Shown: piece by piece, positions 1 through 64,000 of the stretch
How positions within the stretch are numbered: position 1 is the first letter of the stretch
How the letters are laid out: each line of letters begins with the position of its first letter
Assembly (NCBI RefSeq): GCF_003177035.1
Contig: NZ_CP029488.1
Span: 1,488,001-1,552,000, forward strand
Reading direction: 5' to 3'
DNA: 64,000 nt
From: Salinisphaera sp. LB1
Lineage (GTDB): Bacteria; Pseudomonadota; Gammaproteobacteria; Nevskiales; Salinisphaeraceae
Position numbers and translations under genes: made by a program
Notes under the pieces: generated by a model
What the model was told of the DNA's origin: nothing
What the model saw: the letters and a program-made list of their open reading frames with translations, nothing else
Databases searched by the model: none

Positions 1-173
1 AGGCCATTACGGCCCGCATGCAACGCTATCCCGTGATGGCGGTGCCGAGCATCAGCGTCGCCGGGCGCTACTGGACGAGCGGGCGCCTGGCCGGAAGCAA
101 TCAGCGCATGCTCAAGGTGGTGGATTATCTGATCGCTCGCTCGCGCCATGCGGGTGCCAACGCCAGCGGTTGA
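1..173 (+). CDS. dsbA: DsbA-type thiol:disulfide interchange protein, C-terminal fragment
   Basis: The gene enters from the left edge; only the last 56 codons, read from base 3 to the TGA at 171-173, are present. The visible peptide includes AVPSISVAGRYWTSG followed by AGSNQRMLKVVDYLIARSR. This matches the end of the DsbA fold: the cis-proline loop (Val-Pro), a beta strand and the final helix with the family's LKVVDYLI pattern. DsbA is the periplasmic oxidase that introduces disulfides into secreted proteins. The CXXC active site lies outside the window, so the call rests on the C-terminal pattern only. Confidence 0.7.
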   Translation, partial: AITARMQRYPVMAVPSISVAGRYWTSGRLAGSNQRMLKVVDYLIARSRHAGANASG

Positions 174-300
174 TTCGATTGCCGCGCCTCGCATCGCACA
201 TTGCCCGGCCGCATTTGTATCATAGCGGCGCATCGCCGGACGGTCGCGCCCGCGACTGCTCGACTCGTTCAGACGCTCGAACCGTATCCAAGGGGTCCTC

Positions 301-1758
301 ATGCTCATTCCCGTACTACTGGCCGGCGGCACCGGCACGCGATTGTGGCCGGCTTCGCGCCAGAGCCGACCCAAGCAGTTCCTGCCGCTGGCCGGCGGCG
401 AGACCAGTCTGTTGTCGGCCACGCTCGAGCGCCTGCGCACGCTGGACGATCTCGGCGATGCCCTGGCCATCGGCAGCGAAGCGCATCGTTTCGTGATCGC
501 CGAACAGATGCACGCCGCCGGGCACGACGGCCGCATCATCCTGGAGCCGGCCCCGCGCAATACCGCGGCGGCGGTGGCGGCCGCCGCCTTCGAAGCCCGT
601 GCACGGCATGGCGAGGATGTCGAACTGCTGGTGCTGCCCACCGATCATGCGGTAGCCGATCAGGCGGCGTTCGTCGCCACAATCGAGCGCGCTCGCGCGG
701 CCACCGGGGCCGGGCGTCTGGCGTTGTTCGGTGTTGCGCCGGATCGCCCGGAAACCGGCTATGGCTATATTCGCGCAGGGGCGCGGGTTTCCGAGGGCGT
801 GCGCGTGGTCGATGCCTTCGTCGAGAAGCCGGATGTGGCAACCGCCGAGCGGTTTCTCGCCGCGGGCGATCACTACTGGAACAGCGGCATGTTCATGTTC
901 CGGGCGAGCGACTACCTGGAACTACTGTCCGAGCACGCACGCGATATTTTCGACGGGGTCGCGGCGGCCTACGAGAAGGCGACCACGGATATCGATTTCC
1001 TGCGCCTGGACAAGGCCAGCTTCGAGGCCGTGCGCGCCGATTCGATCGACTACGCGGTGATGGAAAAGACCGATCGCGCGGTGATGGCTGAACTGGATGC
1101 CGCCTGGTCGGATCTGGGCAGCTGGACCACGGTCGCCCGCGCCGTCGGGCTGGATGCGCGCGGCAACAGCGCGACCGGCGACGTCTGGCTCGAGGACAGC
1201 GATGACTGCGTGGTGCGCAGTGAAGGTCGGCTGGTGGCCGCGCTCGGCACGCGCGACCAGATCATCATCGAAACCGCCGACGCTGTACTGGTGGCCGATC
1301 GCTCACGCGAGCAGGATATCAAGGCCCTGGTGGCCAAGCTGGCTGCCGCCGGCCGCAGCGAGGCCACCGCGCATCGCAAGTCGTATCGGCCGTGGGGGTC
1401 CTACCAGCAGATCGCGGCCGGGCCGCGTTTCCAGGTCAAGCATATCCGCGTGACGCCGGGCGGACGCCTGTCGCTGCAGTCGCATCATCACCGCGCCGAG
1501 CACTGGATCGTGGTGCGCGGTACCGCCAAGGTCACCTGCGACGAGCGCGAGATGCTGCTCACGGAAAACCAGTCGACCTATATCCCGCTGGGCGCCGTTC
1601 ATCGACTGGAAAACCCGGGCAAGGTAGAACTGGATCTGATCGAAGTACAATCGGGAAGCTATCTGGGCGAGGACGACATCGTGCGTTACGACGATGTGTA
1701 CGGGCGGCCCGAGCTGGAAGAACACGATACCGGCGCGGCTCCGGGCACAGGGGCCTGA
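301..1758 (+). CDS. manC: mannose-1-phosphate guanylyltransferase / mannose-6-phosphate isomerase (bifunctional)
   Basis: Bifunctional enzyme of 485 residues that makes GDP-mannose: the N-terminal nucleotidyltransferase joins GTP and mannose-1-phosphate, and the C-terminal cupin interconverts fructose-6-P and mannose-6-P. The pyrophosphorylase signature GGTGTRLWPASRQSRPKQF is at residues 9-27 and FVEKPD follows near residue 178. The type II isomerase cupin begins near residue 345, with the metal-site region SLQSHHHRAEHWIVV and the end motif IEVQSGSYLGEDDIVRYDD. Length is normal for AlgA/ManC/CpsB. ATG 301 follows AAGGGG. It lies 29 bp before manB, so the pair probably forms an operon feeding exopolysaccharide or LPS synthesis. 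Confidence 0.95.
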   Translation: MLIPVLLAGGTGTRLWPASRQSRPKQFLPLAGGETSLLSATLERLRTLDDLGDALAIGSEAHRFVIAEQMHAAGHDGRIILEPAPRNTAAAVAAAAFEARARHGEDVELLVLPTDHAVADQAAFVATIERARAATGAGRLALFGVAPDRPETGYGYIRAGARVSEGVRVVDAFVEKPDVATAERFLAAGDHYWNSGMFMFRASDYLELLSEHARDIFDGVAAAYEKATTDIDFLRLDKASFEAVRADSIDYAVMEKTDRAVMAELDAAWSDLGSWTTVARAVGLDARGNSATGDVWLEDSDDCVVRSEGRLVAALGTRDQIIIETADAVLVADRSREQDIKALVAKLAAAGRSEATAHRKSYRPWGSYQQIAAGPRFQVKHIRVTPGGRLSLQSHHHRAEHWIVVRGTAKVTCDEREMLLTENQSTYIPLGAVHRLENPGKVELDLIEVQSGSYLGEDDIVRYDDVYGRPELEEHDTGAAPGTGA

Positions 1759-1787
1759 ACCGTCCCCACACTGAAGGAGCATTACCG

Positions 1788-3146
1788 ATGGGCCAGTATT
1801 ATCCGTTTTTCAAGGCGTACGACGTCCGGGCGCGGGTGCCCGATGAACTCGACGCCGGCGTGGCGCGCCGCATCGGCCTGGCGTTCGTCGCCGAACTGGG
1901 CGCGAAGACGGTGGTAGTGGGCCGCGACATGCGCCTGTCCAGCCCCGAACTGGCCGATGCCCTGATCGACGGCCTGACCGCGGCCGGCGCCGATGTGCTC
2001 GATATCGGGCTGTGCGGCACCGAGGAAGTCTATTACGGCGTGTTCTCGCAGGGCGCGGACGGCGGCGTGATGGTCACCGCCAGCCACAACCCGAAGGATT
2101 ACAACGGCCTGAAGTTCGTGCGCGAACAGGCCAAGCCGATCTCGGCGGACACAGGCCTGGCCGACATCGAGCGCCGCGTGCACGACGACGATGTCACGCC
2201 GGCGGCCACACCCGGCGTGCGGCGCACGCTGGATCAGCGCGACGATTACGTCGCCTTTTTGCTGGCCCAGATCAAGCCCGAGAATTTCCAGCCGCTCAAG
2301 ATCGTGGTCAACCCGGGTAACGGCTGTGCCGGTCTCGTGGTGGAAAAACTCGCCGAGAAACTACCGTTCGAGTTCGTGCGCATGCAGTTCGAGCCCGACG
2401 GCGAACTGCCCAACGGCGTGCCCAACCCGCTGCTGATCGAAAACCGCGAGGCGACCTCCCGGGTGGTGCGTGAGGCGGGTGCGGATTTCGGCGTGGCCTG
2501 GGATGGCGACTTCGATCGCTGTTTTTTCTTCGATGAGCACGGCGAGTTCATCGAGGGTTACTACATCGTGGGCCTGATCGCCCAAATGCTGCTCAAGATG
2601 AATCCGGGCGAGGCCATTGTCCACGACCCGCGCCTGGTCTGGAACACGCTGGCCCAGGTCGAGCAGGCCGGCGGACGCGCGGTGGAATCCAAATCCGGGC
2701 ATTCGTTCATGAAGCAGGTCATGCGCGAGAGCGACGCACTGTACGGCGGCGAAATGAGCGCGCATCACTATTTCCGCGAATTCTCCTATGCCGACAACGG
2801 CCATCTGCCGTGGCTGGTGATCGCGCAACTGGTCTCGGAGACCGGCAAGGGCCTGTCGACCCTGGTCGAAGAACGCATTGCCGCGTTCCCGGCCTCCGGC
2901 GAGATCAATCGCAAGGTTGAGGACGCCGACGCAGTGATGGCCGCGATGGAAGCCCATTACGCCGATTCGGCCCAGAGCGTGGAACACGTCGACGGCCTGT
3001 CGATGGACTTCGGCGACTGGCGCTTCAACCTGCGCAAGTCGAACACCGAGCCGGTGATCCGGCTCAACGTCGAAACCCGCGGCGACAAGCCGCTGTTGCG
3101 GGACAAGACCGACGAACTGCTCGCGCGCGTCGGCGGCACGGCGTGA
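1788..3146 (+). CDS. manB: phosphomannomutase (CpsG/ManB type)
   Basis: Converts mannose-6-phosphate to mannose-1-phosphate, the step between the two ManC activities. The 452-residue protein has the phosphoserine loop TASHNPKDYNGLKFV with Ser99, the metal loop DGDFDRC at 239-245, the sugar-binding GGEMSAHHYFR and the phosphate-binding RKSNTEPVIRLNVE near the end. The TASHNP loop and following sequence resemble CpsG more than AlgC. The start is ATG 1788 with AAGGAGC seven bases upstream; the frame is open further upstream but that region overlaps manC and lacks family similarity. Cytoplasmic; probably co-transcribed with manC and mtnA. Confidence 0.95.
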   Translation: MGQYYPFFKAYDVRARVPDELDAGVARRIGLAFVAELGAKTVVVGRDMRLSSPELADALIDGLTAAGADVLDIGLCGTEEVYYGVFSQGADGGVMVTASHNPKDYNGLKFVREQAKPISADTGLADIERRVHDDDVTPAATPGVRRTLDQRDDYVAFLLAQIKPENFQPLKIVVNPGNGCAGLVVEKLAEKLPFEFVRMQFEPDGELPNGVPNPLLIENREATSRVVREAGADFGVAWDGDFDRCFFFDEHGEFIEGYYIVGLIAQMLLKMNPGEAIVHDPRLVWNTLAQVEQAGGRAVESKSGHSFMKQVMRESDALYGGEMSAHHYFREFSYADNGHLPWLVIAQLVSETGKGLSTLVEERIAAFPASGEINRKVEDADAVMAAMEAHYADSAQSVEHVDGLSMDFGDWRFNLRKSNTEPVIRLNVETRGDKPLLRDKTDELLARVGGTA

Positions 3147-3158
3147 CCGGGGTCGGCC

Positions 3159-4211
3159 ATGCGTAATCGACGCGGACTGGGCTTGGCGGTGACCGGCGGG
3201 CAGCTGGCATTGCTGGATCAATCGCAATTGCCGCACGTCGAGCGCTGGCTCGCCATCGACACGGTCGCGGCCATGGTCGAGGCAATCCAGGCGTTACGGG
3301 TGCGCGGCGCGCCGCTGATCGCGATCGCCGCGGCCCTGATGATCGCGGTACGCGCCGAGGCCGGCGACGATCGCGACACGTTGCTCGAAGCGATTGAAAC
3401 CCTGCGATCGGCCCGGCCCACCGCGGTCAATCTGTCCAATGCCATGACCGAACTGCGCCGGGCCATGACCGGCTCGGACTGGCGCTCGGCGCTGGTGGCG
3501 GTCGCCGACGATCTGGCCGACGGCGATGTGGCATTGTGCAGCGCCATGGGTGAAAACGGCGCGGCGTTGATCGCGCCCGGCGAACGCATTCTGACCCACT
3601 GCAATACCGGGGGGCTGGCCACCATCGGCATCGGCACGGCGCTGGGTGTGCTCCGCCGTGCCCACGAACAGGGCAAGGCGATCGCGGTATGGGTGGATGA
3701 GACGCGCCCCCTGCTCCAGGGCGGCCGCCTGACGGCGTGGGAGCTGGGCGCGCTGGGCGTGCCCTATACCTTGATCACCGACAACATGGCCGCGGCCCTC
3801 ATGGCGCGCGGCCAGGTCGATCGCGTCATCGTCGGCGCCGATCGCATCGCGGCCAATGGCGATGTCGCCAACAAGATCGGTACCTATGGCCTGGCCGTGG
3901 CCGCGCACCATCATGGCATTCCGTTTGCCGTGGCCGCGCCCTACACCACCCTTGATCCGGCCTGCGCCTCGGGCGCGGATATCGAGATCGAGCAGCGGGC
4001 GGCCGCCGAGGTGCGCGGCGTGGCCGGGCCGGCCGGCGATCTGTGCTGGGCGCCGGTCGACGCGCCGGTGGCCAATCCGGCCTTCGACGTCACCCCGGCA
4101 GCGCTGATCACCCACTGGATTCTGGATGCGGGTGTGTTCGCTCGCGAGCAGGTGGCAGACGGTGCGCTGGCGGCCGGCGGGGCGGCTTTCGGCGGATCGC
4201 GGGCTTATTAA
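3159..4211 (+). CDS. mtnA: S-methyl-5-thioribose-1-phosphate isomerase
   Basis: Methionine salvage enzyme converting methylthioribose-1-P to methylthioribulose-1-P. The 350-residue protein shows VRGAPLI near 48, [12 protein letters not shown] with the catalytic Cys148, [18 protein letters not shown] at 179-196 and [19 protein letters not shown] with the catalytic Asp228. The C148/D228 spacing equals that of the Bacillus enzyme (C160/D240). It starts 12 bases after manB, so it may be read through from the GDP-mannose genes. Its TAA stop (4209-4211) is also part of the left end of repeat R2. The enolase-phosphatase gene of the same pathway faces it on the other side of that repeat. Confidence 0.95.
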
Positions 4212-4384
4212 CCCGGCACAAAAATAGATGATTTTTCGGGTTAATAGCGCGAGTATGCGACCGCATGCTCGCCGCGGCCATCGGCCGCGAAGCCTTTGAA
4301 AATAAAAGACGGACAGGCGCCGGCTTTTATTTTTGAAGGCGTTGAAAACAGCGGATGAAGTCGGCTGTTTTGATGCCGGATTAA
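4208..4384. repeat. structured repeat R2, copy 1 (TTAA-ended, MITE-like)
   Basis: A 177-bp element nearly identical to 46215-46392. The left end reads TTAACCCGGCACAAAA and the reverse complement of the right end reads TTAATCCGGCATCAAAA, giving imperfect terminal inverted repeats with TTAA at both edges. Inside are consecutive hairpins: AACCCG...CGGGTT with AAAAAT/ATTTTT; GCGAGTATGC/GCATGCTCGC; GCGGCC-ATC-GGCCGC; GCCTTTGAAAATAAAAG pairing with CTTTTATTTTTGAAGGC; and AAAACAGC/GCTGTTTT. No coding frame is credible. It is AT-rich against its surroundings and sits between the convergent mtnA and mtnC genes. Confidence 0.85.
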
Positions 4385-4525
4385 TAGCCGACTGCATCTG
4401 TGCCCATCGTGCCGGGCATGTGGCCGATTCCGCGGCCATCCAACGGCAGGCAACCCGAATACCGGCGCCCGCGTATCGCAGGGTGAAGCGCCGCCCATTC
4501 ACGTGCCGATGGGGCGTTATACGCC
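4385..4525. other. mtnA-mtnC intergenic remainder
   Basis: Noncoding stretch between repeat R2 and the end of mtnC. The only structure I see is the perfect hairpin GGGCGT-TAT-ACGCCC at 4512-4526, which touches the mtnC stop codon. It may help end mtnC transcripts, but no T-tract follows it on either strand. Confidence 0.4.
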
Positions 4526-5239
4526 CTACAACAGTTCGATCTCCGAGAACGTGGCCACGCTCGGGTGCGCCTGGCTGGCCTCGGCCTTCTCGCGGGTGTC
4601 GTCGTCGCGGGCGATCCAGCAGGTCTGCAGGCCGGCCTGTTTGGCGGCATCGAGTTCGCCGCCGGTATCCGAGATGAACAACAGCGCCCCCGGGTTCTCG
4701 CCGAGCGCCTGCGCGATCGCGGTGTAGCTGTCGGCATTCTTCTTGGCGCCCACGCGCCGGTCGAAGAAGCCGGAAAACAGCCCGGAGATATCGCCGGCGT
4801 CGCTATAGGCGAATAGCAGGCGCTGCGCCTCGGCGGGGGCGGCCGAGTAGGTGAGCAGGGTGCGATGGTCGTCGGCCCAGGATTGCAACGTGGCCACGGC
4901 ATCGTCGTAGACGTGGCCGGTCAGTTCGAAGGCCTGGTAGGCATCCCGCCAGAGCAGATGACAGAGTGCCGCCACCGGGCCGGAATCGCGTTCGACGAGG
5001 CCGAATTCGGCCAGCTCGATCAGCCGCGGGACATCCACCTCGGGTTCGCCGGCCGCCTGCGCCAGCGCTTCGAGCGCTTCGGCCACGTCCGGGCGCTCGG
5101 CATGGCGCTCGATCCAGGGCCCGAGATGCGCCTCGGCGTAGGGAATGAGCACGTCGCGGGTGAACGCCGCATCGCTGACGGTGCCTTCGATATCCACGAT
5201 GATGGCGACGACTTCCGGGCTAAGTTCTTCCAGGCGCAC
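4526..5239 (-). CDS. mtnC: acireductone synthase (enolase-phosphatase E1)
   Basis: HAD-superfamily enzyme of methionine salvage that enolises and dephosphorylates 2,3-diketo-5-methylthiopentyl-1-P to acireductone. In 237 residues it has HAD motif I as DIEGTVSD near residue 17, motif II in TYSAAPAEAQRLLF, the motif III lysine in VGAKKNADSY and motif IV in FISDTGGELDAAK. Length and order match MtnC. Convergent with mtnA; mtnB and mtnD, needed between and after these steps, are not in the window. Start ATG at 5239. Confidence 0.93.
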   Translation of the reverse strand: MRLEELSPEVVAIIVDIEGTVSDAAFTRDVLIPYAEAHLGPWIERHAERPDVAEALEALAQAAGEPEVDVPRLIELAEFGLVERDSGPVAALCHLLWRDAYQAFELTGHVYDDAVATLQSWADDHRTLLTYSAAPAEAQRLLFAYSDAGDISGLFSGFFDRRVGAKKNADSYTAIAQALGENPGALLFISDTGGELDAAKQAGLQTCWIARDDDTREKAEASQAHPSVATFSEIELL

Positions 5240-5317
5240 GACCGGTTCCAGCGAAAGGGCGAGGCCGGCATGCTATCCCGCGTGGCCGGCCCCGCCAAGC
5301 GATCGCCTGGCGCGGCG

Positions 5318-5932
5318 CTATGCTTTCGCGCTGGGGCGGGCAGAAACACGGTCGTGCCAGGCCGCCAGATGCGGCCGATCGCCCACGCGCACGTCGATGA
5401 CACGGGCGAAATCGATCGCCGCCAGCGCGGTGATATCGGCCACTGTGTAGTCGTCGCCGGCAATATGTGGCTGCGTAGCCAGGTGCTGGTCGAGAAAATC
5501 GAACATCCGCAGCGCGGCCTGGGCGCGATCGGCGCCGTAATCGGGAAAAACCGCCTCGCGATCGGAGAAATGGCCGGTCGTATGCCGGAAAGCCATCGCC
5601 ACCGGCAACAGCAGATGCAATTCCATGCGCCGGTTCCACATCTCGATCATGGCCTGCGATTCGGCCGAGTCGCCCATCAACGGCGGCTCCGGATGGGTGA
5701 TCTCGAAGTAACGACAGATCGCCATCGATTCCGACAGGCACTGGCCATCGTCGAATTCGAGCACCGGCACGCCGCCCATCGGATTCTTGGCCTTGAAATG
5801 CGCCGACAGGTTGTCGCCGGCCGCCAGGTCCAGTTGTTCGATCTCGAACTCCGCCAGGTCGATGTTCTTCTCCGCCAGAAAGATACGCAGCCGGCGCGGA
5901 TTGGGGGCCTGACGTGTTTCATAGATCTTCAT
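5318..5932 (-). CDS. glutathione S-transferase family protein
   Basis: A 204-residue GST with an N-terminal thioredoxin fold beginning MKIYETRQAPNPRRLRIFLAE, the GSH-binding cis-proline segment GGVPVLEFDDGQCLSESMAICRYFE and an alpha-helical C-terminal domain containing the capping motif DDYTVADITALAAIDFAR. It probably conjugates or reduces electrophiles in the cytoplasm; the substrate cannot be inferred. ATG 5932 is chosen because the fold begins exactly there, although the frame stays open upstream to 6076, where it would overlap the divergent SDR gene. Gap to mtnC is 78 bp on the same strand. Confidence 0.88.
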   Translation of the reverse strand: MKIYETRQAPNPRRLRIFLAEKNIDLAEFEIEQLDLAAGDNLSAHFKAKNPMGGVPVLEFDDGQCLSESMAICRYFEITHPEPPLMGDSAESQAMIEMWNRRMELHLLLPVAMAFRHTTGHFSDREAVFPDYGADRAQAALRMFDFLDQHLATQPHIAGDDYTVADITALAAIDFARVIDVRVGDRPHLAAWHDRVSARPSAKA

Positions 5933-6044
5933 CGGCTTGTCCTCGTATTTTGCGAATGCGCTGTCCGCCGACCATGCCCCGCCGACAAGACATTGGCAAT
6001 ACGTTGGCGTATGCTTGTAATTGTGACAATAACGCGTGTCAGAT

Positions 6045-6878
6045 ATGAGTGACCATCCGATCTCACACAAGCGCATGGCGATAACGGGGGCGGGCAGCGG
6101 CCTCGGTCGTGCGCTGGCACTGCGTTATGCGCGGGCCGGTTGGCGCGTGGCGGTGACCGATATCCAGGCCGAGCGTGCGCGCCGTGTCGCCGGCGAGGTC
6201 AACGACGCCGGCGGCCAGGCCGTGGCCCAGACCCTGGATACACGGCGCGACGCCGATTTCGCGCAACTCATGGTACGGCTCGACGCCGAATGGGGCGGGG
6301 TGGATGTGTTCGTCAACAACGCGGGCGTGGCCGCGTCCGGCACGGTCGCCGATACGCCGCAGGCGGACTGGGACTGGATCGTCGATATCAACCTGATGGG
6401 GGTGGTGCGCGGTTGCCGGGCGGCGCTCCCGGCGCTTCGCGCCTCACGTGGGCATATCGTGAATACGGCGTCGTTTGCCGCCATCGCCAACGCACCGGGC
6501 ATGGCATCCTACAATGTGACCAAGGCGGGCGTGTTGTCGTTGTCGGAAACCCTGCGTGCCGAGGAATGCGGTCACGGCGTGGGCGTGACCGTGGCCTGTC
6601 CGGCGTTCTTTGCCACCAACCTGATGGACTCGTTTCGCAGCACCGCGCCCGGGCGCGACGCGCTGGTGGCAAAACTGATGGCGCGCTCCGGCGTGACCGC
6701 CGAAGACGTGGCCGATCAGATCTTCGACGCCGTGGCCAGGCGGCGTTTCCTGGTGCTGACGCATCGCGACACGCGATGGCAATATCGATTGAAGCGGCTG
6801 CAGCCGGAATGGTTCTTCCGCGCTGTGGAGAAAATGGCGCGCTCGATGCTCAAACCGCATAGCGGAGAAGCGACATGA
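6045..6878 (+). CDS. SDR family NAD(P)-dependent oxidoreductase
   Basis: Classical short-chain dehydrogenase of 277 residues: cofactor loop TGAGSGLGRA near the start, NNAG at about 90, catalytic Ser in NTASFAAIA and YNVTKAG supplying Tyr and Lys. The long tail (RWQYRLKRLQPEWFFRAVEKMARSM) is typical of the SDRs annotated for lipid or steroid-like substrates, but the substrate is unknown. ATG 6045 is preferred to an in-frame GTG at 6036. Its stop overlaps the next gene by ATGA, so the two are translationally coupled. Divergent from the GST gene. Confidence 0.87.
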   Translation: MSDHPISHKRMAITGAGSGLGRALALRYARAGWRVAVTDIQAERARRVAGEVNDAGGQAVAQTLDTRRDADFAQLMVRLDAEWGGVDVFVNNAGVAASGTVADTPQADWDWIVDINLMGVVRGCRAALPALRASRGHIVNTASFAAIANAPGMASYNVTKAGVLSLSETLRAEECGHGVGVTVACPAFFATNLMDSFRSTAPGRDALVAKLMARSGVTAEDVADQIFDAVARRRFLVLTHRDTRWQYRLKRLQPEWFFRAVEKMARSMLKPHSGEAT

Positions 6879-7933
6879 GTCACGATCGTATCCTTATCTA
6901 CGGTGCCTATGGCTACACCGGCGAATTGATCGCTCGCCAGGCGGTATCCGAGGGGCTGTCGCCGGTACTGTCGGGCCGCAATGCGGCCAAGGTCGCGGCG
7001 CTGGCGCAATCGCTCGGGCTCGACGCCCGCCCATTCGATCTGGAGGGCGACACCGTGGCCGGTCAGCTCGCCGACATCGATGTCGTGCTGCATTGCGCCG
7101 GGCCGTTCGTCGATACCGCGCCGGCGATGGTTGCGGCCTGTATCGCGACCGGCACCCACTACCTCGACATCACCGGCGAGATCGAGGTGTTCGAGCATGT
7201 CTTCGGCCGCGATGCCGATGCGCGTGAAACCGGCGCGGTGTTGTGTCCGGGCGCCGGCTTCGATGTCGTGCCCACCGATTGCCTGGCCGCCGCCCTGGCA
7301 GAGGCGCTATTCGATGCCACGGAACTGGCGCTCGGCTTCGATTCGCGCTCCGGCCTGTCACCGGGTACGGCCCGGACCTCGATCGATGGTCTGGCCGGCG
7401 GCGGCCGCGTGCGCCGCAGCGGCCGGATCGTGAAAGTGCCGATCGCGGCCGACGTCCGGACTATCGATTTCGGCGATGGACGGAAACCGGCCATGACGAT
7501 CCCCTGGGGCGATGTGGCCACCGCTTATTATTCGACCCGCATCCCCAATGTGGCGGTCTATATGCCGGTATCGCCCGCGCGCATCCGCCAGGTGAAATGG
7601 CTGAATTGGGTGCGCCCGGTGCTCGGTCTGTCACCCGTGCGCAATTTCCTCAAGGCGCGTGCCGGCCGGATTCGCGGCCCGGATGCCGCCAAGCGGGCGC
7701 GCCATGGCACCCATGTGTGGGGCGAAGTGCGCAACGCGTCCGGGGCGGTCCGGGTCGGCCGGGTCCATGTGGCCAATGGCTACGATGTGACCGTCCATGC
7801 CAGCCTGGCACTGGCGCGCAAGCTGCTGGGCGAAGCGCCCCAGGGCGGCGCCTACACGCCGTCGAAACTGGCCGGCGCCGGCTTCGTGGAGCAACTGCCC
7901 GGCAGCGGCACGATCCGGATCACGAACGAATAG
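6875..7933 (+). CDS. saccharopine dehydrogenase NADP-binding domain protein (trans-acting enoyl reductase-like)
   Basis: A 352-residue protein opening with a Rossmann loop, LIYGAYGYTGELIARQAV, followed by LSGRNAAKVAALAQSLGL and the strand VVLHCAGPFVDTAPAMV, then HYLDITGE and CPGAGFDVVPTDCLA. These belong to the saccharopine-dehydrogenase-like group that includes mycobacterial trans-acting enoyl reductases; true lysine-pathway enzymes differ. The 4-bp overlap with the SDR before it suggests a two-gene reductase operon acting on one hydrophobic substrate, which is inference. Confidence 0.8.
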   Translation: MSHDRILIYGAYGYTGELIARQAVSEGLSPVLSGRNAAKVAALAQSLGLDARPFDLEGDTVAGQLADIDVVLHCAGPFVDTAPAMVAACIATGTHYLDITGEIEVFEHVFGRDADARETGAVLCPGAGFDVVPTDCLAAALAEALFDATELALGFDSRSGLSPGTARTSIDGLAGGGRVRRSGRIVKVPIAADVRTIDFGDGRKPAMTIPWGDVATAYYSTRIPNVAVYMPVSPARIRQVKWLNWVRPVLGLSPVRNFLKARAGRIRGPDAAKRARHGTHVWGEVRNASGAVRVGRVHVANGYDVTVHASLALARKLLGEAPQGGAYTPSKLAGAGFVEQLPGSGTIRITNE

Positions 7934-8723
7934 TCGGCGTGCGGTGCCCGGCCGGCCGGCGGTGTGCCGTTTCGATATCGAAATAGGCGGCCAGTACGGC
8001 ATACAGATCCGGATGGGCGCCGGCCAGGGCCTCGCCGCGCTGGAAGAAGGCCTCGGCCGCCTCGGCGAAGAACGCGTCGAGCGCGATGTCCTCGTCCAGC
8101 GGCAGCAGATTGGAGCCGGTCTCGCGCAGGCGCCGCCATTGTTGTTCGAGCGCATCGCCCCAGGTCAGTCCGCCGGCGACCACGGTCGTGGGGACGGCGA
8201 AATCATGCAGCCGTGCGATTTGGCGCACGATGGGATTCTGCGGCCCGCCGTTCAGGGCAGCGACCACCGCCGGCCACGACACATGCAGCCTCAGCGTTCG
8301 CCAGCTGTCGCCGGTTGCCATTTCGCCGAGATCTTCCAGCAGGCCGGTCACAGGCGGCCCCGACCATTCGCTGTCGAGATCGTCATGCACGACGATCTCG
8401 GTGGGCAAGCGCGTCTGGCTGGGCTGGGCGCCGAGACAGAGCATGCCCATCTGGCCGGCCAGCGCCAGCCGCTGGTCGGCGCTCAGGGTGCGCCCCGAGT
8501 CGGCGATCAGGTCGGTATCGCGCAGCACATGCGCGGTGCGACGCTGCAGGCGGGCCAGGCGCCGAGCGTCGAGGCGGCGAATCCACGGCATCAATCGGCC
8601 CAGGCGGCGCCGCTCGGCCGCCGATAGCGCCGGATGTCGGCGCGCCCAGCCCGGGCCGAGAATCATCAGCGCCACAGCGGTCAGTGCACCGGCCGTCACC
8701 AGCAGGCTCGTGAACAGGTTCAT
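7920..8723 (-). CDS. MtfA/M90-like protein with a lost zinc-peptidase motif
   Basis: A 267-residue protein with one N-terminal membrane segment (residues 5-24). From about residue 45 it follows the MtfA (M90 peptidase, DgsA anti-repressor) layout: the segment RLMPWIRRL, an Ala/Leu-rich QMGMLCLG helix, the strand TEIVVHDDL, then GDSWRTLRLHVSWPAVV, and near the end DAFFAEAAEAFFQRGEALAG and HPDLYAVLAAYF, which match MtfA's C-terminal helices. Where MtfA has HEFAH/HEVAH followed by KLD, this protein reads RQIAR-LHD (residues 167-174), so both zinc histidines and the catalytic Glu are missing. It overlaps the end of the convergent gene by 14 bp. Probably a non-catalytic, membrane-anchored paralogue; function unknown. 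Confidence 0.65.
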   Translation of the reverse strand: MNLFTSLLVTAGALTAVALMILGPGWARRHPALSAAERRRLGRLMPWIRRLDARRLARLQRRTAHVLRDTDLIADSGRTLSADQRLALAGQMGMLCLGAQPSQTRLPTEIVVHDDLDSEWSGPPVTGLLEDLGEMATGDSWRTLRLHVSWPAVVAALNGGPQNPIVRQIARLHDFAVPTTVVAGGLTWGDALEQQWRRLRETGSNLLPLDEDIALDAFFAEAAEAFFQRGEALAGAHPDLYAVLAAYFDIETAHRRPAGHRTPTIRS

Positions 8724-8887
8724 GCCATCGCGCCGGCCACAGCGGCGATCATCACGTCGTCTGTACGAAGAGGCTGTGGTCGATACACGAGCGATAAATA
8801 CGCAGCTTGCGGGATGATTCTACAAAACATCTTGGCCACCGTGATATCGAGGGGCTGTCACGTCCGTTGATGAATGGGCGTGACCGG

Positions 8888-8915
8888 ACACCGGCGCCTG
8901 TTGCCGTTTCAGACG
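8888..8915 (+). repeat. R1 solitary end (H)
   Basis: Contains GCCTGTTGCCGTTTCAGACG, matching the conserved outer end of repeat R1, here flanked by CCGGCG and CGCCGGCG so that it sits in the loop of a small hairpin. It lies in the 211-bp gap between the MtfA-like gene and the 5'-nucleotidase gene. That gap otherwise shows only an imperfect hairpin, GTCACGTCC/GGGCGTGAC, at about 8859-8886. Confidence 0.5.
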
Positions 8916-8934
8916 CCGGCGCGTGGACAGGTGT

Positions 8935-9840
8935 CTAACCCGTGGCCGACGGCTCGTTGGCCACGCCGTGCGGTACGTGGCCGGCTGCCATCAGGCCGGA
9001 GGCCGGGCCGATGTGGGTGGCCTGGTCGTCGAAGAAGATGTCGGCGCCGAAGGCCTGCAGGAACTGGGCCTTGGCCATCCCGCCCAGAAACAGCGCCTCA
9101 TCGATGCGGATATGCCAGGCGCGCAGGGTACGAATCACGCGCTCGTGTGCCGGGGCGCTGCGCGAAGTCACCAGCGCGGTGCGGATCGGGCAATCATCGG
9201 GATCGAATTCGCTCTGAATATGGGTCAGCGCTTCGAGAAAGGCCTTGAACGGGCCGCCCGGCAGCGGGCGGGCGGCGGCCGCGGATTCGGCCTCGGTGAA
9301 GGCGGCCAGTCCGTGCTGCTTGAAGATGCGCTCGGCTTCGTCGGAGAACAGCACGGCATCGCCGTCGAAGGCGATCTTGAGCACGCCTTCGCCGGCCGCC
9401 CGGGAATGGCCCGGCACGATTGTGGCGGCGGCGCATCCGGCCGCCAGGGCCGCCCGCACGTCGTCCGGGTCGGCGGATAGAAAAAGATCGGCGCCGAAGG
9501 CCGAGACGTAACGCCAGGGCGAGTCGCCGCTGGTAAAGGCCGCCCGGCTGATCGGCAGATCGTGATGGGCGATGGAATTGAACACCCGCAGGCCGGTGTC
9601 CGCACTGTTGCGCGACAGCAGGATCACCTCCACGCGTTCGCGGTCGGCATCGTTGAGCGCCAACAGCTTGCGCACCAGCCCGAAGGCGACGCCGGGCTCG
9701 AGCACATCTTCCTCGTGCTCGATCTGGTAGCTGCAATACGCCTCGCGGCCCTCGGTCTCGAAGACCGCATGGCTGGCTTCCAGGTCGAACAGGGCCCGCG
9801 AGGAAATGCCGATGACGAGTTTGCCGGATCGGGTAGGCAT
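8935..9840 (-). CDS. 5'-nucleotidase (cytosolic cN-I type, PF06189)
   Basis: A 301-residue homologue of the cytosolic 5'-nucleotidase I family, which dephosphorylates nucleoside monophosphates. It starts KLVIGISSRALFDLEASHAVF, with the family's nucleophile-region pattern, then LEPGVAFGLVRKLLAL, VEVILLSRNSADTGLRVFNSI and AFDGDAVLFSDEAERIF, and ends with ALFLGGMAKAQFLQAFGADIFFDDQ. The order matches bacterial members annotated as 5'-nucleotidase. Start ATG 9840. Monocistronic on the minus strand. Confidence 0.85.
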   Translation of the reverse strand: MPTRSGKLVIGISSRALFDLEASHAVFETEGREAYCSYQIEHEEDVLEPGVAFGLVRKLLALNDADRERVEVILLSRNSADTGLRVFNSIAHHDLPISRAAFTSGDSPWRYVSAFGADLFLSADPDDVRAALAAGCAAATIVPGHSRAAGEGVLKIAFDGDAVLFSDEAERIFKQHGLAAFTEAESAAAARPLPGGPFKAFLEALTHIQSEFDPDDCPIRTALVTSRSAPAHERVIRTLRAWHIRIDEALFLGGMAKAQFLQAFGADIFFDDQATHIGPASGLMAAGHVPHGVANEPSATG

Positions 9841-9851
9841 GTCATCCAGTC

Positions 9852-9885
9852 TAGTGCCTGTGGCCGTTTTGCACGAGACCGCGCC
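9852..9885 (+). repeat. R1 solitary end (F)
   Basis: TAGTGCCTGTGGCCGTTTTG followed by CACGAGACCGCGCC matches the R1 outer end with a few substitutions. It lies 11 bp upstream of the 5'-nucleotidase start codon. The rest of the 213-bp gap up to the ComEA-like gene is GC-rich and shows nothing else. Confidence 0.55.
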
Positions 9886-10053
9886 GAACGGCGCCTCAGA
9901 GCTCAGTCGCCGGCCGAGGCGCGGCCGCCCGCGGGGGCGGCTGCCTGCCGCGCGACCTGTCGGGTGGCAACAAACATGCGCGGGCGATCCTGGAGCCCAA
10001 GTTCGCGGCCGAAGAGGATCGGTGCGGCCCGGCCGGCCGATCCTCTTGCCGGC

Positions 10054-10338
10054 TCAGCTGCCGGTATCGGCGCCGGCCGATTCATCGTTGACGGTCGCCT
10101 CCGAGCGCAGGCTTTCGATGGTTTTGGCGCCGATGCCATTGACGCGACTCAGCTGGCCGAGGCTGTCGTAATCGCCATTGGCCTGGCGATCCTTGACAAT
10201 AGCCTGGGCCTTGAAGCTGCCGATGCCGTCGAGTGTCTGCAGTTGATCAACCGTGGCGGTATTGACGTTGACCGCGGCCAGTGCCGTGGTGGCGTAGAAC
10301 AGCGAGCCAGCGATTACGGCAAAAATGAATTTCCTCAT
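10054..10338 (-). CDS. ComEA-like helix-hairpin-helix protein, secreted
   Basis: A 94-residue protein with a signal peptide (MRKFIFAVIAGSLFYATTALA) and one ComEA-type helix-hairpin-helix domain: VNVNTATVDQLQTLDGIGSFKAQAIV and LGQLSRVNGIGAKTIESLR carry the two GIG turns. Such proteins bind DNA without sequence specificity in the periplasm during uptake or competence. Two adjacent ATGs are available; AGGAGG lies four bases before the second and one base before the first, so 10338 is favoured over 10341. No other competence gene is near. Confidence 0.85.
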   Translation of the reverse strand: MRKFIFAVIAGSLFYATTALAAVNVNTATVDQLQTLDGIGSFKAQAIVKDRQANGDYDSLGQLSRVNGIGAKTIESLRSEATVNDESAGADTGS

Positions 10339-10351
10339 CATTCCTCCTGAA
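10339..10351 (-). promoter_or_regulatory. strong ribosome binding site of the ComEA-like gene
   Basis: On the minus strand AGGAGGAATGATGAGG places a full-strength Shine-Dalgarno sequence one base from the first ATG and four bases from the second. The spacing decides the start in favour of 10338. Confidence 0.7.
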
Positions 10352-10475
10352 CGGTGTTTGTTACGCGGGATACTGGAACCTAGGCGCAATGGTATGAGGC
10401 GCGCAAGCCCATGCTGATCAATGGTTATGGCATGATGAGAATAAATGTTTGATTCGCCGTATAATTCGATTGTTT

Positions 10476-10491
10476 GGTAAAACTTTTTACC
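10476..10491. promoter_or_regulatory. palindrome GGTAAAACTTTTTACC in an AT-rich divergent promoter region
   Basis: A 16-bp inverted repeat (GGTAAAA-CT-TTTTACC) in the AT-rich gap between the divergent ComEA-like and NagD-like genes. TATAAT occurs 11 bp upstream at 10460-10465 but has no good -35 partner on the plus strand. It may be an operator; no regulator is encoded next to it. Confidence 0.35.
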
Positions 10492-10599
10492 GCCTGCTGT
10501 TGCGCGGACTTGAGCGCAGACGGTCAGTAGCGACAGGTTGCGGCACCGAGTCGGTATGATCAGATCGGCATGATTAAACCAATGACGAGGACGGGCTTC

Positions 10600-11424
10600 G
10601 TGACAAAGCGCAAGATCGATTGCTGGCTGACCGACATGGACGGCGTACTCGTGCACGAGAACAAGGCGCTGCCGGGCGCCGCCGACCTGATCAACCAGTG
10701 GCGGGCCAGTGACATCCGGTTTCTGGTGTTGACCAACAACTCCATCTATACCCCGCGCGACCTGGCGGCTCGACTGGCGCGCAACGGCATCGAGGTGCCG
10801 GAGGACCAGATCTGGACCTCGGCAATGGCCACGGCGGCGTTTCTGGCCGGGCAGGCGCCCCAGGGCTCGGCCTTCATCATCGGCGAGGCGGGCCTGACCA
10901 CCGCGATGCACGAAGCCGGTTTCGTCATGACGGATACCAACCCGGATTTCGTGGTCCTCGGTGAAACCCGAACCTATTCATTCGAGGCAATTACGAAAGC
11001 GATCCGCTTGATCAACAACGGCGCGCGCTTCATCGCCACCAATCCGGACGTGACCGGGCCGAGCGCGGAGGGCGTGCTGCCCGCGACCGGCGCGGTGGCG
11101 GCGTTGATCACCGCCGCCACCACGCGCGAGCCCTACTACGTCGGCAAGCCCAATCCGATGATGTTCCGTTCGGCGATGAACAAGCTCGGCGCGCATTCCG
11201 AGCGCACCGGCATGATCGGCGATCGCATGGATACCGATGTCGTCGCCGGCATCGAGGCCGGACTGCATACGATCCTGGTCCTGTCGGGCATTGCCAGCCG
11301 CGATGATGTCGATCGCTATCCGTTCCGGCCCGCGGCCATTCTCGACTCGGTTCAGGATCTGCTCGACGAACGCAGCGCCACCCACGACGATGGCGCCGAA
11401 ACGGGCGACAGGAACGCACCCTGA
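10600..11424 (+). CDS. HAD-IIA family hydrolase (NagD-like)
   Basis: HAD phosphatase of the NagD/PGP group, likely a nucleotide or sugar-phosphate phosphatase in the cytoplasm. Motif I is CWLTDMDGVLVHEN, motif II FLVLTNNSIYTP, the conserved NPDVTGP segment follows, then the motif III lysine in YYVGKPNPMMF and motif IV GMIGDRMDTDVVAGIEAG. GTG 10600 places the start as in NagD (MT-K-hydrophobic-D-DGV), with GAGG nine bases before it; ATG 10570 or 10582 are alternatives with no clear ribosome binding site. About 274 residues from the chosen start. Confidence 0.88.
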   Translation: MTKRKIDCWLTDMDGVLVHENKALPGAADLINQWRASDIRFLVLTNNSIYTPRDLAARLARNGIEVPEDQIWTSAMATAAFLAGQAPQGSAFIIGEAGLTTAMHEAGFVMTDTNPDFVVLGETRTYSFEAITKAIRLINNGARFIATNPDVTGPSAEGVLPATGAVAALITAATTREPYYVGKPNPMMFRSAMNKLGAHSERTGMIGDRMDTDVVAGIEAGLHTILVLSGIASRDDVDRYPFRPAAILDSVQDLLDERSATHDDGAETGDRNAP

Positions 11425-11494
11425 CGGCCGCGATCGTGTCACTATGAGACCGGTCGAACCCGGTTCTCCGGCGGGCCCCCGAATTGGCATGCTC

Positions 11495-11530
11495 TGGGGC
11501 CTGCTGCCGTTGCGTGCGAGTCCGCAGCCA
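11495..11530 (+). repeat. R1 solitary end (G)
   Basis: TGGGGCCTGCTGCCGTTGCG followed by TGCGAGTCCGCAGCCA is the R1 terminus with three or four substitutions. It ends 15 bases before the M13 peptidase start codon and so forms part of that gene's leader. Confidence 0.6.
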
Positions 11531-11545
11531 ATGACAAGGATGATC

Positions 11546-13633
11546 ATGATCCGAAGACTGGCGTTTGCGCCCGCGGCGATCACGCTCGGGCTGATGATGA
11601 CCCAGGTCTGCGCGGCCGAGGCTTCCGATCCCGACGCCGCGGGCATGCGGCTGTCCGCCGCGCAGCGGATCTTCGATACCGGCAATCTCGACACCCGCGT
11701 GAGCGCCTGTCAGGACCTCGACACGTTCGTGAACGCGACGTGGGTAGCCGCGAATCCGATCCCGGACGATCACACCCGCTGGGGTTCGTTCAACATGCTG
11801 GCCGAGAAGAGTCTCGACGATCAGCACCGCATCGTGGAACAGGCCGCGGCCCGGGCCGACACGGCCTCGCCCGGCTCGATCGAGGCCAGGATCGGACATC
11901 TCTATCAGTCCGGCATGGATACCCGCGCCATCGACAACGCCGGTTACCAGCCGATCGAGGCGCGCCTGAAGCGGATCGCGGCCATCGACAGCCGCCAGGC
12001 GCTCAGTCGCTATCTCACCCGGGCGTTCGCCGCGGGCCAGGGCCAGGTGTTCGAACTCGGTGCCAGCCCGGATTACAGGAACGCGACCCGGATCATCGCC
12101 TATGTCGATCAGGCCGGGCTCGGTCTGCCGACGCCGCGGTACTACACCGACAAGGCTTACGCCGATCAGCGCGCCGCCTATGTCGATTACATGACGACGC
12201 TGTTCAGGCGGGTCGGGGAATCCGACGATCGCGCCGCCGCGGATGCCCGCAAGGCCATGGCTCTGGAAACCGATCTGGCCAGGCATTCGCTGTCGCGCGT
12301 GGCGATGCGTGATCCGAAGAACCAGTATCATTTCGTGACGCTGGCCGAGGCCAACCGGGCCACGCCGAATTTCGACTGGAAGGCCTTCTTCGCCGCGCAG
12401 GGGGCTGACATCAAGCGGGGCTTTTCCCTGTCGCAGCCCCGATTCTTCAAGCAATTCGACAAGCTGCTCGGCAATGCGCCGCTCGATCGATGGCGCGCCT
12501 ATCTGCGTTTCCATGTGATCGACGATGCCGCGCCCCTGCTGTCGCAGCCCTTCAACGACGCCCACTTCGCGTTCTACGGCACCACGCTCAATGGCCAGCC
12601 CGAGCAGCAGGCGCGCTGGAAGCAGACGCTGGCTGCGGTCAACCAGGCCATGGGCCAGGCGCTGGGCCAGCTGTATGTCGCCCGGTACTTCCCGCCGCAA
12701 GCCAAGGCGCGTGCCCAGCAGATGGTGCACAACATCCGCGCGGCGCTGAAAACGCGCATCCGGAACAACGACTGGATGAGCGACGCAACCCGGCAGAAAG
12801 CCCTCGACAAGTGGTCGAAATTCCTGCCCAAGATCGGCTATCCCGAGCACTGGCGTTCCTGGCATGGGCTGTCGATCTCGGCCGACGATTTTTACGGCAA
12901 CATGGCACGCGCGGCCAAGTTCAACCATGACTACGAAATGGCCTATGTCGGCGGCCCGCGGGATCGCCGGCGCTGGGGCATGACGCCGCAGACGGTCAAT
13001 GCCTACTACAACCCCACTGACAACACCATCAACTTCCCGGCCGCCATTCTGCAGCCGCCGTTCTTCTATGCCCGCGGCGACGACGCGGTCAACTATGGCG
13101 GCATCGGTGCCGTGATCGGACACGAGTCGAGCCACGGCTATGACGATCAGGGCAGTCAGTTCGACGGCGACGGTAACCAGGTCAACTGGTGGACCGAGGC
13201 GGATCGCAAGGCCTTCGAGGCCCGCGCGCAAAAGCTCGTGCATCAGTTCAACCAGTACACACCCATTCCGGACAAGCCCGAACTGCACGTCAACGGCCAG
13301 CTTACCCTGGGCGAGAACATCGCCGACCTGGTTGGGCTGACGCTGGCCTACGATGCCCTGCAGAGCGCGCTGGCCCATCACCCGAACCAGGCGCGCATGA
13401 AAATCGACGGGTATACCCAGGCACAACGCTTTTTCATGTCCTGGGCCCGGGTCTGGCGCGGTCACAGCCGGCCGAAGGCGCTCGAGGTCCAGCTCAACTC
13501 GGACCCGCATTCGCCGATGCGCTATCGTGCGATCGGGGCGCCGTCGAACATGCCGGCCTTCGCCCGCGCCTTCGATTGCAAGCCGGGCGACCGCATGGTC
13601 CGGCCGAAGGATCAACGCGTCGAGATCTGGTAA
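11546..13633 (+). CDS. M13 family metallopeptidase (neprilysin/PepO-like), secreted
   Basis: A 695-residue M13 zinc peptidase. The signal peptide is MIRRLAFAPAAITLGLMMTQVCA. Near the N-terminus ACQDLDTFVNATWVAANPIP is the typical M13 opening. The catalytic motif VIGHESSHGYDD supplies HExxH at 526-530; NAYYNPTDNTINFPAAIL precedes it and GENIADLVGL supplies the third zinc ligand. C-terminal residues are conserved through CKPGDRMV. Of three in-frame ATGs, 11546 is chosen because AAGGA lies five bases upstream. It probably degrades peptides in the periplasm or outside. Confidence 0.95.
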   Translation: MIRRLAFAPAAITLGLMMTQVCAAEASDPDAAGMRLSAAQRIFDTGNLDTRVSACQDLDTFVNATWVAANPIPDDHTRWGSFNMLAEKSLDDQHRIVEQAAARADTASPGSIEARIGHLYQSGMDTRAIDNAGYQPIEARLKRIAAIDSRQALSRYLTRAFAAGQGQVFELGASPDYRNATRIIAYVDQAGLGLPTPRYYTDKAYADQRAAYVDYMTTLFRRVGESDDRAAADARKAMALETDLARHSLSRVAMRDPKNQYHFVTLAEANRATPNFDWKAFFAAQGADIKRGFSLSQPRFFKQFDKLLGNAPLDRWRAYLRFHVIDDAAPLLSQPFNDAHFAFYGTTLNGQPEQQARWKQTLAAVNQAMGQALGQLYVARYFPPQAKARAQQMVHNIRAALKTRIRNNDWMSDATRQKALDKWSKFLPKIGYPEHWRSWHGLSISADDFYGNMARAAKFNHDYEMAYVGGPRDRRRWGMTPQTVNAYYNPTDNTINFPAAILQPPFFYARGDDAVNYGGIGAVIGHESSHGYDDQGSQFDGDGNQVNWWTEADRKAFEARAQKLVHQFNQYTPIPDKPELHVNGQLTLGENIADLVGLTLAYDALQSALAHHPNQARMKIDGYTQAQRFFMSWARVWRGHSRPKALEVQLNSDPHSPMRYRAIGAPSNMPAFARAFDCKPGDRMVRPKDQRVEIW

Positions 13634-13923
13634 ACGGCGCCGGGCGCGGATCCGGGCCGGGCCGGGGCGCCGATCGTGGCGTCGATTCGAACGCGCTCGC
13701 CGCCAGCGTTTTCAGCGGGTGGCACGCAGGACAGCATGGCGGGATAATCGGGACGTGACGCCGCCCGGCGGCACGGGCGGAGACCCGATGCAACCGTGGT
13801 CGGCCCGTATCACGGTACGAATCCGCGGCGGGATACACTCGGCGCCCGTTCTCGACGGACATCCTGGCGGGTGCCCGCTATTGATCGCGATGGCCGCGCC
13901 CGCCGCTTACGTTAGTCTCAGGC
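13634..13923. other. intergenic region, no feature recognised
   Basis: The 290 bases between the M13 peptidase and the DedA gene are GC-rich. No promoter, terminator with a T-tract or small coding frame with a ribosome binding site stands out. Confidence 0.4.
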
Positions 13924-14538
13924 ATGCTCGATATCACTCAGATCATCTCGGACTACGGCCCGTGGGCCATTTTCGTGCTCGTGCTGATCGAGGACTTCGG
14001 CATCCCCGTGCCCGGCGAAACCGCGCTGATTTCCGCCGCCCTGCTGGCGTCCCAGGGCAAGATGCCGATCGAGCTGCTGCTGCCCGCGGCCTGGCTGGGC
14101 GCGGTGATCGGCGATAACATCGGCTATGCGATCGGTCGCTTCGGCGGGCGGCGGGTCGTGTTGCGTCATGGTGCCCGCGTCGGCATCACGGAGGCCAGGC
14201 TGGCCCGTATCGAGCGGTTCTTCCAGCGCCGGGGCGGCGCCATCGTGATCGTGGCCCGTTTCTTTGTCGGCCTGCGCCAGCTCAACGGCATCGTGGCCGG
14301 CATCGGCTGCATGGCCGCGCCGCGTTTCGCCCTCTACAACGCCATCGGGGCCGCGCTTTGGGTCGGCGCCTGGGGCTTCGGCACCTACTGGTTCGGCAAG
14401 CATTTCGAGCAGGCACTGGCGCATTTCGGGCCGGTCGGCCTGTATACCGCGGCCGGTGTCACCACTGTCGTCGTGTTGATTTACCTGGTCTGGCGGTTCG
14501 TCTATCGCAGCCGTCCCCAGGGCTCGAACAATTCATGA
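13924..14538 (+). CDS. DedA family inner-membrane protein
   Basis: A 204-residue DedA/SNARE-associated (VTT) membrane protein. The family signature runs FVLVLIEDFGIPVPGETALI near residue 17, then GAVIGDNIGYAIGRFGGRRV and FFQRRGGAIVIVARFFVGLRQ with the conserved Arg residues, and two closing membrane helices. DedA proteins are linked to lipid carrier or phospholipid scrambling and to envelope homeostasis. Start ATG 13924. It stands alone between unrelated neighbours. Confidence 0.93.
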   Translation: MLDITQIISDYGPWAIFVLVLIEDFGIPVPGETALISAALLASQGKMPIELLLPAAWLGAVIGDNIGYAIGRFGGRRVVLRHGARVGITEARLARIERFFQRRGGAIVIVARFFVGLRQLNGIVAGIGCMAAPRFALYNAIGAALWVGAWGFGTYWFGKHFEQALAHFGPVGLYTAAGVTTVVVLIYLVWRFVYRSRPQGSNNS

Positions 14539-14770
14539 TGCGGGCGCGGGGCCGGCGGCCCGGGGTATCCATGACCAAAAACCAACAGGAATGCGACTAA
14601 TTCCAGGGCAGCGTGCGGCGCGTTTTACCGTCGTATTCCACCACGGCATGCTTGCGGGCTTCGGCGACACGCTGGCCTCGGTCGCACTGCTGGTGGGTGT
14701 CGGTGCGACGCCCGGCGATGGGCCGATCGGATGGTCGCGCACAGGCGTTCCCTTCGGAATATAGGGTGTG
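14539..14770. other. intergenic region with a possible gene remnant on the minus strand
   Basis: Between DedA and repeat R1 copy A. On the minus strand an open frame ending with TAG at 14597-14599 reads RVAEARKHAVVEYDGKTRRT before its final LPWN and looks protein-like, but it has no convincing start and runs upstream into the repeat. It could be the 3' part of a small gene cut by that repeat. I do not recognise a family. Confidence 0.3.
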
Positions 14771-15003
14771 GGGCGAGGCGGCGCGTCGCGCCGTGCAGTC
14801 ACTCTGCACAAGCGTGCTACAACGCTGGATTGCCGCAAAACAGCGCTTGTCTCGAAGGGTTGGGCCGCCCATGAAATAACCATGGGCGCCCGGCGGCGTT
14901 GCAAGTCTTGATCGTGGCACGCCACGACGCGGCGACTCGCGCCTTGCCGGACGCGATTTGCGGTCTCCAACGCGGCGCTCGCACGAAACGGCAACAGGTC
15001 CTA
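14771..15003 (-). repeat. structured repeat R1, copy A (one terminus missing)
   Basis: The reverse complement matches copies B and C from the outer end CTAGGACCTGTTGCCGTTTC through the internal hairpins down to about 14774, then similarity stops, so the second inverted terminus is absent. The apical stem GTGCAG-AGTGA-CTGCAC is identical to copy B. A short segment contains CCCATGAAATAACCATGGG, itself a hairpin, where B has a few unrelated bases. The intact end lies 58 bp upstream of the IdnO-like start codon. Confidence 0.85.
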
Positions 15004-15061
15004 GAATCGATCGTCGCCTTCGTCATCGCCTATGCCATTTTCTTCATCTTCCAGGGGTTTA

Positions 15062-15832
15062 ATGCGCGATGCATTGTTCGATGTGGCGGGCAAGCTGGCG
15101 TTGATCACTGGCTCCTCGCGCGGACTCGGCGCCGAACTGGCGCGCGGCCTGGCCGAGCGTGGCGCGCGCGTGATCCTGCACGGGCGCGATCCACACAAGC
15201 TGGCCGCCGCCGCTGAGCGGCTCGCCGGTGAGACCGGTGCGGAGGTGGCCCACGTGGCTTTCGACGTCACCGATGCGAGCGCCGTGAAACAGGCGATCGC
15301 CGAGGTGATCGCCGCCCATGGCCTGCCCGATATTCTGGTCAACAACGCCGGCCTGCAGAAACGCGCGCCCTTCGCCGAGTTCGAGCCGGCCGACTGGGAT
15401 GCGGTCGTGGCGACCAATCTGTCGAGCGCGTTCTATGTAGCCCACGCCCTGGCCGGGCCGATGTGCGAACGCGGCTCGGGCAAGATCGTGAATCTCGGGT
15501 CGGTGCAGTCGAAGCTGGCGCGCGAGACGATTGCGCCCTATGCGGCCGCCAAGGGGGGCGTGGCCATGCTGACCCAGGGCATGGCGGCGGATCTGGCCCG
15601 CCACAATATCCAGGTCAACTGCATCTCGCCGGGCTACTTCCAGACCGACATGAACACCGCGCTCTGGCAGGACGCCGACTTCGATGCCTGGATCAGGAAA
15701 CGCACCCCGGCCGCGCGCTGGGGCCGGCTCGACGAACTGATTGGCACGCTGGTCTATTTGTGTTCAAACGCCTCGGACTTCGTATCCGGGCAGAACATCT
15801 TCGTCGACGGTGGCATGACCTCGGTGGTTTGA
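15062..15832 (+). CDS. idnO: gluconate 5-dehydrogenase-like SDR (IdnO type)
   Basis: A 256-residue SDR that resembles IdnO along its length: LFDVAGKLALITGSSRGLG, LVNNAGLQKRAPFAEFEPADW, then SVQSKLARETIAPYAAAKGG (catalytic Ser, Tyr, Lys), LARHNIQVNCISPGYFQTDM, RKRTPAARWGRLDELIG and ASDFVSGQNIFVDGGM. IdnO interconverts 5-keto-D-gluconate and gluconate with NADPH. No gluconate kinase, transporter or IdnR is adjacent, so the physiological role here is open. ATG 15062 follows CAGGGG. Confidence 0.85.
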   Translation: MRDALFDVAGKLALITGSSRGLGAELARGLAERGARVILHGRDPHKLAAAAERLAGETGAEVAHVAFDVTDASAVKQAIAEVIAAHGLPDILVNNAGLQKRAPFAEFEPADWDAVVATNLSSAFYVAHALAGPMCERGSGKIVNLGSVQSKLARETIAPYAAAKGGVAMLTQGMAADLARHNIQVNCISPGYFQTDMNTALWQDADFDAWIRKRTPAARWGRLDELIGTLVYLCSNASDFVSGQNIFVDGGMTSVV

Positions 15833-15898
15833 TGCCCTGCCGGCAGCGGCCGAGCCGGCGGATTTCACCGCTACGACACGCGCTTCACCGCCCGCAGA

Positions 15899-15928
15899 CA
15901 AAAAATACCCGGCGCCAGGGCCGGGTAT
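15899..15928 (-). terminator. rho-independent terminator of the 56-residue peptide gene
   Basis: On the minus strand ATACCCGG pairs with CCGGGTAT across a short loop (arms at 15921-15928 and 15905-15912) and is followed directly by a run of six to seven T. It lies about 30 bp past the stop codon of the small secreted peptide gene. It can also stop transcripts arriving from the IdnO-like gene on the other strand, with a weaker tail. Confidence 0.8.
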
Positions 15929-15957
15929 CTTCATGCGCCTTCGGCCGATGCAGCCGC

Positions 15958-16128
15958 TTAGCGGATGGTATGCGTGCCTGCCGCCGTCTGCGCTGCGACC
16001 GGCGTCTGATCGGGGGTGCTCGGCATCTGGGCCAGTTCGGCGGCCACGATCGGCATCAGCATGGAGGCGGCGACCAGGCCGGTGACCACAAGGCTGTTCA
16101 CGATGTTCACCTTGAAGTTGTTCATCAT
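15958..16128 (-). CDS. small secreted peptide, 56 residues, unknown function
   Basis: Short minus-strand gene with good expression signals. It encodes 56 residues starting MMNNFKVNIVNSLVVTGLVA, with a signal-peptide-like or membrane segment running into ASMLMPIVAAELA, then a Pro/Thr/Gln/Ala-rich tail ending AAGTHTIR. GAGGAG lies five bases before ATG 16128. A near-consensus promoter is found about 240 bp upstream and a T-tracted terminator downstream. I recognise no family. The mature part after a cleavage near Ala30 would be only about 26 residues. Also possible is a small membrane protein. Confidence 0.6.
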   Translation of the reverse strand: MMNNFKVNIVNSLVVTGLVAASMLMPIVAAELAQMPSTPDQTPVAAQTAAGTHTIR

Positions 16129-16370
16129 CAATGCTCCTCAATAACCAGAAGAATGTTCGGTGAGCCAGCGGTTGCACGGGCCCACGGTGATCTTCGGCAT
16201 CCGCATTGACGTGAACCGCTTCCCTCGGTGTCACGTTGCCGATGCCGATCAACGAATAGGAATAAGCAAGTATTGCCTCTTTGGGACAAGCCCGATGCGA
16301 CGGTAACGATGGGGTTTGGCCTGCGGCCGGCGAAAAACGCCTTGAACCATCGATATTTACCGTCGACGCC
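16129..16370 (-). other. long 5' leader of the small peptide gene
   Basis: If transcription starts at the promoter at 16375-16402, the message has an untranslated leader of roughly 240 nt before ATG 16128. It contains CGTTTTTCGCCGGCC and several GC-rich inverted segments. I could not match it to a known riboswitch or leader class. No better coding frame with a ribosome binding site was seen in it. Confidence 0.4.
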
Positions 16371-16374
16371 GGCG

Positions 16375-16402
16375 ATTCTACGCCTAAAGTCGAATTTGAC
16401 AA
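16375..16402 (-). promoter_or_regulatory. sigma70-type promoter with UP-like tract for the small peptide gene
   Basis: On the minus strand TTGTCA (-35, 16402-16397), a 16-bp spacer and TAGAAT (-10, 16380-16375). Directly upstream lies AAATTTTTTTTAAACAAGG, an AT tract in the position of an UP element. This is the best consensus promoter seen in the window and points to strong expression. Confidence 0.7.
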
Positions 16403-16745
16403 CCCTTGTTTAAAAAAAATTTCGTGTGTCATTTGCACCCAGCAGCTCGCTCGTTAAATCAATATCTTATGGTGTTCGATGGCCGCGCCGGACATGCCCT
16501 GTACACCGGCACGGCGGGCTGTGGCGCTTTCGGGGCGCCGTTGGCGATCATGGACGTGATTTGGGCCGATCGTAGTCTGCAATGATCAGGATCGCTTTAA
16601 TGAACGGGCCGTTAATCGCCGGGGCGGCCCCTGGGCCCCGGCTATCGACAGCAACCCGGGTTCACAGCTTGCCTGCCCGCCGATTGATTCGAATCTTCGC
16701 TATGCTGGCGCGGGCCGGTCCCGTTTCTTCACGAGTGGATTCGTC
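16403..16745. other. intergenic region upstream of the GNAT gene
   Basis: Holds the AT-rich tract of the minus-strand promoter at its left end. The remaining 300 bases up to the GNAT gene show no gene and no clear terminator; a weak AT-rich segment near 16450-16475 could carry a plus-strand promoter, but no good hexamer pair is visible. Confidence 0.4.
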
Positions 16746-17255
16746 ATGTCTTCGATACGCCTTGCCACGGCGGCCGACTGGCCGGCGCTCTGGCGCCTCT
16801 TGTCGCCGGTCTTCGCGGCCGGCCGAACCTATGCTTATCCGCCGGATATCGCCGAGGCCGACGCCCGGGCGGCGTGGATGAACAAACCCGCGGCAACATT
16901 CGTCGGCGAGGCGGACAACGGCACAATTGTGGCCACCTACTATCTGGTGGCGAATCAGCCCGGTCAGGGTGCCCATGTCGCCAATTGTGGCTATGTCGTG
17001 GCCGAAGCCGCGCGCGGGGCCGGGTGGGCAAGCGCGATGTGCGAGCATTCGCAACGCGAGGCGGTTGCGCGCGGCTTTCGGGCCATGCAGTACAACTTCG
17101 TGGCCGAGACCAACGCTGGCGCTGTGCGCCTGTGGCAAAAGCACGGCTTTGAGATCGTCGGCCGCCTGCCGGGCGCCTTCTGTCATCCCGAGGCCGGCGA
17201 CGTCGATGCGCTGGTCATGTACAAGCGGCTCGCGCCGCCGCTCAATCGACGATGA
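16746..17255 (+). CDS. GNAT family N-acetyltransferase
   Basis: A 169-residue GCN5-type acetyltransferase. It opens SIRLATAADWPALWRLL, has the acceptor-side strand TIVATYYLVANQ, the strand CGYVVAEAARGAGWASAMC that includes the acetyl-CoA loop (RGAGWA replacing the usual RGxGxG/A), and ends with the typical NAGAVRLWQKHGFEIVGRLPGAF. The substrate is unknown. Its last 14 bases overlap the convergent LysE-type exporter gene. Confidence 0.85.
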   Translation: MSSIRLATAADWPALWRLLSPVFAAGRTYAYPPDIAEADARAAWMNKPAATFVGEADNGTIVATYYLVANQPGQGAHVANCGYVVAEAARGAGWASAMCEHSQREAVARGFRAMQYNFVAETNAGAVRLWQKHGFEIVGRLPGAFCHPEAGDVDALVMYKRLAPPLNRR

Positions 17256-17847
17256 TGAACCCGACGCAGGCGGCGGTCAGTGTGCCCATGACGATGTTGA
17301 ATATGCGCCAGGCGCGGGCTGTTCCGAGTATGCGGCCGATCACGCTGCCGAACGCCGCCCAGAATGACAGGCAGGGCAGGCCCACGACGAGCATGATCGC
17401 GGTCAGCACGAGGGCGTTGAGCAACAGCGGCCCCTGCTCCGGCAGAAACGAGGCGGTCAGCGTCAGCCCCATCACCCAGACCTTGGGGTTGGCGAACTGG
17501 AAAGCCGCAGCCTCGAGGAATGACAGGGGCCGGGCATCACCGGCCACATCCAGGTTCGGCGGCGGTGCGCTGGCAATACGCCAGGCGAGATACAGCAGAT
17601 AAGCCGCGCCCAATGCGCGCAGGGCGTACTGCAGCAGCTCGTAGCGCTGGAACAATGCGCCAAGGCCGAACGCCATCCCCATGTAGAGCATGGCGCTGCC
17701 TCCGAGGATGCCGGCGATATGCGTCAGCGTCCGGCGATAGCCATAGCGCGCTCCCGAAGCCGTCAACATGACGTTGTTCGGCCCGGGCGTGCCTACCGTG
17801 GCCAGTGCGAACAGGGCTACCGGAATCATGGCCGTGGGCGTGATCAT
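17242..17847 (-). CDS. LysE/RhtB family amino-acid exporter
   Basis: A 201-residue inner-membrane exporter with the family opening ALATVGTPGPNNVMLTASG near residue 14 and GYRRTLTHIAGILGGSAMLYMGMAFG following, then FANPKVWVMGLTLTASFLP and six hydrophobic segments overall. LysE/RhtB members export amino acids and analogues. GGAG lies six bases before ATG 17847. Divergent from the MocR regulator gene, an arrangement often seen when such regulators control the exporter; that link is inference. Confidence 0.9.
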   Translation of the reverse strand: MITPTAMIPVALFALATVGTPGPNNVMLTASGARYGYRRTLTHIAGILGGSAMLYMGMAFGLGALFQRYELLQYALRALGAAYLLYLAWRIASAPPPNLDVAGDARPLSFLEAAAFQFANPKVWVMGLTLTASFLPEQGPLLLNALVLTAIMLVVGLPCLSFWAAFGSVIGRILGTARAWRIFNIVMGTLTAACVGFIIVD

Positions 17848-18053
17848 GACAGGCTCCGGTGCGCGACCGAGGGCGGCGCGGCGCCAACGCGGTGGCGGCG
17901 GGCCGGGTTCGGGGCGCGTCGCCGCGCCGACGCCCGATAAGCGAAAGACAGGGGGCTAGGCGGGGTATTCATGATATTGTATGGGTGCATTTTAGTGTTT
18001 TCGGCATGATTTCTGGCGAAATTCGAAGGTTACGCCGCGATTGGAGGGCGTCA

Positions 18054-18074
18054 ATGATTTTATTGTCACCATGA
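18054..18074 (+). other. possible six-codon leader ORF coupled to the MocR gene
   Basis: GGAGGG at 18043-18048 is well spaced for ATG 18054, which encodes only MILLSP before TGA at 18072-18074. That stop overlaps the ATG of the MocR gene (ATGA). The MocR ATG itself has no convincing ribosome binding site, so it may be translated by coupling to this leader. Confidence 0.4.
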
Positions 18075-19465
18075 CAATTTGGGTGCCGACGCTGTCGGGC
18101 GAGGGGCCGCGTTATCGTCAACTGGCCACGGCGATTGGCCGGGCGATCGAATCGCGCGAGCTCGGCCCGGGTACCCGGCTGCCGCCGCAGCGGCGGCTGG
18201 CGCATGCGCTCGGCGTCACCGTGGGCACCATCACGCGCGCCTATGGCGAAGCCGAGCGTCAGGGCTGGGTGGAAGCGCGCGTCGGCAGCGGAACTTATGT
18301 GCGCGGCGGCCGCGAATCGCCGGGTTTTTCGCATGTCAGCGTCACACGCGAGAACGACGGCTGGATTGATTTGTCGCTCGCGATGCCGCCGGGCGATGCC
18401 GAACGCGATGCCGGCCTGAGGCGCGCCCTTGCCGGCATTCAGGCCGACCCGACCGCGCTGGCCCATGCGCTCGATTACCAGCCGGAAGGCGGGCTGGATG
18501 CGCATCGAAACATCTATGCGCGCTGGATGACCGAACTCGGGCTGCCGGTCGACGCCGATGAGTTGATCATCGACCAGGGCGGTATGAACGGTATCTTCAT
18601 CGCCCTGTGCACGCTGGCGGGGCCGGGCCGGCGCGTGGCGGCCGAGCGTTTGACCTATCCGGGGCTGATCAGTGTGGCCGGGCAGCTGGGCCAGCGCCTG
18701 GTCGCGCTCGATCACGACGCAGACGGTCTGGCTGTGGATACGCTCGCCGCCCGGCACGATCAGCAGCCGTTCGATGTGCTCTACGTCATGCCGGAGCACC
18801 AGAATCCGACCACGGCCCGGCTCGACGAAGCGCGCCGTGCGGCACTGGCCGCGTTCGCGCGCGAACGCGAGGTCTGGATCGTGGAGGACGGCGTCCAGCA
18901 TCTGCCGGCGGCCGAACGTGGCACGCCGCTGTACCGGCTGGCGCCCGAGCGTACGGTGTATCTGTTCTCGGTCTCCAAGATTCTGTCGGGCGGCCTGCGT
19001 TCGGGCGCCATGCGGGTGCCCGCGGCGATTCGCGAGCGCGTTTCGGCCGCCGTGCGCAATATCAGCTGGATGCCGCCGCCGTTGATCGCGTCGGTGGTCG
19101 GCCACTGGATCGCCTCCGGCGATGCCGATCGCGTGCGGACCCGACAGTTCGATGAACTGGCCGCGCGCGCGGCGATGACGCGCGCCGCACTATCCGGCTT
19201 CGATCTGCGCCTGCGCGCTGGCGGTTTCTACGCCTGGCTGGAATTGCCGCCCGGGCAGCGCGCCGCGCGCGTGGTCGAGCGGCTGGCCGCCGAGCGCATC
19301 AAGGTCAATGCGGCGGAAGCATTCTGTGTCGGCAGCGAGGCCGCGCCGCAGGCGATCCGCATCTGTTTCAGCGCCGCACGCGATCGCGCCGCGCTGGCCG
19401 ATGCCCTGGCGCGCATACGCGGGGTTGTCGCATCGCCCGAGCTTCAGGCCTGGCAGACGATCTAG
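18071..19465 (+). CDS. MocR/GntR-type regulator with aminotransferase domain
   Basis: A 464-residue PLP-dependent regulator. The N-terminal winged helix reads RYRQLATAIGRAIESRELGPG, RLPPQRRLAHALGVTVGTI and VGSGTYV. A fold-type I aminotransferase domain follows with YQPEGGLDAHRNIYARWM, DQGGMNGIFIALCTLAGPG, MPEHQNPTTARLD and the PLP lysine in FSVSKILSGGLRSG. MocR proteins sense PLP or amino compounds. Start ATG 18071; a TTG at 18041 is in frame but less likely. Probably controls the divergent LysE-type exporter. The stop codon TAG is also the left edge of a TAGGGCCT inverted repeat. Confidence 0.92.
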   Translation: MTIWVPTLSGEGPRYRQLATAIGRAIESRELGPGTRLPPQRRLAHALGVTVGTITRAYGEAERQGWVEARVGSGTYVRGGRESPGFSHVSVTRENDGWIDLSLAMPPGDAERDAGLRRALAGIQADPTALAHALDYQPEGGLDAHRNIYARWMTELGLPVDADELIIDQGGMNGIFIALCTLAGPGRRVAAERLTYPGLISVAGQLGQRLVALDHDADGLAVDTLAARHDQQPFDVLYVMPEHQNPTTARLDEARRAALAAFAREREVWIVEDGVQHLPAAERGTPLYRLAPERTVYLFSVSKILSGGLRSGAMRVPAAIRERVSAAVRNISWMPPPLIASVVGHWIASGDADRVRTRQFDELAARAAMTRAALSGFDLRLRAGGFYAWLELPPGQRAARVVERLAAERIKVNAAEAFCVGSEAAPQAIRICFSAARDRAALADALARIRGVVASPELQAWQTI

Positions 19466-19485
19466 GGCCTAGGCCCGAGGCCCTA
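19463..19485. terminator. inverted repeat TAGGGCCT...AGGCCCTA joining two convergent stop codons
   Basis: A 23-bp inverted repeat whose left TAG is the MocR stop codon and whose right end (CTA, read TAG on the minus strand) is the stop codon of the cupin gene. It shares TAGGGCCT with the outer end of repeat R1, so it may be a minimal R1 remnant. It probably acts as a shared terminator hairpin without a T-tract. Confidence 0.5.
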
Positions 19486-19998
19486 GCCGGCCCAGAGCCG
19501 GGTCAGTGCGCCGCCGGTGAGGGGATCGGTCGCCGGCGTCGGCACTTCGGCGATACGCGCGACCGCGCGCTCGTGGTCGGTTTCGCCCGGCCGACACAGG
19601 TCCCAGTCGCCGTGGCCGGCGGGATAGGCCGCGGTCAACGCGAAATCGTTGCTGGCCGCGACCCGGCAATGGCCGGTGCCGGCCGGCAGGATCAGCACGT
19701 CCCCGGCCGCGAGGCGGACCGGCCGCCCGTCTTCACCGCCGAGCACGAGTTCCGCCTCGCCGGCGTAGACGGCGAGGGCCTCGTGCGCGTTGGAATGAAA
19801 ATGATGATAGGCGAATACGCCGCCGCGCCATTGCGGCGGCCAGCCATGGGCCTCGAAGGCAGCTTCGAACGCGGCCACGAGCGCCTCATCGTCGTCGCCG
19901 GCCATCGAGCCGCGATGGATCAGTACCGGGTGGCGACTGTTCGGCGTGCGGCCGTCGTCGTCGAAGGCCAGTGTTTCGGGCTTCAGACGCAGGGTCAT
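19483..19998 (-). CDS. cupin domain protein (YjlB/COG4297-like)
   Basis: A 171-residue single-cupin protein. The pattern RTPNSRHPVLIHRG, then GGVFAYHHFHSNAHEALAVY (metal-binding His and Glu), AELVLGGEDGRPVRLAAGDV with LILPAGTGHCRV, AAYPAGHGDWDL and EVPTPATDPLTGG follows the YjlB-type family along its full length. The biochemical role of that family is not established. Start ATG 19998. It converges on the MocR gene, two bases apart in terms of stop positions within the shared inverted repeat. Confidence 0.85.
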   Translation of the reverse strand: MTLRLKPETLAFDDDGRTPNSRHPVLIHRGSMAGDDDEALVAAFEAAFEAHGWPPQWRGGVFAYHHFHSNAHEALAVYAGEAELVLGGEDGRPVRLAAGDVLILPAGTGHCRVAASNDFALTAAYPAGHGDWDLCRPGETDHERAVARIAEVPTPATDPLTGGALTRLWAG

Positions 19999-20067
19999 GG
20001 CAGATCCGGATGATGATGGCTGATGACCACAGCCTAGAGGCTGATTCGCCGGGATGCGATCCGGGAT

Positions 20068-21321
20068 CTATACCGGGGTCGACGCCGCCGGCGGCGCGGT
20101 GGTCACTGTTGTTGTCGGCTCGGTTCTGCGGTCGGCGCGCCAGGCCGAGCGGCACACGATACGCCGCGTATCCGCGCGATGGGCGAAGCGCGCGGCGATG
20201 TCGGTGACTTCGGTGAACAGGCCGGTATCGAGCGTGGTCGGGCGCAGGCCGAGCTGGATCAGCGTGTCGTTGGCGACGTGCAGATCGTTTTCCGCCGCCT
20301 CGACGCGTGGATTGGGCAGGTAGTCGATGGGGGCACCGGTGAGTGCGGCGACGCGATCGGCGAGATCGCGCACCCGATGGGTTTCGGTCATCTGGTTGAG
20401 GATGCGCACGCGTTCGCCGATGGCCGGCGGATTGCCAATCGCCAGTTCGATGCAGCGGACCGTATCCTGGATATGGATGAAGGCGCGGGTCTGGCCGCCG
20501 GTCCCGTGTACGGTCAGCGGGTACCCGATCGCGGCCTGCATCAGAAAACGATTGAGCACAGTGCCGTAGTCGCCGTCGTAGTCGAAGCGGTTGATCAGGC
20601 GTTCGTCGCGCGCGGTCTGCTCGGTCTGGGTGCCCCAGACGATGCCCTGATGCAGATCGGTGACGCGAATGCCGTCGTTGCGGTTGTAGAAGGCGAAGGT
20701 GAGCTGATCCTGGGTCTTGGTCAGATGGTAGACGCTGCCGGGGTGGGCCGGGTACAGGATCTCGTCGGTGGCCATGGCCCCGGCTTCGGTTTCGACGTGC
20801 ACCTTGAGATACCCTTCGGGGATCTTCATGCCGGCGCTGCCATAGCCGTACACGCCCATGGTGCCCAGATGCACCACATGGGCATCGATGCCGGATTCGA
20901 CCAGGGCGGCCAGCAAGCTGTGCGTCGCGCCGACGTTGTTGTCCACCGTATAGCGTTTGTGGGCCGCCGATTTCATGGAGTAGGGTGCGGCCCGCTGCTC
21001 GGCGAAGTGCACGATCGCGTCGGGTTCGAAGTCCAGCAGCAGATTGACCATGCGTTGATAATTGCGGGCGACATCGAAGCGATGAAATCCGATCTCGCGC
21101 CCGCTGACCTCGGCCCAGGCGGCCAGGCGCTCACTCATCGGGCGGATGGGCGTGAGCGATTCCACCTCGAGTTCCACGTCGATCATGCGGCGCGAGAGGT
21201 TGTCCACGATGGTCACGTCGTAGCCGGCGTCCGACAGATGCAGCGCAGTCGGCCAGCCGCAAAAGCCATCGCCACCGAGAATCAGGATGCGACGGGCGCT
21301 GTTTCGTGATGCGATCGACAT
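20068..21321 (-). CDS. sqdB: UDP-sulfoquinovose synthase-like NAD-dependent epimerase (SqdB/SQD1)
   Basis: A 417-residue extended SDR very like plant SQD1, which makes UDP-sulfoquinovose from UDP-glucose and sulfite for the sulfolipid SQDG. Seen: ILILGGDGFCGWPTALHL, VDNLSRRMIDVELEVESLTP, IVHFAEQRAAPYSMKS, LGTMGVYGYG and YHLTKTQDQ (catalytic Thr/Tyr/Lys), DLHQGIVWGTQT, the long match TVLNRFLMQAAIGYPLTVHG with GGQTRAFIHI, and LPNPRVEAAENDLHV. About 35 low-complexity residues (Thr, Pro, Ala) extend past the usual end. AAGGAGG sits seven bases before ATG 21321. Divergent from gtrA-plcP-agt, with a Pho-box-like site between. SQDG replaces phospholipid when phosphate is scarce. Confidence 0.87.
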   Translation of the reverse strand: MSIASRNSARRILILGGDGFCGWPTALHLSDAGYDVTIVDNLSRRMIDVELEVESLTPIRPMSERLAAWAEVSGREIGFHRFDVARNYQRMVNLLLDFEPDAIVHFAEQRAAPYSMKSAAHKRYTVDNNVGATHSLLAALVESGIDAHVVHLGTMGVYGYGSAGMKIPEGYLKVHVETEAGAMATDEILYPAHPGSVYHLTKTQDQLTFAFYNRNDGIRVTDLHQGIVWGTQTEQTARDERLINRFDYDGDYGTVLNRFLMQAAIGYPLTVHGTGGQTRAFIHIQDTVRCIELAIGNPPAIGERVRILNQMTETHRVRDLADRVAALTGAPIDYLPNPRVEAAENDLHVANDTLIQLGLRPTTLDTGLFTEVTDIAARFAHRADTRRIVCRSAWRADRRTEPTTTVTTAPPAASTPV

Positions 21322-21367
21322 GGTCGGTCCTCCTTGGAGCGGATGTCACCGAGGCTCGCGCGTTCAC

Positions 21368-21385
21368 ATGACCGGAGCATGACAG
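21368..21385 (-). promoter_or_regulatory. candidate PhoB (Pho) box
   Basis: On the minus strand the sequence is CTGTCATGCTCCGGTCAT: two 7-bp direct repeats, CTGTCAT and CGGTCAT, separated by four bases, the arrangement of the enterobacterial Pho box. The first repeat matches the consensus fully, the second in six of seven positions. The four-base linker does not match the usual AT-rich one. It lies 47 bp upstream of sqdB and 37 bp upstream of gtrA. A weaker pair, CAGTCAT and TTGTCGT, overlaps on the plus strand. Confidence 0.5.
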
Positions 21386-21422
21386 TCATCGCGTTGTCGT
21401 GTGGATCTGCTATGTCTGGGGG

Positions 21423-21908
21423 ATGCTTGACCGGGAACTGTCATCGATTCGAGAGGCACGGCCGCTGCGTGGCGGGCTGCCCGTGATCATCGAAACGCGC
21501 GCGCTGCGGCGCTGGCTTTCCTTCGCCCTGGCCGGTCTGACCGCATTCGGCGTGGACATGAGCGTTCTGGGCATGCTGGTGCACGGGCTGGAGATGGCGC
21601 CACTACGGGCGCGGCTGATATCGATTCCGCTGGCGGCCAGTACCGCCTGGTTGATCAATCGTCGCTTCACCTTCGTCAGCGGCGACGATCGGGCGCGCTG
21701 GCATCAGTGGCTGCGCTATCTGGCTGTCAACACGGTCAATGTGATCGTCAATTACGGCTGTTATCTCGGCCTGGTTTCGGCCACCGCCATCGGCGCGGCC
21801 CATCCGTTGCTCAGCGTGGTGCCGGGCGCGCTGGTCGGCCTGTGGGGCAATTATCTGCTGGCCGGTCGTTGGGTGTTTCGCGACCCGAACCTGTCATCCG
21901 GCCGTTAA
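21423..21908 (+). CDS. GtrA-like membrane protein
   Basis: A 161-residue protein with four membrane segments and the GtrA pattern: LRRWLSFALAGLTAFGVDMSV, STAWLINRRFTFV, WLRYLAVNTVNVIVNYGCYL and VVPGALVGLWGNYLLAGRWVF. GtrA-family proteins are thought to help move lipid-linked sugars across the inner membrane. ATG 21423 is preferred over GTG 21399. First gene of a probable operon with plcP and agt, so it may handle glycolipid precursors or products; this is inference. Confidence 0.85.
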   Translation: MLDRELSSIREARPLRGGLPVIIETRALRRWLSFALAGLTAFGVDMSVLGMLVHGLEMAPLRARLISIPLAASTAWLINRRFTFVSGDDRARWHQWLRYLAVNTVNVIVNYGCYLGLVSATAIGAAHPLLSVVPGALVGLWGNYLLAGRWVFRDPNLSSGR

Positions 21909-21977
21909 ATAAACGACATATGGCGGTCATACGCGGTGTCGACAATATGCGCACAGGTTCTGCGTGGAGGCACAGCC

Positions 21978-22874
21978 ATGTCGTTTGACGACGTCCTCGA
22001 CCCCCGCCCGGTACGTCACGACGACCGATCCACTCGCATCTATGCCCCCAGCGGTGGGCCGTCGCCCGCGACGCCCCGGGGCTTTCACTGTTACCGCAGC
22101 GTCTGGATCTCGGATTTCCATCTCGGCACGCGCGGTTGCCGCGCCGAGCGGCTGCTCGATTTCCTCGCCACCGTGCGCTGCGACACCCTGTATCTGGTGG
22201 GCGACATCATCGATGCCTGGGCGCTCAAGAAAGCCTGGTACTGGCCGGCCAGCCACAGTGCCGTGATCCAGGCGGTGCTCTCCCTGCACCGCGATCACGG
22301 CACCCGCATCGTCTATGTGCCCGGCAATCACGACGAAATGCTGCGCGATTACCTGCCGCTGGATCTGGCCGGCATCGAGATCTGCAACGAGTGTGTGCAC
22401 AAGACGGCCGACGGGCGCCAGTATCTGGTGATTCACGGCGATGCCTTCGATGCGGTCTGCACCGAGGCGCGCTGGCTCGCGGTGCTGGGCGATTATGCCT
22501 ACCGCGGGGTGATCGTCGGCAACAGCTGGTTCAACGCCATGCGCCGCCGGCTCGGCTATCCCTACTGGTCGCTGTCGGCATTCTTGAAATACCAGGTCAA
22601 GAACGCGGTGGCCTTCATCGGCCGCTTCGAGGAGGCGCTGGCCGACGAAGCCCGGCGACGCGACCTGGACGGCATCATCTGTGGCCATATCCACACCCCG
22701 TCGCGGCGCACGGTCAACGGCGTCGATTACTGCAACGATGGCGACTGGGTGGAATCCTGTACTGCACTGACCGAGGACTTCGCCGGACGTATGGAACTAC
22801 TCTACTGGGGACGCGGGACCGACGATGAAATGCCCGCCGAGCGCGAGAGCCGTCGCCGGGCGGCCTCCGCATGA
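21978..22874 (+). CDS. plcP: PlcP-like metallophosphoesterase (phospholipase C of lipid remodelling)
   Basis: A 298-residue calcineurin-type phosphoesterase of the UDP-2,3-diacylglucosamine diphosphatase-like group. Metal motifs are visible in order: ISDFHLGTRGC, YLVGDIIDAWALKK, YVPGNHDEMLRDY, YLVIHGDAFDAV and IICGHIHTPSRR, ending DYCNDGDWVESCTAL. The sequence resembles Sinorhizobium PlcP, which cleaves membrane phospholipids to diacylglycerol in phosphate starvation, more than LpxH. GGAGG is seven bases before ATG 21978. Its TGA overlaps the ATG of agt, an arrangement typical of the plcP-agt pair in marine heterotrophs. A lipid A role remains the alternative. Confidence 0.8.
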   Translation: MSFDDVLDPRPVRHDDRSTRIYAPSGGPSPATPRGFHCYRSVWISDFHLGTRGCRAERLLDFLATVRCDTLYLVGDIIDAWALKKAWYWPASHSAVIQAVLSLHRDHGTRIVYVPGNHDEMLRDYLPLDLAGIEICNECVHKTADGRQYLVIHGDAFDAVCTEARWLAVLGDYAYRGVIVGNSWFNAMRRRLGYPYWSLSAFLKYQVKNAVAFIGRFEEALADEARRRDLDGIICGHIHTPSRRTVNGVDYCNDGDWVESCTALTEDFAGRMELLYWGRGTDDEMPAERESRRRAASA

Positions 22875-23950
22875 AGATTGCACTCGTTAGCGATGCCTGG
22901 CATCCGCAGATCAACGGCGTGGTTCGCACCTTGTCCACGGTGCTCGACGAACTGACGCGGCTCGGCCACGAAGTCACGCTGATCACGCCGGATCGCTTTA
23001 GGAGTCTGCCGTGTCCCGGCGAACCGGAAATCCGGTTGGCATTGGCGACGGCCACCCAGGTCGGGCGCCGGTTGGCCGAGGCGCGACCGGAGTCGATTCA
23101 TATCGCCACCGAGGGCCCGCTCGGCCAGGCTGCTCGTCGCTACTGTCTACGTCAGGGGTTGGTCTTCACCTCCTCGTATCACACGCATTTCCCGCAGTAT
23201 CTGGAAATGCGCATGGGCGTGCCGCGCCGGCTGACCTTTGCCTTCATGCGCCGTTTCCATGCGGCGGCGAAACAGGTTCTGGTGACCACCGATACGCTCG
23301 CCGATGAACTGGCCACCCATGGCATCACCCATACCGTGCTATGGCCGCGCGGAGTCGATGCCCGCGCCTTCGCGCCGCGCGACGACGCCATGGCCGTCGA
23401 TGGGCCGAAACCGGTCATGGTCTACGTCGGGCGCGTGGCGGTGGAAAAGAACATCGGCGACTTCCTCGATCTGGACGTGCCGGGCACCAAGGTCGTGGTC
23501 GGCGATGGGCCGCAACTCGCCGAGCTCAAGCGACGTTATCCGGATGTGGTTTTCGCCGGTTGGCAGACCGGCGAGGATCTGGCGCGCTGGTACGCCGCCG
23601 GCGATGTGTTCGTGTTCGCCAGCCGCACCGACACCTATGGTCTGGTGCTGCTCGAGGCGCTGGCCAGCGGCCTGCCGGTGGCGGCCTATCCGGTACCCGG
23701 CCCGGCCGACGTGCTCGGCCACGCGCCGCACGTCGCCTGTCTCGACGATGATCTGGCCACGGCCGTGCGCGGCGCGCTGACCCTGTCGCCCGAAGACGCC
23801 CGTGCGTTCGCGCTGGACTACTCGTGGGCCGCCTGTGCTCAGCGTTTCGTGGATCATGTCGAGCGCCTCGACCCGGCGGCTTGGGATACCCCGTCGTCGT
23901 CGCTGGCGGCGCGGCTGAGCGCGCCGGTCGCGCGGTTCATCGGGCGATGA
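22871..23950 (+). CDS. agt: GT4 glycosyltransferase (Agt-like, diacylglycerol glycosyltransferase)
   Basis: A 359-residue GT-B enzyme. It begins KIALVSDAWHPQINGVVRTL, the opening seen in Agt-type lipid glycosyltransferases; FTSSYHTHFPQYLEMRMG and VYVGRVAVEKNIGDFLDL follow, and the donor-site region contains VFVFASRTDTYGLVLLEALA with the family's acidic residue. Agt adds sugars (glucose, glucuronate) to diacylglycerol produced by PlcP. Because sqdB lies across the divergent promoter, transfer of sulfoquinovose (SqdX function) is the main alternative. Translationally coupled to plcP by a 4-bp overlap. Confidence 0.82.
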   Translation: MKIALVSDAWHPQINGVVRTLSTVLDELTRLGHEVTLITPDRFRSLPCPGEPEIRLALATATQVGRRLAEARPESIHIATEGPLGQAARRYCLRQGLVFTSSYHTHFPQYLEMRMGVPRRLTFAFMRRFHAAAKQVLVTTDTLADELATHGITHTVLWPRGVDARAFAPRDDAMAVDGPKPVMVYVGRVAVEKNIGDFLDLDVPGTKVVVGDGPQLAELKRRYPDVVFAGWQTGEDLARWYAAGDVFVFASRTDTYGLVLLEALASGLPVAAYPVPGPADVLGHAPHVACLDDDLATAVRGALTLSPEDARAFALDYSWAACAQRFVDHVERLDPAAWDTPSSSLAARLSAPVARFIGR

Positions 23951-23956
23951 AACGGC

Positions 23957-25009
23957 TCACAGGCTGACCACGCGGCGTTCGGCCGCGGCGGTACGCGCGG
24001 CTTCGATCACGCGGAGCCCGGCTACGGCGTCGCCGGGATCCACCGGCATCGCGCTTTGTTCGCGAAGCGCGGCGGCGAACCGGCGATAGAAGGCGGGGTA
24101 ATCGCCCGCGTGGCTGGGGATCGTCGCGAACTGTTCGCCGGCACCGAGCCGCCCCCAGGCGTTTTCCGGCTCCGTGCCCCAATCGTCGTGGCCGGGTACC
24201 GCGCCGTCACGCAGCCGCTCCTCCTGCGGATCGAGCCCGTATTTCACGAAGCCCGCTCTGTCGCCGAGCACGCGTAAACGCGGGCCGAGGTCGGGCGCCA
24301 CGCTGCTCATCCACAGATGCGAGCGCACGCCTGAACTGTGCCTCAGGGCGACGAAGGAATCATCGTCCACGGCCGAATCGGCATAACCGGCATCGAGCTC
24401 GGCATAAACCTCGCGAGCCGGGCCGAACAGGGTCAGGGCCTGGTCGATCAGATGGCTGCCCAGGTCGAACAGGATGCCACCGGCTGCATCGGGCGCGGCA
24501 TCGCGTTTCCAGCCGGGCTTGGGTTCCGGCCGCCAGCGCTCGAAACGGGATTCGAAGCGCCGTACCGTGCCCAGCCGACCGGCCTCGATCAGCGCCCGCA
24601 GGGTCAGAAAATCGGCGTCCCAGCGCCGGTTCTGGAACACGGTCAACGCCACGCCGCGGTTGCGGGCCGCCGCGATCAGGGTCTCCGCCTGATCGGCCGA
24701 AGCCGCCAGCGGTTTGTCCACGACCACGGCCAGGCCGGTCGCGATCGCGGTTTGCGCATGCGCCGCATGCCAGCCGTTCGGACTGGCCACGACGACGGCA
24801 TCGAATGCGCTGGCCCGGGCCCAGAGCGTTTCGGTATCGGCGATCACTCGCGCGCCGGGATATCGGTCGCCAATCTCGGCGGCGCGCTCGGCGTTTCCGG
24901 TGACGATGGCGGCCAGTTCGAGATCCGGGGTGCTGTGGATCAGGGGCGCATGAAAGATGCGGCCGGCGGTGCCGTAGCCGATGACGGCGATGCGGAGGCG
25001 GTCAGGCAT
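23957..25009 (-). CDS. Gfo/Idh/MocA family oxidoreductase
   Basis: A 350-residue NAD(P)-dependent sugar or inositol oxidoreductase. Rossmann loop IAVIGYGTAGRIFHAPLIH at the start, VVDKPLAASADQAETLI with the family's Lys-Pro, FQNRRWDADFLTLR, PDAAGGILFDLGSHLIDQAL with the catalytic-region Asp/His, and FVKYGLDPQEERL. The pattern is that of the scyllo-inositol dehydrogenase IolW/YvaA subgroup, but the substrate is not proven. Start ATG 25009; the frame is open further upstream only because it runs into repeat R1 copy D. Confidence 0.88.
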   Translation of the reverse strand: MPDRLRIAVIGYGTAGRIFHAPLIHSTPDLELAAIVTGNAERAAEIGDRYPGARVIADTETLWARASAFDAVVVASPNGWHAAHAQTAIATGLAVVVDKPLAASADQAETLIAAARNRGVALTVFQNRRWDADFLTLRALIEAGRLGTVRRFESRFERWRPEPKPGWKRDAAPDAAGGILFDLGSHLIDQALTLFGPAREVYAELDAGYADSAVDDDSFVALRHSSGVRSHLWMSSVAPDLGPRLRVLGDRAGFVKYGLDPQEERLRDGAVPGHDDWGTEPENAWGRLGAGEQFATIPSHAGDYPAFYRRFAAALREQSAMPVDPGDAVAGLRVIEAARTAAAERRVVSL

Positions 25010-25114
25010 GATCGGTATCGGTGTTCGGACGATGCTTGGCCTGCGATGCTGACGCAAAGCCGCGTTTACCACCAGCCGGCGGCCTATCGGCGGCGCATGA
25101 AAAAAGCCGGTCGT

Positions 25115-25200
25115 CCGGGGCCTGTTGCCGTTTCGCGCGAGTCCGCGCCAAGCGCTGTTTTGCGGCAAAACAGCGCTTGGCGCAATGGTAGCAGGCCCTA
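25115..25200 (+). repeat. structured repeat R1, copy D (short form)
   Basis: An 86-bp version: GGGGCCTGTTGCCGTTTCGC, then GAGTCC, then a perfect hairpin with arms GCGCCAAGCGCTGTTTTGC and its complement, then CAATGGTAGCAGGCCCTA. It lacks the middle hairpins of copies B and C. The last three bases (CTA) are the porin stop codon TAG on the minus strand. The hairpin probably also ends porin transcripts. Confidence 0.85.
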
Positions 25201-26556
25201 GTTCTTGATCACGTCGCCGTTGAAGTAGAGGCCCATCTGCAGGTTGTAGCGGGTGTTCCAGCTGCCGTCGCTTGGTCCGTCGAATGTCATGGCCGCGTTC
25301 TTGCCGGTCAGCACATCCGCCCAGACCTGCAGGATGCCGAACGAGAAGTCCGCGCCGACCGCGTTGAACTGGATGTCGCCGGTCGGATTCGGCGCGTTGC
25401 CGGGCAGGGCGCTGTTGAAACGACCACTGCCGCCGGTCATCAGGTAGGCGTAGTTGTCGTACAGCTGGATCGAATGCAGCGCGCCCCAGCCGATCTTGAA
25501 GGTCCGCGCCACATTGGCCGCGAAGATCTGGCCGGAGGCCGGCATCTGGTAGGCGAAGCCGTAGTTCTCCATCGTGATGGCGTCGGTCGGCAACGCATTG
25601 TCGTTATAGGAGCGTCCGGCCGGGATATTGTAGCGATAGTCGACATACTGCCCCTGCAGCGTCCACGGCCCGAGCGCGGCGTCGACCGCCGCGGTGGCGG
25701 CCCAGCGGGTGCCGTAATGGGGCGCGTCTTCCCCCACCTGCAACTCGCCGCCGCGTACCGCGGCCGAGACCTGCACGCTGTGATGTGTGCCCTGGTTGAA
25801 GGTATAGGCCGCGCGCACATTGCCGCCGTTGACCTGCTGATAGCCATCGAACGGATTGGAGCCGTACAGACTGTGCTGTTCCAGATCGTCGTTCTTGAAG
25901 GCGTCGACGTCGAGGCGCCACGGACCGTTTTCGTACTTGTAGCCCAGCCCGGCGGCCTGGTTGTCGGTGAAGCCGGCGTAGTAGGTCAGGTTGCCCCAGA
26001 ATGTCTGGTAGCCGAACCTGAGGTTGCCGAAGGGGACATAGAACATGCCGCCCTTGATCTGACTGTGTTTGCCGAAGTCGTAGGCCGCCCAGCCGTAGCG
26101 CAGATAACTTGAATCGGCGAAGGCGGTCGGCGACCAGCGATACTCGGCGCCGTAGGAGAGCTTGCCCTCCGTGCCGTGAACGTTGAACGCGGCGATGCCC
26201 GCGATCGCGTCGCCGCTGCTGCGGTGGTTCTTCATGTCGGGCTTGAGCTTGTAGCCCGCGGTGAATGCGCCGCCCAGCGTCAATGTCTGCTTGGGTTTGT
26301 TCGCCTGGGCGGTGCTCGATGCGCTGGCTTGGTCGCTGGTCGACGCGTTGTCGGTCGAGGGTTCGGCCGGCATGTTATGTTGTTTTTGCTTGAGCGTGGC
26401 GAGTTGCGATTTGAGCGCCTGGAGTTGTTGCTGCATCGCCTGCAGGCGATGTGCCTTGCTGGTGTTGCTGCTGCTCTGGGCCAGAGCCTGGCCGGACCAG
26501 AGCGCGCTGGCGCCGATCAGCGCCGCGGCGAGACGTAGGCTGGATGAACGATCCAC
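25198..26556 (-). CDS. outer-membrane porin
   Basis: A 452-residue protein with signal peptide (LRLAAALIGASALWSGQALAQ), a short N-terminal coiled coil (HRLQAMQQQLQALKSQLATL), a Ser/Thr/Ala-rich linker and a beta-barrel of alternating aromatic/glycine strands, for example YGAEYRWSPTAFADSSYLRY and GGMFYVPFGNLRFGYQTFWG. The layout resembles carbohydrate or anion-selective porins with a coiled-coil trimer stalk. GTG 26556 follows GGGGGA with good spacing. The last residues, GLYFNGDVIKN, do not end in the usual Phe, and the stop TAG is the edge of repeat R1 copy D, so the original C-terminus may have been altered. Confidence 0.8.
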   Translation of the reverse strand: MDRSSSLRLAAALIGASALWSGQALAQSSSNTSKAHRLQAMQQQLQALKSQLATLKQKQHNMPAEPSTDNASTSDQASASSTAQANKPKQTLTLGGAFTAGYKLKPDMKNHRSSGDAIAGIAAFNVHGTEGKLSYGAEYRWSPTAFADSSYLRYGWAAYDFGKHSQIKGGMFYVPFGNLRFGYQTFWGNLTYYAGFTDNQAAGLGYKYENGPWRLDVDAFKNDDLEQHSLYGSNPFDGYQQVNGGNVRAAYTFNQGTHHSVQVSAAVRGGELQVGEDAPHYGTRWAATAAVDAALGPWTLQGQYVDYRYNIPAGRSYNDNALPTDAITMENYGFAYQMPASGQIFAANVARTFKIGWGALHSIQLYDNYAYLMTGGSGRFNSALPGNAPNPTGDIQFNAVGADFSFGILQVWADVLTGKNAAMTFDGPSDGSWNTRYNLQMGLYFNGDVIKN

Positions 26557-26734
26557 ATATCCCCCTTCGATTGATGATGTCCCCAGGGGGCCGCTCGACT
26601 GAGCAGGAGCGGCCCGGCGAAAGCGTGCTCGAAGCGATCGACGGCCCTTCACGGTCGATCACGGCATACGCTTTGTGCTTACTGAGCCTAGCACGACCGG
26701 CCGATGCGCTGCCGCGGTCGCCCCGGGGCTCGCC

Positions 26735-27766
26735 CTATGGCGGCGGGACCGGCGAGCCCTCGGGCGCCGGCAGGCCCCGCCGGATCGCATCGGAGAAATC
26801 GGAGCTGGCGTGGCCGTCGATGTCGGAGGCGATGGCGGCGTCGTTGATACAGCCGCGACGCCGCAGTTCCGCCGGGGGCAGGCGTGTATCCAGCGCGCCG
26901 AGATCGTAGAGATATTCGGGCAGATGACCCGAGGCCAGAAGGCGCCAGTTCCAGGGCAGTCCGGGTACGATCGCCTTGACCATGTCGTAGACCAGCGTCG
27001 TGCAGTTCGATGTCAGCGTGTGATAGAACCGCGGCCGGTGTTCCAGGGTGTCGGCAGTATCCAGATAAGCCTCGAACAGCGCACGAATGGCGTGCCGGGG
27101 CATCGCCACGCGATACAGATAAACGTCTTCGCGGCGCGCGGTGGTGCGGGTGCGCACGATATCCCGCTCGTCGGCGGCCACCAGGGCCAGTTCACATTGC
27201 CGGAACAGGCCGCCGATGGCCGAAAAATCCTCGCCGGCCAAGCGTCGGACCTCGACCGAAAATACCAGGTGCCGACCATCGGCGAAGGCAAAGGACACCA
27301 GCGTATGGGCGATCGTCGGTCCCATCCAGTACGAGGCCACCAAATCCACGGCAATGAGCTGGTCGAGATCGTAATCGCGCGTTTCCCAGCGCGGGGTGTA
27401 GTCGTCGCGCGTGCGCCAGTCGAAGTTGCGGACGTTGTGCAGGCGGACCTGTGGGCCGTGACGTTCCACGTGGAGCACGCGCGCGACGTCGTCGGCCCAG
27501 GGGCGGTCCGAACGCGGACGGATCTGCGCCCACCACAGCGCGAACGCCAGCCCGGCGAGCGCGAAGATGGCCGGACCGAGCCGGTCGGCGGCGATCAGCC
27601 CGGCAAGACCGGCCAGCGCGGTGGCCCACCAGGCCGCGATCAAGGCGATGCGTAGCGCGCGCGCGTTGGGGCCGCGAAACCAGAGCGCGCCGGTGCCGTA
27701 GCCCGCCACCAGCAGGACGAGCAGCCCGGCGACGACGCGGGCCGCGATCAATAACGCGCCAGTCAT
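26735..27766 (-). CDS. DUF4105 domain membrane protein
   Basis: A 343-residue protein with three N-terminal membrane segments (residues 5-80) and a DUF4105 domain: VRNFDWRTRDDYTPRWETRD, YDLDQLIAVDLVASYWMGPT, IAHTLVSFAFADGRHLVFSV, RRLAGEDFSAIGGLFRQCEL, the RT pair in DIVRTRTTARREDVYLY and the Cys in FYHTLTSNCTTLVYD. The conserved His and Cys suggest an enzyme-like active site facing the periplasm, but the family function is not established. Start ATG 27766. Confidence 0.85.
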   Translation of the reverse strand: MTGALLIAARVVAGLLVLLVAGYGTGALWFRGPNARALRIALIAAWWATALAGLAGLIAADRLGPAIFALAGLAFALWWAQIRPRSDRPWADDVARVLHVERHGPQVRLHNVRNFDWRTRDDYTPRWETRDYDLDQLIAVDLVASYWMGPTIAHTLVSFAFADGRHLVFSVEVRRLAGEDFSAIGGLFRQCELALVAADERDIVRTRTTARREDVYLYRVAMPRHAIRALFEAYLDTADTLEHRPRFYHTLTSNCTTLVYDMVKAIVPGLPWNWRLLASGHLPEYLYDLGALDTRLPPAELRRRGCINDAAIASDIDGHASSDFSDAIRRGLPAPEGSPVPPP

Positions 27767-27833
27767 CGGTGGGGCACGCTATGCCAAGACGGAATCACGC
27801 AGCGCGCGGCCGCCATCATGTCGTGCCTGACCC

Positions 27834-28105
27834 TAGGGCCTGTTGCCGTTTCGTGCGAGCGCCGCGTTGGAGACCGCAAATCGTGTCCGGCAAGGCGCGA
27901 GTCGCCGCGTCGTGGCGTGCCACGATCAAGACTTGCAACGCCGCCGGGCGCGATTTGCGGCCCAACCCGAAGGGACAAGCGCTGTTTTGCGGCAATCCAG
28001 CGTTGTAGCCCGCTTGTGCAGAGTGACTGCACGGCGCGCACTACGCCTCGTCTTGCCGCAAAACAGCGCTTGGCGCGGACTCGGACGAAACGGCAACAGG
28101 CCCTA
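27834..28105 (+). repeat. structured repeat R1, copy B (full length)
   Basis: A 272-bp element bounded by TAGGGCCTGTTGCCGTTTCG on the left and its inverted match at the right (CGAAACGGCAACAGGCCCTA). Internal inverted pairs include ACCGCAAATCG/CGATTTGCGGCC, ACAAGCGCTGTTTTGCGGCAA with TTGCCGCAAAACAGCGCTTGG, and an apical stem GTGCAG-AGTGA-CTGCAC nested in GTAG/CTAC. No coding capacity. Its right edge CTA forms the TAG stop of opgD. TA flanks both GGGCC ends. Confidence 0.9.
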
Positions 28106-29719
28106 ATAATGACGGTCCTGCGGCGCCGGCGGCACCCACTGGTAAAGCCAGGTCTCGGTCAGCGTCTGATTGCCGTTGACCAGATAGGCTCGGAGGGTCA
28201 CCGGGGTGGTGGCGTCGCTCGTGGGCATCCAGTCGAAGACCGCGCGATAGCCGTTGATCGGCTTCATGGCGTGGGTCGAGGTATAACTGATTTTGCCGTT
28301 GGAGGCCGATACATTGACCGTCACGTTGGCGTCGTCGGGCAGCTTGTCCAGCGGCGAGCCGACGAAATCGATCGCAAAGCGGCGGGCGTACTGGTCGGGT
28401 GACTTGTTGCCCGGAATCCAGCCTTCCTGGACATTGCCCATGCCCGACCAGGTCTTGTCCACAGTGGCCAGGGAGGGTGACACGGGTGGTTCGGGCCACC
28501 AGTACAGTGTGTAGTCATAGTGCAGATGCCGGCCGGCGGTCACGGGTTTTTCCGGAATCCAGAACGCCACGATGTTGTCCACGGTTTCGCCGACCGTGGG
28601 CATTTCCATGAGCGCGATCTGGCCCTTGCCCCATTTGTTCGTGGGTTTGAGCCACAGGCTCGGCCGGCGGTTATACCAGGTGACCGGGTCGCGATAATCG
28701 TTGAAATCGTGATCGCGCTGGACCAGGCCGAAACCGCGCGGATTTTCGTCCATGAAGGTGTTGAACTGGATCGTCGGCGGGTTGTAGAGCGGGCGGCAGA
28801 TCCATTCCCCGTTGCCGCGCCACATCGACAGCCGATCCGAGTCGTGCATGAGCGGATAGATCGTATCGCGGGCGGTTTCCTGAGCGGTGCCCTTGAGATA
28901 CATGCTCGTCATCGGCGCGATACCCAGGCGCTTGATCGCCTTGCGCGTATAGACATGCGCCGAAATATCCATGATCACGCCCTGGGCGTTACCGGCATCG
29001 ATGTTGAAGCGATAGGCCCCGGTCGCGCTCGGTGAATCCAGCAACGCATAGACTGTTACGTGCTCGGAGCCGTCCTTCGGCCGCTGGAACCAGAACTGGG
29101 TGAAATCCGGAAACTCCTCGCCGCCGGGCTCGTCGGTATCGATCGCCAGCCCGCGCGCCGACAAGCCGTACTGCTTGTTCTTGTCGATCGCACGAAAATA
29201 ACTCGCGCCCAGAAACGACGCGACCTCGTGTGCGTACGCGCTCCAGGGCTGGACCGCCAGCCGCCAGCCGGCGAATCCCAGGTTATGGCCTTCGAGCTGG
29301 CTCGGATCCACGCCGCTGTGATCGTAGTTGAACAATTCCGGCTTGAAGGGAATCGGATGCGCCCTGCCGGTATCCGGGTCGATATCGTGCATGCGCACCG
29401 GTGTATTGAAATGCATGCCGACATGGAAGAAATGCACCCGCAGGGCGACCTTGGGATCCGACGACCACAGCGCGTCGTGCCAGTCGTACGTGATCTTCTG
29501 ATACTTCAGGGGCGCCAGGCTGGCGAGCGTGTCGGGTAGTGTTTCCGCCGGCGACTGATAGGCCGAGCGCGACATCCTCTGCGCCTTGCTCTTGAGCCAG
29601 TGGAAGGAGAATGGCTGGCCCGGGCCGCTTTCAATCGGCGATTTGGCAAAGGCCGGAATCGCCGGCAGCCCGAGGGATGTCAGCGCCAGAGAGGCCTTGA
29701 GCAGGGTGCGTCGTTGCAT
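28103..29719 (-). CDS. opgD: periplasmic glucan biosynthesis protein D (OpgD/MdoD)
   Basis: A 538-residue OpgD-like protein for osmoregulated periplasmic glucan synthesis. The N-terminus MQRRTLLKASLALTSLGLPA is a twin-arginine signal. Family motifs: PFSFHWLKSKAQRMS, LFNYDHSGVDPSQLEGHNLG, the segment SFLGASYFRAIDKNKQYGLS followed by ARGLAIDT, MTSMYLKGT, RGFGLVQRDHDFNDYRD and KWGKGQIALMEMPT, then HYDYTLYWWPEPP. Length is close to the E. coli protein (551). OpgD shapes the glucan backbone in the periplasm. No opgGH is adjacent. Its stop codon TAG is the edge of repeat R1 copy B. Confidence 0.93.
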   Translation of the reverse strand: MQRRTLLKASLALTSLGLPAIPAFAKSPIESGPGQPFSFHWLKSKAQRMSRSAYQSPAETLPDTLASLAPLKYQKITYDWHDALWSSDPKVALRVHFFHVGMHFNTPVRMHDIDPDTGRAHPIPFKPELFNYDHSGVDPSQLEGHNLGFAGWRLAVQPWSAYAHEVASFLGASYFRAIDKNKQYGLSARGLAIDTDEPGGEEFPDFTQFWFQRPKDGSEHVTVYALLDSPSATGAYRFNIDAGNAQGVIMDISAHVYTRKAIKRLGIAPMTSMYLKGTAQETARDTIYPLMHDSDRLSMWRGNGEWICRPLYNPPTIQFNTFMDENPRGFGLVQRDHDFNDYRDPVTWYNRRPSLWLKPTNKWGKGQIALMEMPTVGETVDNIVAFWIPEKPVTAGRHLHYDYTLYWWPEPPVSPSLATVDKTWSGMGNVQEGWIPGNKSPDQYARRFAIDFVGSPLDKLPDDANVTVNVSASNGKISYTSTHAMKPINGYRAVFDWMPTSDATTPVTLRAYLVNGNQTLTETWLYQWVPPAPQDRHY

Positions 29720-29788
29720 GGGCTGGCCTTATGAATGCTTCCCGGAACAGACAGATCGCCGCGTCGTGGGTTCCCCGGCGGTTTCGGA

Positions 29789-30286
29789 TCAGTCGTCGTG
29801 CGCATGGGCTTCCATCTCGTCCAGGAACTCGGCCGCTTCGTCCTGCATGCGCTGGCGCAGGTCGATCATCTTGCGGGCATAGTCGTTGAGCCGGCGGCCC
29901 TGGGGCGTATCCGGGGTGAAGGTCGGCACCTTCGTCGGCCGGCCTTCGCCGTCAACCGCGACGAACACCAGAATGCAGTGCGTGGTAAAGCGGGCATCGT
30001 CCGATTTCGGGTCGCGTGCATACACGCTCACCGAAATATGCATGCTGGTGTTGCCGGTATGCATCAACTCCGCCTTGAGTTCGACCAGATCGCCCACCCG
30101 GATCGGCTTGAGGAAGCGGATGCCGCCGACATAGGCCGTCACGCAGTAGCTGTGCGACCAGTTTGCGGCGCAGGTATAACCGGCGTGGTCGATCCATTTC
30201 ATGACACTGCCGCCGAAGACATTGCCGCCGAAATTCACATCGGAAGGCTCGGCGAGAAAGCGTAGCGTGATTTCGTGGGTTGACAT
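29789..30286 (-). CDS. acyl-CoA thioesterase (YciA/hotdog family)
   Basis: A 165-residue hotdog-fold thioesterase hydrolysing acyl-CoAs in the cytoplasm. The signature is LRFLAEPSDVNFGGNVFGGS with VMKWIDHAGYTCA, then FLKPIRVGDLVELKAELMHT, GNTSMHISVSVYARD and CILVFVAVDGEGRPTKVP. The catalytic Asp is expected in the WIDHAG stretch. Start ATG 30286. On the same strand as opgD with a 69-bp gap; no functional link is evident. Confidence 0.9.
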   Translation of the reverse strand: MSTHEITLRFLAEPSDVNFGGNVFGGSVMKWIDHAGYTCAANWSHSYCVTAYVGGIRFLKPIRVGDLVELKAELMHTGNTSMHISVSVYARDPKSDDARFTTHCILVFVAVDGEGRPTKVPTFTPDTPQGRRLNDYARKMIDLRQRMQDEAAEFLDEMEAHAHDD

Positions 30287-30430
30287 CGAATACGGGCTTG
30301 GAGAATTCGGGCCGAGTTTAATCGTCTGCCGCGGGCAACGCGACTCGCGGCCGGCCCGCCCTTGGCGCTGTCGTAAGCGCGCCGAGCCGGACCGCGTAGA
30401 CTGGCCCGATCATCCCCACGTGCTTTTGCC

Positions 30431-31270
30431 ATGCAATTGATCGGTTCTCTTGCCTGGGGCCTGTTGCCGTTTCGTGCGAGCGCCGCGTTGGAGACCGCAA
30501 ATCGTGTCCGGCAAGGCGCGAGCCGCCGCGTCGTGGCGTGCCACGACCCAGGCTCGTAACGCCGCCGGGTGCGATTTGCGGCCCAACCCTTCGGGACAAG
30601 CGCTGTTTTGCGGCAATCCAGCGTTGTAGCTCTCTCACGTAGAACGACTACGCCACGTTCGCTACGCCTCGTCTTGCCGTAAAACAGCGCTTGGCGCGGA
30701 CTCGCACGAAGCGGCAACAGGCCCGACGTTCGGCGCACGCGCCTGCTGCTGGTCGACGTCGACTACGAATTTCGCGATCTGGCGATCTACGGCGCCGACC
30801 AGGCTGAGCTGGCGCGCCATAATCCGACACTCAAGATTCCGACCCTGATCGATGGCGAGACGACGTTGTTCGACTCGCGGGTCATCCAGCGTTATCTGGC
30901 GGCGCAGCGGGGGCATGCCCCGCTAAGCTGGCGCGAAGAGAATCAACTGACCGTGATCGACGGCGCCAACGATGCCTTCGTGGCCTTGCTCCTGGCCGCG
31001 CGTTCCGGACTCGACCCAAGCCAGGATGCGATGATCTACAACCGGCACCGCGAGCGCATCCGGACCTGCCTCGACTGGCTTGAGACGGCGGCCGCCGACG
31101 GTGCGTTCGATCATTGGCACTATCCGGCGATCTGTGTGTACTGCATGCTCGACTGGGTGGTCTTCCGCGAACTCCATGATATGTCCGGCTACCGCGCGCT
31201 GGCCGCGGTGCGCGAGCGTCATGGCGGGCAACCGGGCGTTGCCGCGACCGATCCGCGCCAGGCCGTCTGA
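30431..31270 (+). pseudogene. glutathione S-transferase gene split by repeat R1
   Basis: ATG 30431 begins MQLIGSLA, a GST N-terminal strand, and is followed at once by repeat R1 copy C. After the repeat the same frame resumes with PDVRRTRLLLVDVDYEF, KIPTLIDGETTLFDSRVIQR and an all-helical C-terminal domain up to RQAV. Joined, the halves give a normal GST start (MQLIGSLA-SP-DVRRTRLLL). Translation from 30431 hits TAA in the repeat at about 30557. No start codon precedes the 3' part in frame except ATG 30866, which lacks most of the thioredoxin fold. The N-terminal GSH-activating loop is what the element removed. Confidence 0.85.
30456..30724 (+). repeat. structured repeat R1, copy C (inserted in a GST gene)
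   Basis: About 269 bp, running from GGGGCCTGTTGCCGTTTCGT to GAAGCGGCAACAGGCCC. Nearly the same as copy B at the ends and in the CGCAAATCG and GCGCTGTTTTGC stems, but the apical arm reads CGTAG-AACGA-CTACG where B has GTGCAG-AGTGA-CTGCAC: sequence changed, pairing kept. It interrupts codon 9 or so of a GST gene. No target duplication longer than one or two bases is visible. Confidence 0.9.
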
Positions 31271-31278
31271 GCGTCTAT

Positions 31279-31584
31279 TCATAATGGGCGCGGGCCCATG
31301 TAGACATGTCGGACCTGCTGGCCGTACATCTCGACCGTGCCCGCATAACGCCGGTCGCCGCGGCGATAGAACTCGAAGCCGTAGCGGCGGGTCAGACGCC
31401 AGTTGCCGTGGCTGTCGCGGGTCAGACCAATACGCTTGAAAGCCAGTTCGTCAATGAAGGTCACTTCGGCTTCGGCGCAGGCGTTCTGGGCCGCGCGCCG
31501 GGCTGTTGCGCGCGCGCCCATCTGGCGCCACCACACCAGCGCGACGATCGCCAGACCGATCAGCCACGGCGCCAGATCGATCAT
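31279..31584 (-). CDS. DUF3301 domain protein
   Basis: A 101-residue protein with one N-terminal membrane segment (WLIGLAIVALVWW) followed by the DUF3301 pattern ARRAAQNACAEAEVTFIDEL, GLTRDSHGNWRLTRRYGFEF and GTVEMYGQQVRHVYMGP. The family is widespread in gammaproteobacteria and has no known function. ATG 31584 overlaps the stop of the upstream hydroxyacid oxidase gene by four bases, so it is translated from the same message. Confidence 0.85.
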   Translation of the reverse strand: MIDLAPWLIGLAIVALVWWRQMGARATARRAAQNACAEAEVTFIDELAFKRIGLTRDSHGNWRLTRRYGFEFYRRGDRRYAGTVEMYGQQVRHVYMGPRPL

Positions 31585-32888
31585 GCGTGCCCCGGCGTCT
31601 GCAGCCTGACCGTGCCTGAGCGGATGTCGTCCACCGAGCGCGCGCCGGACAGGGCCATGGTGAGCTCGAAATCGGCCGCGGTGTTGGCGATCCACTCGGC
31701 GACTCCGCCCGTGCCCGCCAGTGCCAGCGCATAGGCATAGGGGCGGCCGATAGCGACCGCGTCCGCGCCCAGCGCCAAGGCCTTGACGATGTCGGCGCCG
31801 GTGCGCACGCCCGAATCCAGCACCAGCGTCAGATCGGGGGCGGCGCCGCGGATGGCGATCAGCGCGTCCAGGCTGGCGATCGCCCCGTCGACCTGGCGGC
31901 CGCCGTGATTGGATACGATCAAGCCATCCATGCCGGCTTGGGCGGCGAGTCGTGCGTCGTCGGCCGAGAGGACGCCCTTGAGCAGAATCGGCAAGCGGGT
32001 GTGTTCGCGCAGCCATGCCAGGTCGGACCAGCGCAGGTCCGGGCGTGAGTAGGTGGCCACGAACTGGCGTACCGCGGCCAGGCCGCGGCCGCTGCGCAAC
32101 GCGCGCCAGGCCGAGCCCGGATAATGCCGTGCGCTGGCCAGGACATTGGCCAGCAGCTTCGGCGTGATCGGCGGACGATCGGTCTCGGCGGATGATTCAG
32201 TCAGCATGGCCTGGAATACCGGGTCGTGGGTGTACTGGGCGAGGCCCTGTCCGCGCAGGAAAGGCAGATGCCCGAGATCGAGATCGCGCGGGCGCCAGCC
32301 CAGCAGCGGGGTGTCCAGCGTCACCACGAGGGCTTCGCAGCCACAGGCCTCGGCGCGGCCGATCAGCGATTCGGCCAATGCATCGGATTTCGGCCAGTAC
32401 AGCTGGAACCAGCGCGGCGCGCCGGGGGCAAGCGCGTCCATGGCTGCGGCACAGGCTTCCATCGGCCGGCTGGCCTGACTCGACAGAATCGCCGGGATAC
32501 CGGCGGCGGCGGCCGCGCGCGCCGCGCCCACATCGGCGTCGCGGTGCGCCAGTTCCAGCGCGCCGATCGGTGCCAGCATGAAAGGATGCGGGTAACGGCG
32601 GCCGAATAATGAAACCCCGGTGTCGCGGCAGGAGATGTCGGTGAGCATGCGCGGCACGATCCGCCACGCGTCGAACGCGGCCCGGTTCGCCGCCACGGTG
32701 GTTTCTGCTGAAGCGCCGCCAGCGATATAAGCGTACGCGACCCGCGCCATGCGCCGCCCGGCCGCGGCGGCGAGCGCGCCCGGCTCGACCGGAATCGCCG
32801 GCCGGCGCCCGGCCAGTCCTGCGGAATAAATCGCTTGTTGGCGATTATTCGTGCCGGTGGCAGGTGTCAATTGGTCGTAGCCGGCCAT
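31581..32888 (-). CDS. FMN-dependent alpha-hydroxy-acid oxidase/dehydrogenase
   Basis: A 435-residue member of the lactate/glycolate oxidase family. VAYAYIAGGASAETTVAANR, FMLAPIGALELAHRDADVG, QLYWPKSDALAESLIGRAE, LVVTLDTPLLGWRPRDL, PILLKGVLSADDARLAAQAG and the active-site stretch GLIVSNHGGRQVDGAIASLD with catalytic His and Arg are all present. It oxidises an L-2-hydroxy acid with FMN. Divergent from the polyamine cluster, with the palindrome TTTTTGTGATCACAAAAA in its upstream region. Substrate not proven. Confidence 0.92.
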   Translation of the reverse strand: MAGYDQLTPATGTNNRQQAIYSAGLAGRRPAIPVEPGALAAAAGRRMARVAYAYIAGGASAETTVAANRAAFDAWRIVPRMLTDISCRDTGVSLFGRRYPHPFMLAPIGALELAHRDADVGAARAAAAAGIPAILSSQASRPMEACAAAMDALAPGAPRWFQLYWPKSDALAESLIGRAEACGCEALVVTLDTPLLGWRPRDLDLGHLPFLRGQGLAQYTHDPVFQAMLTESSAETDRPPITPKLLANVLASARHYPGSAWRALRSGRGLAAVRQFVATYSRPDLRWSDLAWLREHTRLPILLKGVLSADDARLAAQAGMDGLIVSNHGGRQVDGAIASLDALIAIRGAAPDLTLVLDSGVRTGADIVKALALGADAVAIGRPYAYALALAGTGGVAEWIANTAADFELTMALSGARSVDDIRSGTVRLQTPGHA

Positions 32889-32969
32889 GCGTCCACTCGT
32901 GTCGTTTCCTGCTTCAGCATAGAGTGAGCCGCCGCGGGCGCCAACGGCAATTGGGCGCGGCCTATGACC

Positions 32970-32987
32970 TTTTTGTGATCACAAAAA
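32970..32987. promoter_or_regulatory. operator 1, perfect palindrome TTTTTGTGATCACAAAAA
   Basis: An 18-bp perfect palindrome about 80 bp upstream of the hydroxyacid oxidase start. Its core TTGTGATCACAA recurs at 33189-33200. The core fits the T-x-G-T...A-C-x-A form of many GntR-family (FCD) operators. Confidence 0.7.
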
Positions 32988-33188
32988 GACGCTAAATGCG
33001 CTATAACAGTGCAAATCCTGCCCGGCGAGCGCTCTTTTGGCGCCGAATCGGCCGGCGCGAGGTCTTGTGAGACTTGGTCCAGGGCTTGCTAGTGCATCCC
33101 GGGCGGGCCGTCTTGTGTCGATTGCAGCGATGTTTGCACCGTGAGCCCGCGATTCGACAGACGGCCATACATTGCGGCATGTTTGGAT

Positions 33189-33200
33189 TGTGATCACAAA
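33189..33200. promoter_or_regulatory. operator 2, palindrome TTGTGATCACAA
   Basis: Same 12-bp core as operator 1, ending 11 bp before the ATG of the first polyamine-cluster gene. A bound repressor here would block transcription or initiation directly. The two cores are about 216 bp apart, so looping is possible. Confidence 0.7.
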
Positions 33201-33211
33201 TAAAGATCTCT

Positions 33212-34504
33212 ATGAGCGACTACGTTGATAGCTACTACCGCGACAGCCGGCGCATCACGCTGGCGTCCACGCCGCCGCTGACCGGTTCACGCCGCGTCGA
33301 CGTCGCCGTCGTGGGCGGGGGCGTGACCGGCTGTTCGGCGGCGCTCCATCTGGCTGAGCGGGGCTATTCGGTCGCGCTGGTCGAGGCCAATCGCATCGGC
33401 TGGGGGGCGTCGGGCCGCTCCGGTGGCCAGATTCTGACGGGGTTCGGCACCGCCATGGCGACATTCGTCGATGCGCTGGGTACCGACGATGCCCGCCGGG
33501 TGTTCGAGATGTCGCGCGAGGCGGTCAGGCTGACGGTCGATCGTATCCGGCGTCACGACATCGACTGCGATCTGCGCGATGGCGCGGTCTATGCCGCGCT
33601 CAAGCCGCGTCACATGAAGGGCTTCGCGGCCGAACAGAAGCACATGCAGCAGGTCTATGGCTATGACGGCCTGACCCTGCTCGATCGTGACGCGCTCAAC
33701 GCGCGCGTGCGTTGCCCGTCCTATATCGGCGGGTTGTACGATGCCGAATCCTGGCACCTGCATCCGTTGAATTATGTGCTGGGTCTGGCGCGTGCGGCCC
33801 AGCAGGCCGGTGTGACGCTGCATGAGCAATCGCCGGTCGAGCGCATCGTGCATGGCAGGACGCCGACCGTGCATACACCCGAGGGCGCGCTGACCGCCGA
33901 CCATGTCGTGCTGGGCGGCAATGCCTATCTGGCGGCCGATGTTGCGCCCGAGCTGGCGGGCCATCTGATGCCGGTGGGCAACTACATCATCGCGACCGAG
34001 CCGTTGTCGCCGGCCCAGGTAGCCGAGACGCTGCCGGGCGACGACGCGGTTTCGGATGCCAATTTCGTACTCGATTACTACCAATTATCCGCGGCGCCCG
34101 CGGATGGCCCGCGCATGCTCTATGGCGGTCAGGTCAGCTACGGCAAAAAGCCGCCCAAGCGGCTCAATGAGCGCATGCAGGCCAAGCTCGGCCGGCTGTT
34201 TCCGGCGCTGCAGAATATTGGCATCGACTACAGCTGGGGCGGATTGGTCGGGGTCACCCGCAATCGCGCCCCGCATTTCGGGCGCATCGGCGACAACGTG
34301 TTCTATGCGCAAGGCTATTCCGGCCATGGCATGGCGCTTGCGGGATTGGCCGGGCAGCTGATCGGCGAGGCCGTGGCCGGGCAGTCCGAGCGTTTCGATC
34401 TCTATACCCGACTCACGCATCGCCGGTTTCCGGGGGGCGAACGTCTGCGTACGCCGCTGCTGGTACTGGCGACCAATTTCTACCGTATGCGGGATCTACT
34501 CTAA
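33212..34504 (+). CDS. puuB: FAD-dependent oxidoreductase, gamma-glutamylputrescine oxidase-like (PuuB)
   Basis: A 430-residue D-amino-acid-oxidase-fold flavoprotein. FAD-binding loop VAVVGGGVTGCSAALHLAER near residue 30, the GWGASGRSGGQ motif of the PuuB group, HLHPLNYVLGLARAAQQAGV, IATEPLSPAQVAE, FVLDYYQLSA and the C-terminal FAD segment NVFYAQGYSGHGMALAGLAG. PuuB oxidises gamma-glutamylputrescine to the aldehyde with H2O2 release. First gene of the cluster, directly preceded by operator 2. A second similar protein is encoded at 43364. Confidence 0.87.
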   Translation: MSDYVDSYYRDSRRITLASTPPLTGSRRVDVAVVGGGVTGCSAALHLAERGYSVALVEANRIGWGASGRSGGQILTGFGTAMATFVDALGTDDARRVFEMSREAVRLTVDRIRRHDIDCDLRDGAVYAALKPRHMKGFAAEQKHMQQVYGYDGLTLLDRDALNARVRCPSYIGGLYDAESWHLHPLNYVLGLARAAQQAGVTLHEQSPVERIVHGRTPTVHTPEGALTADHVVLGGNAYLAADVAPELAGHLMPVGNYIIATEPLSPAQVAETLPGDDAVSDANFVLDYYQLSAAPADGPRMLYGGQVSYGKKPPKRLNERMQAKLGRLFPALQNIGIDYSWGGLVGVTRNRAPHFGRIGDNVFYAQGYSGHGMALAGLAGQLIGEAVAGQSERFDLYTRLTHRRFPGGERLRTPLLVLATNFYRMRDLL

Positions 34505-34516
34505 ATGAGGGCGGAT

Positions 34517-35641
34517 ATGACAGGGCAGTCGACAGCAGCGGCACCGGCAATCTCCGAGCCGACGACCCAGCAGAACCAGGCCACCGGCCGCAGTGGCTCA
34601 TCGATCGAGTTGCACGGTCTGAGCAAGCAGTTCGCCTCGGATTCGATCGCGCTGCGCGGGATCAATCTCAAGATCAGCGGCGGTGAATTCTTCACGCTGC
34701 TCGGACCATCCGGCTGTGGCAAGACGACCTTGCTTCGCATCATCGCGGGGCTGGAGAACGCCACCGATGGCGAGGTCGAGATCGGCGGCGCCTCGGTCAC
34801 CCATGTACCGGCGCACAAGCGCAACGTGAATACGGTGTTTCAGTCCTACGCGCTGTTCAATCACCTCGACGTGCGCGAGAACATCGGCTTCGGGTTGAAG
34901 ATGCGCGGGGTTAGCAAGGACGAGATCAAAAGGCGCGTGGCCGAGACCGCCGAGTTCATCAAGATCGGCGAGCTTCTCGGGCGGCGGGTCGATCAGCTGT
35001 CGGGCGGCCAGCGTCAGCGCGTCGCACTCGCGCGGGCGCTGGTCAATGAGCCCGACGTGCTGCTGCTCGACGAGCCGTTGTCCGCGCTCGACGCCGGACT
35101 CCGCAGTGAGCTACAGCTCGAACTGTCGCGCATTCAGCGCCGGCTGGGCATGACCTTCATCTTCGTGACCCACGACCAGCAGGAAGCGATGGTCATGAGC
35201 GATCGGGTGGCGGTGCTCAATGACGGCCGCATCCAGCAGGTCGGCCCGCCGCAGGCGCTCTACGAGCATCCCGAGAACCTGTTCGTGGCCCGTTTCATGG
35301 GCCACCAGAACCTGTTCGAGGTGCGTGCCCAGGACGCGTCCGGGCTGGATATCTGCTGCGGCCGGCTGGCCGGCGATTTCGAGCGCGGCAGTCATGTCCT
35401 GATCCGGCCGGAGACCATGACCGTCTTGCGCGAGGCGGAGGCCGAGCCCGGTCCGAATGTGTTCCCCGCCACCGTCAAGGAACGGGTTTATCGCGGCCAC
35501 GTCGCCGAGTACACGCTCGATCTCGGCCGCGACACCGAGATCGTGGCCACCTGCAACAACGTGGGCGAGCCGATGTTCGATGTCGGCACGCGCGTGGCGG
35601 TCGTCGTACAGACCTCGGGAGCGGTCACCTTCCATGCCTAG
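34517..35641 (+). CDS. potA: polyamine ABC transporter ATP-binding protein
   Basis: About 374 residues. ATPase domain with Walker A GPSGCGKTT at 63-71, signature LSGGQRQRVALARAL, Walker B VLLLDEPLSALD and the H-loop FIFVTHDQQEAM; a C-terminal TOBE-type domain follows (FVARFMGHQNLFEV, VLIRPETM). This is the spermidine/putrescine PotA/PotG type. ATG 34517 has GAGGG upstream; ATG 34505, right after the puuB stop, is possible. It energises PotB/PotC encoded next; the PotB start overlaps its last codons. Confidence 0.93.
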   Translation: MTGQSTAAAPAISEPTTQQNQATGRSGSSIELHGLSKQFASDSIALRGINLKISGGEFFTLLGPSGCGKTTLLRIIAGLENATDGEVEIGGASVTHVPAHKRNVNTVFQSYALFNHLDVRENIGFGLKMRGVSKDEIKRRVAETAEFIKIGELLGRRVDQLSGGQRQRVALARALVNEPDVLLLDEPLSALDAGLRSELQLELSRIQRRLGMTFIFVTHDQQEAMVMSDRVAVLNDGRIQQVGPPQALYEHPENLFVARFMGHQNLFEVRAQDASGLDICCGRLAGDFERGSHVLIRPETMTVLREAEAEPGPNVFPATVKERVYRGHVAEYTLDLGRDTEIVATCNNVGEPMFDVGTRVAVVVQTSGAVTFHA

Positions 35642-36587
35642 CACAAAACAAACACGGACCATGGGGGCCTTCGCGACCCGCGGCAGCGAATCGCCCAAAC
35701 GCCGCGAGCCCAGCCATACCGGCCACCTGATCGCGGTCATCTCGCCCGGCGTGATCTGGATCGTCGTTTTTCTGGTGCTGCCCAGCGCCTATCTGATGAC
35801 GATCGCGTTCATGACCAATGGCACCTATGGCCTGCCGCGAATGCCGCTGACACTGGAAGCCTTCAAGGAGTTGGCAGGCTTCGGTTTCCTGGGCTGGTCG
35901 CCGGGCAATCTCTATACCCTGATCCGTTCGATCTGGCAGACCGTGCTGTCGACCGGACTGGTGATCGCCATGGCCTATCCGGTGGCCTATTACATCACCC
36001 GCGCGCCGGCCCGCATGCGCCCGCTCATGCTGCTGACGGTGGTGGTGCCGTCATGGACCAATCAGGTCATCCGCGCGATCGGTTGGATGAATATCCTGTC
36101 GCCGGGTTCGCCGGTGAGCAATTTTGCGGCTTCCATGGGGCTGATCTCGCCGCAGATGGGGTTGTTCCCGTCCAAGTTCGCGGTGGTGGTCGGTCTGGTC
36201 TACAACTTCCTGCCGTTCATGGTGCTGCCGCTGTACGCGGTGTTCGAGAAACTCGACTATGCCCAGATCGATGCGGCGCGCGATCTGCGCGCGGGGCCGA
36301 TCCGGACTTTCATCCACGCCGTGCTGCCGCAGACCCTGCCCGGGCTGCTGGCCGGCACCGTGCTGGTCTCGATTCCCGCTTTCGGCATGTACGTCATTCC
36401 CGAGTTGCTCGGTGGCGGCAAGTCGATGATGCTCGGCAATCTGGTGGCCCGCCAGTTCGCGGCGGCTTCGAACTGGCCGCTGGGTGCGGCGGGTGCCTTG
36501 ATCATGATCATCGCGACGTTGCTCGGCCTGCTGGTGCTGCGTCGCCTGGGCAAGAAACTCGGCGGTGACTCGCAGGTGGTGCTATGA
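35634..36587 (+). CDS. potB: polyamine ABC transporter permease (PotB/PotH type)
   Basis: A 317-residue permease with six membrane segments. ISPGVIWIVVFLVLPSAYLM starts the first; the coupling EAA-like loop is QIDAARDLRAGPIRTFIHAV, with LPQTLPGLLAG after it. ATG 35634 overlaps the potA end by eight bases; ATG 35661 is the alternative. Forms the inner-membrane channel with the next protein. Confidence 0.9.
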   Translation: MPSTKQTRTMGAFATRGSESPKRREPSHTGHLIAVISPGVIWIVVFLVLPSAYLMTIAFMTNGTYGLPRMPLTLEAFKELAGFGFLGWSPGNLYTLIRSIWQTVLSTGLVIAMAYPVAYYITRAPARMRPLMLLTVVVPSWTNQVIRAIGWMNILSPGSPVSNFAASMGLISPQMGLFPSKFAVVVGLVYNFLPFMVLPLYAVFEKLDYAQIDAARDLRAGPIRTFIHAVLPQTLPGLLAGTVLVSIPAFGMYVIPELLGGGKSMMLGNLVARQFAAASNWPLGAAGALIMIIATLLGLLVLRRLGKKLGGDSQVVL

Positions 36588-37399
36588 GTGGGAGTGGGTT
36601 CAATCGGGGGCTCCAGGCCTTTTGGTACGTGATGCTGTTCTTTCTTTACGCACCGCTGGCCGTGGTCGCTCTGTATTCGTTCAACAGCATCAACTCGTCA
36701 GCGGTTTTCGCGGGCGTATCGCTGCGCTGGTACGCCGCGCTGTTCTCCAATGAAACGATTCTCCATGCCTTCTACAACAGCCTGACACTGGCCATCACCT
36801 CGTCGATCATCGCCACGGTAATCGGCACGCTGTTGGGCTACGGCATGTACACCTATCGCCACCGTCGGCTGGGCTGGCTGGTCTGGCTGGTCTATCTGCC
36901 GATCGTGATGCCCGACATCGTCTACGGCATTTCGCAGATGAGCTTCTTCACCTCGATCAGCAACGCCACCGGCCTGTTCAACCTGGGGCTGGGCACGATG
37001 GTGATTGCCCACGTCAGCTTCCAGGTGCCGTTCGTGGCGCTGCTGATCTACTCCCGGCTGGTTGGGCTCGACTCGATGCTGTTCGAGGCCTGCCACGATC
37101 TGTATGCCAACGGCTGGCAGCGGGCCTGGTACTTTATTCTGCCGACGCTGCGTCCGGCGATCGTGTCGGCCTTCTTCCTGGCCTTCACGCTGTCGATCGA
37201 CGATTTCGTGATCAGTTTCTTCACCTCCGGCCCGGAAAGTACGACGCTGCCGATCTTCATCTGGAGCGCGATCAAGAAGGGCGTGACGCCGGAGGTCAAC
37301 GCGATTGCCACGCTGATGATCGGGGCGGTATTCGGGGCGGCCGCGATCGCGCTCGCTTTCCAGTACGTGCGACTCGCACGCTCGCAGGCCAGTGATTAG
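36584..37399 (+). CDS. potC: polyamine ABC transporter permease (PotC/PotI type)
   Basis: A 271-residue permease: FLYAPLAVVALYSFNSINSS at the start, LPIVMPDIVYGISQMSFF, the coupling loop LFEACHDLYANGWQRAWYFI and AFFLAFTLSIDDFVISFFTS, which is the PotC/PotI hallmark. Overlaps potB by ATGA. The three potD-like genes directly downstream supply binding proteins. Confidence 0.92.
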   Translation: MSGSGFNRGLQAFWYVMLFFLYAPLAVVALYSFNSINSSAVFAGVSLRWYAALFSNETILHAFYNSLTLAITSSIIATVIGTLLGYGMYTYRHRRLGWLVWLVYLPIVMPDIVYGISQMSFFTSISNATGLFNLGLGTMVIAHVSFQVPFVALLIYSRLVGLDSMLFEACHDLYANGWQRAWYFILPTLRPAIVSAFFLAFTLSIDDFVISFFTSGPESTTLPIFIWSAIKKGVTPEVNAIATLMIGAVFGAAAIALAFQYVRLARSQASD

Positions 37400-37428
37400 T
37401 TTCTCAACCAGGGGATCGGGGGCATGTC

Positions 37429-38511
37429 ATGAAACGACGTTGCAATAGAATCGTACTGACCGCAGTGCTGGTGCTGGTGCTGGGGCTGACGGTCGCGACC
37501 GCAGCGAGCGCCGAACCGGCGAAGAAGTTGTATCTGTACAACTGGTCGCAATACATGAGCCCGAAGATCCTCACGGCCTTCGAGCAGCAGTATCACGTCA
37601 AGATCGTGCGCAACTTCTATCACTCCAATCCGGAGTTGTTCGCCAAGCTGCGGGCCGGCGGTGATTCCCAGTATGACGTGATCTTCCCGTCGAACTACTA
37701 CGTGCCGCGGCTGATCGCGACCGGGCTGATCCAGCCGCTCGACAAGACGCTGATCCCGAACTACGACAACCTGATGCCGCGGTTCAGAAAGCCCCCGTAC
37801 GATCCCGAGGGTAAGTACGTCGCGGCCTATCAGTGGGGCGATACCGGCATCGTCTACAACACCAAGAAGCTGGGCCAGCAGCCCGCCAGCTGGTCGATCC
37901 TGTTCGATGCCAAGAACAATCCGCAGTATCCCTTCGCGATGATGACCGATGCCCAGGTGATGCTCGGTGCGGCCTGCGCCTACCAGGGCCACGGCTATGC
38001 CTGCCACGGCGACGACAACTGGAAGCAGGCGGCGCAACTGGTGCTCAAGACCAAGCAACGATCCAACTTCAACGGTTTTCGTGACGGCGTGCCCGTGCTC
38101 AAGCAGCTCGCCCGGGGCACGGTGGACGCCGCGCTCACCTATAACGGCGATTATGTCTCGGAGAAACACGATAATCCGCAGGGGCTGAAAAACACCACGT
38201 TCGTGGTGCCCGCCGAAGGCGCCGAGCTGTGGGTGGACAATATGGCGGTTCCGGCGCATGCACCGCATCCGAAGCTCGCCAACGAGTTCATCAATTTCGT
38301 GCTGGATGCCAAACGCGGCGCCGAGCTGTCGAATTTCAATTACTACGCCAGCCCCAACCAGGCCTCCAAGCCGTATCTGGATGCCGCATTGTCCAAGCCG
38401 CCGATCATGCCCACGCCGGCCGAGATGAAGGTGCTCAAGTTCACGCCGTCGATCCGTGGCCATGATCTGCAATTCGTCCAACAGCTATGGACCGAGATCC
38501 GGTCGCGCTAG
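37429..38511 (+). CDS. polyamine-type substrate-binding protein, paralogue 1
   Basis: A 360-residue periplasmic binding protein of the PotD/PotF family with signal peptide ending ATAASA. YLYNWSQYMSPKILTAFEQQ, ELFAKLRAGGDSQYDVIFPS, AYQWGDTGIVYNTKKLG and FVVPAEGAELWVDNMAVPAH mark the ligand site. It has a Cys pair, ACAYQGHGYACHG, not found in E. coli PotF at this place. First of three tandem paralogues, 29 bp after potC. Confidence 0.92.
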   Translation: MKRRCNRIVLTAVLVLVLGLTVATAASAEPAKKLYLYNWSQYMSPKILTAFEQQYHVKIVRNFYHSNPELFAKLRAGGDSQYDVIFPSNYYVPRLIATGLIQPLDKTLIPNYDNLMPRFRKPPYDPEGKYVAAYQWGDTGIVYNTKKLGQQPASWSILFDAKNNPQYPFAMMTDAQVMLGAACAYQGHGYACHGDDNWKQAAQLVLKTKQRSNFNGFRDGVPVLKQLARGTVDAALTYNGDYVSEKHDNPQGLKNTTFVVPAEGAELWVDNMAVPAHAPHPKLANEFINFVLDAKRGAELSNFNYYASPNQASKPYLDAALSKPPIMPTPAEMKVLKFTPSIRGHDLQFVQQLWTEIRSR

Positions 38512-38581
38512 GGGCGATGCCATGCCATATACAAGCACCCGGCCGTATCCGAACCACACAGCCGCCGGAGCGGTAGCCGAC

Positions 38582-39703
38582 ATGAATGAATCCAAGACCC
38601 GGCGCGTGTCTGCGCTGGCCGCCCGCCTCGGCTGGCGCGGTCTCAAACGACTGGTCCCGGCGCTATTGCTGGCCCTGGCCGGTCTGGCTAGCGCCCAGGC
38701 TGCGCCTTACGGCGACAAGCTGGTGTTGTTCAATTGGTCCGACTACATCAGCCCCAAGCTGATCCAGGCGTTCGAGGCCAAGTACCACGTCAAGGTGGTG
38801 CAGAATTTCTACGAATCCAATCCGGAAATGTTCGCCAAGCTGCGCGCCGGCGGCGACGCCCAGTACGACGTGATCGTGGCTTCGAATTACTATATTCCGC
38901 GGTTGATCGCGAGCGGCCTGATCCAGCCGCTCGACAAGGCCGAGATCCCGAATTTCGACAATTTGATGCCGCGCTTCCAAAAGCCGGCCTACGATCCGAC
39001 GGGCCGCTATACGGCGGCTTACCAGTGGGGCGACACCGGCATCGTCTATAACACCGCAAAACTGGGCAAGCAGCCGCCGAGCTGGTCGATCCTGTTCGAT
39101 CCGACGGCGAACTCGAAGTATCCGTTTGCGATGGGTACCGATGCCCAGGTCATGACCGGGGCGGCGTGCGCCTATCAGGGCCATGGCTACGCCTGCCGCG
39201 GCCGCGACAATTGGAAGCAGGCCGCGAAGCTGTTGCTGAAAACCAAGAAACGCCCGAATTTTTCCGGTTTCGTGGATGGCACGCCGGTATTGCGCCAGCT
39301 CGCGCGCGGCAGCGTGGCCGCGGGGGTGAGTTTCAACGGCGATTACCTCCAGGACAAGGCGAACAATCCGCAGGCCTACAGGCACCTGAAGTTTGTCGTG
39401 CCCAAGGAGGGCGCCGAGCTTTGGGTCGATACCATGGCGATCCCGGACAAGGCGCCGCACGCCAAACTCGCCAACAAGTTCATCAACTTCATACTCGATG
39501 GCAAGAACGGTGCGACGCTGTCGAATTTCACCTGGTACGCCAGCCCCAACAAGGCAGCCCAGCCTTACCTGAAGCCGGCGCTCAAGCGCCCGCCGAGCCA
39601 GCCGACTGCCGCTCAGATGAAGCGTCTGCACTACACGCCGGCGCTCAAGGGCGATTCGCTACAGTTCGTCCAGCAACTCTGGAGCGAAGTTCAATCGCGC
39701 TAG
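38582..39703 (+). CDS. polyamine-type substrate-binding protein, paralogue 2
   Basis: A 373-residue homologue of its neighbours with a long basic N-region before the signal core (LVPALLLALAGLASAQA). LVLFNWSDYISPKLIQAFEA, MFAKLRAGGDAQYDVIVASN, AYQWGDTGIVYNTAKLG and FVVPKEGAELWVDTMAIP follow the PotD/PotF pattern; the Cys pair ACAYQGHGYACRG is kept. ATG 38582 is preferred because ATG 38522 makes the signal n-region about 43 residues. Relative to paralogue 1, WSDY replaces WSQY in the binding cleft. Confidence 0.9.
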   Translation: MNESKTRRVSALAARLGWRGLKRLVPALLLALAGLASAQAAPYGDKLVLFNWSDYISPKLIQAFEAKYHVKVVQNFYESNPEMFAKLRAGGDAQYDVIVASNYYIPRLIASGLIQPLDKAEIPNFDNLMPRFQKPAYDPTGRYTAAYQWGDTGIVYNTAKLGKQPPSWSILFDPTANSKYPFAMGTDAQVMTGAACAYQGHGYACRGRDNWKQAAKLLLKTKKRPNFSGFVDGTPVLRQLARGSVAAGVSFNGDYLQDKANNPQAYRHLKFVVPKEGAELWVDTMAIPDKAPHAKLANKFINFILDGKNGATLSNFTWYASPNKAAQPYLKPALKRPPSQPTAAQMKRLHYTPALKGDSLQFVQQLWSEVQSR

Positions 39704-39755
39704 TTCACGTCACCCGTATCCGAAAGACCCACCCAACAAGCAGCACGAGGACCCG

Positions 39756-40832
39756 ATGATGAGAAAACTCCGACCCCTGACCCGACTGATTGCAGCCGCG
39801 ACCGTCGCAGCATTCGCGCTACCGGCGTTCGCCGCCAACAGCGACACGTTGTACATCTTCAACTGGTCGCAGTACATGAACCCGAAGATCATCAAGCAGT
39901 TCGAGGCGAAGTATCACGTCAAGGTGGTACAGAGCTATTACAACTCACAGCCCGAGATGTTCGCCAAGCTGCGTGCCGGCGGCGACTCGCAGTACGACAT
40001 CGTCGTGCCGTCGAACTACTACGTGCCGCGGCTTATCCATACCGGGCTGATCCAGCCGCTCAACAAGAAGCTGATTCCCAACTACGACAACCTCATGTCG
40101 CGGTTCAAGGACACCAGCTACGATCCCAAGGGCAAGTACACGGCCGCCTATCAGTGGGGCGACACGGGTATTGCCTACAACGTGAAGACCCTGGGTAAAC
40201 AGCCGGCCAGCTGGTCGATCCTGTTCGATCCCAAGGCCAATTCGAAATATCCGTTCGAGATCGGTACCGACGCCCAGGTGATGTTCGGTTCAGCCTGTGC
40301 CTATCTCGGCTACAAATACGACTGCCAAGGGCGCGACAAGTGGACCAAGGCGGCCAAACTCATCCTGAAGACCAAGAAGCGGTCCAACTTTAGTGGCTTC
40401 CAGGACGCCACGCCGACATTGAAACAGCTCGCGCGCGGCAATATCGCGGCCGGCATGGCCTATAACGGCGACTATGCCTTCGATAAGAGCCAGAACCCGG
40501 ACGGTTTCAAGAACATCAAGTTCGTCGTGCCCAAGGAAGGCGCCGAGCTCTGGGTGGACAACATGGCGATTCCGGCCCATGCGCCGCATCCGAAGCTGGC
40601 CAATGAGTTCATCAACTTCATCCTGAAGGCCAAGATCGGCGCCGAGCTGTCGAACTGGAACGCCTATGCCAGCCCGAACAAGGCATCCAAGCCGTATCTG
40701 GACAAGTCGCTGACCCAGCCACCGGTCATGCCGACCGACGCGCAGATGAAGCGTCTGCATTTCACGCCGGCGATCGAAGGCGACAACCTGCAGTTCGTCC
40801 AGCAACTCTGGACGGAAGTGCAGTCGCGCTAG
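39756..40832 (+). CDS. polyamine-type substrate-binding protein, paralogue 3
   Basis: A 358-residue PotD/PotF-type protein with signal peptide (LIAAATVAAFALPAFAA). LYIFNWSQYMNPKIIKQFEA, MFAKLRAGGDSQYDIVVPSN, AYQWGDTGIAYNVKTLG, FVVPKEGAELWVDNMAIPAH and the Cys pair ACAYLGYKYDCQG are present. GAGGA sits four bases before ATG 39756 and seven before ATG 39759; either may be used. The signal sequences of the three paralogues differ much more than the mature parts. Confidence 0.92.
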   Translation: MMRKLRPLTRLIAAATVAAFALPAFAANSDTLYIFNWSQYMNPKIIKQFEAKYHVKVVQSYYNSQPEMFAKLRAGGDSQYDIVVPSNYYVPRLIHTGLIQPLNKKLIPNYDNLMSRFKDTSYDPKGKYTAAYQWGDTGIAYNVKTLGKQPASWSILFDPKANSKYPFEIGTDAQVMFGSACAYLGYKYDCQGRDKWTKAAKLILKTKKRSNFSGFQDATPTLKQLARGNIAAGMAYNGDYAFDKSQNPDGFKNIKFVVPKEGAELWVDNMAIPAHAPHPKLANEFINFILKAKIGAELSNWNAYASPNKASKPYLDKSLTQPPVMPTDAQMKRLHFTPAIEGDNLQFVQQLWTEVQSR

Positions 40833-40887
40833 CGATGGTACCGGGCCGGCGTCGCGCCGGCCCGGACTCTGCAAACCCGGGAGATTT

Positions 40888-42252
40888 ATGAGCGAGGATA
40901 CGAGCGATCCGCAGATCCGCGAATGGTTCAACACCAATCGCATCAGCGAGGTCGAATGCCTGGTGCCGGACATCACCGGCGAGGCCAAGGGCAAGATCAT
41001 GCCGGCAGCCCGCTACCTCAACGGCGAACGTCCGCGGTTGCCCGATTCCATCTTCATCCAGACCGCGACCGGCGATTATCCGGAAGACGACGAGGAAATC
41101 GTCGATCCGGCTGAGCTGGACATGCAGCTGGACGCCGATCTGTCGACCTGTCGCCTGGTGCCCTGGGCGCGCGAGCCGACGGCCCAGATCATCCACGAAT
41201 GCAGTTATCTCAATGGTGAGCCGGTGCTGGTCAGCCCGCGCTACGTGCTGCGACGGGTGCTTGCTTTGTACGACGAGCTTGGCCTGCGGCCGGTGATTGC
41301 GCCGGAAATGGAGTTCTATCTCGTCCAGCGCAACACGGATGCCGACTATCCGTTGCAGCCGCCGGCCGGCCGCTCGGGCCGGCGCGAGATCTCGCGGCGT
41401 GCCTACAGCATCGACGCGGTCAACGAGTTCGATCCGCTGTTCGAGGATATGTACGACTACTGCGAGGCTGAGTCGCTCGACATCGACACCCTGATCCACG
41501 AAGAAGGATCGGGCCAGATGGAGATCAACTTCGAGCATGGCGACCCGCTCGATCTGGCCGACCAGGCGTTCCTGTTCAAGCGCACCCTGCGCGAGGTGGC
41601 ACTCGCCCACGGTATGTACGGTACGTTCATGGCCAAGCCGATGGCGGACGAACCGGGCAGCTCGATGCATATTCATCAGAGCCTGGTCGATGTGGCCAGC
41701 GGCGACAACGCGTTCGCCGACGAGGCGGGCGAACCGACCGCGTTGTTCTATCAGTTCATTGCCGGCATGCAGACTTATCTGCCGCCCGCTCTGGCGCTGC
41801 TGGCGCCGAACGTGAACAGCTATCGGCGCCTGATGCCCGATCTGTCCAATGGTTCGGCGCCGATCAACACCGAGTGGGGCTACGACAACCGCACCGTCGG
41901 TCTGCGCGTGCCGCATTCGGGGCGTCGCGGCAAGCGCGTGGAAAACCGTATCGCTGGGGCCGACGTGAATCCGTATCTCGCCATTGCCGCATCGCTGGCC
42001 TGTGGTTATCTCGGCATTCGCGACAAGCTCGAGCCGCGTGCGCCGGTGGCCGATTCGGCCCATGCCCGGGGCCATCGCCTGCCGTCCGACATGGGCCGGG
42101 CGCTGGAAGCCCTGGCCGACTGCATGCCGCTCAAGGCGTTGCTCGGCGAGCGTTTCATCGATACCTATCTGGCGGTCAAGCGCACCGAGGAGATCGCACA
42201 CTTCAAGGTGATCAGTTCCTGGGAGCGGGAGTACCTGCTGCTGCGCGTCTGA
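40888..42252 (+). CDS. puuA: gamma-glutamylputrescine synthetase-like glutamine synthetase family protein (PuuA)
   Basis: A 454-residue type-I-like glutamine synthetase homologue. N-terminal beta-grasp region VECLVPDITGEAKGKIMPA, catalytic-domain motifs VIAPEMEFYLVQ, HEEGSGQMEINFEHGDPLDL, TFMAKPMADEPGSSMHIHQS and VENRIAGADVNPYLAIAASL. PuuA-type enzymes ligate glutamate to putrescine with ATP, the first step of the gamma-glutamylated pathway. Its place between polyamine-binding proteins and PuuB-like oxidases supports that role over ammonia assimilation. Confidence 0.9.
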   Translation: MSEDTSDPQIREWFNTNRISEVECLVPDITGEAKGKIMPAARYLNGERPRLPDSIFIQTATGDYPEDDEEIVDPAELDMQLDADLSTCRLVPWAREPTAQIIHECSYLNGEPVLVSPRYVLRRVLALYDELGLRPVIAPEMEFYLVQRNTDADYPLQPPAGRSGRREISRRAYSIDAVNEFDPLFEDMYDYCEAESLDIDTLIHEEGSGQMEINFEHGDPLDLADQAFLFKRTLREVALAHGMYGTFMAKPMADEPGSSMHIHQSLVDVASGDNAFADEAGEPTALFYQFIAGMQTYLPPALALLAPNVNSYRRLMPDLSNGSAPINTEWGYDNRTVGLRVPHSGRRGKRVENRIAGADVNPYLAIAASLACGYLGIRDKLEPRAPVADSAHARGHRLPSDMGRALEALADCMPLKALLGERFIDTYLAVKRTEEIAHFKVISSWEREYLLLRV

Positions 42253-42339
42253 TGCACCGGCAGCCCGTCGCTGCGGCGTGGGCCTGTTTACAAATTCGCG
42301 GCGGCCATCCGGCCGCCGATTTCAATGGAGCCCTGCGGC

Positions 42340-43371
42340 ATGCTGACGTTTCATGACAACCGTACGCAGAATCGGCGTTCGACCACTGAGCTGGCCGGCG
42401 GGCGGCTGATCGCGCCGCTGGAATGCCCCGAACGGGTCGACATGATCGCCGCTCGTATCCGCGAGGTCGGACTCGGCGAGATCCGGGGCGCGACCATGCA
42501 CGGACTGGAGCCGATCGCCGCGGTGCACGATCCGGCGTACATCGATTTTGTCGAAAACGCCTGGGCCGACTGGCGGGCGGCCGGCTATACCGGCGAGGCG
42601 ATCGCTACGGTCTGGCCGACGCGCCGCACCCGGTGCGACTTCGTGCCCCGCCATATCGACGGCAAGCTCGGCTACTACGCGCTGGCGGCCGAGACCGCGA
42701 TCGAGGCCGGTACCTGGGAAGCGGCCCGGGCGAGCGTGGATATCGCGCTCACCGCGCTCGATCATGTCCAGGCCTCCGGCGAGGCCGCCTTCGGCCTGTG
42801 CCGGCCGCCGGGCCACCATGCGGCGGTCGACCAGTACGGCGGCTATTGTTTTTTCAACAATGCCGCCATCGCCGCCCAGGCCGCCCGAGAGGCGGGTGCG
42901 GCGCGCGTGGCGATCCTGGATGTCGACTACCACCACGGCAACGGCACCCAGCAGATTCTCTACGAACGCGACGATGTGCTGTTCGTGTCGCTGCACTGCG
43001 ATCCGCTGGAGGAGTTCCCGCATTATCTCGGCCGCGCCGACGAGATCGGTGCCGGGGCCGGCGAGGGCTTTAATCGCAACCATCCGCTGCCGCCCGGCTC
43101 GGGCTACGCGGCCTGGCGGGCCGAGCTTGAGACCGCCATGAACGGTATCGACGAATACGATCCCGATCTGGTCATCGTGTCGCTGGGCGTGGATACCTTC
43201 GCGGGCGACCCCATCGGCCGCTTCAAGCTCGCTTCAGACGATTTCACGGACTACGGTCGTCGCCTGGCCGGCATGAACCGGCCCACGCTGTTTCTCATGG
43301 AAGGCGGCTACGCGGTCGAGGAGATCGGCGTCAACGTCGTCAACGTGCTCACGGGCTTTGAACATGGCTAG
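42340..43371 (+). CDS. acetylpolyamine amidohydrolase (histone deacetylase family)
   Basis: A 343-residue class II HDAC-like deacetylase. FGLCRPPGHHAAVDQYGGYC supplies the tandem His at 159-160, AILDVDYHHGNGTQ the zinc ligands at 194-202 and VSLGVDTFAGDPIGRF the third Asp; MEGGYAVEEIG carries the transition-state aromatic region. The layout matches bacterial acetylpolyamine amidohydrolases such as Pseudomonas AphA. ATG 42340 has GGAG upstream and matches family starts (MLT-). It would free acetylated polyamines for the flanking PuuA/PuuB enzymes. Overlaps the next gene by eight bases. Confidence 0.9.
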   Translation: MLTFHDNRTQNRRSTTELAGGRLIAPLECPERVDMIAARIREVGLGEIRGATMHGLEPIAAVHDPAYIDFVENAWADWRAAGYTGEAIATVWPTRRTRCDFVPRHIDGKLGYYALAAETAIEAGTWEAARASVDIALTALDHVQASGEAAFGLCRPPGHHAAVDQYGGYCFFNNAAIAAQAAREAGAARVAILDVDYHHGNGTQQILYERDDVLFVSLHCDPLEEFPHYLGRADEIGAGAGEGFNRNHPLPPGSGYAAWRAELETAMNGIDEYDPDLVIVSLGVDTFAGDPIGRFKLASDDFTDYGRRLAGMNRPTLFLMEGGYAVEEIGVNVVNVLTGFEHG

Positions 43372-44665
43372 CCAGGCCGCAGCTTATCCCGGTTCCTATT
43401 ACGCGGCCTCCATCGCCGAGCCCGGCGACTACCCAGGGCTGGACGCCGATCTTCGAGTTGATGTGGCCGTCGTTGGCGGTGGTTTCACCGGCGTGGCGAC
43501 GGCGCTCGAACTGGCCGAGCGCGGCCACTCGGTGGCGCTGATCGAGGCCAACCGGATCGGTTGGGGCGCGTCCGGACGCAACGGCGGCCAGGTCACCGGC
43601 AGCCTGTCCGGCGAGGCCGGGCTTAAGAAACACTTGCGCGACGTGCCGGGCGGCGATGTTGAGGCCTTCGTCTGGGATCTGCGCTGGCGCGGCCAGCGCA
43701 TCATTGAGCAGCGCGTCCAACGCTACGGCATTGACTGTGATCTCAAGCACGGGCATCTGCAGGCGGCCTGGAAGCAGGGGCACGTGGCGGCGCTCAAGGC
43801 CGACCTCAAAGCCGCCCAGGCCCGTGGCATGGGCGATCGGGTGCGCTGGATCGAAAAAGACGAATTACGTGAACTGCTTGATACGCCGCTCTACCACGGC
43901 GCGTTGCGCAACGATGCCAATCTGCATCTGCATCCACTGAACCTCGTGCGCGGCGAGGCGCGGGCCGCCGCCGATCAGGGCGTGGCCATCTTCGAGGGCT
44001 CGCCGGTGGTCGACATCCAGCACGGGGCGCCCGCGCGCGTGGTGACCGCGCAGGGTTCGATCACGGCGGATACCGTCGTGCTGGCCGGCGGTGCCTATCA
44101 CAAGCTGGCGCGCCGGGATCTGGCCGGCAAGCTGTTCCCGGCCGCGCTCGGCATCGTCACCACCGCGCCGCTCGGCGAGACCGCGCATCGGATCAATCCC
44201 GAGGATCTGGCGGTCTACGACACCCGTTTCGTGCTCGATTACTACCGACTCACCGCCGATGGGCGACTGTTGTTCGGCGGCGGAGCCAACTACTCTGGCC
44301 GCGAGTCCGAGGATGTCGCCGCTTATCTGCGGCCACGACTGGAAGCGACCTTCCCGGCGCTCGCAGGCGTGGCCATCGATTATCAATGGCAGGGGATGGC
44401 CGGCATCGTGCCCAATCGCATGCCCATGCTCGGTCGTACGGGGGCGGGCGACAACGTGTATTACGCTCAGGGCTATTCCGGCCACGGCGTGGCCACCTCG
44501 CATATCGTCGCCAGCGTGCTGGCCGAGGCGATTGACGGCCAGGCCGCCGAGTTCGATGCCTTCGCCGGCCTGCCGCACGGCCGGGTGCCGTTCGGCGAGC
44601 GCTTCGGCAACACGCTGCTGGCGCTCGGCATGACCTGGTATCGGCTGCTCGAAACCATTCGTTGA
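43364..44665 (+). CDS. FAD-dependent oxidoreductase, PuuB-like, second copy
   Basis: A 433-residue DAO-fold flavoenzyme. VAVVGGGFTGVATALELAER, GWGASGRNGGQVTGS, HLHPLNLVRGEARAAADQGV, FVLDYYRLTADGRLLFGGGA and NVYYAQGYSGHGVATSHIVA parallel the protein at 33212. ATG 43364 overlaps the deacetylase gene end. Two PuuB paralogues in one cluster suggest different gamma-glutamyl polyamines (for example putrescine and spermidine) as substrates; this is inference. Confidence 0.87.
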   Translation: MASQAAAYPGSYYAASIAEPGDYPGLDADLRVDVAVVGGGFTGVATALELAERGHSVALIEANRIGWGASGRNGGQVTGSLSGEAGLKKHLRDVPGGDVEAFVWDLRWRGQRIIEQRVQRYGIDCDLKHGHLQAAWKQGHVAALKADLKAAQARGMGDRVRWIEKDELRELLDTPLYHGALRNDANLHLHPLNLVRGEARAAADQGVAIFEGSPVVDIQHGAPARVVTAQGSITADTVVLAGGAYHKLARRDLAGKLFPAALGIVTTAPLGETAHRINPEDLAVYDTRFVLDYYRLTADGRLLFGGGANYSGRESEDVAAYLRPRLEATFPALAGVAIDYQWQGMAGIVPNRMPMLGRTGAGDNVYYAQGYSGHGVATSHIVASVLAEAIDGQAAEFDAFAGLPHGRVPFGERFGNTLLALGMTWYRLLETIR

Positions 44666-44675
44666 GGCCGGTTTC

Positions 44676-46088
44676 ATGACCACCCCGGATGCCGCCTCCA
44701 ACTACTGGGTCGACAGTGCCGGCGATGCCGCAGCGCGGCCGCCGGCGGCGGGCCGTCACGAAGCCGATGTCGTCATCGTCGGCGCCGGCTTCACTGGGCT
44801 GTGGACCGCTTATTATCTGGCCGGCATCCGGCCGGCGCTCGACATTGTCGTGCTGGAGGCCGAAACCGTCGGCCACGGTGCCTCGGGCCGCAACGGCGGC
44901 TGGGTGATCGGCAATCTCGCCGGTCTGGAACGCCTGGTCGGGGATATGGATGCGCCCGCGCGTCGCGCGATCTGTGCCCAACTGGCTGACAACGTCGATC
45001 AGATCGGGCGCGTGACCGCGCGCGAGGCGATCGCGGCTGATTTCCACAAGGGCGGCACGCTGGACGCCGCCGCGCGCTATCCCCAGCAGGTCGCAATCCA
45101 GAAAGCGCATCGCGCCGCGTTGATCGAACTCGGCCACGCGCCGGAGGATTGTCTCTGGCTCGACGGTCCGGCGCTGGCCGAGCGCGCGGTATTTCGCCGC
45201 GGTTACGGCGCGTTGTTCTTTCGCCAAACCGCGACCGTGCACCCGATGAAACTGGTGCAGGGGCTGGCCCGGGCCGCGGAACGACGTGGCGTGACAATCC
45301 ACGAGCATAGCCGCGTGCGTTATCTGGCGCCGCATCACGTGATCACCGACGTCGGCGCCCAGTTCGGCGCGCGGCATATCGTCCAGGCCACCGAAGGCTA
45401 CAGTGGCGAACTGGCCGGGCTTGGGCACCGCGTATTGTCGGTGCGCAGTCTGGTGATCGCCACCGAGCCGCTCTCGGAAGCCGTCTGGGCTCGTGTCGGG
45501 CTGGCGGGCCGGCCGACCTTCTGCGATGCCAGCCGCATGATCAACTACGGCCATCGCAGTCGCGACGGCCGGCTCGTGTTCGGGGCCCGTGGGGCCTATC
45601 CGCTGGGCGGCGCGCCGAAACAGGATCATGCGATTTCGTCGGCCGATATCGAGCTGCGGCGGCGCCTGCTGCTCGATCTGTTTCCCGGCCTGCCCGCCGA
45701 TCTGGCCGTCACCCACGGCTGGGGCGGCTCGCTGGGCTTGTCGCGACGTTTTCGCCCGCACGCGATCTTGGATTCGAAGACCGGCCTGGCCACTGCCGGC
45801 GGCTATGCCGGGGAAGGCGTGGCGGCCTCGCATCTCATGGGCCGGACCACGGCCGAATTGATCGCGGGCCAGGATACGCCGCGCACGCGCGCGCCCTGGG
45901 CGCATCGCGACGTCGCGATCGACGCCCTGCTGCGGCGTTGGGAGCCGGAGCCACTGCGTTGGTTGGCGGCCCAGACCATCTCGGCATCGTATGCGACCGA
46001 GGAGTCGTTGCTGCGGCGCGGCTATGACAACGCGCTCGCCCGCGCGGTCATGCGCGCCAACGACCGATTCGCTGCGATCATCGAGTAG
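44676..46088 (+). CDS. FAD-dependent oxidoreductase (DAO family), third in the cluster
   Basis: A 470-residue flavoprotein more distant from the two PuuB-like enzymes: VVIVGAGFTGLWTAYYLAGI, GHGASGRNGGWVIGNLAGLE, VHPMKLVQGLARAAERRGVT, SLVIATEPLSEAVWA and TAGGYAGEGVAASHLMGRTT. The C-terminal helix region is longer (RRWEPEPLRWLAAQTISASY). It lies 10 bp after the second PuuB-like gene and probably oxidises another amine of the same pathway. A palindrome CGCCGGGCCCGGCG follows the stop at 46091-46104. Confidence 0.87.
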   Translation: MTTPDAASNYWVDSAGDAAARPPAAGRHEADVVIVGAGFTGLWTAYYLAGIRPALDIVVLEAETVGHGASGRNGGWVIGNLAGLERLVGDMDAPARRAICAQLADNVDQIGRVTAREAIAADFHKGGTLDAAARYPQQVAIQKAHRAALIELGHAPEDCLWLDGPALAERAVFRRGYGALFFRQTATVHPMKLVQGLARAAERRGVTIHEHSRVRYLAPHHVITDVGAQFGARHIVQATEGYSGELAGLGHRVLSVRSLVIATEPLSEAVWARVGLAGRPTFCDASRMINYGHRSRDGRLVFGARGAYPLGGAPKQDHAISSADIELRRRLLLDLFPGLPADLAVTHGWGGSLGLSRRFRPHAILDSKTGLATAGGYAGEGVAASHLMGRTTAELIAGQDTPRTRAPWAHRDVAIDALLRRWEPEPLRWLAAQTISASYATEESLLRRGYDNALARAVMRANDRFAAIIE

Positions 46089-46214
46089 CGCGCCGGGCCC
46101 GGCGATACAGCGCGGCCCGTGCCGGCGGACGGCCGAATCGCATCGGCCATGCCATCGGGGCTACCGCCGTTTCGGCAAGGTGCAGGTCACTTGGCACGGG
46201 GCGATCTTGTTGTG
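46089..46214. other. end of the polyamine cluster, noncoding
   Basis: Holds the perfect 14-bp palindrome CGCCGGGCCCGGCG at 46091-46104, three bases past the last stop codon of the cluster and likely to fold at the transcript end. Nothing else is recognisable before repeat R2 copy 2. Confidence 0.4.
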
Positions 46215-46392
46215 TTAACCCGGCACAAAAATAGATGATTTTTCGGGTTAGTAGCGCGAGTATGCGACCGCATGCTCGCCGCGGCCATTGGCCGCGAAGC
46301 CTTTGAAAATAAAAGACGGAGAAGCGCCGGCTTTTATTTTTGAAGGCGTTGAAAACAGCTGATGAAGTTAGCTTTTTTGTTGACCGGATTAT
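46215..46392. repeat. structured repeat R2, copy 2
   Basis: Matches 4208-4384 with scattered changes. It starts TTAACCCGGCAC and ends GACCGGATTAT, so the right TTAA has become TTAT. The long stem GCCTTTGAAAATAAAAG/CTTTTATTTTTGAAGGC is unchanged while its loop differs (GACGGAGAAGCGCCGG against GACGGACAGGCGCCGG). Again it lies between convergent genes, four bases from the diguanylate cyclase stop. Confidence 0.85.
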
Positions 46393-46396
46393 CGAT

Positions 46397-47521
46397 TTAT
46401 CGCCTGTCCGTCGACACTATCGCCATGGGCTGGCCGTCATCGAACAGTGAGCGGTTACGTCCGGCCGACTTGGCGGCATAAAGAGCCGTATCCGAGCGTG
46501 CGAACCATTCGTCGACGGAAAAAGTCTCGGCGGAATCGAGCGCGGCGCCGCCACTGAAACAAATGGGCCCATGACGCAGCGGCTGTTTCATACAGCGCTC
46601 GCGCAGCCGGCTGTCCAGCGCGACGATATCGTCGCGTGTGGCGTACGGAATGAATAGATTGAATTCCTCGCCACCGCAACGGCCGGCGACGCCTGCATAG
46701 TCCGCGACCGTCTCGTTCAGCAGCTGCGAGAAATGACACAGCACCTCGTCGCCATAGGCATGGCCGTAGCTGTCGTTGACCTGCTTGAAGTGATCCAGAT
46801 CGTAGGTGAGCAGCATGGCGCTGTTGTCCGGCGAGCGTTCGAGCTCGTACTGATCGAGTACGCCGTGGAAGGCGCCGTGGTTGAGCAGGCCGGTGAGGCT
46901 GTCACGCCGTGCCGAATCGCGGGCATCGCGGTGCTCGTTTTCGAAGCGTCGGAAATAGCCGCCCATGAGGATAAGCAACAGCACGATCGAGAAGTTGTAG
47001 GACACGGTCAGATCGAGCAGGCGCTGTTGCGGGGCGGCATAGGCCGGTACCCAGGCTGGATGGCGATAGCCGGTAACCAGCAGCACGGTGGGTACGACCA
47101 CGAAACTGGCGATCAGGGCGGCGCGCTGCCAGGGGCGCAGCACGATCGCGCCCAACGCATAGGCCGCGAGCAGGAGAAAAAACAACAGGGTCGGGCCGTC
47201 GGCACCCTCGTTATAGAACCAGCTCAACGGCAGAATGACGAACAGCATCAACAGACAGAACAGTGCTGCCATGCCGTGCGTATGCAGGGTTCGGCGTGCG
47301 CGAAACCACAGCGCGTGCACCACCAGCCCGATGCTTAACAGTACCGCCACGTAAAGCGTGTCGGTGATACCAGTCGCGGCGTTGAACACGGCGCTGAAAT
47401 AGCAGCCCCAGGGCGCGAAGAACAGAAACGTCAGGTGCATGCGCTGCTCGGGCGTTTCCGCCGCGCCGAAGAGCAGTTGCGTGAGCCTTGTCAGGCTTCT
47501 CTGTTTTTTTATCGAAGTCAT
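46397..47521 (-). CDS. diguanylate cyclase (GGDEF) with membrane sensor
   Basis: A 374-residue protein with about six membrane segments (residues 30-190) and a C-terminal GGDEF domain: DSLTGLLNHGAFHGVLDQY, LTYDLDHFKQVNDSYGHAYG with metal-binding Asp, and the active site RCGGEEFNLF (GGEEF at 283-287). It makes c-di-GMP from GTP. The inhibitory RxxD motif normally five residues before GGEEF is absent (preceding residues DYAGVAGRC), so product inhibition by that route is unlikely. Start ATG 47521. Confidence 0.92.
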   Translation of the reverse strand: MTSIKKQRSLTRLTQLLFGAAETPEQRMHLTFLFFAPWGCYFSAVFNAATGITDTLYVAVLLSIGLVVHALWFRARRTLHTHGMAALFCLLMLFVILPLSWFYNEGADGPTLLFFLLLAAYALGAIVLRPWQRAALIASFVVVPTVLLVTGYRHPAWVPAYAAPQQRLLDLTVSYNFSIVLLLILMGGYFRRFENEHRDARDSARRDSLTGLLNHGAFHGVLDQYELERSPDNSAMLLTYDLDHFKQVNDSYGHAYGDEVLCHFSQLLNETVADYAGVAGRCGGEEFNLFIPYATRDDIVALDSRLRERCMKQPLRHGPICFSGGAALDSAETFSVDEWFARSDTALYAAKSAGRNRSLFDDGQPMAIVSTDRR

Positions 47522-47709
47522 CCGTCCGATTCGGTTGATCGCTCGTGCCGGCTGCTACGGCGTAGCGGCCGCGAGCGTGTCACGACCCGGCACTCAAGCG
47601 AAGTCCAGCCCAGGCCGGCGTCCGAGTTGCTGTGGTGTTGGATTGCCGACCATTGATGATGCGAGCGTTTGCGGCATCATGCCAGGGGTTGCAACAACAA
47701 CGGCCGGGG
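47522..47709. other. gap between diguanylate cyclase and SorC-type regulator genes
   Basis: 188 bases upstream of the cyclase start and downstream of the regulator stop. No repeat, hairpin with a T-tract or short gene is evident. Confidence 0.35.
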
Positions 47710-48648
47710 TCAGTCGGCGGCGAGCAGTCGGCGGGCGAGGCTGTCGTCGGTGACCAGTGTCTTGCCGATGCCGGCGCGAAAGACCGCCAGCAGGGCATCG
47801 GCTTTTTCCGCACCGCCCACGGCGAGAATGAGGTTGGGGATGCGCAACAGGTCCGGGTAGCCGAGTGCGAGGGTGCGATCATCCAGCAGGGTCACCAGCG
47901 ACCCGTCGGCGCGCATGAATGTCCCCAGCACTTCGGCGATCACGCCGGCCTCCCTGAGTCGCTGGCGGTCGGCGGCACTCAGGCTTTGCATCATCTGTGA
48001 CGCCGGCGGGTCCCAGCTGCCGACAGCTACCGCCGCGACCGAGATCGAGCCGAACAAGCGAAACGCGGCTTCCACACTCGGTTCCTTGCGCAGCCCGTCG
48101 GCGGTGGTCTTGTCGGCCACCACCAGCGGCACGAAGATCGGGTACGCATCGCCGCCGCCGATTTCACTCACCCGGCGCACGACATCCAGCGAATTCTCGC
48201 TCGATGAGCCGACGATGCCGCCCATCTGCACCACGCTGCAACGCGCCAGCCGTTCGATCTGCAGCGCCATGGCGCTGGTCGTGCGCCCCCAGCCGATGCC
48301 CAGCACATCGTCGGGCGAAACCAGTTCGCCGAGCAGGTTCGCGGCCGCCGCGCCCACGCGCTGGCGGATCGCGGCCGGTTCGCGGTCGTGCTCGGACGAG
48401 CGGACCACGATCACCTGCTTGAGGTCGAATTTCCGCTGGATGTCGCGGGCCAGATGCGTGTCGTAGGCCAGCGGCGCCTTGATGGTGAAGCGCACGATCC
48501 CCTCCGAGACCGCGAGATTGAGCAGGCGAGCGACCTTGAAGCGCGACAGACCGAGATCTTCGGCGATGACGGTCTTCGGCGCACCGTCGATATAAAACCG
48601 CTGCGCGACGGTCGCAGCCAGGACGCCGGTGTCGGGATCGATGGGCAT
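47710..48648 (-). CDS. SorC/DeoR-type sugar-binding transcriptional regulator
   Basis: A 312-residue regulator. N-terminal helix-turn-helix: AATVAQRFYIDGAPKTVIAE then DLGLSRFKVARLLNLAVSEG. The effector-binding domain (SugarP isomerase-like) shows VGAAAANLLGELVSPDDVLG, GIGWGRTTSAMALQIERLA, VVQMGGIVGSSSENSLDVV and ALGYPDLLRIPNLILAVGG. Such proteins sense phosphorylated sugars or polyols. ATG 48648 is chosen; an upstream GTG at 48675 would overlap the operator region less plausibly. Divergent from the ABC transporter operon, which it probably controls through the palindromes between them. Confidence 0.88.
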   Translation of the reverse strand: MPIDPDTGVLAATVAQRFYIDGAPKTVIAEDLGLSRFKVARLLNLAVSEGIVRFTIKAPLAYDTHLARDIQRKFDLKQVIVVRSSEHDREPAAIRQRVGAAAANLLGELVSPDDVLGIGWGRTTSAMALQIERLARCSVVQMGGIVGSSSENSLDVVRRVSEIGGGDAYPIFVPLVVADKTTADGLRKEPSVEAAFRLFGSISVAAVAVGSWDPPASQMMQSLSAADRQRLREAGVIAEVLGTFMRADGSLVTLLDDRTLALGYPDLLRIPNLILAVGGAEKADALLAVFRAGIGKTLVTDDSLARRLLAAD

Positions 48649-48686
48649 GACGCTAAGGATAGCGCCTGCGACCAATAGGGCATAGC

Positions 48687-48718
48687 GCTCATATGAGCAA
48701 TGTGTTGCTATTATGAGC
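48687..48718. promoter_or_regulatory. paired operator for the SorC-type regulator
   Basis: GCTCATATGAGC (48687-48698, perfect palindrome) and GCTATTATGAGC (48707-48718, near palindrome), with centres 20 bp apart, two helical turns. They lie 39 bp upstream of the regulator gene and about 105 bp upstream of the transporter gene, a good position for joint control. Confidence 0.7.
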
Positions 48719-48822
48719 AGAAAAGAAATCAGCCGCTACGGATTCGTGATCGACGCCCCGTGCTCGTAGCGAACGCGCGGTCTACACGTTGAAAACGAGG
48801 GCCGGTTTGGCCGGCAAGGCGA

Positions 48823-50370
48823 ATGGAGGAACACGCAACACGCGTGACAGCGATGACCGCGAACATTCTCGAATGTGTGGAGATCGGCAAAAGCTTCGGC
48901 ACCACGGCGGTGCTCGATCGCATCGATCTCGCATTGCAGGCCGGTCGCGTGACCGCGCTGATGGGCGAGAACGGCGCCGGCAAGTCGACGTTGCTCAACA
49001 TCATCGCGGGCCTGATCGCACCGTCCTCGGGTGAGCTGCGGGTCGATGGTGAAGCCGTGCGCGAATTCACCCCCAGCGCCGGTCAGGCCCGCGGCATTCA
49101 GATCGTGACCCAGGAATTGTCGCTGGTGCCGCATCTGACGGTGGCCGACAACATCTTCCTCGGTCGTGAACTCACCGCGGGCTCCAAGCGCATCGGCTAT
49201 CTACAGGCGCGCCGGATGTTCGACCAGGCGCAGGCCGCGATCGATGCCTTCGGTGTGCCGATCGACGCCCGCGACCGGGTCGATCAGATCAGTCTGTCCT
49301 ATGCCCAGATCGTGGAGATCATCCGCGCCTACCATCGCCGCCCGCGCATTCTGCTGCTCGACGAGCCCACCTCGTCGCTGACCAGCAACGAAACCCGGCA
49401 TCTGTTCGAGATCGTCGACACCCTGCGCGCCGACGGCACGACGGTCGTGTTCACCACCCACAAGATGGACGAGGTCGAGCAAATGGCCGACGACATCACG
49501 GTGCTGCGCGATGGTGAAATCACGCTGACTGCCACGGCCCGTGACCTGTCCACGGCCGAAGTGGTCGACGCCATGGTCGGCCGCAAGCTGGCCGAGCAGC
49601 GGTTGGTACTGCCCGAAATTAAAGACGTTGCGCCAGCGTTGGCGGTGGCAGGCTATGCCACGCGCCAGCCGGACGGCGGCGCCGAGCAGCCCTTCGATTT
49701 CGCGATCCGCCCGGGCGAGATCGTCGGTCTGGCCGGCATTGCCGGTGCCGGGCGCACCGCGTTTCTCAAGTCCGTCTACGGGTTGCACCCGGCCCGGCGC
49801 GGTCAGGTGCGCCTGGACGGCGCGAACTATACCGAGCGTTCGCCCTCGCGTTCGCTGGCCCGAGGTCTGATCTATATCCCCGAAAGCCGCAAGGAATCCG
49901 GGTTGGTGATGTCGCAGGGCATCGCGGCCAACGCGATTCTGGCCAATCTCGGCCGTTTCTCCGGGCTGGCCGGCTGGCTCAAGACCGCCCGCGAGCACGA
50001 TCTGACCCGCGAAGCGCTGGAAGCGCTGCGCACCAAGTATGAATCCACGAGCTCGTCGGTGGCCCAGCTGTCCGGCGGTAATCAGCAGAAAGCGCTGGTC
50101 GCGCGCTGCCTGATCGCCGACGAGCCGAAGGTGTTGCTGCTGGACGAGCCCACGCGTGGCATCGACGTCGGTGCCAAGGCCGACATCTACGAAATCATCG
50201 TCGAGCTGGCGCGTGAGGGCGTGGCGATCGTGGTGTCGTCCTCCGAACTGCCGGAGCTGATGACGCTGTCGCATCGCATCGCCGTGTTCAAGGACGGTTT
50301 CATCGCCAGGACCTTCGAACGCAACGATTTCCGCGAGGCCGACATCGTCCGGACCGCGATCGGCGCGTGA
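48823..50370 (+). CDS. sugar ABC transporter ATP-binding protein (RbsA type)
   Basis: A 515-residue tandem ATPase. The first half has Walker A GENGAGKST, a degenerate signature ISLSYAQIVEIIRAYHR and Walker B ILLLDEPTSSL; the second half has GIAGAGRTAF in place of a standard Walker A, LSGGNQQKALVARCL and VLLLDEPTRGIDVGAKADIY. This is the RbsA/XylG arrangement for monosaccharide or polyol import. The start is uncertain: ATG 48823, GTG 48844 and ATG 48853 are in frame, and GGAGGA lies 13 bases before the GTG. Confidence 0.92.
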   Translation: MEEHATRVTAMTANILECVEIGKSFGTTAVLDRIDLALQAGRVTALMGENGAGKSTLLNIIAGLIAPSSGELRVDGEAVREFTPSAGQARGIQIVTQELSLVPHLTVADNIFLGRELTAGSKRIGYLQARRMFDQAQAAIDAFGVPIDARDRVDQISLSYAQIVEIIRAYHRRPRILLLDEPTSSLTSNETRHLFEIVDTLRADGTTVVFTTHKMDEVEQMADDITVLRDGEITLTATARDLSTAEVVDAMVGRKLAEQRLVLPEIKDVAPALAVAGYATRQPDGGAEQPFDFAIRPGEIVGLAGIAGAGRTAFLKSVYGLHPARRGQVRLDGANYTERSPSRSLARGLIYIPESRKESGLVMSQGIAANAILANLGRFSGLAGWLKTAREHDLTREALEALRTKYESTSSSVAQLSGGNQQKALVARCLIADEPKVLLLDEPTRGIDVGAKADIYEIIVELAREGVAIVVSSSELPELMTLSHRIAVFKDGFIARTFERNDFREADIVRTAIGA

Positions 50371-50413
50371 CCGCGACGACGCGATTGCACGGATCAGAAA
50401 GAGGATGACCCAC

Positions 50414-51424
50414 GTGAGCACAGCCCAGACATCATCGAGCCCCGAGGCCGCGGCGCTGCCCGCGCGTCGGCGTGTGCTGTTCAATCGCCAGCGACTGGCC
50501 TCGCTGGTGGTGTGGATCGCGTTCGCTTGTTACGTCATTCCGCTGGCGATCGCGCAGCCGCAGTTCATCTCCTTCTACAACATCATCTCCATCCTGATGC
50601 TGATCTCGGTCTATGCCCTGATCGGTTTCGGCGAGGGCGTGGTGGTGCTTTCCGGCGGCATCGATCTGTCGGTGGGCAGCATCGTGGGTCTGGCCGGGGT
50701 GGTGGCGGCCGTAATCCTGACCGGTCATTCCGGCGTCGGTTGGTGTCTGGTCGCGATCGGGGGCGGCGTGTTGGCCGGCGTGCTGATCGGGGCCTTCAAC
50801 GGGATCGCGGTCGCCCTGCTCAATATTCCGTCGTTCGTGGCGACCCTCGGCACGCTGTCGATCGCGCTCGGCATCGGCTATGTCTTCAGCGCCGGCCAGC
50901 AGATCTCGATCGACAACGATCCGTTTCTCAATATCTCGATCAACGCGTATCTCGGGATTCCGATCCCGATCTACATCATGTTCATCGTGTTCCTGCTGCT
51001 GTGGCTGGTGCTGGCCAAGACCCGCTTCGGCCGCTACATCTACGCCGTGGGCGGCAATATCCAGGCGGCGTTCGTCGCCGGCCTGCCGATCCGGCGTGTG
51101 CTGATCTCGGCGTTCGTGATCTCCGGTGGATTGTCCGGGCTGGCCGGCGTGTTGCTGGCCGCCCAGATCACCGCCGGCATCGCTTCGACCGGCTCCGGCT
51201 ACGAGCTGACCGCGATCGCCGCCCCCGTGATCGGCGGCATCAGCCTGGCCGGCGGGCGCGGCTCGATCGCCGGCGCGCTGTTCGGCGTGATCCTGCTCGG
51301 CACCATCGACAACGGCCTGACGATTCTCAATGTCTCGCCGTTCTATCAACACATCATCCGCGGTTTCATCATCATCCTGGCGGTCTTTCTGGACACCATC
51401 GCCAGCCGGCGAAAGCTGGTCTGA
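50414..51424 (+). CDS. sugar ABC transporter permease (RbsC type)
   Basis: A 336-residue permease of the carbohydrate uptake-2 family with eight or more hydrophobic segments: GEGVVVLSGGIDLSVGSIVG, ALLNIPSFVATLGTLSIALG, KTRFGRYIYAVGGNIQAAFV and AAPVIGGISLAGGRGSIAGA are hallmarks. GTG 50414 has AGAGG nine bases upstream; ATG 50405 directly abuts that ribosome binding site and is less likely. Functions with the RbsA-type ATPase before it. Confidence 0.92.
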   Translation: MSTAQTSSSPEAAALPARRRVLFNRQRLASLVVWIAFACYVIPLAIAQPQFISFYNIISILMLISVYALIGFGEGVVVLSGGIDLSVGSIVGLAGVVAAVILTGHSGVGWCLVAIGGGVLAGVLIGAFNGIAVALLNIPSFVATLGTLSIALGIGYVFSAGQQISIDNDPFLNISINAYLGIPIPIYIMFIVFLLLWLVLAKTRFGRYIYAVGGNIQAAFVAGLPIRRVLISAFVISGGLSGLAGVLLAAQITAGIASTGSGYELTAIAAPVIGGISLAGGRGSIAGALFGVILLGTIDNGLTILNVSPFYQHIIRGFIIILAVFLDTIASRRKLV

Positions 51425-51502
51425 GCGGCCGGGATGGCATCGATTACAACAAACCACAGCCGTTGTGGCTGTGATCTCGAGCGAGAAAACAGGAGGACCC
51501 TC

Positions 51503-52531
51503 ATGAAATCATCATTCCTCAAGCGGGCTGCGGCCGCGCTATTGACGCTGGGCTGCGTGGCGATGGCCGGGCCGAGCCTGGCCGCGCAGGACAAGCCGAT
51601 CACGGTCGGCTTCACTGTCTATGGCATGTCGGGCTGGGTTTCGTCGGGCAAGGAAGGCGTCGAAGCGGTGGCCAAGGCCGACAACGTCGATCTGCGCTGG
51701 GCCAGCGCCGACGGCTCGGTCGCCAGTCAGGTGGCCCAGATCAAGCAGTTCATCGGGCAGCATGTGGATGCGATCGTGATCGATCCGGTCGACTCCTCCG
51801 CGCTCGGTCCGCAGATCAAGGAGGCCAAGTCGAAGGGTATCAAGGTGATCGGCACCAACGTGAAGATCTTCCCGCCCGGTGAACAATATCTGACCTCCTA
51901 TGTCGGCCCGGACGATGTGCTGGCCGGCGAGAACGAGACCAAGGCGCTGGTCAAAAAGATCGGCGGCAAGGGCAACGTGGTGATCCTCAAGGGCCCGCTC
52001 GGCCAGTCGGCGACCATCGACCGCACCCAGGGCATCGAGAACGTGCTCAAGCAGCATTCAGGCATCAAGGTGCTGGCCCAGCGTCCGGGCGACTGGAAGC
52101 GCGAGAAGGGCTACAACATCACCGCCTCCTGGCTGTCGCGCTATGGCACCCAAATCGACGGCATCATCTCGGAGAATGACGACATGGCGGTGGGCGCGAT
52201 CCGGGCCATGCGCCAGCGCCGGATCACCAACGTGCCGGTGGTCGGCGTGGACGGCATCGAGGCCGGGCTGAAGAATGTGGCCTCGGGTCGTCAGCTGGTG
52301 ACCAACCTGCAGAACGCGCCGTTACAGCTCGGCATGGCCCTGCAGGTCGCGGTCAATGCGGTGCGGGGTCAGTCGGTGCCCGACAAGATCATGATCCACA
52401 TGCCGGTCGTGACCCAGGACAACGCCGACCAGTACATGAAGCAGATGTACGACAACCGCCAGCAGTTCATTGACGGCCTGCCCGAGTTGATCAACAAGAA
52501 CCTGGCCTCCGGCCACTACGGCCACCAGTAA
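51503..52531 (+). CDS. sugar ABC transporter substrate-binding protein (RbsB type)
   Basis: A 342-residue periplasmic binding protein with signal peptide (FLKRAAAALLTLGCVAMAG...LAA). ITVGFTVYGMSGWVSSGKEG, QIKQFIGQHVDAIVIDPVDS, VILKGPLGQSATIDRTQGIE, IDGIISENDDMAVGAIRAM and VVGVDGIEAGLKNVASG follow the RbsB-like fold. AGGAGGA precedes ATG 51503 with good spacing. The ligand is unknown; the dehydrogenase next door suggests a sugar alcohol. Confidence 0.92.
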   Translation: MKSSFLKRAAAALLTLGCVAMAGPSLAAQDKPITVGFTVYGMSGWVSSGKEGVEAVAKADNVDLRWASADGSVASQVAQIKQFIGQHVDAIVIDPVDSSALGPQIKEAKSKGIKVIGTNVKIFPPGEQYLTSYVGPDDVLAGENETKALVKKIGGKGNVVILKGPLGQSATIDRTQGIENVLKQHSGIKVLAQRPGDWKREKGYNITASWLSRYGTQIDGIISENDDMAVGAIRAMRQRRITNVPVVGVDGIEAGLKNVASGRQLVTNLQNAPLQLGMALQVAVNAVRGQSVPDKIMIHMPVVTQDNADQYMKQMYDNRQQFIDGLPELINKNLASGHYGHQ

Positions 52532-52683
52532 ACGCCTAGGCGGCGCCGTGGCTGTCGTTTCCCAGCGGAAGCCCGGCCGCGGTTGCCGCCCGCCACATCG
52601 ATCGCTCGTTCGCCGGGTTCGCTCCGGTACGGGATCGGCCGTGCCTGGGCCGGCGATGGGGCAATTCTGACGCGGTGATTCCC

Positions 52684-53448
52684 ATGGAATATCAAGGCTA
52701 TGACAAGAACTTCGCGCTCGCGGGCCGGATCGCGCTGATCACCGGGGGCGCGGCCGGCATCGGGCGGGCCATCGCCGAGCTCTATGTCGAGAAAGGAGCG
52801 CGGGTGGCGCTGGTCGATCGCAGCGAACAGGTTGCAGCCACGGCCCGCGCGATCGGCACCGAGTCGGCGATCGGCATCCAGGCGGATGTGACCGACAGCG
52901 CCGATGTACAGGCGGCGGTCGCTCAAGCGTTGGCTGAATACGGTCGGATTGATGTGCTGGTCAACAATGCCGGTGTGGTGGCGCTGGACTGGGCCGAGGA
53001 TCTCAGCGAGGCGGATTGGGATCTCACGCTGAACGTGAACCTGAAAGGCGTGTTTCTGATGTGCCAGACCGTGGGCCGGCACATGCTCGAAGCCGGCGGC
53101 GGGCGCATCATCAACATGGCCTCGCAGGCGGCCGAGGTCGCGCTCGACAAGCATCTGGCCTACTGCACCAGCAAGGCCGGGGTGGTCGGCCTGACCAAGG
53201 TCCTGGCCTCCGAATGGGGCCCGCGCGGTGTTCGCGTCAACGCCATCTCGCCGACCGTGGCGCTGACCGAGCTGGGCCGCCGCGCCTGGGCCGGCGAGGT
53301 CGGCGAGCGCATGAAGGAGAAGATTCCGGCGCGGCGCTTCGTCTACCCGGAAGAGATCGCCGGTTGTGCGCTGTATCTGGCCAGCGACGCCGCCGACATG
53401 ATCAACGGCGCCAATCTGGTCATCGACGGCGGCTACAGTATCCAGTAA
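52684..53448 (+). CDS. SDR family dehydrogenase, probably polyol-specific
   Basis: A 254-residue short-chain dehydrogenase: ALITGGAAGIGRAIAELYVE, LVNNAGVVALDWAEDLSEAD, the catalytic segment MASQAAEVALDKHLAYCTSK and VLASEWGPRGVRVNAISPTV, ending DMINGANLVIDGGYSIQ. Its sequence is close in style to D-threitol/D-arabitol-type (GolD-like) dehydrogenases. It follows the RbsABC-type operon by 152 bp on the same strand and likely oxidises the imported polyol. ATG 52684 preferred over GTG 52675. Confidence 0.85.
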   Translation: MEYQGYDKNFALAGRIALITGGAAGIGRAIAELYVEKGARVALVDRSEQVAATARAIGTESAIGIQADVTDSADVQAAVAQALAEYGRIDVLVNNAGVVALDWAEDLSEADWDLTLNVNLKGVFLMCQTVGRHMLEAGGGRIINMASQAAEVALDKHLAYCTSKAGVVGLTKVLASEWGPRGVRVNAISPTVALTELGRRAWAGEVGERMKEKIPARRFVYPEEIAGCALYLASDAADMINGANLVIDGGYSIQ

Positions 53449-53823
53449 AGACCGTTGGGGGGCGCGCTACCCGCGGCGTCGCGTGAAACGGCAACAGGCC
53501 CCAGGGGATGAAGGGCAACCCGAGCCCGACGGTATCGCCGCCCTCGGCGCCCACGCCCCGGGCGGCGTCTCGCCCCGAGCCCCGCATGCTTCGATATCGA
53601 CTGCGGCCCGCAGACCGGAACAGGCAGGGCGCCCGAAATCCGGCGGCGACGCCATGACACCGTCACCGGTGTGCGGTATGAATGCGCGTTGGCGGGCCGC
53701 GCCTGGCCCGGGCCTTGCTGTGATTTGACGCGGGGTGGGCGTGCGGCGCCGGCCCGCCCCGGGGGCTCGTGGCCAACCTTGGCAGGCTCTAAGCTAGCCG
53801 CAGCCTATTCAGGAGTAATCGTT
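53449..53823. other. GC-rich intergenic region before the Kef-type antiporter
   Basis: 375 bases containing an R1 solitary end at 53480-53503. No credible gene: open frames here are GC-driven and lack ribosome binding sites. The antiporter's AGGAG site is at 53811-53815. Confidence 0.4.
53480..53503 (-). repeat. R1 solitary end (I)
   Basis: The reverse complement reads CTGGGGCCTGTTGCCGTTTC followed by ACGC, matching the R1 terminus. It lies 31 bp after the stop of the SDR gene. No second terminus or internal arm is nearby. Confidence 0.6.
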
Positions 53824-55626
53824 TTGAGCGTGTCGCTGGTCGAAGTGGTGGTGTTTCTCGCGGCAGCGGTCATCGCGGTGCCGATCGCCCAGAAATTGCG
53901 CCTGGGCTCGGTGCTCGGTTATCTGCTCGCCGGGGTGGTGATCGCGCCGTGGGGCCTGGGCCTGATCGGCCGGGTCGACGAGGTACTGCATCTGGCTGAG
54001 TTCGGCGTGGTCTTTTTGTTATTCATTATCGGTCTGGAGATGCAGCCCCGCCGTCTTTGGGCGCTGCGCAAGACCATTCTCGGCCTCGGCGGACTGCAGG
54101 TTCTGGCGAGCGGTGTCGTGCTGTCGCTGGGCGCGACCTGGATCATGCACCTGCCGCCCGCACCCGCTGTCGTGGCCGGCTTCTCGCTGGCATTGTCATC
54201 GACCGCGTTTGCGCTGCAGATGCTCGGCGAACGCGGTGAGCTGACCTCGCGCCACGGCCGCTCGGCCTTCGCCATCCTGTTGTTCCAGGATCTGGCGGTG
54301 ATTCCGATTCTGGCACTGCTGCCATTGCTGTCGGTCGGCCATGCCGAGGTCACGCTGCTCGGCGGGATCGAAAAAACGGCCAAGGTGGCGGCGGTGATCG
54401 CCGGGCTGGTCATCGGTGGTCACTATGTTCTCAAGCCGGTGCTGCGCGTGGTGGCGGCCACGCGCATGCAGGAAATCTTTATCGCCATGACGCTGTTGAT
54501 CGTGGTCGGCACCGCCGCGATCATGGAAGCCACCGGTATTTCAGTGGCGCTTGGGGCGTTTGTGGCCGGCGTGCTGCTGGCCGACTCGGAATATCGCCAT
54601 GAGCTCGAGGCCAACGTCGATCCGTTCAAGGATCTGCTGCTCGGCCTGTTCTTCATCGCGGTGGGCATGTCGATCAATCTCGGCCTGTTCGCCTCGCAGC
54701 CGGTCTATCTGATCGAGCTCACGCTGGGTCTGGTGGCGATCAAGGGCTTGATGCTGGCGGTCCTGGCGCGTCGGCACGGGCTGTCCTGGGCCGCCTCGCG
54801 CAATCTGGCGGCCTATCTCGGCCAGGGCGGTGAATTCGCCTTCGTGATTCTGTCGACGGCCGTGGCCGGGCATCTGTTCGTGCAGGCCGAAGCCGATGTG
54901 CTGGTGGCGACGGTGACGTTGTCCATGGTGCTTACCCCATTCGCGGTGCAGGGCGTGGCCTGGTTCAATGCCCGGCGCGCGCCGGCCGCCGACACGCCCG
55001 ACTACGAAACGCCCGCCGAATCCGAGCATCCGGTGATCATCGCCGGCTTCGGCCGCGTAGGTGGCATCGTGGCGCGCATGCTGCGGGCCAAGCGAATCGG
55101 CTTCGTCGCGCTTGAGGCCAATCCGGCCCAGGTGGACTTCGTGCGCCGCTTCGGCGCCAAGGTCTATTACGGCGATGCGTCCCGGGTCGACATGCTGCGC
55201 GCCGCACGCGCGGAGGAAGCACGTGTGCTGGTGCTGGCCATCGCCGATGTCGAAGTCTCGCTGCGGACCGTGCACATGGTGCAGAGCCATTTCCCGAATC
55301 TGACCATCGTCGCGCGGGCCCGCGACCGTCAGCATGCCTATAGGTTGATGGATCTGGGCGTGACCGTGTTCCAGCGCGATACGTTTCTCTCCAGCATCGC
55401 GCTGGCCGGCGACACCATGCGCGCGCTCGGCCTGCCGCGCGCGGAAGTCGAGCGTGTGCAGAAGACATTCAAGGCCCACGACGAGGCACGGCTGGCCGAG
55501 CACTACGAGGTAGCCAACGATCAGGAACGGCTGGAAAAACGCGTGCGGGAAGCCGCGGCCGAACTGGAAGCGTTGTTCGAGCGCGACGAGGTGGAGGCCG
55601 CCGGGGAACAGTCCGGCGGCCGCTGA
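53824..55626 (+). CDS. Kef-type K+/H+ antiporter (CPA2 family) with TrkA-N domain
   Basis: A 600-residue membrane protein with about twelve hydrophobic segments and a C-terminal Rossmann RCK domain. GYLLAGVVIAPWGLGLI and FLLFIIGLEMQPRRLW are CPA2 hallmarks, as is LFFIAVGMSINLG; VIIAGFGRVGGIVARML with the NAD-binding Gly at 408 starts the TrkA-N domain. A charged C-terminal helix follows. Length equals KefB (601) and KefC (620). Translation probably starts at TTG 53824, eight bases after AGGAG; no ATG fits. No KefF/KefG-like accessory oxidoreductase is adjacent. Confidence 0.9.
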   Translation: MSVSLVEVVVFLAAAVIAVPIAQKLRLGSVLGYLLAGVVIAPWGLGLIGRVDEVLHLAEFGVVFLLFIIGLEMQPRRLWALRKTILGLGGLQVLASGVVLSLGATWIMHLPPAPAVVAGFSLALSSTAFALQMLGERGELTSRHGRSAFAILLFQDLAVIPILALLPLLSVGHAEVTLLGGIEKTAKVAAVIAGLVIGGHYVLKPVLRVVAATRMQEIFIAMTLLIVVGTAAIMEATGISVALGAFVAGVLLADSEYRHELEANVDPFKDLLLGLFFIAVGMSINLGLFASQPVYLIELTLGLVAIKGLMLAVLARRHGLSWAASRNLAAYLGQGGEFAFVILSTAVAGHLFVQAEADVLVATVTLSMVLTPFAVQGVAWFNARRAPAADTPDYETPAESEHPVIIAGFGRVGGIVARMLRAKRIGFVALEANPAQVDFVRRFGAKVYYGDASRVDMLRAARAEEARVLVLAIADVEVSLRTVHMVQSHFPNLTIVARARDRQHAYRLMDLGVTVFQRDTFLSSIALAGDTMRALGLPRAEVERVQKTFKAHDEARLAEHYEVANDQERLEKRVREAAAELEALFERDEVEAAGEQSGGR

Positions 55627-55631
55627 ATGCG

Positions 55632-56513
55632 TCAGCGCCGGGCGGCGCGATCATTCAGGTACTCGGTCAGCGCGAAACCGGCCAGCAACCAGAAGCCGCC
55701 GACCAGCAGCCCGGCGGCCACATCGCTGGCGAAATGCACCGACAGCAGCAGGCGACTGAACGCGATAAGAGCGATCAGCGCGCCGCACCCGTAGACCAGT
55801 TCGAAGCGCAGCCGGGTATCGGGCCGCACCCGCGCGATGGCATAGGCGATGAAACCGTAGACCGCCATGGCCGCGGTGGCGTGTCCGCTGGGGAACGAGG
55901 GCGTGGCCGCGCTGGCAAAAGTCAGGAATTCTGGCCGCGGGCGATCGATGGCGTATTTGCCGGCATAGGTCAGCGCCTGCGAACCGAGTACCGTCAGCAG
56001 CAGGCCGGGAATATAGGTTCGGCGGTGGTTGGCCCAGAGAAAGGCGGTGGCCACCAGCACCACCGCCACCAGGGTGGTGAGGTCGGCCAGATGGGTGATC
56101 CCGGCGAATACATGCAGCAGATCGGGGTGACGCAGCGGCGCCAGGGCCGTGTTTACCCGGGCATCGAACTGCACGATCCGCTCGCGCTGGATCACGTCTT
56201 CGGCCAGATCGCTGCCGAGTGCCACCAGAGTGCCGGCCGCGACGACGATCAGCGTCAACGGCAGCCCGGTGAAGCGATCGGTGGCCAAGCGCCCGGCGAT
56301 CCAGGCGCGGGGACGCGGGAAACGGCGGCTGATCGCGTCGAACCCGGGCCGGCGGCGCACCAGCGCGTCTCCGGTGCGGATAGCCATACGGCGCGTGGCC
56401 GGCGTGGCGCGCCGGATCGCCCACCGGATCAGCCCGGCCAGCAGCCGGCCCGCAAGCAGCAGCACTGCCAGCATGCCGATCAATAACCCAAACGGCAGTG
56501 TGTGGTGCGCCAC
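55632..56513 (-). CDS. PAP2 superfamily phosphatase, membrane
   Basis: A 293-residue membrane phosphatase. The three PAP2 motifs are KYAIDRPRP, PSFPSGHATAA and SRLLLSVHFASDVAAG, in order, among six hydrophobic segments. The first N-terminal helix is extra and followed by a basic loop (RRATPATRRMAIRTG). Likely a phosphatidic acid, PG-phosphate or undecaprenyl-pyrophosphate phosphatase. GTG 56513 has GGAGG seven bases upstream. Convergent with the antiporter gene five bases away. Confidence 0.92.
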   Translation of the reverse strand: MAHHTLPFGLLIGMLAVLLLAGRLLAGLIRWAIRRATPATRRMAIRTGDALVRRRPGFDAISRRFPRPRAWIAGRLATDRFTGLPLTLIVVAAGTLVALGSDLAEDVIQRERIVQFDARVNTALAPLRHPDLLHVFAGITHLADLTTLVAVVLVATAFLWANHRRTYIPGLLLTVLGSQALTYAGKYAIDRPRPEFLTFASAATPSFPSGHATAAMAVYGFIAYAIARVRPDTRLRFELVYGCGALIALIAFSRLLLSVHFASDVAAGLLVGGFWLLAGFALTEYLNDRAARR

Positions 56514-56621
56514 AGGCGGGCCTCCGGGTTGGATATTCGACCAGCGCGGGAGTATACGGATCACGACGATTGGTCGGCCTGACACCGGTCGCGTCAAGGG
56601 GCGCGGCGGTGTGATGCGTGC

Positions 56622-57647
56622 TCAGGCGATGAACATGGCGTCGCCATAGCTGAGAAAGCGATAGCCCGCTTCCACCGCGTGGGCATAGGCGGCCAGCACG
56701 TTATCGCGGCCGGCAAACGCCGATACCAGCATCAACAGGCTCGACTGTGGTTCGTGGAAGTTGGTGAAGATGGCGTCCACCGCGTGGAAGTCGTCACCGG
56801 GCTTCAGGAATAGCTGGGTTTCACCTGCGTACGGACCGAGCCGGCCGTTGTGGGCGCGGGCCGCGGTCTCCAGGCTGCGCACGGCGGTGGTACCGACCGC
56901 GATCACGCGCCCGCCGGCCGCGCGCGCCGCCGCGGCCTGATCGCACAAGGCCTGGCCGACCTGCAGACGCTCGGCGTGCAACCGCTGCGCGCGCACATCG
57001 CCTTCGCGCAGGCGCTGGTAGGTACCCGAGCCCACATGCAGCGTGACGGTACCGAAATCCACACCGCGCCCGGCCAGGGCGTCCAGCAGCACCGCGTCGA
57101 AATGCAGGCCCGCCGTGGGCGCAGCCACGGCGCCGTCATGACGGGCCCAGACCGTTTGATAGCGTTCGCGATCGGCGATTTCGTCCGGCCGCCGGATATA
57201 GGGCGGCAGGGGCATGTGGCCATGCGCATCGAGCAGGTCGTGTACCGACGATGCCGGGTCCGCCAGTACGAGTGTGTACAGCTCGCCGTGCCGCGCGGCC
57301 ACGGTCAGGCGAGTTGCACCGATGATGATTTCGGCGTCGATGCGCGGGGGTTTGTTGGCCCGGATCTTGGCGGTCAGGCGCGCGCTGTCGAGGATACGCT
57401 CGAGCATGACCTCCACCGCACCGCCCGTGGCCTTGCGGCCGTGCATGCGCGCGGCCAGTACCCGCGTGTCGTTGAACACCAGCAGGTCGTTGCGGCCGAG
57501 CAGTTCGGGCAGATCCACGACCCGGCGGTCGGCCCATGTCCCGTCGCGCCGGTCGAGGCGGAGCAGACGGGAGGCCCGGCGCTCGGCCAGCGGTGCCTGG
57601 GCGATCGACGCCTCGGGCAGGATGTAATCGAAATCGTGCTTGTCCAT
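56622..57647 (-). CDS. queA: S-adenosylmethionine:tRNA ribosyltransferase-isomerase
   Basis: A 341-residue QueA that forms epoxyqueuosine in tRNA. HDFDYILPEASIAQAPLAER near the N-terminus, LLVFNDTRVLAARMHGRK, TVWARHDGAVAAPTAGLHFD, LHVGSGTYQRLREGDVR and TQLFLKPGDDFHAVDAIFTN then FHEPQSSLLMLVSAFAG are all family signatures. Length is usual (about 340-356). ATG 57647 starts the family-conserved region; a longer open frame upstream is not similar to QueA. tgt and yajC are not in the window on this side. Confidence 0.95.
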   Translation of the reverse strand: MDKHDFDYILPEASIAQAPLAERRASRLLRLDRRDGTWADRRVVDLPELLGRNDLLVFNDTRVLAARMHGRKATGGAVEVMLERILDSARLTAKIRANKPPRIDAEIIIGATRLTVAARHGELYTLVLADPASSVHDLLDAHGHMPLPPYIRRPDEIADRERYQTVWARHDGAVAAPTAGLHFDAVLLDALAGRGVDFGTVTLHVGSGTYQRLREGDVRAQRLHAERLQVGQALCDQAAAARAAGGRVIAVGTTAVRSLETAARAHNGRLGPYAGETQLFLKPGDDFHAVDAIFTNFHEPQSSLLMLVSAFAGRDNVLAAYAHAVEAGYRFLSYGDAMFIA

Positions 57648-57750
57648 GATCGTCGTCCGGCGGTGGCGCGGCGATTGTGGCGGGGCGGCGCCTGGCGAAC
57701 AAGCCGCCGGGCGCCGGGCATGCGCCGCGCCATGCGGTATGATCGAAAGC

Positions 57751-58365
57751 ATGCTGTATCTGTACGAGTATGAAGGTTGCCCATTCTGCGGCCGGGTACG
57801 CGAAGCGCTGATGGATCGCGTGCTCGATGCCGTGGTGTTCCCGTGTCCGCGCGGCGGGCGACGGTTTCGGCCGCAGGCGGAAGCGGTGGGCGGGCGCCAG
57901 CAGTTTCCCCTGCTGGTCGATGACGATACCGACACGGTGTTGTACGAATCCGGCGACATCATCCGACATCTCGATCGGCGGGATACACGCCGCGCGCCGC
58001 CCGCAGCCGCGGGTGCGCTGGGCATGGCGGCCGGTGCGTGGGTTCGCGACCTGTACGGCATGCAGGTGGCCGACGACCGCGGCCGCCTGCCGCCGGCATG
58101 GCTGTTCGAGTTGTTCAGCGATGAACGCGATAGGCATGCCGGGGCCGTCCGCGGTCTGCTGGCGGCCCTGGAGTTGCCATATGTACTGCGCAGCCCCGAG
58201 GCGCTGGCCGACGCGCCGGCGCCGGCGGCGTGGATCCGCCGCGCCGCGCCCGATTGTGTCGACGGCGCGCACCCGCCGGTGCCGTCAATGATCGATCCGA
58301 ATACCGAACATGCCCTGTTCAAGCCGGCCGCCATCGCCGAGCATCTGAAAACGCATTACGCCTGA
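57751..58365 (+). CDS. tandem glutaredoxin/GST-N-like protein, one active domain
   Basis: A 204-residue protein with two thioredoxin-fold halves. The first has LYEYEGCPFCGRVREALMD (CPFC redox motif), VVFPCPRGGRRFRPQAEAVG, QQFPLLVDDDTDTVLYESGD and IIRHL. The second half, LELPYVLRSPEALADAPAPA and PSMIDPNTEHALFKPAAIAE, resembles it but has ERDRHAGAV where CPFC would be. The group is annotated as GST N-terminal domain protein. ATG 57751 fits the fold; ATG 57739 is possible. Divergent from queA. Confidence 0.85.
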   Translation: MLYLYEYEGCPFCGRVREALMDRVLDAVVFPCPRGGRRFRPQAEAVGGRQQFPLLVDDDTDTVLYESGDIIRHLDRRDTRRAPPAAAGALGMAAGAWVRDLYGMQVADDRGRLPPAWLFELFSDERDRHAGAVRGLLAALELPYVLRSPEALADAPAPAAWIRRAAPDCVDGAHPPVPSMIDPNTEHALFKPAAIAEHLKTHYA

Positions 58366-58405
58366 TCGCGTCGTCCGGACGCTGTCGTTGCTGGAGATTG
58401 TTGCT

Positions 58406-58816
58406 ATGTGGAATCGTTGTGCACTGATCATGACGACAACGGCCGTACTCGGCCTGTCCGGCTGCGCCAGCCACAAGCCGGTCCTCTACGCCCACGGCGG
58501 GGGCATGCCGCCGGGCGGCGAGCGGGCCGTGGCGGCCTGTACGCAACAGGCGCACAACGCCGGCCTGGATTATTCCAAGGGCCACATCGGGCGCAGTGCT
58601 GTCGAAAACGGCGCCGTAGGCGGGGCCGGGGGCGCGGCCGCCGGTGCGATCTACGGCAACGCGGCGCGCGGGGCGGCGGCCGGCGCAGCCGGTGGCGTCG
58701 CCGCCGGGCTGGTACGCGACATATTCCATCACGACGGCGGCCCGGCGCCTGCCTATCGCGCCTACGTCGATCGTTGTCTGCGGGAGCGCGGTTACCAGCC
58801 GGTCGGCTGGCACTGA
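58406..58816 (+). CDS. glycine-zipper lipoprotein
   Basis: A 136-residue lipoprotein. The signal sequence ends in the lipobox LSGC (Cys near residue 20). A Gly/Ala-rich zipper, [20 protein letters not shown] with [13 protein letters not shown] after it, could insert in or span a membrane, and [16 protein letters not shown] closes the protein in the manner of small envelope lipoproteins of the glycine-zipper group. GGAG lies about ten bases before the ATG. Role unknown; 58 bp before mscL. Confidence 0.8.
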
Positions 58817-58874
58817 CCCCGCGGGCGCGCGAACGGCGCTACACTCGGCCGGTTATCCCGGCAGGACAGCCAGC

Positions 58875-59297
58875 ATGAGCTTCTGGAGCGAGTTCAAGAG
58901 TTTCGCGGTGCGCGGCAACGTGATCGACCTGGCGGTCGGCGTGGTCGTCGGCGGAGCCTTCGGCAAGATCGTGACGTCGCTGGTCAACGATATCGTCACG
59001 CCGCCGCTGGGCATCGTGATCGGCGGCGTGGACTTCGCCAACCTCAAGGTCACGCTGCGACAGGCTGTGGGCCACAACCCCGCGGTGACGATCAATTACG
59101 GCAGCTTCATCCAGACGATGATCAATTTCGTGATCATCGCCTTCGCCATCTTCGTCGTGGTGCGCCTGCTCAACAAGCTCAAGCGCAAGGAAGCTGATGC
59201 GCCGAGCCTGCCGCCCGCGCCCTCGCGCGAGGAAGTGTTGCTGACCGAAATCCGCGACGCCCTGCGAGAGCGCAACGGGGGCGGCCCGGCAGATTAG
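58875..59297 (+). CDS. mscL: large-conductance mechanosensitive channel
   Basis: A 140-residue Msc[41 protein letters not shown] and the second membrane helix [20 protein letters not shown] are full family matches, ending in the cytoplasmic helix [15 protein letters not shown]. It opens under hypo-osmotic shock to release solutes. Start ATG 58875. With opgD and the Kef-type antiporter it adds to the osmotic functions in the region. Confidence 0.97.
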
Positions 59298-59312
59298 CCA
59301 CCGGTCGGGCGG

Positions 59313-59333
59313 AGCCTATTGGAATAGGTCTCA
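59313..59333. terminator. hairpin between mscL and the SRPBCC gene
   Basis: GAGCCTATTGGAATAGGTCTC folds with CCTATT-GG-AATAGG plus flanking GAG/CTC. It is placed between convergent genes and could end both transcripts; there is no T-tract, so confidence is limited. Confidence 0.45.
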
Positions 59334-59780
59334 GCCGCGCAGCCGGCGCGCCCAGACTTCCAGCGCGCCGCGATAAGCCAGACGCATCTGGGTGGCGAAC
59401 ACTGCGGCGGTAAGGTCGGCGGCCAGGGGCGTGGTGCCGCGCAGGCGGGACGTCCAGTGCACGCGGGTCCGGTTGCCGTCGGTACCCAGCGACTGCAGCA
59501 TGATGCGCGCGCCGATATGGTCGATCGGCAGCGGGCATTCGATGATGCGGTAGCCCAGCGACTCGCCCGGTTCGTATTCGGTGATGCGTTCGATAAAGCG
59601 CATGCCGGGGAGTTGGATCACTCGTTCCGCGCCGACGCCGCCACGCTCGGTCTCGCCGGGCGTGCGCAGCCAGGCGGCGCGCACTCCGGGCAGGTTGGCA
59701 TAGCCGGCATGATCGGCGACGACGTCGAAGATCGTGGCCGCATCGGCGTCGAAATCACGGCAGACGTGTAGCGTATGCAT
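59331..59780 (-). CDS. SRPBCC (polyketide cyclase/START-like) family protein
   Basis: A 149-residue START-like protein: HVCRDFDADAATIFDVVADH, AGYANLPGVRAAWL, MRFIERITEYEPGESLGYRI and VHWTSRLRGTTPLAADL follow the helix-grip fold of SRPBCC proteins, which bind hydrophobic ligands. Substrate unknown. ATG 59780 fits the fold; the frame is open upstream but not similar. Confidence 0.82.
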   Translation of the reverse strand: MHTLHVCRDFDADAATIFDVVADHAGYANLPGVRAAWLRTPGETERGGVGAERVIQLPGMRFIERITEYEPGESLGYRIIECPLPIDHIGARIMLQSLGTDGNRTRVHWTSRLRGTTPLAADLTAAVFATQMRLAYRGALEVWARRLRG

Positions 59781-59943
59781 GGTTCGATTCGCGTTAAAAG
59801 AGGCGCATCCTAGCGCGTTTGGGCCCGGGCTGTCGTCACTCGGCGTGACCGGAGGCCCAGATCGCGCCATTCGGCGTTACAGCGCTTGACCGCAGAATGA
59901 CTGCGGCCGGTGCCCTGCGCCTTGGCCGATAGGATTGGGGCGG

Positions 59944-59979
59944 CCACGCTGCACGTGTACGAAACGGCCACAGGCCCTA
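59944..59979 (-). repeat. R1 solitary end (E)
   Basis: The reverse complement starts TAGGGCCTGTGGCCGTTTCG and continues TACACGTGCAGC. It is an R1 terminus with few changes, 37 bp upstream of the small lipoprotein gene start. The remaining 160 bases between the SRPBCC and lipoprotein genes show nothing else. Confidence 0.6.
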
Positions 59980-60015
59980 GACTTGACACAGAACCCAACT
60001 CCGCGGGGAAAGACC

Positions 60016-60411
60016 ATGAACCGGGGCGCCATAACCATATTGACCGCGGCCATGCTGGCGTTGATGTTGACGGCCTGTATGAACCATCCGCCGCCACCGC
60101 GCCATCCGGGGCCGTACAAGAACCCGGTGGATGCCTTCGATGCCACCAACGCGCCGTATGATCCGAGCGCGCCGAAGGGCGCCGGTCAGCCGTTGTCGGA
60201 CGACATCGCGCATCTGCGCGACGCGCGGGAGGCCTACGAACACAGCCAGACCATTCAGGCGGCGCGGCTGCGCGACCAGCAGGAAAAGTGCCGCAAACAG
60301 CCCAACGCCAAACTGGTACGCATCCATGACGGCACTGGCGATCCCGATGCCGTGTATTGCCAGATGCCGCCGGCCGGCGCTGGTTCTGGCAGCGACGGTA
60401 AGAGCCAATGA
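60016..60411 (+). CDS. small lipoprotein, unknown function
   Basis: A 131-residue predicted lipoprotein with signal MNRGAITILTAAMLALMLTA and lipobox LTAC. The mature part starts with a Pro/His-rich stretch (NHPPPPRHPGPYKNP), has DDIAHLRDAREAYEHSQTIQ, and near the end KLVRIHDGTGDPDAVYCQMP. GGGGAAAG precedes ATG 60016. I recognise no family. It sits 64 bp before selO on the same strand. Confidence 0.7.
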   Translation: MNRGAITILTAAMLALMLTACMNHPPPPRHPGPYKNPVDAFDATNAPYDPSAPKGAGQPLSDDIAHLRDAREAYEHSQTIQAARLRDQQEKCRKQPNAKLVRIHDGTGDPDAVYCQMPPAGAGSGSDGKSQ

Positions 60412-60475
60412 TGCGCCGTGGCGATGTCGGCGGCCACGACTTGTGTGATGGCGGCGTCGCCGCAAGGGTCGAAAC

Positions 60476-61987
60476 ATGAGCACAGTCAGCGATACAACCG
60501 ACATCTGGGCGCTGGATTGGCGTAATCACGGCGCGGCGATGGGTGAGCCGTGGTACACGCGCCAGCAGCCCACCGCGATCGACGCGCCGTACCCGGTGGT
60601 GTTCAACGACGATGTGGCGGCGCTGCTCGATATCGATGGCCAGTGCGCGCGCCGGGAAGGCTATGCCGAGGTACTGTCGGGCAACCGCGTGCCGGCCGGC
60701 GCGTCGCCCGTGTCGCATCGCTACGGCGGCCACCAGTTCGGCGTCTGGGCGGGCCAGCTCGGCGATGGTCGGGCGATCACGCTGGGCGATGTCGTCAACG
60801 CCCGCGGCCAGCGTTACGACATTCAGCTCAAGGGCGCCGGCAGGACGCCGTATTCCCGCTTCGCCGATGGCCGTGCCGTGCTGCGTTCGACTGTGCGGGA
60901 GTATCTGGCCAGCGAGGCGCTGGCCGGGCTGGGCATTCCCACCACGCGCGCGCTGGCCATCGTCGGCAGCGATGCGCCGGTCTATCGGGAAACGGTCGAG
61001 ACCTCGGCGATACTTACCCGGGTCGCGCCCTCGCTGGTGCGCTTCGGCAGCTTCGAGATGCTGTTCTACAACCGTCAGTTCGACCAACTCGCGCCGTTGG
61101 CCGATCACGTCATCGCCAGTCACCACCCCCGGATCGCCGCCATCGACGGCAATGCCGAGCGTTACCGGGCCTGGGTGGCGGAGGTGATCGGCGTGACCGC
61201 GGAGCTGGTGGCCGACTGGCAGGCCGTGGGTTTCTGCCATGGCGTGCTCAACACCGACAACATGTCGGTGCTCGGCCTGACTCTGGACTACGGCCCGTTC
61301 GGCTTCATGGACAGCTTCGATCCGCAGTGGATCTGCAACCATACCGACGAAGCCGGCCGCTATGCCTACAACCAGCAGCCGGCGGTGGGGCTGTGGAATC
61401 TCGGCCGGTTCGTGCAGGCCATACTGCCGCTGCTGGCCGACGAGCCGGAAGCCGCGGTGGAAATCGGCCAGCAACTGCTCGCGGATTATCGCGGACTTTA
61501 CGACCAGGCGTATCAAGCACGCATGCGCGCCAAGCTGGGGCTGTTCGATAGCGCCGAGGGCGATGCCGATTTGATCGAACAGCTGCTCAGGATCATGGCG
61601 GCCGACGGTGCGGACTTTACGCGCACATTTCGTGCGCTCGGCCATGTCTCGGCCGACCCGAAGGCCACGGGCGCCCCGTTCGTCGATGAATTCGTCGAGC
61701 GCGACGCGGCACTGTCCTGGCTGGCCGACTGGCGGGCGCGGCTCGGCGCCACCGACGCCGACGACGCACCACGGGCCGAGCGCATGCGGCTGGTCAATCC
61801 GAAGTATGTGTTGCGCAACTATCTGGCGCAGGACGCCATCGAGCGTGCTCAGCAGGGCGACTACGGTGAAATCGAGCGTTTGCACGCGATTCTGCGCCGC
61901 CCCTTCGATGAACAGCCCGAGCACGCCGACTACGCGCGCCTGCCGCCGGACTGGGCGCGCGGTCTGGTGTTGAGCTGTTCGTCGTAG
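60476..61987 (+). CDS. selO: protein adenylyltransferase SelO (YdiU)
   Basis: A 503-residue SelO pseudokinase that transfers AMP to protein Ser/Thr/Tyr residues, linked to redox stress. SPVSHRYGGHQFGVWAGQLG, DGRAITLGDV, YDIQLKGAGRTPYSRFADGR, VLRSTVREYLASEALAGLGI and GFCHGVLNTDNMSVLGLTLD with YGPFGFMD are diagnostic. It ends VLSCSS, keeping Cys where eukaryotic SelO has selenocysteine. Start ATG 60476; length normal for bacterial SelO. Confidence 0.96.
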   Translation: MSTVSDTTDIWALDWRNHGAAMGEPWYTRQQPTAIDAPYPVVFNDDVAALLDIDGQCARREGYAEVLSGNRVPAGASPVSHRYGGHQFGVWAGQLGDGRAITLGDVVNARGQRYDIQLKGAGRTPYSRFADGRAVLRSTVREYLASEALAGLGIPTTRALAIVGSDAPVYRETVETSAILTRVAPSLVRFGSFEMLFYNRQFDQLAPLADHVIASHHPRIAAIDGNAERYRAWVAEVIGVTAELVADWQAVGFCHGVLNTDNMSVLGLTLDYGPFGFMDSFDPQWICNHTDEAGRYAYNQQPAVGLWNLGRFVQAILPLLADEPEAAVEIGQQLLADYRGLYDQAYQARMRAKLGLFDSAEGDADLIEQLLRIMAADGADFTRTFRALGHVSADPKATGAPFVDEFVERDAALSWLADWRARLGATDADDAPRAERMRLVNPKYVLRNYLAQDAIERAQQGDYGEIERLHAILRRPFDEQPEHADYARLPPDWARGLVLSCSS

Positions 61988-62006
61988 TCGCGGCGCTCGA
62001 CATCAT

Positions 62007-63116
62007 TCAGAGCGCCGCCAACGGGTGAGCCCCGCTCCAGGCTGGCTGGAAATGCGCGTCGACGTAATCGGGCGGCACGTCGGCCACGCTCGCATACCGC
62101 CAGCGGGGCTGACGGTCCTTGTCGACCAGCAGCGCGCGGACGCCTTCCGGTAAATCGGGACGCGCGCAGCATTGCAGCGCCATGGCCAGTTCCGTGCGCG
62201 CGACTTCGGCCAGCGAGAGGAAGCAGCCGCTCTCGAGCTGGCGATGCACGAGATGGGCTGTGACCGGGCAGCCGGCGGCGATGTTGGCCCCGGCTTCTGC
62301 CAGCCAGGGGTCCTCGGCTTCGGCCAGTGCCGACAGGCGATCCACGATCGTGACGAGATCGGGGCCGTTGGCGGCCGTGCGCAGGGTGTCCAGATGCGTG
62401 ACCAGACGGGCGTCGCCGGCGGTCGCGGCCGGCCGATTTCCTTCGGCGCGGCCGAGCACATCGGCCACCGCCGCCTGCGGATCCGACCAGTCCTCGACCG
62501 CGGTCAGCGCATCGATCACGTCGCGCTTGGCCGCATGCGCGATCGCGTGATCCGCCAGCCCCGCGAACAGGCTGTCGGCGGCGTTGAGCGTGGCGCCGGT
62601 CAGCGCAATGAAACGGGCGAGATAACGCGGCAGGCGATTGAAGAACCAGGTCGCCGCGCAGTCTGGGAACAAACCGATCTTGATCTCGGGCATCGCCAGG
62701 CGCGTGGTTTCGGTGACCACCCGGTGGCTCGCGCCGGAGAACACGCCCATGCCGCCGCCCATGACGATACCGTGCCCCCACGCGATGCACGGCGTTTTCA
62801 GGCGGTGCAGATCGTGGCAGAGCTGGTATTCATGCGTGAAGAAGTGGCGCGGATAGTCCGGATCGGCGTCGCCGATGGCCGAGCGGTACAGGTTCACGAC
62901 GTCGCCGCCGGCGCAGAAAGCCTTGTCCGAATCGGCATCGATCAGAATCGCAACCACATCCTCGCGAGCCTCCCAGCGTTTGACTGCAGCCTGGATGGCC
63001 TCGACCATGTCCAGACGCAAGGCATTGAGTGCCGACGGGTTATCCAGTGTGAGGTGGCCGAGCCGGGTGCCATTGTTCAGTTTAATTTCAGTTTCGTGTA
63101 CCCGACGGTCGCTCAT
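62007..63116 (-). CDS. 3-hydroxyisobutyryl-CoA hydrolase-like enoyl-CoA hydratase/isomerase
   Basis: A 369-residue crotonase-fold enzyme. TLDNPSALNALRLDMVEAIQ, FCAGGDVVNLYRSA (oxyanion loop), WGHGIVMGGGMGVFSGAS, and MPEIKIGLFPDCAATWFFNR with the catalytic Glu and Asp positions match HIBCH of valine breakdown; the C-terminal half covers the longer HIBCH tail (ELAMALQCC, GVRALLVDKDRQPRW). Start ATG 63116. No other valine-pathway gene is adjacent. A palindrome at 63160-63179 lies 44 bp upstream. Confidence 0.9.
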   Translation of the reverse strand: MSDRRVHETEIKLNNGTRLGHLTLDNPSALNALRLDMVEAIQAAVKRWEAREDVVAILIDADSDKAFCAGGDVVNLYRSAIGDADPDYPRHFFTHEYQLCHDLHRLKTPCIAWGHGIVMGGGMGVFSGASHRVVTETTRLAMPEIKIGLFPDCAATWFFNRLPRYLARFIALTGATLNAADSLFAGLADHAIAHAAKRDVIDALTAVEDWSDPQAAVADVLGRAEGNRPAATAGDARLVTHLDTLRTAANGPDLVTIVDRLSALAEAEDPWLAEAGANIAAGCPVTAHLVHRQLESGCFLSLAEVARTELAMALQCCARPDLPEGVRALLVDKDRQPRWRYASVADVPPDYVDAHFQPAWSGAHPLAAL

Positions 63117-63159
63117 GCGTGTGCTCCTCGGTTAAAAAGACATGGGCCGGAAGGCCTGA

Positions 63160-63179
63160 TCGTATCAACAACGATACGA
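63160..63179. promoter_or_regulatory. inverted repeat TCGTATC-AACAAC-GATACGA
   Basis: A perfect 7-bp inverted repeat with a six-base spacer in the divergent gap between the HIBCH-like gene and the Lpp-like gene. It has the form of a TetR- or MerR-family operator for acyl-CoA metabolism genes, but no regulator is adjacent. Confidence 0.5.
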
Positions 63180-63251
63180 AGTTATGCTAGATTTAATCAG
63201 CACGGTCGGGGGTTTCCGGTCGGGGCAAAGCAATAATTAGGAGTTGCTATT

Positions 63252-63506
63252 ATGATCAAGACGGTTTTGAAGACTGCCTTTGCTGTCGGCATCGTCGCGG
63301 CCGCCGCGGGTTGTGCCAGCCAGAATGGCGCGCTGAAATCGCAGGTAGATCAGGCCACGCGCAAGGCCGAATCGGCTCAGTCGACCGCCAATGAGGCTCA
63401 GCAGACGGCCAACCAGGCCCTGCAGACGGCCAACCAGGCGAAGTCGATGGCGCAGTCGAACTCGCAGCGCATGGAGCGTATGTTCAAGACTTCTCAGCAG
63501 AAGTAA
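63252..63506 (+). CDS. OprI/Lpp-like major outer-membrane lipoprotein
   Basis: An 84-residue lipoprotein. Signal peptide MIKTVLKTAFAVGIVAAA with lipobox AAGC, then a continuous heptad coiled coil in which A-x-x-A spacing and two near-identical blocks (EAQQTANQALQTANQ, then AKSMAQSNSQ) are evident, and a C-terminal MFKTSQQK ending in Lys. Lpp-type proteins anchor the outer membrane to peptidoglycan through that Lys. A strong terminator follows. An L,D-transpeptidase gene, the enzyme type that makes this bond, converges on it. Confidence 0.9.
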   Translation: MIKTVLKTAFAVGIVAAAAGCASQNGALKSQVDQATRKAESAQSTANEAQQTANQALQTANQAKSMAQSNSQRMERMFKTSQQK

Positions 63507-63517
63507 GCACGCGCGTC

Positions 63518-63534
63518 AGCGGGTTCCACCCGCT
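63518..63534 (+). terminator. first hairpin after the Lpp-like gene
   Basis: AGCGGGT-TCC-ACCCGCT, a perfect seven-base stem directly after the lipoprotein stop. It lacks a T-tract and may stabilise the message 3' end ahead of the true terminator. Confidence 0.5.
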
Positions 63535-63540
63535 TGAGAA

Positions 63541-63569
63541 AAGCCCTGCCTTTTGGCGGGGCTTTTTTT
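63541..63569 (+). terminator. rho-independent terminator of the Lpp-like gene
   Basis: AAGCCCTGCC-TTTT-GGCGGGGCTT followed by TTTTTTTG: long GC-rich stem plus seven or eight T, a classic intrinsic terminator for a very highly expressed lipoprotein gene. Confidence 0.9.
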
Positions 63570-63609
63570 GTGGCTATCGCGGCGGGCCGAAGCCCGTGTC
63601 CAGGCGCGA

Positions 63610-64000
63610 TCAACGCGAGGCGGCATCGGCATGGGCGGTGGTATTCGGGTCGTGCTTGTGCGGATCGGTACCGATCGCCTCCGGCATGCCATCGGCGTCG
63701 TGCACGACCTTCTCGGCCTTGTTCCAGTTCACGGGCGCATTGGGTTCATCTTTGGTCGCCGCGATGAGCGCCTGAACCCAGGGCGTATAGGATTGCACTG
63801 GCTTGCCGCCTTCCGGGTTCGGTGGGTGCACTTCCATCATCAGCGTATGGCCCTTCCAGCCGACTTTGTACGGCTCGCTGACGATGTTCACCGGTGTGCC
63901 CTTCGACACCATCGAAAACAGCGCGGCAATATCTTCCGGAAACAGCCGGATGCAGCCGTGCGACACGTGCATGCCGATACCGGCCGGCTTGTTGGTGCCG
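63610..64000 (-). CDS. L,D-transpeptidase (YkuD family), C-terminal part
   Basis: The gene continues past the right edge; about 130 C-terminal codons are visible. GTNKPAGIGMHVSHGCIRLF contains the YkuD catalytic motif SHGCIR with the nucleophilic Cys, followed by PEDIAALFSMVSKGTPVNIV and EPYKVGWKGHTLMMEVHPP, the ErfK/YbiS/YcfS-type tail. These periplasmic enzymes attach Lpp to peptidoglycan or form 3-3 crosslinks. The Lpp-like gene next door is its likely substrate. Confidence 0.92.
   Translation of the reverse strand, partial: GTNKPAGIGMHVSHGCIRLFPEDIAALFSMVSKGTPVNIVSEPYKVGWKGHTLMMEVHPPNPEGGKPVQSYTPWVQALIAATKDEPNAPVNWNKAEKVVHDADGMPEAIGTDPHKHDPNTTAHADAASR

Follow-up and report, generated by a model that had tools for sequence, protein, structure and literature searches.

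The GST gene of Salinisphaera sp. LB1, a salt- and acid-loving bacterium, is split close to its start by a 268-bp repeat (R1). This arrangement raises the question of whether the repeat moved into a gene that was once intact and, if so, what moved it and what became of the enzyme. We examined the surrounding 64,000 nucleotides of the LB1 chromosome (the window, in whose coordinates positions are given unless stated otherwise), together with further copies of the repeat and related Salinisphaera genomes. R1 is a non-autonomous, protein-less palindromic MITE of a family that is apparently undescribed; full-text searches of open-access papers yielded no mention of the repeat in Salinisphaera. An Rfam search of window positions 24000–33000 gave no match. 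Very probably, an IS5-family (IS427-like) transposase put R1 into the GST gene through its GGGCCTGTTGCCGTTTC ends, leaving a null or near-null pseudogene.

A GST gene interrupted by R1

The split open reading frame spans 30431–31270. Its 5′ fragment (30431–30456, plus strand), delimited by comparison with orthologue N termini, reads ATG CAA TTG ATC GGT TCT CTT GCC from 30431 and thus encodes MQLIGSLA, followed by the TG of the next codon. The 3′ fragment (30725–31270, plus strand) begins DVRRTRLLL and continues without internal stops to the stop codon at 31268–31270. Between them lies R1 (30457–30724; GGGCCTGTTGCC...GGCAACAGGCCC), bounded by 24-bp terminal inverted repeats that match at 23 of 24 positions; a TAA within it (30557–30559, plus strand) is in the GST frame and terminates reading after 42 amino acids. 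The two fragments share one frame, with 294 bases from the ATG to the GAC, and when joined they score over the Pfam cut-offs for both GST_N and GST_C_2.

An uninterrupted orthologue is present in 10 of 13 congeners. These proteins start M[KE]L[LI]GS..SP[YF]VRR and are 51–60% identical to the LB1 protein over 180–181 of its 182 residues, and none of the ten carries the R1 interruption. The preliminary description had proposed that R1 is mobile and had entered a once-intact GST gene; the ten intact relatives, together with the empty sites of other R1 copies described below, uphold this, and the LB1 gene is confirmed as a once-intact gene interrupted by R1. The flanking genes are conserved in position, and reading of their sequences suggests a putative thioesterase-like protein upstream (29789–30286, minus strand) and a putative lactate-dehydrogenase/FMN alpha-hydroxy-acid-dehydrogenase-like protein downstream (31581–32888, minus strand). 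Both neighbours are kept in S. hydrothermalis C41B8, the nearest relative of LB1 in the set, with the GST between them absent; strain Q1T1-3 likewise keeps the neighbours and has no GST at the site, and in a third congener the gene is reduced to a decayed remnant. Since GST has gone independently in sister species, the enzyme is dispensable. A shared gene thus existed and was lost several times in Salinisphaera, the R1 insertion in LB1 being one such loss.

The junctions are less tidy than the clean insertion footprint first described. With a slash marking each boundary, the left junction reads GCCTG/GGG and the right CCC/GACGTT; the flanks are therefore TG/R1/GA, there is no target duplication, even of 2 bp, and the conserved coding sequence is six bases short. 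This is one of the 5 of 36 full-length LB1 copies that have no TA at either junction. The proline that had been read as part of a GST continuation (PDVRRTRLLL) comes from the terminal CCC of R1 itself, and GST sequence resumes with DVRR at 30725. Likewise, the fragments do rejoin in the same frame, as had been stated, but not into a normal N terminus, because the Ser-Pro pair is missing: the joined flanks give MQLIGSLA-[Y/D]VRR against M..GS..SPYVRR in the orthologues. The pre-insertion allele is consequently not readable from the flanks. Excision of 270 bp would restore GCC-TAC-GTT (Ala-Tyr-Val), provided that the outermost flanking T and A are original, in which case the Tyr codon of the orthologues falls at the insertion point; the Tyr/Phe codon that follows Ser-Pro is TAY in most of them. 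As to the exact target base, we infer that insertion most likely took place at the TA of this conserved Tyr/Phe codon, just past Ser-Pro, and that the Ser-Pro pair would have been lost and both TA copies altered before, during or after insertion.

R1 sits in the loop that follows strand 1, the place at which YibF-like GSTs have S-P-[YF]-V-R. The Salinisphaera orthologues align with these bacterial enzymes (PDB 3r2q, 4ibp; 3tot) from residue 1 and share their S-P-[YF]-x-R start, but an orthologue scores 56 bits against the cut-off of 181 for the NCBIfam PRK10357 equivalog, which makes it a relative and not necessarily the same enzyme; the LB1 gene is, in addition, broken. In LB1 the N-terminal catalytic loop is broken by R1 and lacks Ser-Pro, and from the position of the insertion it is soundly predicted that the glutathione-activating loop has been destroyed. 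The product would be a 42-amino-acid peptide, with the first usable start of the 3′ part beyond strand 1, helix 1 and strand 2, and GST activity would have been lost.

The R1 family and its mobility

R1 occurs in about 40 copies in LB1, and matches were found in 14 of 14 Salinisphaera genomes tested. Full-length LB1 copies measure 257–309 bp, mostly 267–268 bp, which is too short for a transposase gene, and all 36 have inverted ends. Among 61 genomes searched, the exact 18-base end pattern GGCCTGTTGCCGTTTCGT was found in 8, all of them Salinisphaera; the 47 from other genera lacked it. As a single strand, R1 adopts a closed-stem fold that encloses two large hairpins (z −10.8). Across 21 LB1 copies, 99% of the pairs are formed and 24 pairs have changed on both sides, against at most 4 such pairs in a control in which the partner was shifted by one or two columns.

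The window holds a second full copy (27836–28103, flanks CTA/R1/TAA), a partial copy in the opposite orientation (14787–15004, minus strand), recognized by its inverted repeats I1–I4 and a family match at chromosomal positions 1502816–1503004, and a remnant of about 81 bp with two ends and most of the middle gone (25118–25198). Lone matches to an R1 end with at most 1 mismatch in 12 bases, at 8894, 11497, 53490 and 59966, are perhaps older remnants or chance. Elsewhere on the chromosome (219016–219286), another copy seems to break the frame of a putative MFS-type transporter about 40 residues from its start; the joined flanks are open in frame. Two further repeats were seen in the window: three tandem copies of a unit of about 1.15 kb, 72–84% alike and probably duplicated genes (37527–40700), and a 168-bp direct repeat (4208–4375 and 46215–46382; 95% identical, 42 kb apart), which is positionally unrelated to R1.

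Empty sites demonstrate movement of R1 without relying on the GST copy. Within LB1, an R1 copy at chromosomal positions 974598–974870 lies inside an IS110-family transposase gene that has five intact paralogues; these read CCTAAACTG (also given as CCTAAACTGCGAC), compared with CCTA/R1/TAAACTG at the filled site, that is, CCTA/268 bp/TAAACTGCGAC. The window copy at 27836–28103 is missing from S. hydrothermalis C41B8, where the site is empty and has a single TA. Filled sites thus differ from empty ones by two extra bases, and because the target is palindromic this fits a TA duplication and an element that ends in A...T alike. Of the 11 copies in S. hydrothermalis, 9 have TA at both junctions; of the 36 in LB1, 15 do, and 31 have it at one junction or more. 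When junctions in LB1 were shuffled to test for direct target duplication, 15.2 cases were expected against the 16 observed, which is uninformative. Where TA is departed from on one side in LB1, 15 changes lie at the outer base and a single one at the inner base, a bias for which IS110 elements at R1 ends account only in part.

Transposition systems that may act on R1

A probable mover of R1 is found in sister species. IS5-family elements of 855–860 bp with R1-like 17-bp ends and TA on both sides are present in four genomes (G001, G003, G006 and G007; loci L273:1471–2330, L267, L265, L285, L287 and L288). In S. hydrothermalis there are three such elements, each 860 bp long and nearly identical to the others, with ends that read GGGCGTGTTGAGGTTTC or close variants; the transposase frame is open in one and carries a TGA in the other two. 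The element ends GGGCGTGTTGAGGTTTC (G006) and GGGCCTGTTGATGTTTC (G001) are exact R1 end variants of their own genomes. The transposase scores 257.7 bits against the NCBIfam IS5 model (NF033580; cut-off 110), and that of S. hydrothermalis matches DUF4096 (PF13340) well. We refer to these elements as IS427-like on the basis of traits and not of a tree, namely their IS5-type DDE transposase, size, ends and TA flanks. Members of that group are about 830–865 bp long, with 13–21-bp ends and usually a 2-bp repeat; published IS427-group elements measure 832–865 bp and have 2-bp repeats, with one exception that has 4 (PMC3281130).

These observations make the IS5-family element the probable mover of R1, with a transposase that would act on the MITE through the shared ends. 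No copy of an IS5-family transposase or insertion sequence with R1-like ends was detectable in LB1, and the DUF4096 search of that genome gave no match; the mover has therefore been lost from LB1 or came from elsewhere, and R1 looks stranded there. Two other candidates were rejected: a pair of terminal inverted repeats 2.2 kb apart (L068), considered as an autonomous copy, encloses ordinary host genes, and the IS630-type elements of LB1, of which five copies are full-length, end in unrelated sequence (TACTAATCCGTTCA).

A second transposition system touches the same ends. Four of the five intact IS110-family copies in LB1 (chromosomal positions 444461, 2036372, 1893606 and 1376314; L257–L260) lie flush against an R1-type end, ...GGCAAGACACAA/GGGTCTGTTGCC, which suggests that R1 ends are an IS110 landing site; REP palindromes are a known target of insertion sequences (PMC1525189). 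We offer only tentatively the broader reading of R1 as an undescribed genus-wide MITE whose three-way-junction fold is under selection and which is spread by IS5-type enzymes, has its ends targeted by RNA-guided IS110 and itself jumps into IS110. We consider it somewhat less likely than not; if it is true, a single palindrome is the meeting point of two transposition systems that are unrelated to each other.

Three other explanations of the locus were weighed against insertion by an IS5-family transposase. R1 might be no transposon at all but a structured repeat spread by recombination or by REP-type single-strand transposition. The strong, conserved branched fold with its compensatory pairs speaks for this, as do left and right junctions in LB1 that match no more often than shuffled pairs and the outer-base bias, which looks as though A...T belonged to the element. 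We nevertheless consider it unlikely, given the exact empty sites that differ by two bases, the terminal inverted repeats, the TA target and the insertion sequences of sister genomes, whose ends show the same variants, and since IS110 landing on R1 ends accounts for some of the odd junctions. An artefact of assembly or annotation, with GST intact in the cell, is scarcely credible: repeats can mislead assemblies, and nothing else supports the idea, but the genome is a complete single contig of 4,141,708 bp, sequenced with PacBio reads at about 93× (PMC6256560) relative to which a 268-bp repeat is short, and the GST copy, up to 97% identical to other LB1 copies, duplicates none of them.

GST might also still be used, through a restart inside or after R1 that makes a working protein with an altered N terminus. 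The 3′ part runs for 182 codons without a stop or frameshift, and of 55 sites that are otherwise invariant, no more than 3 are changed in LB1; relaxed selection on the remainder is not detectable. Such limited decay fits a recent R1 hit but would suit residual function as well. Against reuse, there is no ATG, GTG or TTG from the last in-frame R1 stop to 30866, the earliest such codon in the 3′ fragment, so any restart leaves the thioredoxin fold without its first two strands and first helix, and a gene absent or decayed in three congeners is dispensable. We regard reuse as very unlikely and retain the interpretation of an R1 insertion that abolished, or nearly abolished, the gene.

R1 among known elements

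The split GST gene is an ordinary insertional knockout for which the evidence of R1 movement and of its probable source is unusually good. It documents a natural GST knockout and defines an apparently undescribed MITE family together with a probable transposase. LB1, with about 40 copies and no detectable mover, and S. hydrothermalis, which has kept both, form a natural pair for a MITE losing its engine.

Like the Correia/NEMIS, ERIC and RUP MITEs (reviewed in PMC2229807), R1 is short and protein-less, has terminal inverted repeats, TA ends that may reflect the target duplication known from them, and strong stem–loop folding, and is mostly intergenic and sometimes intragenic. It differs from them in length (257–309 bp as opposed to under 200 bp), in being GC-rich where they are AT-rich, in folding as a branched stem that encloses two large hairpins, and in its restriction to Salinisphaera among the genomes searched. 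With the IS427 group of the IS5 family it shares TA flanks and ends that match the 17-bp insertion-sequence ends, including the CCG, AGG and ATG variants; unlike those elements it has no transposase, and it has nothing but the ends in common with them, the interior being palindromic DNA of unrelated sequence. REP/BIME sequences, which are associated with RAYT transposases, resemble R1 in being high-copy palindromes on which IS110-type elements land, as they seem to do on R1; PMC1525189 describes insertion sequences with REPs as targets. R1 differs in being several-fold longer, in its terminal inverted repeats and TA target, and in inserting as a whole unit, as the empty sites show.
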